From: a virus | DNA length: 24,418 nt | IMG/VR virus record: IMGVR_UViG_3300025646_000355 | Coordinates: 1 to 24,418 of that record | Reading direction: 5' to 3' (one strand) | In this document: one piece after another, positions 1 to 24,418 of the stretch | Layout: every line of letters begins with the position of its first letter | Numbering within the stretch: position 1 is the first letter of the stretch | Notes under the pieces: model-generated | The model's input: the letters and a program-made list of their open reading frames with translations, nothing else | The model's database searches: none | What the model was told of the DNA's origin: nothing | Translations under genes and position numbers: made by a program

Positions 1-321
1 AAAGATATAACTCAAGTTAATCCTAATAAATTACATTATTTCCAATACTCAGATGACCCAGATGAAAGAGCCTCTGAAATTGATGATCTATTTGCAGTAG
101 GTTCTATGGAGGTAATGGGTGTGTACTGCAATGTATTCCCTTATATACTAAGTTATTTATATACCGATAAAGATTATGAAAATTGGTTATCCAACATTGT
201 TACAGACCCAGCAAAATTGGTAAATGAATCAATGTTAAAATACCATATACTAAAAAACGGAATTGAGTTAAATCCTGTATCAAGTTATAAAGAAAACTGG
301 GCACCTTTAATTTTAAGATGA
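1..321 (+). CDS. Glycosyltransferase-like protein, C-terminal part (5' end outside window)
   Basis: The frame is open from base 1 to a TGA at 319-321, so this is the last 106 residues of a gene that begins before the window. An internal ATG at 106 is not needed as a start. The fragment is clearly paralogous to the end of the next gene: both contain DITQ, then a DD-F-A-G block, then VM--Y-N-FP, then a VNE(S/T) block, in the same order and spacing, and both end in a basic IR/LR. That relationship suggests the same role, a sugar transferase-like enzyme of a surface-glycan type. It joins the next gene by an ATGA overlap, so the two are probably translationally coupled. The function rests only on the paralogue; catalytic residues would lie in the missing half. 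Confidence 0.75.
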   Translation, partial: KDITQVNPNKLHYFQYSDDPDERASEIDDLFAVGSMEVMGVYCNVFPYILSYLYTDKDYENWLSNIVTDPAKLVNESMLKYHILKNGIELNPVSSYKENWAPLILR

Positions 322-1064
322 AAGTAGCAATTACAATTAGTGGTCAACCAAGAAAAATTTACGCTGGATTTAAAGAGTGTAAAAAATATTTCTTAGACAA
401 ATACGATTGTGATGTATATCTACACGGATGGAAAGATAAAACATTCCACAAATACGATTTTTTTAATGAAGGTAAACTACAAAACGTATATAAACCTTCA
501 GAAAATACTTATAAAAATATTTTAAATTGGTATAAACCTAAAAAACATTTATTTGAAAAAGGAATCCAATTTGATGCAACCGATATAAAGGGTTATAATA
601 ATCAAAGATTAAATTCTCAAATGGGAATGTTTTTATCGCTAAAACGTGTTTGGGATTTAGTCGAAGAATCAGGTATTAAATACGATTATATTATAAGAAC
701 TCGATACGATTTATTGTTTACACATCACGTTGCAGCTGATTCACCCTTTTTAAATGATATAACTCAATTAGACCCAAATTATGTAAATACTTTTGGATAC
801 AGTAATCAAAAAACAGATCCTTTAAATATGGATGATCGATTTGCTATTGGAGGTTATGATGTGATGAAAACCTATCATAATTTATTTCCTACTCAAATCT
901 ATTACCATTTTGAAGATCCAAAATATGATGAATGGTTAACTAATTTAGATAAATTTGTCAATGAAACCATTATCTATTATCATTGTAATGAACATTATTT
1001 ACCGATTGCTGGTATAATTGATGGTAATCTTGATTCAAATAGTGGCCCTAAAGTTATAAGATGA
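318..1064 (+). CDS. Glycosyltransferase-like protein
   Basis: A 248-residue protein starting at the ATG inside an ATGA overlap with the preceding gene. The N-terminus (KVAITISGQPRKIYAG) has the beta-strand-then-SGQPR opening seen in a family of phage and capsule-locus glycosyltransferase-like proteins. A DVYLHGW segment follows near residue 31, and YDYIIRTRYDLLF near residues 123-135 resembles the strand plus R-x-D signature around the nucleotide-sugar/metal site in GT-A-like folds. The C-terminal third is the part shared with the upstream fragment. There is no signal peptide or membrane segment, so it is probably cytoplasmic. It overlaps the FkbM methyltransferase gene by ATGA, which fits an enzyme set building or modifying one glycan. 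The donor sugar and acceptor cannot be read from the sequence. The family assignment is moderate. Confidence 0.72.
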   Translation: MKVAITISGQPRKIYAGFKECKKYFLDKYDCDVYLHGWKDKTFHKYDFFNEGKLQNVYKPSENTYKNILNWYKPKKHLFEKGIQFDATDIKGYNNQRLNSQMGMFLSLKRVWDLVEESGIKYDYIIRTRYDLLFTHHVAADSPFLNDITQLDPNYVNTFGYSNQKTDPLNMDDRFAIGGYDVMKTYHNLFPTQIYYHFEDPKYDEWLTNLDKFVNETIIYYHCNEHYLPIAGIIDGNLDSNSGPKVIR

Positions 1065-1630
1065 AAACATTTGTAGAAATAGGTAGTTCTTTTTTCAATA
1101 CTCTTCAACCTCTTTGTGAAGCAGGTTGGAAAGGAGTTATAGTTGAACCTCAAAGAGAAGCTCTAGACCTTATCCCAGAACACGATAATTTGATTAAGGT
1201 AGAAGGAGCGATAAGTACAAATTTTGAAGTTAGAATTTTAAAAAGAATTAAACCTAGTCTTTGGGATTCAATAGAAGATAAAGATTTTATAGGGATGGCT
1301 TCATTAAGTTACGAATCTCCTATTTATAAAAAATTTGATCCCTACTATGTTGAAGATTTAGAAGTAGGTTGTGTTACTTTTGAATTTTTAATGGATCAAT
1401 TAGGTATTACTGAAATTGATTATCTAAAAATTGATGTTGAAGGATTAGATTTTGATATTATTAAATCTATTAATTTTGATAAATTTAACATCAAATATAT
1501 AAAATTTGAATATGAACACTCTCAAGATTTAGGTTATACTATTTTAGAAATGCTTGATTTTTTAAAAGAAAGGAATTATTTTACCGAATTATACGAAACG
1601 CCATCCGACATTATAGCAATTAAATTATGA
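1061..1630 (+). CDS. FkbM-family SAM-dependent methyltransferase
   Basis: A 189-residue protein with FkbM (Methyltransf_21) features. It opens with FVEIGSS, the shortened glycine motif of the SAM site. GVIVEPQRE near residues 25-33 matches the family's v-EP-p acidic motif that binds the SAM ribose. IDYLKIDVEGLDFDII at about 120-135 is the hallmark D-x-KIDVEG-E-x segment. It is somewhat shorter than many FkbM proteins (about 200-250 residues) but appears complete. These enzymes usually O-methylate sugars or polyketides. With glycosyltransferases on both sides, joined by ATGA overlaps, it probably methylates a sugar added by its neighbours. It appears soluble and cytoplasmic. Confidence 0.87.
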   Translation: MKTFVEIGSSFFNTLQPLCEAGWKGVIVEPQREALDLIPEHDNLIKVEGAISTNFEVRILKRIKPSLWDSIEDKDFIGMASLSYESPIYKKFDPYYVEDLEVGCVTFEFLMDQLGITEIDYLKIDVEGLDFDIIKSINFDKFNIKYIKFEYEHSQDLGYTILEMLDFLKERNYFTELYETPSDIIAIKL

Positions 1631-3921
1631 AGCCGAAAGTTTATGCACACGCCTCTTATGTAGGTAATACTGGTTATAATAATCATACACGTGATTTTTT
1701 TAGAAGATTATCTCAACACATCGATTTAAAAGTCAGAAATTTTACTATCGGTAAATCTTGGGATTGGCCCTCAGATGAACCCCATAATGGAGAACCTTAT
1801 CTTAACGATATAGATAAGAAATTATTAGTAGAACAAACACTATGGACTAATCAAGAAAAAGGAGAAAGATCTGATTTTCCTATTTATAAAAATTATCCTA
1901 ACGAGTTTGAACATAATATTAATTTAGTTTTAGAAGAAACAGATCATCATTTTTTCTATGATTATTATAAAGGGCCAAAAATCGCTTACAATGTTTGGGA
2001 ATCAACTTTACAACCCGAACACTTTTTTAATAAATTAAAAGAATACGATCAAATTTGGGTACCTTCTCAATGGCAAGCCGAATGTACAATTGCCCAAGGT
2101 ATGCCTGTTGATAAAGTAAAAGTTGTACCCGAAGGTGTAGACGTAAATACTTTTTATCCTGAAGACCCTGTTACTAAACTCGATTATGTAGATGGTCGTT
2201 TTAAATTTATTTTATTCGGTCGTTGGGATTATAGAAAATCTACTAAGGAAATTATTGAAACATTCCTTAAAGAATTTAAACCAGACGAACCAGTTGATTT
2301 GATTGTTTCTATTGATAATCCATTCTCAGGTGATGGTCATAAAACCACAGAAGATAGATTACAAGCTTATGGTTTTACAGATGAACGTATTAAAGTAAAA
2401 CATTTCCCATCACGCGAAGATTATATTACTTATATGAAAAACGGGCACGTATTTTTATCTTGTGCTCGTAGTGAAGGGTGGAATTTACCTTTAATTGAAG
2501 CAATGGCTTGTGGTACACCTGCTATCTACTCAGAATGTTGTGCCCAAATGGAATTTGCTAAAGGTAAGGGATTACCTGTTAAAGTATTAGGTGAAAAACC
2601 AGCATTAGATGCTAATTACAACCACTTTAACACAGTAGTAGGTAATTACTACGAACCTGATTTTGAAGATTTAGCTCGTGTAATGCGCGACGCTTTTGAA
2701 AATTATACAGATCATAAAAAACGAGCATTTTATGAAGCTAAATTAATTCATCGTGATTTTAATTGGGAACGTATTGGTGAGATAGGTGCTAAAACCCTTC
2801 AGGATTTTATTGATAATTACCAAGAACCAGAAGATACAAATACAATTCACGTAAACTTTATAGGTAAACCCAAAGTTGAAATTTTAGGTGATGTATCTAA
2901 ATCTTATTTAGTTGAATTCATTAATGCTGAAACCGGAGCTCTAGTTTATTCCCAAGAAATTCGGAATAATATGTGGACCCATTGTAACAAAGAATATTAC
3001 ATTCCTTGGCTTATTAAAGTTAATGGTAAAGAAATAACTCGATTAAATTTAGAAAATCATCGCGTTTTAATTTCTTTAGAATCAAAATCAATTGGTGATT
3101 CTATTGGTTGGACTCCTTATGCTGTAGAATTTGCTAAAAAACATAATTGTAAAGTAGTATTATCTACATTTCACAACGATTGGTTTAAAGGACTTGAAGC
3201 ATATCGAGATATTGAATTTATAGAACCCGGTGAGGTAACTGCTTGTATTGCTCATTATCGCATTGGCTGGTTTAGAGATGAAAAAGAAGGATGGCAAAAT
3301 TTTGATAGACACCCTCGCCAGTGTAATATTATTCCAATGCAAGCTACCGCCAGTGATATTTTAGGTTTAGAATTTAAGGAATTAAATCACGGAGTTGATT
3401 TTAAAATAGGAGATCGACCAATTCCTAACAAGTATGTTGTAATTGGCCCTAATGCTACAGCAGGTTGTAAAGAATGGGTGTTTGATTATTGGGTTACCCT
3501 AGCAAAACTATTAAATCAGCAAGGATATGCTGTTATTAGTTTGACTCCTAATGAATTTCCGATGGATAATGTACTAAATTACTACGGGCAAGAGATGGAT
3601 GTAGTAGCAACTATATTACACCACGCCGAATTATTCATTGGTTTAGGATCAGGATTAAGTTGGATAAACTGGGCAATTGGAAAACATACAGTAATGATTA
3701 ATGGTTTTAGTGAACCCGGACACGAATTTACTAAAAAAGTTACTCGAATCTATAAAGACAATGTTTGTTTCCCTTGTTGGACAAATCGCAATTTTGTATT
3801 TGATGCCGGTGATTGGAATTGGTGCCCAATTCATAAAGGAACTGATAAACAATTTATTTGTCAAAAATCAATAACTCCTCAAATAGTTATGTCTAAAATT
3901 AGATCTTTATTAAAAAAATAA
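1627..3921 (+). CDS. Two-domain glycosyltransferase: GT4 fused to an autotransporter-heptosyltransferase-like GT9 domain
   Basis: A 764-residue bifunctional protein. Residues about 1-395 form a GT4 (Glycos_transf_1) enzyme: a Rossmann segment FILFGRWDYRKS near 195 and the E-x7-E motif SEGWNLPLIE, with glutamates 283 and 291. Residues about 405-764 resemble the TibC/BAHT autotransporter strand-loop-strand O-heptosyltransferases. They show a beta-rich adaptor (VEFINAETGALVYSQEIRNN), then SLESKSIGDSIGW, GPNATAGCKEW, and LFIGLGSGLSWINWAIGK. The end has four cysteines, 714, 717, 733 and 745, in the arrangement that holds iron in TibC. The family moves heptose from ADP-heptose onto Ser/Thr of bacterial adhesins. 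Here the acceptor is unknown; a virion protein or a host glycan are both possible. The start is in an ATGA overlap with the methyltransferase gene. The domain calls are firm; the sugar is inference. Confidence 0.85.
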   Translation: MKPKVYAHASYVGNTGYNNHTRDFFRRLSQHIDLKVRNFTIGKSWDWPSDEPHNGEPYLNDIDKKLLVEQTLWTNQEKGERSDFPIYKNYPNEFEHNINLVLEETDHHFFYDYYKGPKIAYNVWESTLQPEHFFNKLKEYDQIWVPSQWQAECTIAQGMPVDKVKVVPEGVDVNTFYPEDPVTKLDYVDGRFKFILFGRWDYRKSTKEIIETFLKEFKPDEPVDLIVSIDNPFSGDGHKTTEDRLQAYGFTDERIKVKHFPSREDYITYMKNGHVFLSCARSEGWNLPLIEAMACGTPAIYSECCAQMEFAKGKGLPVKVLGEKPALDANYNHFNTVVGNYYEPDFEDLARVMRDAFENYTDHKKRAFYEAKLIHRDFNWERIGEIGAKTLQDFIDNYQEPEDTNTIHVNFIGKPKVEILGDVSKSYLVEFINAETGALVYSQEIRNNMWTHCNKEYYIPWLIKVNGKEITRLNLENHRVLISLESKSIGDSIGWTPYAVEFAKKHNCKVVLSTFHNDWFKGLEAYRDIEFIEPGEVTACIAHYRIGWFRDEKEGWQNFDRHPRQCNIIPMQATASDILGLEFKELNHGVDFKIGDRPIPNKYVVIGPNATAGCKEWVFDYWVTLAKLLNQQGYAVISLTPNEFPMDNVLNYYGQEMDVVATILHHAELFIGLGSGLSWINWAIGKHTVMINGFSEPGHEFTKKVTRIYKDNVCFPCWTNRNFVFDAGDWNWCPIHKGTDKQFICQKSITPQIVMSKIRSLLKK

Positions 3922-3932
3922 TATTTATTAAC

Positions 3933-4181
3933 GTGGAAAGAAAAGTTTTAACTGAAGAAGAAATTAAAGTTTTAAAAACTCTTAATGATAAAAATTTCAA
4001 AGTAATTAATACTTTAGGAAGAATTGAGTATCAAATTGCACTTTTAGAAGAAGAAAAACAAAAGGCAAAAGTTGAAATTATGCAACTTGAAGCAGAAAGT
4101 AGAACCCTTGGAGAGCAGTTAAATCAAAAATATGGTGATGGTACAATTGATCTTGAAGCAGGTGAAATCGTTTTAGATTAA
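3933..4181 (+). CDS. Small coiled-coil protein of unknown function
   Basis: An 82-residue protein starting with GTG at 3933; no ATG exists until residue 50, and the family-like N-terminus (ERKVLTEEEIKVLKTL) argues for the GTG. From about residue 8 to 66 it is a charged amphipathic helix with heptad spacing (LGRIEYQIALLEEEKQ and following), then a short acidic tail ending DLEAGEIVLD. It is acidic, soluble and free of cysteine. The form resembles small prefoldin-like or chaperone proteins found beside tail genes in marine T4-like phages, but I do not recognise a named family. It sits between the glycosylation operon and the sheath gene, 11 bases after the former's stop, so it may belong to either block. 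Confidence 0.68.
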   Translation: MERKVLTEEEIKVLKTLNDKNFKVINTLGRIEYQIALLEEEKQKAKVEIMQLEAESRTLGEQLNQKYGDGTIDLEAGEIVLD

Positions 4182-4234
4182 GAAAAATAGTTATATTTTT
4201 TAAAGGTTGTATTATATTTTGAAACTTTTTTACA

Positions 4235-4242
4235 TATTTATA
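4235..4242 (+). promoter_or_regulatory. Candidate late promoter (TATTTATA) for tail sheath
   Basis: TATTTATAATAAAA lies in the AT-rich gap 4182-4267, with 25 bases between the TATTTATA core and the sheath ATG. The identical core occurs exactly 25 bases before the tube gene and also before the chaperone, tape measure and micro-genes. The core is the reverse complement of the T4 late promoter TATAAATA. Assignment as a promoter is inference from repetition and position. Confidence 0.5.
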
Positions 4243-4267
4243 ATAAAACCTAAAATATAACTGTACA

Positions 4268-6064
4268 ATGGCAGAAACATTATTATCACCTGGTGTATTA
4301 GCGAGAGAAACTGATCAATCCTTTCTCACTCAACAACCAGTACAAGCCGGTGCCGCTATTCTTGGTCCTACTTTATTAGGACCTGTAGAAATTCCTACAC
4401 TTGTTACTACTTATTCTGATTACTTAAACAAGTTTGGTGGTTCCTTTTTAAGTGGTGGCGTCGAATATAGTTTTTTAACTCAAATTAGTGCTTACAACTA
4501 CTTCCAAAACGGAGGTACTTCTCTTTTAGTAACAAGAGTTGCCTCAGGTTCTTGGACTTCTGCTACAGCTTCTATTGGTAACTTCTTCTCTGCATCAAGC
4601 ACAACTCCTTTAACTAATGGTGCTACTGGATTTAATAGTGCTAGTGGAGGATTTACTTTCACTCAATCATTTGTTTTAAGCACTATTTCTGAAGGTGATG
4701 TTATGAATTCTATCAGTGGTAGTGATTCCGCTATTGTTTATGGTCTTGATAGCACAAATGGTTCATTAGCAAGTGGAAGTGCAAATAATATTCGTTGGCA
4801 AGTAACTTCAACAGATACTTCAGCTGGTACCTTTAGCATTTTGATTAGACAAGGTAATGACGACACTAACAATGCTAATGTTATTGAAACTTGGGCTAAC
4901 TTATCACTTGACCCAACTCAACCTAATTATATTTCTAGAGTAATTGGTGATCAATATAGATCTTTTAGCTCGGTTGATGGTGCTCATATTGAATTAAATG
5001 GTCAATATCCTAACCAATCAAGATATGTTTATGTGTCGGCCGTAACAAACCCAACACCAAACTATTTTGATAATGCGGGTAATGCTAAACCTCAATATGC
5101 TAAATATTTACCAGTAGCATCTAGTGGTTCATTTGGTGCTGCTCAAGGTACTATATACACTGGAGATGGTAAATTCTACAATAACATTAGTAGTTCAGAT
5201 ACTCAAGGTTTAGTTGGTGCTAACTATAACAATGCTATCTCATTAATGGCCAACCAGGATGATTATGTTTTCAATGTAATTTCGGTACCTGGATTAACAA
5301 TTGCTGATAATGCAGCCCAAGTTACTAACTTAGTAAATAATATTCAAACTAGAGGAGATGCTATTGTAGTATTAGATCCTAGACCATATGGTGATACTGT
5401 AAGTGAAGCCGTTACTTCAGCATTAACAATCAATAGCTCTTACGCTGCTACTTACTGGCCTTGGTTAATGACTATAGACCCAAGCACAGGTCAGATGGTA
5501 TGGGTACCTGCTTCGACAATGATCCCCGCAGTATACGCCTTTAATGACAGTGTAAGCGAACCTTGGTTTGCACCTGCAGGTATTAATAGAGGAGGTTTAG
5601 ATACTGTAGTACAAGCAGAACGTAAATTAACTCAATCTCAACGTAACACACTTTACGTAGGTAATGTAAACCCAATTGCCACCTTCCCCGGAACTGGAGT
5701 TGTAGTTTATGGTCAAAAGACATTACAGAAAAAAGCATCAGCTCTTGATCGTGTAAACGTTCGTAGATTGTTAATCGCTCTTAAGTCTTACATCTCTCAA
5801 GTAGCACTTAACTTAGTATTCGAACAAAATACTATTGCTACTAGAAATGCCTTCTTAAGCCAAGTTAACCCTTACTTAGAAAGTGTTCAACAACGCCAAG
5901 GTCTATATGCGTTTAGAGTAATTATGGATGATTCCAACAACACTCCAGACGTAATTGATAGAAATATGATGGTTGGTCAAATCTACCTTCAGCCTACTAA
6001 GACTGCTGAATTCATTTACTTGGATTTCAACATCTTACCTACTGGAGCAACTTTCCCAGCATAA
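4268..6064 (+). CDS. gp18: Contractile tail sheath protein (T4 gp18-like)
   Basis: A 598-residue sheath subunit, which polymerises around the tail tube and contracts on infection. The N-terminus has the sheath opening LLSPGVLARETD, followed by GAAILGPTLLGPVEIPTLVTTYSDYLNKFGG-type sequence, shared by T4 gp18 and relatives. The C-terminal domain near residues 490-598 has the conserved helix RRLLIALKSYISQVALNLVFE, then QGLYAFRVIMDD and the final strand region EFIYLDFNILPTG that interlocks subunits. Between about residues 90 and 280 is a Ser/Thr/Gly/Asn-rich, probably beta-rich insertion, likely surface exposed and the variable part of the family. The length is a little under T4 gp18 (about 660). 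The tube gene follows after 48 bases, the gp18-gp19 order of T4. The leader has no Shine-Dalgarno sequence. Confidence 0.95.
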   Translation: MAETLLSPGVLARETDQSFLTQQPVQAGAAILGPTLLGPVEIPTLVTTYSDYLNKFGGSFLSGGVEYSFLTQISAYNYFQNGGTSLLVTRVASGSWTSATASIGNFFSASSTTPLTNGATGFNSASGGFTFTQSFVLSTISEGDVMNSISGSDSAIVYGLDSTNGSLASGSANNIRWQVTSTDTSAGTFSILIRQGNDDTNNANVIETWANLSLDPTQPNYISRVIGDQYRSFSSVDGAHIELNGQYPNQSRYVYVSAVTNPTPNYFDNAGNAKPQYAKYLPVASSGSFGAAQGTIYTGDGKFYNNISSSDTQGLVGANYNNAISLMANQDDYVFNVISVPGLTIADNAAQVTNLVNNIQTRGDAIVVLDPRPYGDTVSEAVTSALTINSSYAATYWPWLMTIDPSTGQMVWVPASTMIPAVYAFNDSVSEPWFAPAGINRGGLDTVVQAERKLTQSQRNTLYVGNVNPIATFPGTGVVVYGQKTLQKKASALDRVNVRRLLIALKSYISQVALNLVFEQNTIATRNAFLSQVNPYLESVQQRQGLYAFRVIMDDSNNTPDVIDRNMMVGQIYLQPTKTAEFIYLDFNILPTGATFPA

Positions 6065-6079
6065 GGTTTAAAAATTGAA

Positions 6080-6087
6080 TATTTATA
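6080..6087 (+). promoter_or_regulatory. Candidate late promoter (TATTTATA) for tail tube
   Basis: GAATATTTATAATAGAATA lies in the 48-base gap between sheath and tube, with 25 bases between the TATTTATA core and the tube ATG. Core, flanking AATA and spacing all match the site before the sheath gene. The tube protein is needed in high amounts, which fits a dedicated late start. Inference only. Confidence 0.5.
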
Positions 6088-6112
6088 ATAGAATAAAAAT
6101 ATATAACGCAAA

Positions 6113-6601
6113 ATGGCAGTATTAGATCCAAACGAAATTTTTTTCACAGCGTTTGAGCCCAAACAGTCGAATAGATTTATAATGTATATCGACGGCATCC
6201 CTGCATACGAAATTAAAGGTGTAGGTGCTGTTAACGTAGCTCAAAGTACAGTACCTTTAAATCACATTAACGTTCAACGTTTTGTGAAAGGTAAAACAAC
6301 TTGGGGTACAATTGCATTTACTTTGTTCGATCCTATCACCCCTTCAGGTGCTCAGGCAACAATGGAATGGCTTCGTTTACACCACGAATCAGTAACTGGT
6401 AGAGATGGATACTCAGACTTCTACAAGAAAGACTTAACTTTCGATGTATTAGGCCCTGTTGGTGATATCGTATCAGAATGGATCATTAAAGGTGCTTTGA
6501 TTACATCATTAAACTTTGGTGATTACAACTGGGATGATGATGGTACTGCAGTTAATATTTCAATGGAAGTACAACCTGACTATTGCATTTTGAACTTCTA
6601 A
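6113..6601 (+). CDS. gp19: Tail tube protein (T4 gp19-like)
   Basis: A 162-residue protein of the usual tail-tube size (T4 gp19 is 163). Supporting segments are the N-terminal EIFFTAFEPKQSNRFIMYIDGIPAY, typical of the gp19 fold, KGKTTWGTIAFTLFDPI, MEWLRLHHESVTGRDGY, and the end with DYNWDDDGTAVNISMEVQPDYCILNF. These follow the order seen in the T4_gp19/gp54 family. It forms hexameric rings that stack into the inner tube. It follows the sheath gene directly and is followed by a strong terminator at 6624-6653, so the sheath-tube pair is probably a transcription unit. No oddities. Confidence 0.93.
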   Translation: MAVLDPNEIFFTAFEPKQSNRFIMYIDGIPAYEIKGVGAVNVAQSTVPLNHINVQRFVKGKTTWGTIAFTLFDPITPSGAQATMEWLRLHHESVTGRDGYSDFYKKDLTFDVLGPVGDIVSEWIIKGALITSLNFGDYNWDDDGTAVNISMEVQPDYCILNF

Positions 6602-6623
6602 ACAAATTTCAATCTTATTTTAG

Positions 6624-6653
6624 GAGAGCTTGGCATTGCCGAGCTCTCTTTTT
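6624..6653 (+). terminator. Intrinsic terminator after tail tube gene
   Basis: GAGAGCTTGGC (6624-6634), loop ATT, GCCGAGCTCTC (6638-6648) form an 11-base-pair stem with one G-U pair, followed by five T. It is the strongest terminator-like structure in the window and lies 22 bases after the tube stop codon. It should end sheath-tube transcripts and insulate the following gene. Confidence 0.85.
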
Positions 6654-6660
6654 ATATTAG
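6630..6660 (+). promoter_or_regulatory. Candidate host-type promoter overlapping the terminator
   Basis: CTTG (TTG at 6630-6632), exactly 20 bases, then TATATTAG (6653-6660). The same layout, CTTG-N20-TAnATT, precedes the polymerase gene (17288) and gp32 gene (19042), and resembles the Bacteroidota -33 TTG / -7 TAnnTTTG promoter. It would start transcription about 35-40 bases before the small membrane-protein gene. The upstream element lies inside the terminator stem. Similarity could be chance; inference. Confidence 0.35.
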
Positions 6661-6662
6661 TG

Positions 6663-6686
6663 TACCATAAAAGGAGTTCTTTAATA
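6663..6686 (+). repeat. Left inverted repeat flanking the small membrane-protein gene
   Basis: TACC followed by ATAAAAGGAGTTCTTTAATA. The reverse complement of 7018-7041 is TACC followed by ATAAAAAGGAGTCTTTAATA. The two arms match throughout apart from one extra A and one missing T. This arm lies just after the terminator/promoter and ends 16 bases before the gene's ATG. Confidence 0.75.
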
Positions 6687-6702
6687 TAATAATATAAAAA
6701 CT

Positions 6703-7008
6703 ATGGAAACACTATATTTTACTTTAGGTGTACTTGCAGTGATCGATGTATTGCTCGTTGTAGGTGCGTTTTTGGTTTTAAAAACATTAAATCAAACCCG
6801 TAATCAAGCAGAACAAATCCAAAGGGATCTTGAAAGCAATATTCAAGATACTTTTCGTGAATTAGAAAGAGTTGAAAGTCAACTTAACGACAAAATTAAT
6901 CGTGTTGAAGAACAAGTTGTTCGACACACCGACTCTCGAGTCGATAAACTAGAATCTAAAGTGTATAAAGATTTCGATCTTATTCGTACACAAGGCCGTC
7001 AATATTAA
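6703..7008 (+). CDS. Small single-pass membrane protein with coiled coil, unknown function
   Basis: A 101-residue protein. Residues about 5-28 (FTLGVLAVIDVLLVVGAFLV) form one hydrophobic membrane helix with almost no preceding charge. Residues about 32-98 are a charged coiled coil (heptads through DTFRELERVESQLNDKINRVEE). The form suggests an inner-membrane anchor with a helical rod; the orientation is not obvious. It interrupts the usual path from tube to tail chaperone. It has a strong terminator before it, its own candidate promoter, and an imperfect 24-base inverted repeat on either side. This is the pattern of an independently expressed cargo (moron) gene, possibly acting on the host membrane, for example in lysis or superinfection exclusion. 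No named family is recognised, and a structural role cannot be excluded. Confidence 0.72.
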   Translation: METLYFTLGVLAVIDVLLVVGAFLVLKTLNQTRNQAEQIQRDLESNIQDTFRELERVESQLNDKINRVEEQVVRHTDSRVDKLESKVYKDFDLIRTQGRQY

Positions 7009-7017
7009 TAAATAACC

Positions 7018-7041
7018 TATTAAAGACTCCTTTTTATGGTA
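7018..7041 (-). repeat. Right inverted repeat flanking the small membrane-protein gene
   Basis: TATTAAAGACTCCTTTTTAT followed by GGTA, the inverted partner of 6663-6686 with two single-base indels. It begins 9 bases after the gene's stop. Its outer end touches the TATTTATA motif at 7040-7047. Together the arms bracket 379 bases containing only the small membrane-protein gene. Confidence 0.75.
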
Positions 7042-7047
7042 TTTATA
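7040..7047 (+). promoter_or_regulatory. Candidate late promoter (TATTTATA) for tail assembly chaperone
   Basis: GGTATTTATATACG lies in the 67-base gap before the chaperone gene, with 28 bases between the core and the ATG. It carries the same TATTTATA core as the sites before sheath and tube, though the following bases are TA rather than ATA. It restarts transcription after the inserted membrane-protein gene. Inference from repetition. Confidence 0.42.
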
Positions 7048-7075
7048 TACGAATTTGTTTTAACTAATAAAGAAT

Positions 7076-7819
7076 ATGGATTTTAAATTACCCACAGAAG
7101 TTGTAGAACTTCCCTCAAAAGGCCTTCTTTACCCTGAAGGTCATCCTTTAGCAGAAGGAAAAGTAGAAATTAAATATATGACTGCTAAAGAAGAAGATAT
7201 TTTATCAAACCCCAACTACATCCGACAAGGAGTTGTAATTGATAAATTACTACAATCTTTACTTGTAACAAAATTCGATTATGATGATCTTTTAATTGGA
7301 GATAAGGATGCTATTATGATGGCCGCTCGTATCTTAGGTTATGGTAAAGATTATACCTTCAGAAGTAGAGGAGAAGACGTTACAGTTGATTTATCAGCAT
7401 TGGGTGAAATGTCTATCGATGAATCTAAAATTTTAGAAAAAGGTAAAAATGAATTTAGTTTTGAATTACCTAATACTAAAAATGTTTTAACTTTTAAACT
7501 TCTTAATCAAAAAGATGATAAAAATATCGATAAAGAAGTAGAAGGTCTTAAAAAGATTAATAAAAATGCAGCACCTGAATACACGACAAGATTAAAACAT
7601 ATGATTTTATCAGTTAATGGTGATTACGATAAAAAAACCATTAGAGAATTTGTGGATAATGCGTTTTTAGCTAGAGATGCTAGAGCTTTTAGAGAATATT
7701 ATGCATCTGTTGCTCCTAAAGTTGTTACAAAAGTTACATATACATTTTCTGATGGCGTAGAGGAGGACGTCGAAGTCCTATTTGGAGCTAACTTTTTTTG
7801 GCCTGGGGAAGGAGTATAG
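7076..7819 (+). CDS. Tail assembly chaperone / T4 gp26-like baseplate-hub-type protein (short form)
   Basis: A 247-residue protein. The N-terminus has LPSKGLLYPEGHPL and then KYMTAKEEDILSN, the opening of a family annotated in T4-like phages as baseplate hub gp26-like or tail assembly protein. IDKLLQSLL, LLIGDKDAIMMAARILGYG and a helical C-terminal half follow. It lies between the tube and the tape measure, the slot that holds the frameshifting tail assembly chaperone in most tailed phages. Such proteins coat the tape measure before tube polymerisation and are absent from the virion. The reading frame ends just after FFWPGEGV, and a second frame continues the protein (see 7782-8087). Homology to the T4-like family is good; the chaperone role is inferred from position plus the overlapping frame. 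Confidence 0.8.
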   Translation: MDFKLPTEVVELPSKGLLYPEGHPLAEGKVEIKYMTAKEEDILSNPNYIRQGVVIDKLLQSLLVTKFDYDDLLIGDKDAIMMAARILGYGKDYTFRSRGEDVTVDLSALGEMSIDESKILEKGKNEFSFELPNTKNVLTFKLLNQKDDKNIDKEVEGLKKINKNAAPEYTTRLKHMILSVNGDYDKKTIREFVDNAFLARDARAFREYYASVAPKVVTKVTYTFSDGVEEDVEVLFGANFFWPGEGV

Positions 7820-8087
7820 AATAATTTTATTTAAGGAAATCCACGAAATTGTATTCCACGGGCAGGGAGGTTACGATTGGCCCACAGTTTACAATATGCC
7901 AATTTGGTTAAGGAAATTTACTTTTAATGAAATTAAAAAGTATTATGAATTAAAAAATAATGTTGAAAACGGAGACAACGTACAAAAATCAATAAGTGCA
8001 ATGAAATCCGTAGGAGCTGTCGCTAATAATAAACCTATAGGCAAAGTTGAAGTACCAACATATATCACAAAGGCATCAAAAAAATGA
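7782..8087 (+). CDS. Frameshift extension of the tail assembly chaperone (long-form C-terminus)
   Basis: This open frame overlaps the end of the chaperone gene by 38 bases and is +1 relative to it. Its first possible codon is a TTG at 7782 with no ribosome site, and the first ATG is about 39 codons in, inside conserved-looking sequence (TVYNMPIWLRKFTF). It is therefore best read as the C-terminal part of a fusion made by frameshifting near 7805-7808. The long form would span 7076-8087, about 336 residues. The unique part has EIHEIVFHGQGGYDWPTVYNMP, then a helical segment and a basic tail. In other phages the G-T type extension binds the tape measure while the short form coats it. The stop codon lies within a hairpin at 8070-8095. 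Confidence 0.7.
   Translation: MELTFFGLGKEYRIILFKEIHEIVFHGQGGYDWPTVYNMPIWLRKFTFNEIKKYYELKNNVENGDNVQKSISAMKSVGAVANNKPIGKVEVPTYITKASKK
7793..7810 (+). other. Probable programmed +1 ribosomal frameshift site
   Basis: The 0-frame reads AAC TTT TTT TGG CCT GGG GAA GGA GTA TAG. A +1 slip of the glycine tRNA on the GGGG run (7805-7808) gives FFWPG followed by KEYRIILF, a smooth protein fusion. The T7 run at 7793-7799 is an alternative slip point (+1 or -2). The downstream frame has no plausible start of its own, and the arrangement lies in the canonical chaperone slot. Slip direction and exact codon are inference. Confidence 0.6.
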
Positions 8088-8095
8088 TGCCTTTT
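8070..8095 (+). terminator. Possible intrinsic terminator at end of chaperone frame
   Basis: AAGGCATCA (8070-8078), loop of six A, TGATGCCTT (8085-8093) form a perfect 9-base-pair stem followed by only two more T (a run of four T in all). It includes the last codons and the TGA stop of the chaperone extension. With a short U tract it may be a weak terminator or attenuator before the tape measure gene; a candidate late promoter follows directly. Confidence 0.5.
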
Positions 8096-8097
8096 GA

Positions 8098-8105
8098 TAT
8101 TTATA
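8098..8105 (+). promoter_or_regulatory. Candidate late promoter (TATTTATA) for tape measure
   Basis: GATATTTATAATAAATTA lies in the 33-base gap before the tape measure ATG, with 15 bases between core and ATG. The ten-base string ATTTATAATA is shared with the sites before sheath and tube. It directly follows the hairpin at 8070-8095. Inference. Confidence 0.45.
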
Positions 8106-8120
8106 ATAAATTAACTACGA

Positions 8121-10769
8121 ATGGCTAAAAAAGCAAGCGACGAAGCAAAAAAATCTATTAATGAGGTTAACCAAGAGTTAAGCTACTTGGAGGATCAACT
8201 CATAAGTGTTGCTGACTCTTTAAGTAATACCATTAAAAATGCCATTCAAGATATTCGAGAAGAATCTGCAGGTGTAGGTGAAATTTTTGAAAGAAATTTA
8301 AGTAGAAGTATTAAAGATATTGCTCGTGAAAGTGATAAAATCTTATCAAATACTTTAAAATTAGCTAAAGGCGAAGCCAAAATAGCCGACATAAAAAAAT
8401 CAGAATTTAATCTACAACTCAAACAACTTTCAGCTCAAAGAAATTTAAATAATCTTTACAATAACGGATTAATATCTGCTGAAGAAAAAGCCGAAGCCGA
8501 AGCTGACATTCAAGATAGTATTGCTAAACAAAATATCCTTTTAAAAGATCAACTTGCACTAGCCCAACAAATCCAGAAAAATATGGGTTTGACAGGTAAA
8601 TTACTCAAAGGAATGAGTAAAATACCTATTTTAGGTGACTTAATTGATGCTGAACAAGCTTTAGCCGCAGCTCAAGTAGAAGCAGCCCAAGAGGGTTCTA
8701 ATAGAGTAAAGGTAATGAGAGCTGGCTTCTCATCTTTAGGTAAAAGTTTAAAAGAAAATTTAACAGATCCTTTAGTAGGAGTTGGTATTCTAATAAAGAC
8801 TATTTCTACTTTAGTATCTATTGGTACTAGTTTTAGTCAACGAACTGCTGATACTGCTCGGAATTTAGGTATTAGTAGTAAAAATGCTAGAGAACTACTT
8901 GTCTACTATAGAGATATATCAATGAACTCTAATCTGACAGTAGGTAATGCTAAGGATATTGCTGAAGCTAACCAACGATTAAATGATTTGATGGGTACTC
9001 AAGTTGGCTACAGCAAAGAAATATTAGTTGACCAAGTTGAGTTACAAAAGAGAGCAGGATTATCTAACGATGAGTTAGAAAGAATGGCTGAGTTTTCTTT
9101 CTTAACAGGAAAATCTCAAAGAACTATTTATGAATCCGTTAATGCCCAAGGAAAACCTATTTTCTCTAATAGAAAAATCCTTCAAGAAACCTTAAAGATT
9201 TCAGGTCGCTTATCAGCTAACTATAAAAATGACCCAATTGCTCTTGCTCAAGCTGTATCCAAAGCTCAGGCATTAGGTATGACTTTAGAGCAAACTCGTA
9301 AAACAGCTGATGGTTTATTAAATTTTGAACAATCAATTAGTGATGAGTTAAATGCCGAATTATTAATTGGTAAAGATTTAAATCTTGATAAAGCAAGAGA
9401 ATTAGCTTTACAAGGTAAATCTGCTGAAGCTACTGAAGAAATATTAAAACAAGTTGGTGGTTTAGCTGAGTTCCAAAAAATGAACGTTATACAGCAAGAA
9501 GCAGTTGCTTCCTTAGTAGGCCAAACTGCTGACGAATTTGCAGATCAAGCTTCAAAAAGAGAACAATTAAATAAATTAGCTGAAAATGAAAATGGCATTG
9601 TTGGAAAAAAATTAAGCCAAGAAGAACAAGCCACTAAATTAAGAGAACAAGAATTATCAGCTTCTGAAAAACTACAAGAAACTTTAGAACAAGTAAAAGA
9701 ATCTTTAACAGCAATGTTAGAAGGTCCTACTGCTACTATTATAGAAAAAGTATCAGGAGCATTACTAGCATTAAATGAAAGTCCTGCAGCTAAATATATT
9801 TTAAAATATGCTGGTGGTTTAGGAGCAGTTGTTGCCTTAGGTGGTTCTATCTTAATGATTGCTAATTCTCTATTAAGAGGATTAACAGGTGTTCAAAAAG
9901 TTTTTGTTGTAAACCAAACAGGTGGTGGTGGGGGTACTGCAGAGACTATAGCAGACGTAGCATCTAATCTTCCAGGTAGAGGCACAAAAATGGGTGGCTT
10001 AGCTAGAATGCTATCAAAGGTTGCTGGTGGGAAAAATACAATGGTTGGTAGAGGCCTTAGAAATTTAGCTGCTAGTAGTTATAAACGAGGAGGTTTAGCA
10101 AGACTTTTACCAAAAGGACTCCAAATGGGGGGAATAGGTTCTAAAGTCGCAGGAATGGCGCCGGGTGCCACTAAAGCAGGTGTGGGAGTTGCAGGTAAAG
10201 CATTAGCAGCCGTAACATCAGTAGCACAAACTGGTAAGGGTATTTATGATTTTGCTAGTGATGAAAGAAATAGAACTACAGGAGTAGGAGGATTTTTTGA
10301 AAATTTAGGAGGTACCGGTATGCACATTCTAGATACTGGAACCTTCGGTTTAACTAAAGCCATAGGTAATGCTGCAGGTTGGTCAATCCCAGGAATGGAT
10401 ACAGATGATGTAGCTTCAGCACGTGCTATATTCCACTCTTCAGGTCGAGACCCAGATGATAGTCGTTATCCTATTTCAATGGATAATAAACAACTTATCA
10501 ATGATATATTAAACAACCCATCAGCTTATCCTGAAGGTATTGTAGAACAAGCTCAAAGTGTTGATATTTCAAAATTAGCAATTGGTGGTATTGTTAGAAG
10601 ACCAACTAATGCTTTAGTTGGGGAAAGTGGTCCTGAAGCTGTAATCCCATTGAATCAATTATATGCTAAATTTGATGAATTAATTGAGGCATATAAAATG
10701 GGTGCTAATGTTTATTTAGACTCAACAAAAGTTGGTCAATCTTTAGCTATGGCCAATTTTAAATCTTAA
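8121..10769 (+). CDS. Tail tape measure protein
   Basis: An 882-residue, mostly helical protein. Residues about 1-200 are coiled coil (SYLEDQLISVADSLSNTIKN and many Glu/Lys/Ala helices). Hydrophobic stretches lie near 218-238 (LVGVGILIKTISTLVSIG) and 557-585 (AGGLGAVVALGGSILMIANS), the usual membrane-active segments of tape measures. A Gly/Lys-rich stretch follows. Near residues 819-848 is GGIVRRPTNALVGESGPEAV, continuing IPLNQ, a motif at the C-terminus of many phage tape measures. It fixes tail length and is ejected early on infection. At roughly 1.5 angstroms per residue, 882 residues suggest a tail near 130 nm, longer than T4 (gp29, 590 residues, about 100 nm). It follows the frameshifted chaperone directly, as expected. 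Confidence 0.93.
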   Translation: MAKKASDEAKKSINEVNQELSYLEDQLISVADSLSNTIKNAIQDIREESAGVGEIFERNLSRSIKDIARESDKILSNTLKLAKGEAKIADIKKSEFNLQLKQLSAQRNLNNLYNNGLISAEEKAEAEADIQDSIAKQNILLKDQLALAQQIQKNMGLTGKLLKGMSKIPILGDLIDAEQALAAAQVEAAQEGSNRVKVMRAGFSSLGKSLKENLTDPLVGVGILIKTISTLVSIGTSFSQRTADTARNLGISSKNARELLVYYRDISMNSNLTVGNAKDIAEANQRLNDLMGTQVGYSKEILVDQVELQKRAGLSNDELERMAEFSFLTGKSQRTIYESVNAQGKPIFSNRKILQETLKISGRLSANYKNDPIALAQAVSKAQALGMTLEQTRKTADGLLNFEQSISDELNAELLIGKDLNLDKARELALQGKSAEATEEILKQVGGLAEFQKMNVIQQEAVASLVGQTADEFADQASKREQLNKLAENENGIVGKKLSQEEQATKLREQELSASEKLQETLEQVKESLTAMLEGPTATIIEKVSGALLALNESPAAKYILKYAGGLGAVVALGGSILMIANSLLRGLTGVQKVFVVNQTGGGGGTAETIADVASNLPGRGTKMGGLARMLSKVAGGKNTMVGRGLRNLAASSYKRGGLARLLPKGLQMGGIGSKVAGMAPGATKAGVGVAGKALAAVTSVAQTGKGIYDFASDERNRTTGVGGFFENLGGTGMHILDTGTFGLTKAIGNAAGWSIPGMDTDDVASARAIFHSSGRDPDDSRYPISMDNKQLINDILNNPSAYPEGIVEQAQSVDISKLAIGGIVRRPTNALVGESGPEAVIPLNQLYAKFDELIEAYKMGANVYLDSTKVGQSLAMANFKS

Positions 10770-10778
10770 TAATTATAA

Positions 10779-10786
10779 TATTTATA
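10779..10786 (+). promoter_or_regulatory. Candidate late promoter (TATTTATA) after tape measure
   Basis: AATATTTATATCAAATGG lies in the 21-base gap after the tape measure. The core ends only 4 bases before the ATG of the 55-residue micro-gene, so as a promoter it would start RNA at or after that ATG. It might instead serve the genes at 10983 and 11149. Weaker than the sheath and tube sites. Confidence 0.28.
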
Positions 10787-10790
10787 TCAA

Positions 10791-10958
10791 ATGGATTTAG
10801 AAGCTAGGTTAAGAAAAGGATCAGAATTATCCGAATACGATGGGGGTAATCCTAAAACTTATTTTAAAAATACTACAATTAATTTACTATTCAGAGAATC
10901 CAGATACGATTTAGAAGATAAAAATCCTCAGAAATACTCTGATAATAAACCTCGATAA
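10791..10958 (+). CDS. Micro-gene of unknown function (55 residues)
   Basis: ATG at 10791 to TAA at 10956-10958 encodes 55 residues (MDLEARLRKGSELSEYDGG..., ending ...NPQKYSDNKPR). It is hydrophilic and charged, without cysteine, a membrane segment or a signal peptide. It fills part of a 379-base gap between tape measure and baseplate genes that would otherwise be empty in a densely packed genome. A second micro-gene follows, and both share a loose C-terminal pattern of RY(D/G), then NP, Y and KP. No family recognised. The coding call rests on position, codon use like its neighbours and that resemblance. Confidence 0.5.
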   Translation: MDLEARLRKGSELSEYDGGNPKTYFKNTTINLLFRESRYDLEDKNPQKYSDNKPR

Positions 10959-10982
10959 TTATTAACTTTAAATTTAACTAAA

Positions 10983-11138
10983 ATGCCAGACGATAGATCA
11001 AATTATAACCAATACCAAAAAAATGGTTCAAAGTATGATCCTAGAGGGGGAAACGGACCTACTGGATCAGGCAATAATAATAGTGGTGGAAGAAACAGAT
11101 ATGGAGATAGAAATCCATATGGAGGTGGAAAACCATAA
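10983..11138 (+). CDS. Micro-gene, Gly/Asn/Tyr-rich protein (51 residues)
   Basis: ATG at 10983 to TAA at 11136-11138 encodes 51 residues (MPDDRSNYNQYQKNGSKYDP..., ending ...RNPYGGGKP). It is rich in Gly, Asn, Tyr and Arg and probably disordered. It lies 24 bases after the preceding micro-gene and 10 before the baseplate gene. Its end resembles that of the 55-residue neighbour (RY, NP, Y, KP). Such a composition could suit a flexible linker or a minor tail component, but there is no recognised family. Confidence 0.5.
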   Translation: MPDDRSNYNQYQKNGSKYDPRGGNGPTGSGNNNSGGRNRYGDRNPYGGGKP

Positions 11139-11148
11139 TTAAAATTAA

Positions 11149-13176
11149 ATGCCATTAATTGATTTAAAAACTGACCTAACAAGTCTTAGGTACGGGAAGG
11201 ATACTCCTGGAGGTGGATATAGTGGACAACCCTATATCCAAACTCCTATTCCTGATTCTTTATTACCTAAGTCTCCTGATTTCTTTTTAAGAAACGGCTA
11301 TTTAGCTTTTCAAAGTACTGAAGAGGATGTCAATAGGTTAAGAAAAATGTTTTTTGATACTAAATCTTTTAATGGTTTTGGTTTCATTGCTAAACAAAAT
11401 GTATTAGCCAATTCTGCAGTTCGCACCCAAGCTAGTGGAATCATCAATGGAAGCGCTTATAGGGCTTATAGTACATTACTACAAGCTGGTTTAGTAACAT
11501 TTGGTGGTCACCTTAATAAACAAGGTACTAATCCTTTTAGAGAAACTGGAGCTTACTCCAATAATGAAAGGTTGTATGGGGTTAAGGTAAAACCAAGTCA
11601 ACCCTCTGAAGAAAACCGATTAGTCAGTTTACAACAAGCTATTCTTGATAAAAGAGCAAGAAGAAACTGGGATAGAACTGGTATTGGTTTAAACACAGGT
11701 CCCGGTGTAAACGTTTTGCAATATAGAGGGGGACCTGATTCGGATAGAGGAGTAGGACGGACAAATATTAGATTTGCTTCAACTGAACAAAGAACAGGTG
11801 AACAAAATAAATACTTTGTTGATAATAAAGGTTGGTTTTACGGACGTAATCAAAGAAAATACACCCCAGATGTTTATCTTCAATCAATTGGAGGAGCAGT
11901 TGGTTCTAAAGGAGTATCTGATTTATATGTAAGGTTGACTGGTGGTAGAGTTAAACTTTACAATGCATATAATGAATTAGGACAAAGTCAAGGAGCTTCA
12001 TTTCATAACGTTTATGATCCTAATACTGCTCCTGGTAATACTTGGCCTGATAATACTGAATTAATATTTGCCAATAATACTTTTACTTTTGATCAAAGTA
12101 CAATAATTGATCAAGCAAATAATGATGGTAAATTACAGGGAGCCCCAAGTTATTCAGATTTTAGAAAAACCTTAAGAGCTGCTTTAAAAACTTCAGCTAC
12201 TACTACCCAACAAGAAAAAGCTAAACAAACTGGAGCAACACCCAATACTCCAAGTTATATTGATAAAAATTTTGAAAGAAGAGCTAATATTGGTGGTACT
12301 AATAATTTAGGAGCTGGAAATGCCGAAGGAAAAAATTTAGTATCATATACTAAAGGATCAGGAATTGGCCCTATTGACAAAATCAACGCATTACCAGTTT
12401 ACTTAAGTGAATTTGTAAATCCTAAAAAACCTATAAATGATTTAATTAAATTTAGAATTGCAGTTATTAATAACGCTAATCCTAATAAAAAAACATTTAT
12501 ACATTTTAGAGCATTTTTAAATTCTTTTAATGATGCTTACAATGCTAGTTGGACAGGTCAAAATTATTTAGGTAGAGCAGAAAAATTTTATAACTATCAA
12601 GAATTTGGTAGACAAATTAATCTTAGCTTTACAGTTTCAGCCCAATCAAAAGAAGAATTGATGGAGCAGTATAGAAAACTTAATTTCTTAGCTTCAACTT
12701 TAGCTCCAGATTACGGAAATTCAGGATATATGAAAGGTAATTTAATTCAATTAACAGTTGGAGGTTATCTTTATGAACAACCTGGATTTATTACTTCATT
12801 GAACTTTGAAATACCTAATGAATCTCCTTGGGAAATTGGTATAGACGACCAAGGCAATTCAGATGGTACTGTGAAAGAATTATCTCATATGATTAACGTT
12901 GGAAGTTTCCAATTTACCCCAATCCACAACTTTGCTCCGGCACTTCAATCAATACTATTTACAGGTGAAGGAAATGATCAAACTGTCTTCTCATATGGTG
13001 ATCAAAGATATATAGCATTAACAAATGGATCTTCAAATAACTGGGTTGTACAAGATGAATTATTACCCATAGATGAAGAAGATCCACAAGAGACAGCACT
13101 AGCAAATCTTGATAGTGTAACACTTAGTGAAATTACTATTAGACCACCTGAGCCCCAACCTCAACCCACAACATAA
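11149..13176 (+). CDS. Large baseplate / tail-tube-cap-like structural protein
   Basis: A 675-residue protein between the tape measure and a gp53-like wedge gene. The N-terminal half (MPLIDLKTDLTSLRYGKDTP...) is Gly/Asn/Tyr-rich and not recognised. The core at about residues 428-600 contains FRAFLNSFNDAYNASWTGQN, YLGRAEKFYNYQEFGRQINL, SFTVSAQSKEELMEQYRKLN and a PGFITSLNFEIPNESPWEIG block. I take this as a tail-tube-type beta-barrel found in baseplate tube-initiator proteins of contractile phages, comparable in role to T4 gp48/gp54. The last 35 residues are acidic and then proline-rich (RPPEPQPQPTT). The stop codon TAA overlaps the next ATG by one base. Structural role is likely; the exact T4 counterpart is uncertain. 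Confidence 0.72.
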   Translation: MPLIDLKTDLTSLRYGKDTPGGGYSGQPYIQTPIPDSLLPKSPDFFLRNGYLAFQSTEEDVNRLRKMFFDTKSFNGFGFIAKQNVLANSAVRTQASGIINGSAYRAYSTLLQAGLVTFGGHLNKQGTNPFRETGAYSNNERLYGVKVKPSQPSEENRLVSLQQAILDKRARRNWDRTGIGLNTGPGVNVLQYRGGPDSDRGVGRTNIRFASTEQRTGEQNKYFVDNKGWFYGRNQRKYTPDVYLQSIGGAVGSKGVSDLYVRLTGGRVKLYNAYNELGQSQGASFHNVYDPNTAPGNTWPDNTELIFANNTFTFDQSTIIDQANNDGKLQGAPSYSDFRKTLRAALKTSATTTQQEKAKQTGATPNTPSYIDKNFERRANIGGTNNLGAGNAEGKNLVSYTKGSGIGPIDKINALPVYLSEFVNPKKPINDLIKFRIAVINNANPNKKTFIHFRAFLNSFNDAYNASWTGQNYLGRAEKFYNYQEFGRQINLSFTVSAQSKEELMEQYRKLNFLASTLAPDYGNSGYMKGNLIQLTVGGYLYEQPGFITSLNFEIPNESPWEIGIDDQGNSDGTVKELSHMINVGSFQFTPIHNFAPALQSILFTGEGNDQTVFSYGDQRYIALTNGSSNNWVVQDELLPIDEEDPQETALANLDSVTLSEITIRPPEPQPQPTT

Positions 13177-13484
13177 TGAATCGTTACGCTGATATACCTA
13201 AAATTAAGAGTCTAACCGGGAAATTGATGTATGCAACATCAAAATATCCTGAGGTTCCTCTTTCTGAAAATGATACGTACGTTTATACAAGTATAGGGGA
13301 TCGTTATGACATATTAGCTAATCAATATTACAATGACTCATCTTTATGGTGGGTTATTGCTATTGCTAATCCTGATGTTGATTTAATGACTCTTGTTATT
13401 CCTAATGGTTCCCAAATAAGAATTCCCAGTGATATTGCTGGTATAATTTATCGTTTTAACACTATAAATAGACTTAATGTATGA
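13176..13484 (+). CDS. gp53: Baseplate wedge protein with LysM-like domain (T4 gp53-like)
   Basis: A 102-residue protein. Residues 35-86 (YTSIGDRYDILANQYYNDSS, then LWWVIAIANP and IPNGSQIRIPSD) follow the gp53/LysM-like pattern: start-up strand, helix, the W-W-x-I-A-x-AN motif and the closing G-x-x-(I/L)-x-IP strand. In T4, gp53 joins wedges around the hub. Many contractile phages have a short LysM-like protein in this position, immediately before the hub, where it binds tube and hub. It is much shorter than T4 gp53 (about 196) and retains essentially the LysM part. It overlaps the preceding stop by one base and the next start by ATGA, so translation is probably coupled. Confidence 0.85.
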   Translation: MNRYADIPKIKSLTGKLMYATSKYPEVPLSENDTYVYTSIGDRYDILANQYYNDSSLWWVIAIANPDVDLMTLVIPNGSQIRIPSDIAGIIYRFNTINRLNV

Positions 13485-16400
13485 GCATTATTGGAGAAGC
13501 TTTACCATCCGAAATTAATGGTCAAATACAAATCCGCCAAGAAAAATATGGTAAATTAAACAGAACTACTGAAGAATTACAATTTTTTAATCTAAGATCA
13601 GCTTGGGTTAAATTAGTTAGTTCAGTAGATATTACTGATAGTTATGAGCCTGCTAGTGCAGATTTAAAATCAGTTATAAATGAAATCAAAGGCAGTCAAC
13701 TAGCTAAAAAATTTGTTCTTTTTAATGGAACTGCAGATAGAACATATGGGAATACTTCATCACAAAGAGCAGGAATTGCTAGAAATGGTAGTATTTTAAA
13801 CCCCAATGCTTATGGTCTAGGAGGTCTAGAATTTGGTTTAAAACCAATGCCTGGTATTATAAATGCTTCAATAAAAACTGAAACTAGAGGTTCTTTAAAA
13901 ACAGGGACTATCAAAATTAAAGCTTGGAATAGGACTCAATTTGAAATTATTGATCTTTTATATTTAAGATTAGGTTACTCAATTTTATTAGAATGGGGTA
14001 ATATAATGTACTATAAAAATGATGGTACTTTTGTAAAAGATAACCCCCCTTCTTTAGAAGCTGGTTTTTTAAATAACCAATATACTACACAAGGAATTTT
14101 AGATGCTATACAAAAAAATAGATTATCATCAAATGGTAACTACGATGCAATGTATGGTAAAGTTGTAAACTTTGAATGGTCGTTAGATGAAGATGGAAGT
14201 TACGATATTACATTAAAAATTAGAAGTATAGGTGACGTAATCGAATCTTTAAAAGTAAATGTTGCTAATGATTTACCAACTAACAATGCTCCTTTATCAC
14301 CTGGTGGTGGAATTTATTCTAACCCCTCAAATAAATTAACTGAAATTTTATTTTCTTACATCCATTTATTTAATAATTGGGGACAAAATCTACAACCAGG
14401 ATCTTCAACCACCATTTCAGCTAATTCAGCTAGCCCAACAAATCCTAGTGTTTTAGCTAAAATGTTAAAAAGCGATGCTACTTTAGCATATAATGGTTAT
14501 GGGGCTAAAATTATAAAAGGGGGTGGATTGACTGGCATTGAAGAAGAAGATAAGTTAGCAAATTTTCTAGAACAAAGTTATGGCTCTGTTGAGAGTAGTC
14601 AAAAAATGTATTATGTTCGTTTAGGTTATCTTTTAAAAATATTAGAAACCCAAATTTTTCCAAAATATGAAGGAAAAGATCCAATTTTAAAATTTAACAC
14701 GGATGTAGATCAAAATGTTTGTTTTTATCTTGATGGTATTGTTTGTTTAAATCCTAACCTTTCTTTGATAGGAACACACCTTAAATACCCTTCAGGTAAT
14801 GTTTATGAATTTGCTTATGGTGCTGAAAGATACCTATCTAAAATTGGGGATGTTACTTTAGGTAAAATAATGAATATCTATGTTAACATAAGTATGATTG
14901 CGGGTACGATGTCAGTTATGAAGGAACCAACTTCAGATTCTACATTATTTAATGATTTTCTTGATCAATTAATTAAACCAATTTCGGGTAATTTAGGAGG
15001 TTATAATAAATTTGAGTTGCATATAGAGGAAACCACTAATACAACTTACATAATTGACCAGTATCCACTTCCTAACAGAGATCAAGTTTTAAAAAATTTA
15101 AAAAAAGTTACAAAAGATACAAATGCTATAATTGAATTATGGGGTTACAATAGAACTGGCGCTACTAGTAGGGCATCATTTGTTCGGAATTTTGGTATGC
15201 AAACTTCTATTACCCCAGAATTAGCAACCATTATTACAATTGGTGCTCAAGCACAGGGTTCAGCCGGAAATACAGATTCAACAGCCTTATCTAAATTAAA
15301 TCAAGGATTAAGAGATAGAATTAAACCTACAGTCACAGATGCTTATGTACCTACAGCTGGGGCTGAAACTGACGAAGATAAATTAAAAAAATTAAAAGCT
15401 AAATTTCCTAATGTTTGGTCTCAATATAATCTATATGTTGAAAAATTAGGAGTAAAAAATAGTCTAAGTTTAACAACTCAACCTACTTTAGCTTTATCTA
15501 CAACTCCTGAAGGAGAAGAGATGACCATAGATTTCTCAGATCAAGCTTCAGCTGTAAATTCTATTGTTCAATATAGTATAGCTAAAAATGCTATTGCCGA
15601 AAATAGAGCATCAGGAGCTACAGGTTTTATACCTGTTAGTGTTAACTTAACTCTTGATGGTATATCTGGTATTAAAATCTATAGTGTATTATCAATAGAT
15701 ACAACATATCTACCTTCAAACTATCCTAAAACAATGGATTTTATTGTTACAGGAGTTACAAATAATTTATTAAACAATGACTGGACAACTGAAATAACAA
15801 CCATAATGGTTCCCAATACCAGTCAAGATAGTTTATTAAACGAAATTGAAGATCCAAAATCTCCTCCAAGAAGATCAGGCAATTCCGGAGGTGGAGGATC
15901 AGGTGGATCTGATTCATTCCCAGAAGATCAAGCTGATTGGCCTAAATCAAGCCCATCAGGATTTCCAATGAAACCTACAGGACACCAAGCAAAAGAAGTA
16001 ACAAAAAGTCAAATTGTTTTACACTACTCTGCAGGTTGGCAACGTGCTGATAAAAATAAACAAACTGTTGATATTTTAAATAGTAGACATCAAAGAACTG
16101 CAAAAAGTCCAAAAGGTATTGATAATCCACCTTTAGGTTTATCATACCATTATGGTGTTGACGTTACAGGACACGTAGAAAACTTTATTCCTGAAAATTA
16201 CATAGCATATCACGCTTCTGGGGCAAACCAAAATTCAATTGGAATTAATATTCAATGTATAGGTTTTGGTTCAAGTGAAACTCAAACAAATGCTGGCCCT
16301 TTATCAAAAGTAGCAGGTCAATCTCCAAATGTTAAATTAGTAGATTGGAATGGTAAGGCGAAAGCATATAGAGGTAAAGAGTGGGCCCAAGAAATTTCTG

Positions 16401-16639
16401 ATGCTCAATACACAGCATTATTAAAACTAATCCCAGAAATAGCTAAAAGAAATCCTTCTATTGGTAGTTATGTATGGGAAGGAGAAAAAACATTTAACCA
16501 AATCTTCCCAGGATCAACAAGTACTTCATACAATGCAGGAACACCTGGATTATATTCACATAATTCTATTACCACTGGAAAAATAGATGTTTTACCTACA
16601 CCAAAAATAATTGAATTACTAAAAAATTTGAAATTCTAA
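13481..16639 (+). CDS. Baseplate hub protein with C-terminal N-acetylmuramoyl-L-alanine amidase (PGRP/Amidase_2)
   Basis: A 1052-residue protein. Residues about 1-790 are hub-like: MPGIINASIKTETRGSLKTG and RTQFEIIDLLYLRLGYSILL (118-170) mark a conserved structural domain with a beta-rich continuation, occupying the place of T4 gp27/gp5. A Gly/Ser linker at about 796-815 precedes an amidase domain at about 830-1045. There, LHYSAGW (His848), LSYHYGVDVTG (His890), YHASGANQNSIGINIQ (His911) and SHNSITTGKID (His1027, Lys1034, Asp1036) match the PGRP fold. His848, His1027 and Asp1036 are the likely zinc ligands and Lys1034 the catalytic lysine. It would cut the amide bond between MurNAc and the stem peptide during tail penetration. 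T4 uses a muramidase in the equivalent place. The start is in an ATGA overlap with the gp53-like gene. Confidence 0.85.
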   Translation: MSIIGEALPSEINGQIQIRQEKYGKLNRTTEELQFFNLRSAWVKLVSSVDITDSYEPASADLKSVINEIKGSQLAKKFVLFNGTADRTYGNTSSQRAGIARNGSILNPNAYGLGGLEFGLKPMPGIINASIKTETRGSLKTGTIKIKAWNRTQFEIIDLLYLRLGYSILLEWGNIMYYKNDGTFVKDNPPSLEAGFLNNQYTTQGILDAIQKNRLSSNGNYDAMYGKVVNFEWSLDEDGSYDITLKIRSIGDVIESLKVNVANDLPTNNAPLSPGGGIYSNPSNKLTEILFSYIHLFNNWGQNLQPGSSTTISANSASPTNPSVLAKMLKSDATLAYNGYGAKIIKGGGLTGIEEEDKLANFLEQSYGSVESSQKMYYVRLGYLLKILETQIFPKYEGKDPILKFNTDVDQNVCFYLDGIVCLNPNLSLIGTHLKYPSGNVYEFAYGAERYLSKIGDVTLGKIMNIYVNISMIAGTMSVMKEPTSDSTLFNDFLDQLIKPISGNLGGYNKFELHIEETTNTTYIIDQYPLPNRDQVLKNLKKVTKDTNAIIELWGYNRTGATSRASFVRNFGMQTSITPELATIITIGAQAQGSAGNTDSTALSKLNQGLRDRIKPTVTDAYVPTAGAETDEDKLKKLKAKFPNVWSQYNLYVEKLGVKNSLSLTTQPTLALSTTPEGEEMTIDFSDQASAVNSIVQYSIAKNAIAENRASGATGFIPVSVNLTLDGISGIKIYSVLSIDTTYLPSNYPKTMDFIVTGVTNNLLNNDWTTEITTIMVPNTSQDSLLNEIEDPKSPPRRSGNSGGGGSGGSDSFPEDQADWPKSSPSGFPMKPTGHQAKEVTKSQIVLHYSAGWQRADKNKQTVDILNSRHQRTAKSPKGIDNPPLGLSYHYGVDVTGHVENFIPENYIAYHASGANQNSIGINIQCIGFGSSETQTNAGPLSKVAGQSPNVKLVDWNGKAKAYRGKEWAQEISDAQYTALLKLIPEIAKRNPSIGSYVWEGEKTFNQIFPGSTSTSYNAGTPGLYSHNSITTGKIDVLPTPKIIELLKNLKF

Positions 16640-16640
16640 A

Positions 16641-17285
16641 ATGCCGTATTATCCTAAATCTCAAATTAAAACTAATTTGTATACAAATGGGACTGAGTAC
16701 TCAACAGAAGACTTAGTACCTTATACTGGATATTACTTTAAAACTTCAAAGGGTAAATTATTTACAGGTAGAACACCTCAAGACCCCCCAATTAAAGAAT
16801 TATTTTTAATTGGTCTTGAAAATAGAGCTGTAGACCCACCCAAATATGAAGTAAGAACAGCTTTTGATGCAAGTGATATTGACCCCGCTGTAGATCCTCA
16901 ATACGCACTTACTCAAAATGTTTTTGCTGAGTATGTTAGTGCTTATAAAACACAATTTACACCTACTTTATTACCATATTTTATTACTTCAAAACCAACT
17001 GAACAAGATTATCAATTGGGTGAATTTAGAAGATATTTTTGTAAAAAATCTAATGAATTAGTTTATATTGAGATAGATCAAACACAATATGATTTATTAT
17101 TTAATAAAAACCCATCAATTTTGTGGCAAATGTACATCCCTTTTAATATTCCTTGGAATTTAACAGGTAATAAGGAGAATGTAGCTCAGGTAAATAAAAA
17201 TATGGTTGATTTAGCTATGCTAAAAAATAAGGCACCATTTTTAGATAGATATTTAAATTATGATTATCTAAAATATTATAGATAA
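16641..17285 (+). CDS. Conserved structural-type protein of unknown function
   Basis: A 214-residue protein one base after the hub-amidase stop. The N-terminus, PYYPKSQIKTNLYTNGTEYS followed by PYTGYYFKTSKGKLFTGRTP, looks like a protein that recurs beside baseplate genes in T4-like environmental phages, without a known function. A middle region has EFRRYFCKKSNELVYIEID, and the end is Asn/Lys/Tyr-rich. There is no signal peptide, membrane helix or enzyme motif. Position at the end of the baseplate block suggests a wedge or tail accessory component. Transcription of the late block probably stops in the 68-base gap that follows, although no strong terminator is visible. Confidence 0.65.
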   Translation: MPYYPKSQIKTNLYTNGTEYSTEDLVPYTGYYFKTSKGKLFTGRTPQDPPIKELFLIGLENRAVDPPKYEVRTAFDASDIDPAVDPQYALTQNVFAEYVSAYKTQFTPTLLPYFITSKPTEQDYQLGEFRRYFCKKSNELVYIEIDQTQYDLLFNKNPSILWQMYIPFNIPWNLTGNKENVAQVNKNMVDLAMLKNKAPFLDRYLNYDYLKYYR

Positions 17286-17287
17286 AC

Positions 17288-17318
17288 TTGGCTATTTAAA
17301 AAACAATTCGTAAATTTA
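17288..17318 (+). promoter_or_regulatory. Candidate host-type promoter for polymerase gene
   Basis: CTTG (TTG at 17288-17290), 20 bases, then TAAATTTA (17311-17318), close to the Bacteroidota -33 TTG / -7 TAnnTTTG layout and to the sites at 6630 and 19042. It lies at the junction between tail and replication blocks, where an early or middle promoter is expected. The -7 element overlaps an inverted repeat (17314-17335). Confidence 0.48.
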
Positions 17319-17335
17319 CCTCTCTGATGGTAAAT
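17314..17335 (+). repeat. Short inverted repeat in polymerase leader
   Basis: ATTTACC (17314-17320), eight-base spacer TCTCTGAT, GGTAAAT (17329-17335), a perfect 7-base inverted repeat beginning within the putative -7 element and ending 18 bases before the polymerase ATG. It has no following T tract, so it is not a terminator. It could be an operator at the promoter or, if transcription starts upstream, a leader hairpin. Confidence 0.45.
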
Positions 17336-17353
17336 AATAAAGGTTATATCTAA

Positions 17354-18607
17354 ATGTTCTGGCTTGTAGAATCACAAGAACAATTTGGTCAATTTAAAAG
17401 AAACCTCAACAAAGAGGTATTCTTAGAAATTATTCCTTACAACCCATTTATACACCCAACACAAAATTCAATTTGTGCTTTGTATATTCGTCCTCTAAAC
17501 GACCATAAAGGATATTTACTCCCAATCTATCACACAGAAAGTAGTGTTTTATTTGAGGATGATGTTTTTTTATTAATTAAGGGTTTAGAAAAAATTTACG
17601 TTAAGGATAAAAAGGAATTTTTACATTATTTTCCCCTTAAACAATCTATTGATGTAACTTTTCCAAATCAAATAGAAGTAAAGTATACAAATGCTCACGA
17701 ATTTATCTACGAAAAACATAAACATAGAGTAGATGTAAACACATTAGTACCCATTGTTAAACACTATGAATATTGTGAAGCATTATTTGAAGAATTAGAA
17801 CACTTAATCAGCAAACCAGTTAATGAGTTTTATAATGTAAAAGCAAGTTGGGTGTTTTGTGGTATAGAAAAAAGCGGTTTACACGTCAATATAGATTTGT
17901 ATAACCAATACTTTAATGAAACCACGGAACCCTACGTTTTTACAAAATATAATTTTAAAACACTTACAACACGCCCATCAAATAACTTTAACGGAGTAAA
18001 TTATGCTGCACTCAATAAAGAAAATGGATGTCGGGAAGCTTTTATTCCGAGGAATGGTACGTTTATTGAGTTCGATATTAGCGCTTATCATCCTACTCTT
18101 TTGGCTAATGCAATTGGTTATAATTTTGATAATGAGGACATTTATAGTCACTTTGCACAAGTTTATAGACTTAATAGGCAAGAAGCCAAACTACTAACCC
18201 TCCAGCAACTATATGGAGGTGTCTTACAACAATACGAAAAACTTGAATTCTTTAAAAAGGTAAGAATTTATGTAGATGATTTGTGGGATACTTTCCAATA
18301 TCAGGGTTACATTGAATGTCCAATATCCGGTTTTAAATTTTATAAGGATAAACTGGAAAATATGAATCCCCAAAAATTACTTAATTATGTAATACAGAAC
18401 CTAGAGACTGCAAATAATATTAATTTAATGTGGGAATTTTTTAAAATTCTAAAGGGAAAAAACACAAAATTAGTATTATATACCTACGACTCTTTTTTAT
18501 TCGACGTTGATACAGATGAAAAAGATACATTAAACTCAATAAAGAGCATATTTAAAAAACAAAATTTAAGTTATAAAATTAAAAATGGAACTAGCTACAA
18601 CTTTTAA
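17354..18607 (+). CDS. Miniature family A DNA polymerase, vestigial exonuclease region
   Basis: A 417-residue DNA polymerase with divergent Pol I palm and finger motifs. TTRPSNNFNGVNYAALNK (205-222) and AFIPRNG match the template-binding block. Motif A is FIEFDISAYHPTLLA with Asp241. Motif B is R275-x3-K279-x3-L283-x3-Y287-G288, with Leu where Pol I has Phe762. N344-x3-Q348 matches the Pol I Asn845/Gln849 pair. Motif C is YTYDS with Asp379 (HDE/HDS in most). Residues 1-60 resemble the first strands of the 3'-5' exonuclease (VFLEIIP, GYLLPIYH) but lack the D-x-E pair, and the other exonuclease motifs are absent. The thumb appears reduced: only about 30 residues separate IEKSGLHVN (171) from the palm block. 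Rhodothermus phage RM378 also has polymerase and proofreading exonuclease on separate proteins. Replicative role is inferred from its helicase, SSB and nuclease neighbours. Confidence 0.8.
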   Translation: MFWLVESQEQFGQFKRNLNKEVFLEIIPYNPFIHPTQNSICALYIRPLNDHKGYLLPIYHTESSVLFEDDVFLLIKGLEKIYVKDKKEFLHYFPLKQSIDVTFPNQIEVKYTNAHEFIYEKHKHRVDVNTLVPIVKHYEYCEALFEELEHLISKPVNEFYNVKASWVFCGIEKSGLHVNIDLYNQYFNETTEPYVFTKYNFKTLTTRPSNNFNGVNYAALNKENGCREAFIPRNGTFIEFDISAYHPTLLANAIGYNFDNEDIYSHFAQVYRLNRQEAKLLTLQQLYGGVLQQYEKLEFFKKVRIYVDDLWDTFQYQGYIECPISGFKFYKDKLENMNPQKLLNYVIQNLETANNINLMWEFFKILKGKNTKLVLYTYDSFLFDVDTDEKDTLNSIKSIFKKQNLSYKIKNGTSYNF

Positions 18608-19040
18608 GGTGCCTTACGATATTTATGGTAAAGACAACCTTAATACCATAGATTTGAACAATAAGTTATTTTGCACTTTTACTAGGGAAGAAGACATAGA
18701 AAATCTAATTGAAGATTTATCCTACAAATATACTATCTTATACAATAAAATATTTGTCTTAGAAGTTAAAGACAATAATGAATATGTTATCACATATAAT
18801 ATTGACTTAACTAACTTAGCAGAGATCCCTGAGAATACTATTTTAGTGCACCGGAAAAAAGAGACAAACACATTGTATACTATCAATGCACTTAATGAGT
18901 TAATTAAAAGGTTAAATGGTGGAGTAGTTGACTCTCGCTTTAAAATAGAGTGGAAGCATTACAAAAATACCATACTTTTAACCCAGCAAAATGATCTTAA
19001 ACAATTAAAGACGAAAATTTTCAAAATCATTGAACTTTAA
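18585..19040 (+). CDS. Unknown protein overlapping the polymerase gene
   Basis: A 151-residue protein whose ATG lies within the polymerase gene, 23 bases before its stop codon, in a different frame. The overlap implies translational coupling to the polymerase. It is soluble, mixed alpha/beta by eye, and rich in Asn, Leu, Lys and Thr. Segments such as LYTINALNELIKRLNGGVVD and FKIEWKHYKNTILLTQQNDL look like a compact conserved fold rather than a random frame. No catalytic motif is visible. It could be a polymerase accessory or regulatory factor, or a replacement for a lost polymerase subdomain, but no family is recognised. A candidate promoter for gp32 begins directly after its stop. Confidence 0.68.
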   Translation: MELATTFKVPYDIYGKDNLNTIDLNNKLFCTFTREEDIENLIEDLSYKYTILYNKIFVLEVKDNNEYVITYNIDLTNLAEIPENTILVHRKKETNTLYTINALNELIKRLNGGVVDSRFKIEWKHYKNTILLTQQNDLKQLKTKIFKIIEL

Positions 19041-19041
19041 C

Positions 19042-19072
19042 TTGATTTTGTAAAAGTGGTTTTGTATATTAT
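19042..19072 (+). promoter_or_regulatory. Candidate host-type promoter for gp32
   Basis: CTTG (TTG at 19042-19044), 20 bases, then TATATTAT (19065-19072), the same arrangement as the sites before the polymerase (17288) and the small membrane gene (6630). It starts two bases after the preceding stop codon and would begin RNA about 15-20 bases before the gp32 ATG. A separate promoter fits the high demand for single-strand binding protein. Confidence 0.45.
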
Positions 19073-19095
19073 GTTATAAATTAATTAGTTATACT

Positions 19096-19911
19096 ATGGA
19101 TTTAAACTTTATTAAAAGCAAAATGGCTGCAATGCAGCAAAAGACAGAAAGTAAAGGCAACAACAAAGAACTTTTCTGGAAACCCCCCGTAGGTAAAACA
19201 CAAATTCGTATTGTACCTTCAAAGTACGATAAGAAAAATCCTTTTAAGGAATTGATGTTTTACTATGGTATTGATCGTCCTGTGATGATTTCTCCTCTTA
19301 ATTTTGGTGAAAAAGATCCCATTGCTGAGACTGCTAAACAACTTCGTCAAACTAGTGATAAAGAAAATTGGCGCTTAGCTAAAAAACTTGATCCTAAAAT
19401 GAGAATTTTTGCACCTGTGATTGTACGTGGTGAAGAAGATAAAGGTGTTCGCTTGTGGCAGTTTGGTAAGGAAATGTATATGGAATTACTTTCAATTGCA
19501 GACGATGATGATTACGGAGATTACACCGACGTAACTCAAGGTTATGATTTTACAGTTGAAACTGTTGGTCCTGAAACAACTGGTACTAACTACAATAAGT
19601 CTTCAATTCGTCCTAAACCAAAACAAAGCCCATTATCAGAAGATGCTGATTTGGTAGAAAATTGGTTAGAAAATCAACCTGACCCCTCAGCAGTATTTAA
19701 AAAGTGGTCTTATGAAGAAATGAAGCAATCCCTTCAAAAGTACCTAATCCCAGAAGATGCTGAAGAAGGTGATATCATCGACGATGAAAAAGAACCAGAA
19801 GTAACTGAAGCACCTAAATCAAACTACAGCTTAAACACTTCAGCTAAAACTGTAAAGCAGAGTAAAGCTGATAAGTTTGACGAAATGTTTGAAGACGATC
19901 TTCCGTTTTAA
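19096..19911 (+). CDS. gp32: Single-stranded DNA-binding protein (T4 gp32-like)
   Basis: A 271-residue protein with the gp32 plan. A basic N-terminal arm (LNFIKSKMAAMQQKTESKGN) for cooperative binding precedes the OB-fold core from FWKPPVGKTQIRIVPSKYD through the VRLWQFGKEMYMELLSIAD region. A linker and then a strongly acidic tail ending DKFDEMFEDDLPF follow; in T4 the tail recruits polymerase, helicase loader and UvsW. It is slightly shorter than T4 gp32 (301). It has no cysteine or histidine at all, so the zinc site of T4 gp32 (one His, three Cys) is absent. It lies directly before uvsX and starts the recombination/replication set. The leader has no Shine-Dalgarno sequence. Confidence 0.92.
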   Translation: MDLNFIKSKMAAMQQKTESKGNNKELFWKPPVGKTQIRIVPSKYDKKNPFKELMFYYGIDRPVMISPLNFGEKDPIAETAKQLRQTSDKENWRLAKKLDPKMRIFAPVIVRGEEDKGVRLWQFGKEMYMELLSIADDDDYGDYTDVTQGYDFTVETVGPETTGTNYNKSSIRPKPKQSPLSEDADLVENWLENQPDPSAVFKKWSYEEMKQSLQKYLIPEDAEEGDIIDDEKEPEVTEAPKSNYSLNTSAKTVKQSKADKFDEMFEDDLPF

Positions 19912-19921
19912 TTAAAAATAT

Positions 19922-21007
19922 ATGGCAAGAGGTAAAAAAACGACTACGTCGTTAACGGCAGCAGTCTCCGCTGAAATTAAATCAAATTTTGATTTAAATA
20001 AGTTTAAATCTAAGAAAGGTTTACTTGGTAATGTAAAATTTAAACCTCAATCTTGGATTCCTCTATCACCTGCCTTCCAAGAAGTAACAAGTGTGCCCGG
20101 TATTCCTACCGGACACATTGTTCTTCTTCGAGGCCATAGTGATACAGGTAAAACTACTGCGCTTATTGAAGCTGCAGTTAATGCTCAAAAAGCAGGTATT
20201 CTACCGGTGTTTATCATCACCGAGATGAAATGGAACTGGGAACACGCCACACAAATGGGTTTAAAAGTAAATGAGGTTGTAGATGAAGAAACCGGTGAAA
20301 TCCTAGATTATAACGGATTCTTTATTTATGCCGACCGCGAAACTATCCACACTATTGAGGATGTAGCAGCTTTCATTTTGGATTTGCTTGATGAGCAGAA
20401 AAAAGGCAATTTACCTTATGACTTGCTTTTCTTGTGGGATTCAATCGGTTCAGTACCTTGTGAAATGTCTGTTAAGTCTAACAAGAACAACAACGAATGG
20501 AATGCTGGTGCTATGAGTACTCAATTTGGTAATAACGTCAACCAAATGATTACTTTAAGTAGAAAAGAAAGTTCTCCTTACACCAACACCTTAGTTTGTA
20601 TTAACAAAGTATGGACTGCTAAACCGGAATCTCCTATGGGTCAACCTAAGTTGATGAACAAAGGTGGTTTTGCGATGTGGTTTGATGCAACGTTTGTAGT
20701 AACATTTGGTAATGTTTCAAATGCAGGTACAAATAAGATTAAAGCAATCAAGGATGGTAAGCAAGTAGAATTTGCTAAACGCACCAATCTCCAGATTGAT
20801 AAAAATCACATCAATGGTATTACTACAAAAGGTAAAATCATTATGACCCCACACGGATTCATTGATGATACGGATAAAGCTCTTAAGGATTATAAAGATG
20901 ATCACGCAAAAGAGTGGAGTGCAATTTTAGGAGGAGGTAACTTCGATATTATTGAGGAAGTCGATTCTTTTGAACCGGCTCAAGAATACGCTCAGGAACC
21001 AGAATAG
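19922..21007 (+). CDS. uvsX: UvsX, RecA-like recombinase
   Basis: A 361-residue recombinase that forms filaments on ssDNA and drives strand exchange and recombination-dependent replication. Visible are VPGIPTGHIVLLRGHSDTGK, with the Walker A motif at 71-78 (GHSDTGKT); VFIITEMKW with Glu101, the RecA-like catalytic glutamate; LLFLWDSIGSVP with the Walker B Asp173; a loop-rich DNA-binding region around SNKNNNEWNAGAMST; and an acidic C-terminus (DIIEEVDSFEPAQEYAQ). Length is close to T4 UvsX (391). It follows gp32, its T4 partner, after 10 bases, in the same likely operon. The ATG has no Shine-Dalgarno sequence. Confidence 0.94.
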   Translation: MARGKKTTTSLTAAVSAEIKSNFDLNKFKSKKGLLGNVKFKPQSWIPLSPAFQEVTSVPGIPTGHIVLLRGHSDTGKTTALIEAAVNAQKAGILPVFIITEMKWNWEHATQMGLKVNEVVDEETGEILDYNGFFIYADRETIHTIEDVAAFILDLLDEQKKGNLPYDLLFLWDSIGSVPCEMSVKSNKNNNEWNAGAMSTQFGNNVNQMITLSRKESSPYTNTLVCINKVWTAKPESPMGQPKLMNKGGFAMWFDATFVVTFGNVSNAGTNKIKAIKDGKQVEFAKRTNLQIDKNHINGITTKGKIIMTPHGFIDDTDKALKDYKDDHAKEWSAILGGGNFDIIEEVDSFEPAQEYAQEPE

Positions 21008-21008
21008 A

Positions 21009-22040
21009 ATGGATAAAAAAGATTTATTAAAACTCCTCAACAATTTAAGTGAGGAGAATGATAGTGAATCCCTTAAAAAACACGATCGTGTACTTTTAAT
21101 TGATGGATTAAATTTATTTTTTCGAAATTTTGCAATGCTTAATTTCGTTAATGAAGAAGGTCTACACGTTGGAGGTTTAGGTGGTTTTTTAAGATCATTA
21201 GGTACATTAATAAATCAAATCCAACCTACTTCAATTTATATTATTTTTGATGGAGAAGGTTCTTCTTCAAATAGAAAAAACTTAGTTTCTGAGTATAAAT
21301 CAAATCGAAATATTCGAAGAATTACCAACTGGCAGGTATTTAATAGTTTAGAAGATGAAAACGAAGCTAAAATCAACCAAATAGTTCGTTTAATCCACTA
21401 TTTAAAATGCATCCCAGTAAAAGTTATTTCGTTTGAAAAAGCCGAAGCCGACGATATTATTGCTCATTTATCTCATACTCTAGAAGCCCAATTTAGTAGT
21501 AAAGTTTTTATAGTATCAAGTGATAGGGATTTTATACAACTAGTAAATAAAAATATTGTTGTTTATAGACCTATTGAAAAAGATTACTATACAGAAGAAA
21601 CAATTTTACAAAAATTTGGAATTCCAGCAAAGAATTTTATCTTATATAAAACATTATTAGGAGATAGTTCGGATATGGTAAAGGGTATTAAAGGATTAGG
21701 TGAAAAAGGAATCCTTAAAAAATTCCCAGAACTAGCTCAACGTGTTTTAAGTTTAGAAGATATTTTTGATATTTGTAAAGCTAAATATAAAGAACACGTT
21801 GTCTATTCTAGGGTTATTTTTGAATATGAAAATCTAGAAAAGAATTATTCTATTATGGATCTAAGTGATCCGTGGTTGACTGATGAACAGAAAGAATTTT
21901 TAGATAATTTTATTCTAGAACCTACTCCTAAATTGAATGAAAAAGCTTTTTTAAAGTTTTATCAAGAAGATGGTTTAAGACATTTGATTAAAAATGTAGA
22001 ATATTGGTTAACAAGTAATTTTAAAGGTATAATTAATTAG
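21009..22040 (+). CDS. rnh: 5'-3' exonuclease / flap endonuclease (T4 RNase H-like)
   Basis: A 343-residue FEN-family nuclease that removes RNA primers and flaps at Okazaki fragments. I place the start at the ATG at 21009, one base after the uvsX stop; an upstream ATG at 20952 would force a 56-base overlap and add residues unlike the family. Acidic metal-binding residues appear in the T4 RNase H order: Asp32 (LLIDGLNLFFRNF), Asp81 (IIFDGEG), Glu146/Asp148 (KAEADDII), Asp172/Asp174 (SSDRDF) and Asp219/Asp222 (LGDSSDMVKGI). The last group leads into a helix-three-turn-helix (GIKGLGEKG). SEYKSNR at 94-100 matches the arch region. Size and order fit T4 RNase H (305). The replicative helicase gene follows after 4 bases. 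Confidence 0.93.
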   Translation: MDKKDLLKLLNNLSEENDSESLKKHDRVLLIDGLNLFFRNFAMLNFVNEEGLHVGGLGGFLRSLGTLINQIQPTSIYIIFDGEGSSSNRKNLVSEYKSNRNIRRITNWQVFNSLEDENEAKINQIVRLIHYLKCIPVKVISFEKAEADDIIAHLSHTLEAQFSSKVFIVSSDRDFIQLVNKNIVVYRPIEKDYYTEETILQKFGIPAKNFILYKTLLGDSSDMVKGIKGLGEKGILKKFPELAQRVLSLEDIFDICKAKYKEHVVYSRVIFEYENLEKNYSIMDLSDPWLTDEQKEFLDNFILEPTPKLNEKAFLKFYQEDGLRHLIKNVEYWLTSNFKGIIN

Positions 22041-22044
22041 TAAA

Positions 22045-23397
22045 ATGACTCTGAATAATTTAAATTCATATGGTCCTGGTTTTCAAATAAAGGTTTTAGC
22101 ATCACTTTTAAACCATAAAGAATTTCTTATCAATATTCACGATATTTTAAGTGATGAGTATTTTGATAATCAAGCTCACAAATGGGTTATTAAAGAAATC
22201 CTAAAATATTATGAAAAGTACCACACCACTCCCACAATGGAAGTGTTTAAAGTTGAACTTAAAAAAGTTCAAAATGAAGTACTTCAAATATCAATTAAAG
22301 AACAACTAAAAGAAGCATACAAATCATCAAATGATGATTTAGAATACATTGAAAATGAATTTTCATCATTCTGTAAAAATCAACAACTTAAAAAAGCATT
22401 ATTAAGTAGTGTTGATTTATTGAATGCTGGTGATTATGAGTCAATTAAGTTTTTAATTGAGTCTGCTATGAAAGCAGGTCAAGATAAAAATGTTGGTCAC
22501 GAGTATTCTAAAGATATTGAATCTCGATATCGTGAAGAGCATAGAATTGCTATTCCTACACCTTGGGAAGAATTTAATGAATTACTTCAAGGAGGTCTTG
22601 GTGGTGGTGATTTTGGTTTAATGTTTGGTAATCCTGGTGGTGGTAAATCTTGGGCACTAGTTGCTTTAGGTGGTCACGCTTGTAAAATGGGTTTCAATGT
22701 CATTCATTATACTCTTGAGTTAGGAGAAGATTACGTTGGTAGGAGATATGATGCCTTCTTTACCCACATCCCAGTAAATAAAATTTTAAATCATAAAAAA
22801 GAAGTTGAAGAAGTTGTTGGTAAAGTTCCGGGAAAATTGATTATTAAGGAATTTCCTACGGGGAAAGCAACCATTTCAACTATTGAATCACATATTAAAA
22901 AATGTATTGATTTAGATTTTGAACCTGATCTAATTCTTATTGACTATGTTGATTTACTTCGTTCAAAAAGGCTGTCTCGGGAGCGTAAGGAAGAAATAGA
23001 TGATATTTATGTTGGTACGAAAGGATTAGCCCGAGAGTTAAATTTACCTATCTGGAGTGTCTCACAAGTTAACCGAGCAGGTTCTAAAGATGACATTATT
23101 GAAGGTGATAAAGCTGCCGGTAGCTATGACAAAATGATGATAACGGATTTTGCAGCTTCATTATCAAGAAAAAAAGAAGATAAAGTTAATGGCACAGGAA
23201 GGTTCCACATTATGAAAAACAGGTATGGTATGGATGGTCTTACTTTCGGCGCAAAGATAGACACCTCGATGGGTTATTTTGAGATTTCTTCTGATATTGA
23301 ATCCGAAACTGCTAGTTCGCCTAAACAAAATTCAAGTTTTGACACGTTTTCAAACGACGAAAAGCAAAAAGTTAGTAACTTTTTGTTAAATATTTAA
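22045..23397 (+). CDS. gp41: Replicative DNA helicase (DnaB/T4 gp41-like)
   Basis: A 450-residue hexameric 5'-3' helicase. Residues about 10-150 are the all-helical N-terminal domain (FQIKVLASLLNHKEFLINIH). The RecA-like motor has TPWEEFNELLQGGLGGGDFG, then Walker A GNPGGGKS at 195-202, HYTLELGED with Glu225 as the likely catalytic base, Walker B LILIDYVDLL with Asp300, SVSQVNRAGSKDD (motif H4-like, DNA-binding side) and SLSRKKEDK near the arginine-finger region. Length is close to T4 gp41 (475). It is preceded by the 5' nuclease and probably acts with the family A polymerase upstream. No primase is visible in the window. The C-terminal 40 residues are polar and probably flexible. Confidence 0.93.
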   Translation: MTLNNLNSYGPGFQIKVLASLLNHKEFLINIHDILSDEYFDNQAHKWVIKEILKYYEKYHTTPTMEVFKVELKKVQNEVLQISIKEQLKEAYKSSNDDLEYIENEFSSFCKNQQLKKALLSSVDLLNAGDYESIKFLIESAMKAGQDKNVGHEYSKDIESRYREEHRIAIPTPWEEFNELLQGGLGGGDFGLMFGNPGGGKSWALVALGGHACKMGFNVIHYTLELGEDYVGRRYDAFFTHIPVNKILNHKKEVEEVVGKVPGKLIIKEFPTGKATISTIESHIKKCIDLDFEPDLILIDYVDLLRSKRLSRERKEEIDDIYVGTKGLARELNLPIWSVSQVNRAGSKDDIIEGDKAAGSYDKMMITDFAASLSRKKEDKVNGTGRFHIMKNRYGMDGLTFGAKIDTSMGYFEISSDIESETASSPKQNSSFDTFSNDEKQKVSNFLLNI

Positions 23398-23418
23398 ACT
23401 TATTAAACTAATATTACA

Positions 23419-24405
23419 ATGGCAAAGAAGAAATCTCTATTGCAGGAACGGGTCATCTACAAACCTTTTGAATATCAAGAGGCATACGAATACTGGTTAA
23501 AACAACAACAAGCACACTGGTTGCACACCGAAGTGCCTATGATGTCTGATCTAAATGATTGGAAACAAAATTTAACTGATACTGAAAAAAATATTGTAGG
23601 ATCTATTCTTAAGGGATTTGCTCAAACAGAAACAATTGTAAACGATTATTGGTCTGGGTTAGTAACAAAATGGTTCCGCAAACCAGAAGTTATTATGATG
23701 GCTACAACTTTTGGCGCATTTGAAACAATCCACGCTGAAGCATATTCACTTTTAAATGAAACACTTGGACTTGACAACTTCTCAGAATTTCTCGAAGATG
23801 AAGCTACGATGGCTAAAATTGAAAATCTTATGCTTGTTAGGGATAGTTTTGATAATGAAAAAGATCTTCACGAAATTGCTAAGTCCCTTGCCATATTCTC
23901 AGCATTTACCGAAGGAGTTAACCTATTCAGTTCCTTTGCCGTACTCCTTTCTTTTAAGATGCGAAACAAGCTTAAGGGTGTGGGTCAAATTGTTGAATGG
24001 TCTATTAGAGACGAGTCAATGCACTCAGAAGCAGGATGTTGGTTATTCAGAACATTGATTGAAGAAAATCCACATCTTAGAACAAAAGAACTAGAAGCAG
24101 CAATTAATGAAGCAGCTTTACTTTCTCTTAAACTTGAGCTTGATTTTATCAATAAAGTTTACGAACTTGGTGACTTAGATGGATGTAGTAAATATGATTT
24201 AGAAAACTTTATCAAAAACCGAGTTAATACAAAACTGGGTGATTTAGGTTACAACCCAATTGTTTTAAATGTTGATGTAACTGCAGTTGAACGTATGAAA
24301 TGGTTCGATGCTCTATCAGCTGGAAAACAACACACTGATTTCTTTGCTAATAGAGTAACTAACTATTCTAAAGGACATATGACTTGGGATGAAAGCATTT
24401 TTTAA
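23419..24405 (+). CDS. nrdB: Class I ribonucleotide reductase small (beta) subunit
   Basis: A 328-residue radical-generating subunit, which with NrdA reduces ribonucleotides to deoxyribonucleotides. All six dinuclear-metal ligands and the radical tyrosine are present: Glu71 (FAQTET), Glu102 and His105 (FETIHAEAY), Tyr109, Glu165 (FTEGVNLF), Glu199 and His202 (RDESMHSEAG). The 31-residue interval from Glu71 to Glu102 equals that from Asp84 to Glu115 in E. coli R2, so the first ligand is Glu where E. coli has Asp. This occurs in several phage and bacterial subgroups. The C-terminus ends SKGHMTWDESIF, a plausible NrdA-binding tail. No nrdA lies within the window; it may be just downstream or supplied by the host. 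Phages use NrdB to support rapid DNA synthesis. Confidence 0.95.
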   Translation: MAKKKSLLQERVIYKPFEYQEAYEYWLKQQQAHWLHTEVPMMSDLNDWKQNLTDTEKNIVGSILKGFAQTETIVNDYWSGLVTKWFRKPEVIMMATTFGAFETIHAEAYSLLNETLGLDNFSEFLEDEATMAKIENLMLVRDSFDNEKDLHEIAKSLAIFSAFTEGVNLFSSFAVLLSFKMRNKLKGVGQIVEWSIRDESMHSEAGCWLFRTLIEENPHLRTKELEAAINEAALLSLKLELDFINKVYELGDLDGCSKYDLENFIKNRVNTKLGDLGYNPIVLNVDVTAVERMKWFDALSAGKQHTDFFANRVTNYSKGHMTWDESIF

Positions 24406-24418
24406 AAAATTAATTATA

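Follow-up and report, generated by a model that had tools for sequence, protein, structure and literature searches.

A compact divPolA1-type family A DNA polymerase at the head of a phage replication cluster, and its probable accessory role

Described divPolA1 polymerases and the gene in the window

The divPolA1 family was named by Yutin et al. 2024 (Virol J 21:200, PMC11348598) from 14 phages, including Flavobacterium phage immuto. Its members are divergent PolA proteins with a truncated thumb, an inactivated exonuclease domain and a conserved palm, encoded upstream of replication genes, and the phages that carry them also possess a regular DNA polymerase of family A, B or C (PMC11348598). 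The barbavirus divPolA2 of the same study is likewise a divergent PolA without an exonuclease domain, found beside a regular polymerase, but its description sets it apart by another N-terminal domain and a variable gene neighbourhood.

The window (the whole 24,418-nucleotide stretch of viral DNA analysed here) contains an intact open reading frame with an ATG start at 17354-18607 (+), encoding a 417-aa protein, P0001. This is a real gene under purifying selection: dN/dS is ~0.08 against an 86% identical relative and ~0.14 against a 75% identical one. As a single sequence, P0001 has no significant match in Pfam, PHROGs or PDB, and the Pol I motifs assigned to it in a first-pass annotation, made from the sequence alone, therefore needed testing. 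In a tblastn search of phage records, P0001 is homologous to immuto gp001, annotated as DNA polymerase family A, with 35% identity over 98% of its length (E 7e-69). PF00476 is matched by immuto gp001 (E 4.6e-11) and not by P0001. Like P0001, this founding member of divPolA1 has a truncated thumb, an inactivated exonuclease, a retained palm and replication genes downstream. Homologues, family profiles, an AlphaFold2 model and the published description (PMC11348598) concur in assigning 17354..18607 to divPolA1, a miniature family A DNA polymerase. On these comparisons P0001 is a previously unlisted member of the family published in 2024, and the central claim is thus already known. P0001 differs from divPolA1 as published in being a member with Leu762 and Arg754.

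The family is widespread. The search of phage records also matches the uncultured 484 kb phage LR756508 and Microcystis phage Mel-JY01, while viral contigs provided 25 close loci around P0001, with at least 584 relatives confirmed by profile, and a further 312 around immuto and 109 around Mel-JY01. A single-protein search with the polymerase of the 484 kb phage returned no further relatives. The LR756508 genome (L032) carries divPolA1, the partner gene orf151 described below and pieces of a PolB, and its size is far from that of the 155-190 kb group of the literature. Relatives in bacterial assemblies come without exception from metagenome bins. Flavobacteria account for about half of these, an indication of Bacteroidota hosts; the bins assigned elsewhere may represent phage contigs that were binned wrongly. 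Many water-dwelling T4-like phages carry divPolA1 in addition to their normal replication polymerase. Annotation tends to overlook the family: P0001 escapes general family libraries, and in Mel-JY01 the protein is labelled hypothetical.

The present additions are modest and testable. The universal orf151 partner, the invariant histidine at the E710 position and the derived state of Leu762 were not found in the main text of PMC11348598, nor were Mel-JY01 and the 484 kb phage as carriers or the hundreds of environmental relatives. The partner and the histidine, which occupies the steric-gate position, provide testable leads on how a thumbless polymerase could function.

Fold, reduced domains and active site

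The AlphaFold2 model of P0001 (pLDDT 93.3, pTM 0.90) was built, like that of orf151, solely from sequences of IMG/VR and of the window. It superposes on Pol I large fragments with Z 25-26.5 over 387-392 of the 417 residues, the match spanning residues 1-417. A family profile of 16 or 80 relatives retrieves only Pol I chains from the PDB (best E 0.0013 and 0.0017, respectively). When the profile is compared by hhalign with an alignment of 11 PolA sequences, the local alignment covers residues 189-403 (Prob 97.5, E 7e-12) and the global alignment reaches Prob 98.9 and E 1.4e-16. Only this PolA alignment worked; the single sequences of T7 gp5 and of the RM378 polymerase gave nothing. P0001 is a compact family A polymerase, with palm and fingers, motifs A, B and C, the two catalytic aspartates, the equivalent of Lys758 and the Pol I fold. 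The motif residues, D241 and D379 among them, lie where the first-pass annotation had placed them. The protein has the same fold along the whole chain and the same motif order as the Bacillus and E. coli Pol I large fragments, but it is ~160 residues shorter and almost thumbless, has His in place of E710 and Ser or Ala in place of E883, and its 5' nuclease is encoded by a separate gene. The polymerase is thus reduced to a palm, small fingers, a dead proofreading domain and hardly any thumb.

The N-terminal domain (~aa 1-130; 17354..17743, +) is a 3'-5' exonuclease remnant without the acidic residues, as indicated by the global profile alignment, the structural match and conservation. Pol I D355, E357 and D424 align to I27, Y29 and K96 of P0001, and D501 falls in a deletion, in a loosely aligned region; no acidic triad is conserved in this domain among 80 divPolA1 members. 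A vestigial exonuclease had been proposed for the first 60 residues: the loss of the acidic residues holds, and the domain extends well beyond that limit. In Bacillus Pol I, too, the exonuclease domain is vestigial. Within the remnant, H34, H60 and K87 are invariant (80/80 members), which suggests that a structural or binding role may persist in a supposedly dead domain.

The thumb remnant (~aa 180-195; 17891..17938, +) is delimited by the anchors IEKSGLHVN/ERNGVKID and VFTKY/VHTSY. Measured from the IE-x-x-G-[LI] element (Pol I 541-548) to the strand preceding T-x-R-P-x-N (Pol I ~655), ~16 residues between IEKSGLHVN and VFTKY of P0001 replace the ~106 of the Pol I/Klenow thumb. The thumb is therefore nearly gone, and the strong reduction proposed initially is borne out. 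With neither thumb nor proofreading, the polymerase should be distributive and error-tolerant.

Phage RM378 had been invoked as a precedent for a polymerase split from its exonuclease. It does share this arrangement, in a T4-like phage, but its polymerase (p092/p024) matches T4 gp43 and/or the Mel-JY01 PolB and gives nothing in profile comparison with divPolA1. It is a split family B enzyme and so provides no precedent for a family A polymerase.

Active site residues are given in E. coli Pol I numbering, which equals that of the Salmonella Pol I record plus 44; this conversion gives the expected letter at D355, E357, D424, D501, R668, D705, E710, R754, K758, F762, Y766, N845, Q849, H881, D882 and E883. 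Motif A (aa 236-250; 18059..18103, +) was placed by profile alignment and conservation and contains the catalytic D241 (D705) and, at the Klenow E710 position, the invariant H246. Motif B, the O-helix (18176..18217, +), contains R275 (R754), K279 (K758), L283 (F762), Y287 (Y766) and G288, the family consensus being Y275 and F283. It is followed by N344 (N845) and Q348 (Q849), and by motif C, LYTYDSFLFD (18476..18505, +), in which D379 corresponds to D882 and S380 occupies the E883 position; motifs B and C rest on conservation and alignment. Among 80 non-redundant members, R207 (R668), D241, K279, Q348 and D379 are invariant and Y287 is kept in 79.

Other positions have changed. The steric-gate glutamate of Pol I is replaced by His in all 80 members; this residue is conserved within family A and is not essential to its definition. 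At E883, Ser and Ala occur in 40 members each. The R754 position is Tyr in 72/80 members and Arg in the clade of the window, and the F762 position is Phe in 75/80 and Leu in five, including P0001. R275 and L283 are thus specific to this clade, and Leu762 of P0001 is derived. The first-pass annotation was right that Leu occupies this position, but the residue is unusual only within divPolA1, since in two virome sets the viral PolAs carry Leu here more often than any other residue, and Leu762 has been associated with synthesis that is slower and more accurate (PMC6302109). As E710 is the Pol I steric gate that excludes ribonucleotides (PMC9324360), the invariant His may alter or replace that gate. 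The polymerase of Thermus phage Tt72 is a phage PolA with a natural Ser at E883, which indicates that Ser there does not stop such an enzyme, but it differs from divPolA1 in its strong proofreading and in keeping E710; without the E710-equivalent side chain it retains 35% activity (PMC9324360). The activity of the putative divPolA1 enzyme could be very low or altered, given the replacement of E710, E883 and, mostly, R754. No published report of activity was found for any divPolA1.

Replication cluster and second polymerase

The genes downstream of P0001 are replication genes on the same strand, and the setting of the polymerase in a cluster with gp32, UvsX and DnaB is supported. The polymerase gene overlaps by 23 nt orf151 (18585..19040, +), which encodes a 151-aa protein characterised by conserved linkage and structure prediction. 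Then follow a gp32-like single-stranded DNA-binding protein (19096..19911, +; PF08804 E 4.5e-15, phrog_1192), a UvsX/RecA-like recombinase (19922..21007, +; Pfam, PHROGs), a 5'-3' exonuclease of the Pol I 5'-nuclease/FEN type (21009..22040, +; PF02739 E 5.8e-34, phrog_107), for which the ATG at 21009 is a more likely start than the listed TTG at 20952, a DnaB/gp41-like replicative helicase (22045..23397, +; PF03796 E 2.6e-16, phrog_19 E 3.8e-79) and a ribonucleotide reductase small subunit (23419..24405, +; PF00268 E 3.2e-63).

This arrangement is conserved. The order divPolA1 > orf151 > gp32 > (UvsX) > 5' nuclease > DnaB is found in 97 of the 100 loci with 7 kb downstream, while in each of the other three one gene went undetected. 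UvsX was not detected in 34 of these long loci, probably because the recombinase of the Mel-JY01 type is divergent (only E 1.6e-5). orf151 lies downstream of divPolA1 in all 190 loci with at least 3 kb downstream, a set of related loci that includes near-duplicates and comprises 83 polymerase and 68 partner sequences below 88% identity. Moreover, divPolA1 and orf151 match exactly the same six entries among phage records, and no fusion of the two in one ORF occurs in 268 loci. Searches of Pfam, PHROGs and PDB give no significant sequence match for the orf151 protein. Its residues 24-88 are predicted to adopt a generic ferredoxin/ACT-like alpha-beta fold, with weak matches (best Z 7.2; Foldseek, VIA-align). 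RegA was considered as a relative of orf151 and rejected on comparison. The hairpin that precedes the polymerase start does not exceed shuffled sequences in strength (z -0.7) and is not conserved.

The relatives encode a second, large polymerase. In the closest large one, a 170 kb contig whose divPolA1 is 86% identical, this is a gp43-like family B polymerase in two main ORFs, accompanied by a clamp loader of gp44 type and by an ORF that weakly matches gp62. The PolB has its own exonuclease domain and adjoins the clamp-loader genes. The split PolB lies on the minus strand (L045:17405-19999 and L046:1-615), with the exonuclease and motifs A and B in a ~572-aa ORF, motif C in a 309-aa ORF, and two small ORFs in between, one of 82 aa and one of 74 aa with an Smr domain; a split PolB also occurs in G002 and G025. 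GroEL-/GroES-like ORFs (L045:14348-16294) are located between the PolB and clamp-loader genes, a position reported for the divPolA1 phage group by Yutin et al. (PMC11348598).

Among 17 large divPolA1 records, 16 contain a second large polymerase, either PolB (nine) or a full-length PolA of ~780 aa (seven). The two occur together in none of the 17, and neither was found in one 114 kb contig. For example, the full-length PolA of immuto is 777 aa long and includes an exonuclease domain, being the only protein in which the PF01612 proofreading domain was found, and Mel-JY01 has annotated PolB and clamp-loader genes. The relatives also encode a DnaG-type primase. A second full-length polymerase in the genome, which the first-pass annotation regarded as fatal to its own reading, is therefore present in the group to which the window is related; as the window is a 24.4 kb fragment, we infer the second polymerase of its own phage from these relatives. 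divPolA1 is one of few second, stripped-down phage DNA polymerases, and it is fixed while the family of the large polymerase differs among relatives.

Upstream of the polymerase gene, the window encodes a 1052-aa baseplate-region protein (13481-16639) that ends in an Amidase_2 domain (PF01510, E 6.3e-12) and is probably a virion enzyme that cuts peptidoglycan. A 764-aa protein (1627-3921) combines a group 1 glycosyltransferase with a GT9 heptosyltransferase-like part and adjoins an FkbM methyltransferase (1061-1630).

Possible functions of the polymerase

We consider it probable that divPolA1 is an accessory, non-proofreading, low-processivity family A polymerase that fills gaps, the bulk of replication being carried out by the large PolB or PolA. 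The putative enzyme would be active and distributive and would fill short gaps after the co-encoded 5' nuclease has removed RNA primers or, alternatively, at recombination intermediates made by gp32 and UvsX. The large polymerase would act with the clamp loader, and presumably the clamp, in the PolB phages. In such a scheme the 5' nuclease and the gap-filling polymerase, which bacterial Pol I combines, would be encoded by separate genes of one cluster. Given the gp32/UvsX/5' nuclease cluster, the simplest role to propose is the filling of short gaps during recombination or as lagging strands mature. This role is deduced from the neighbours and the anatomy of the protein, which lesion bypass or break repair would also fit.

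The orf151 protein might bind the polymerase or the primer-template and so compensate for the missing thumb. A stronger version can be entertained only tentatively: divPolA1 and orf151 would form an obligate two-subunit polymerase with the thumb supplied in trans, and the His steric gate would change sugar selectivity and allow a role at RNA-DNA junctions. Thioredoxin, which clamps T7 polymerase, provides a parallel, of which a thumb in trans would be a more extreme analogue.

It seems unlikely that divPolA1 is a lesion-bypass or recombination-repair polymerase of the Pol theta/nu type rather than a routine gap filler. The lost proofreading and thumb contacts, the altered active site and the clustering with gp32 and UvsX would suit such an enzyme, but its place as the first gene of a core replication cluster, kept across the group, suggests routine use, and it has no lesion-specific domain or insert.

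Still harder to sustain is the proposal that divPolA1 performs the main replication and the large PolA or PolB is auxiliary. Membership of an invariant replication cluster, in a group where the large polymerase varies in family and where, according to Yutin et al. (PMC11348598), gene context says less about what the regular polymerases do, speaks for it. However, divPolA1 lacks proofreading residues and almost lacks a thumb, and the PolB of the closest relative, with its exonuclease domain, stands beside the clamp-loader genes. The gp43 function in a T4-type replisome that the first-pass annotation gave to divPolA1 is not supported on the same grounds, and a large second polymerase is present both in that relative and in nearly all the large records.

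Synthesis or extension of RNA or mixed RNA-DNA, as primer or transcript, is improbable. The replacement of the ribonucleotide-blocking E710 (PMC9324360) by H246 and the YD[S/A] form of motif C could be taken in its favour, but a residue as bulky as His may take over as the gate, the structures that match best are those of DNA Pol I, and a DnaG-type primase is already available in the relatives. Finally, the loss of E710, E883 and often R754 might suggest a catalytically dead, structural or regulatory pseudo-polymerase, which is very improbable since all 80 members retain both catalytic aspartates as well as the counterparts of K758 and Q849, and the palm and fingers are under strong purifying selection.
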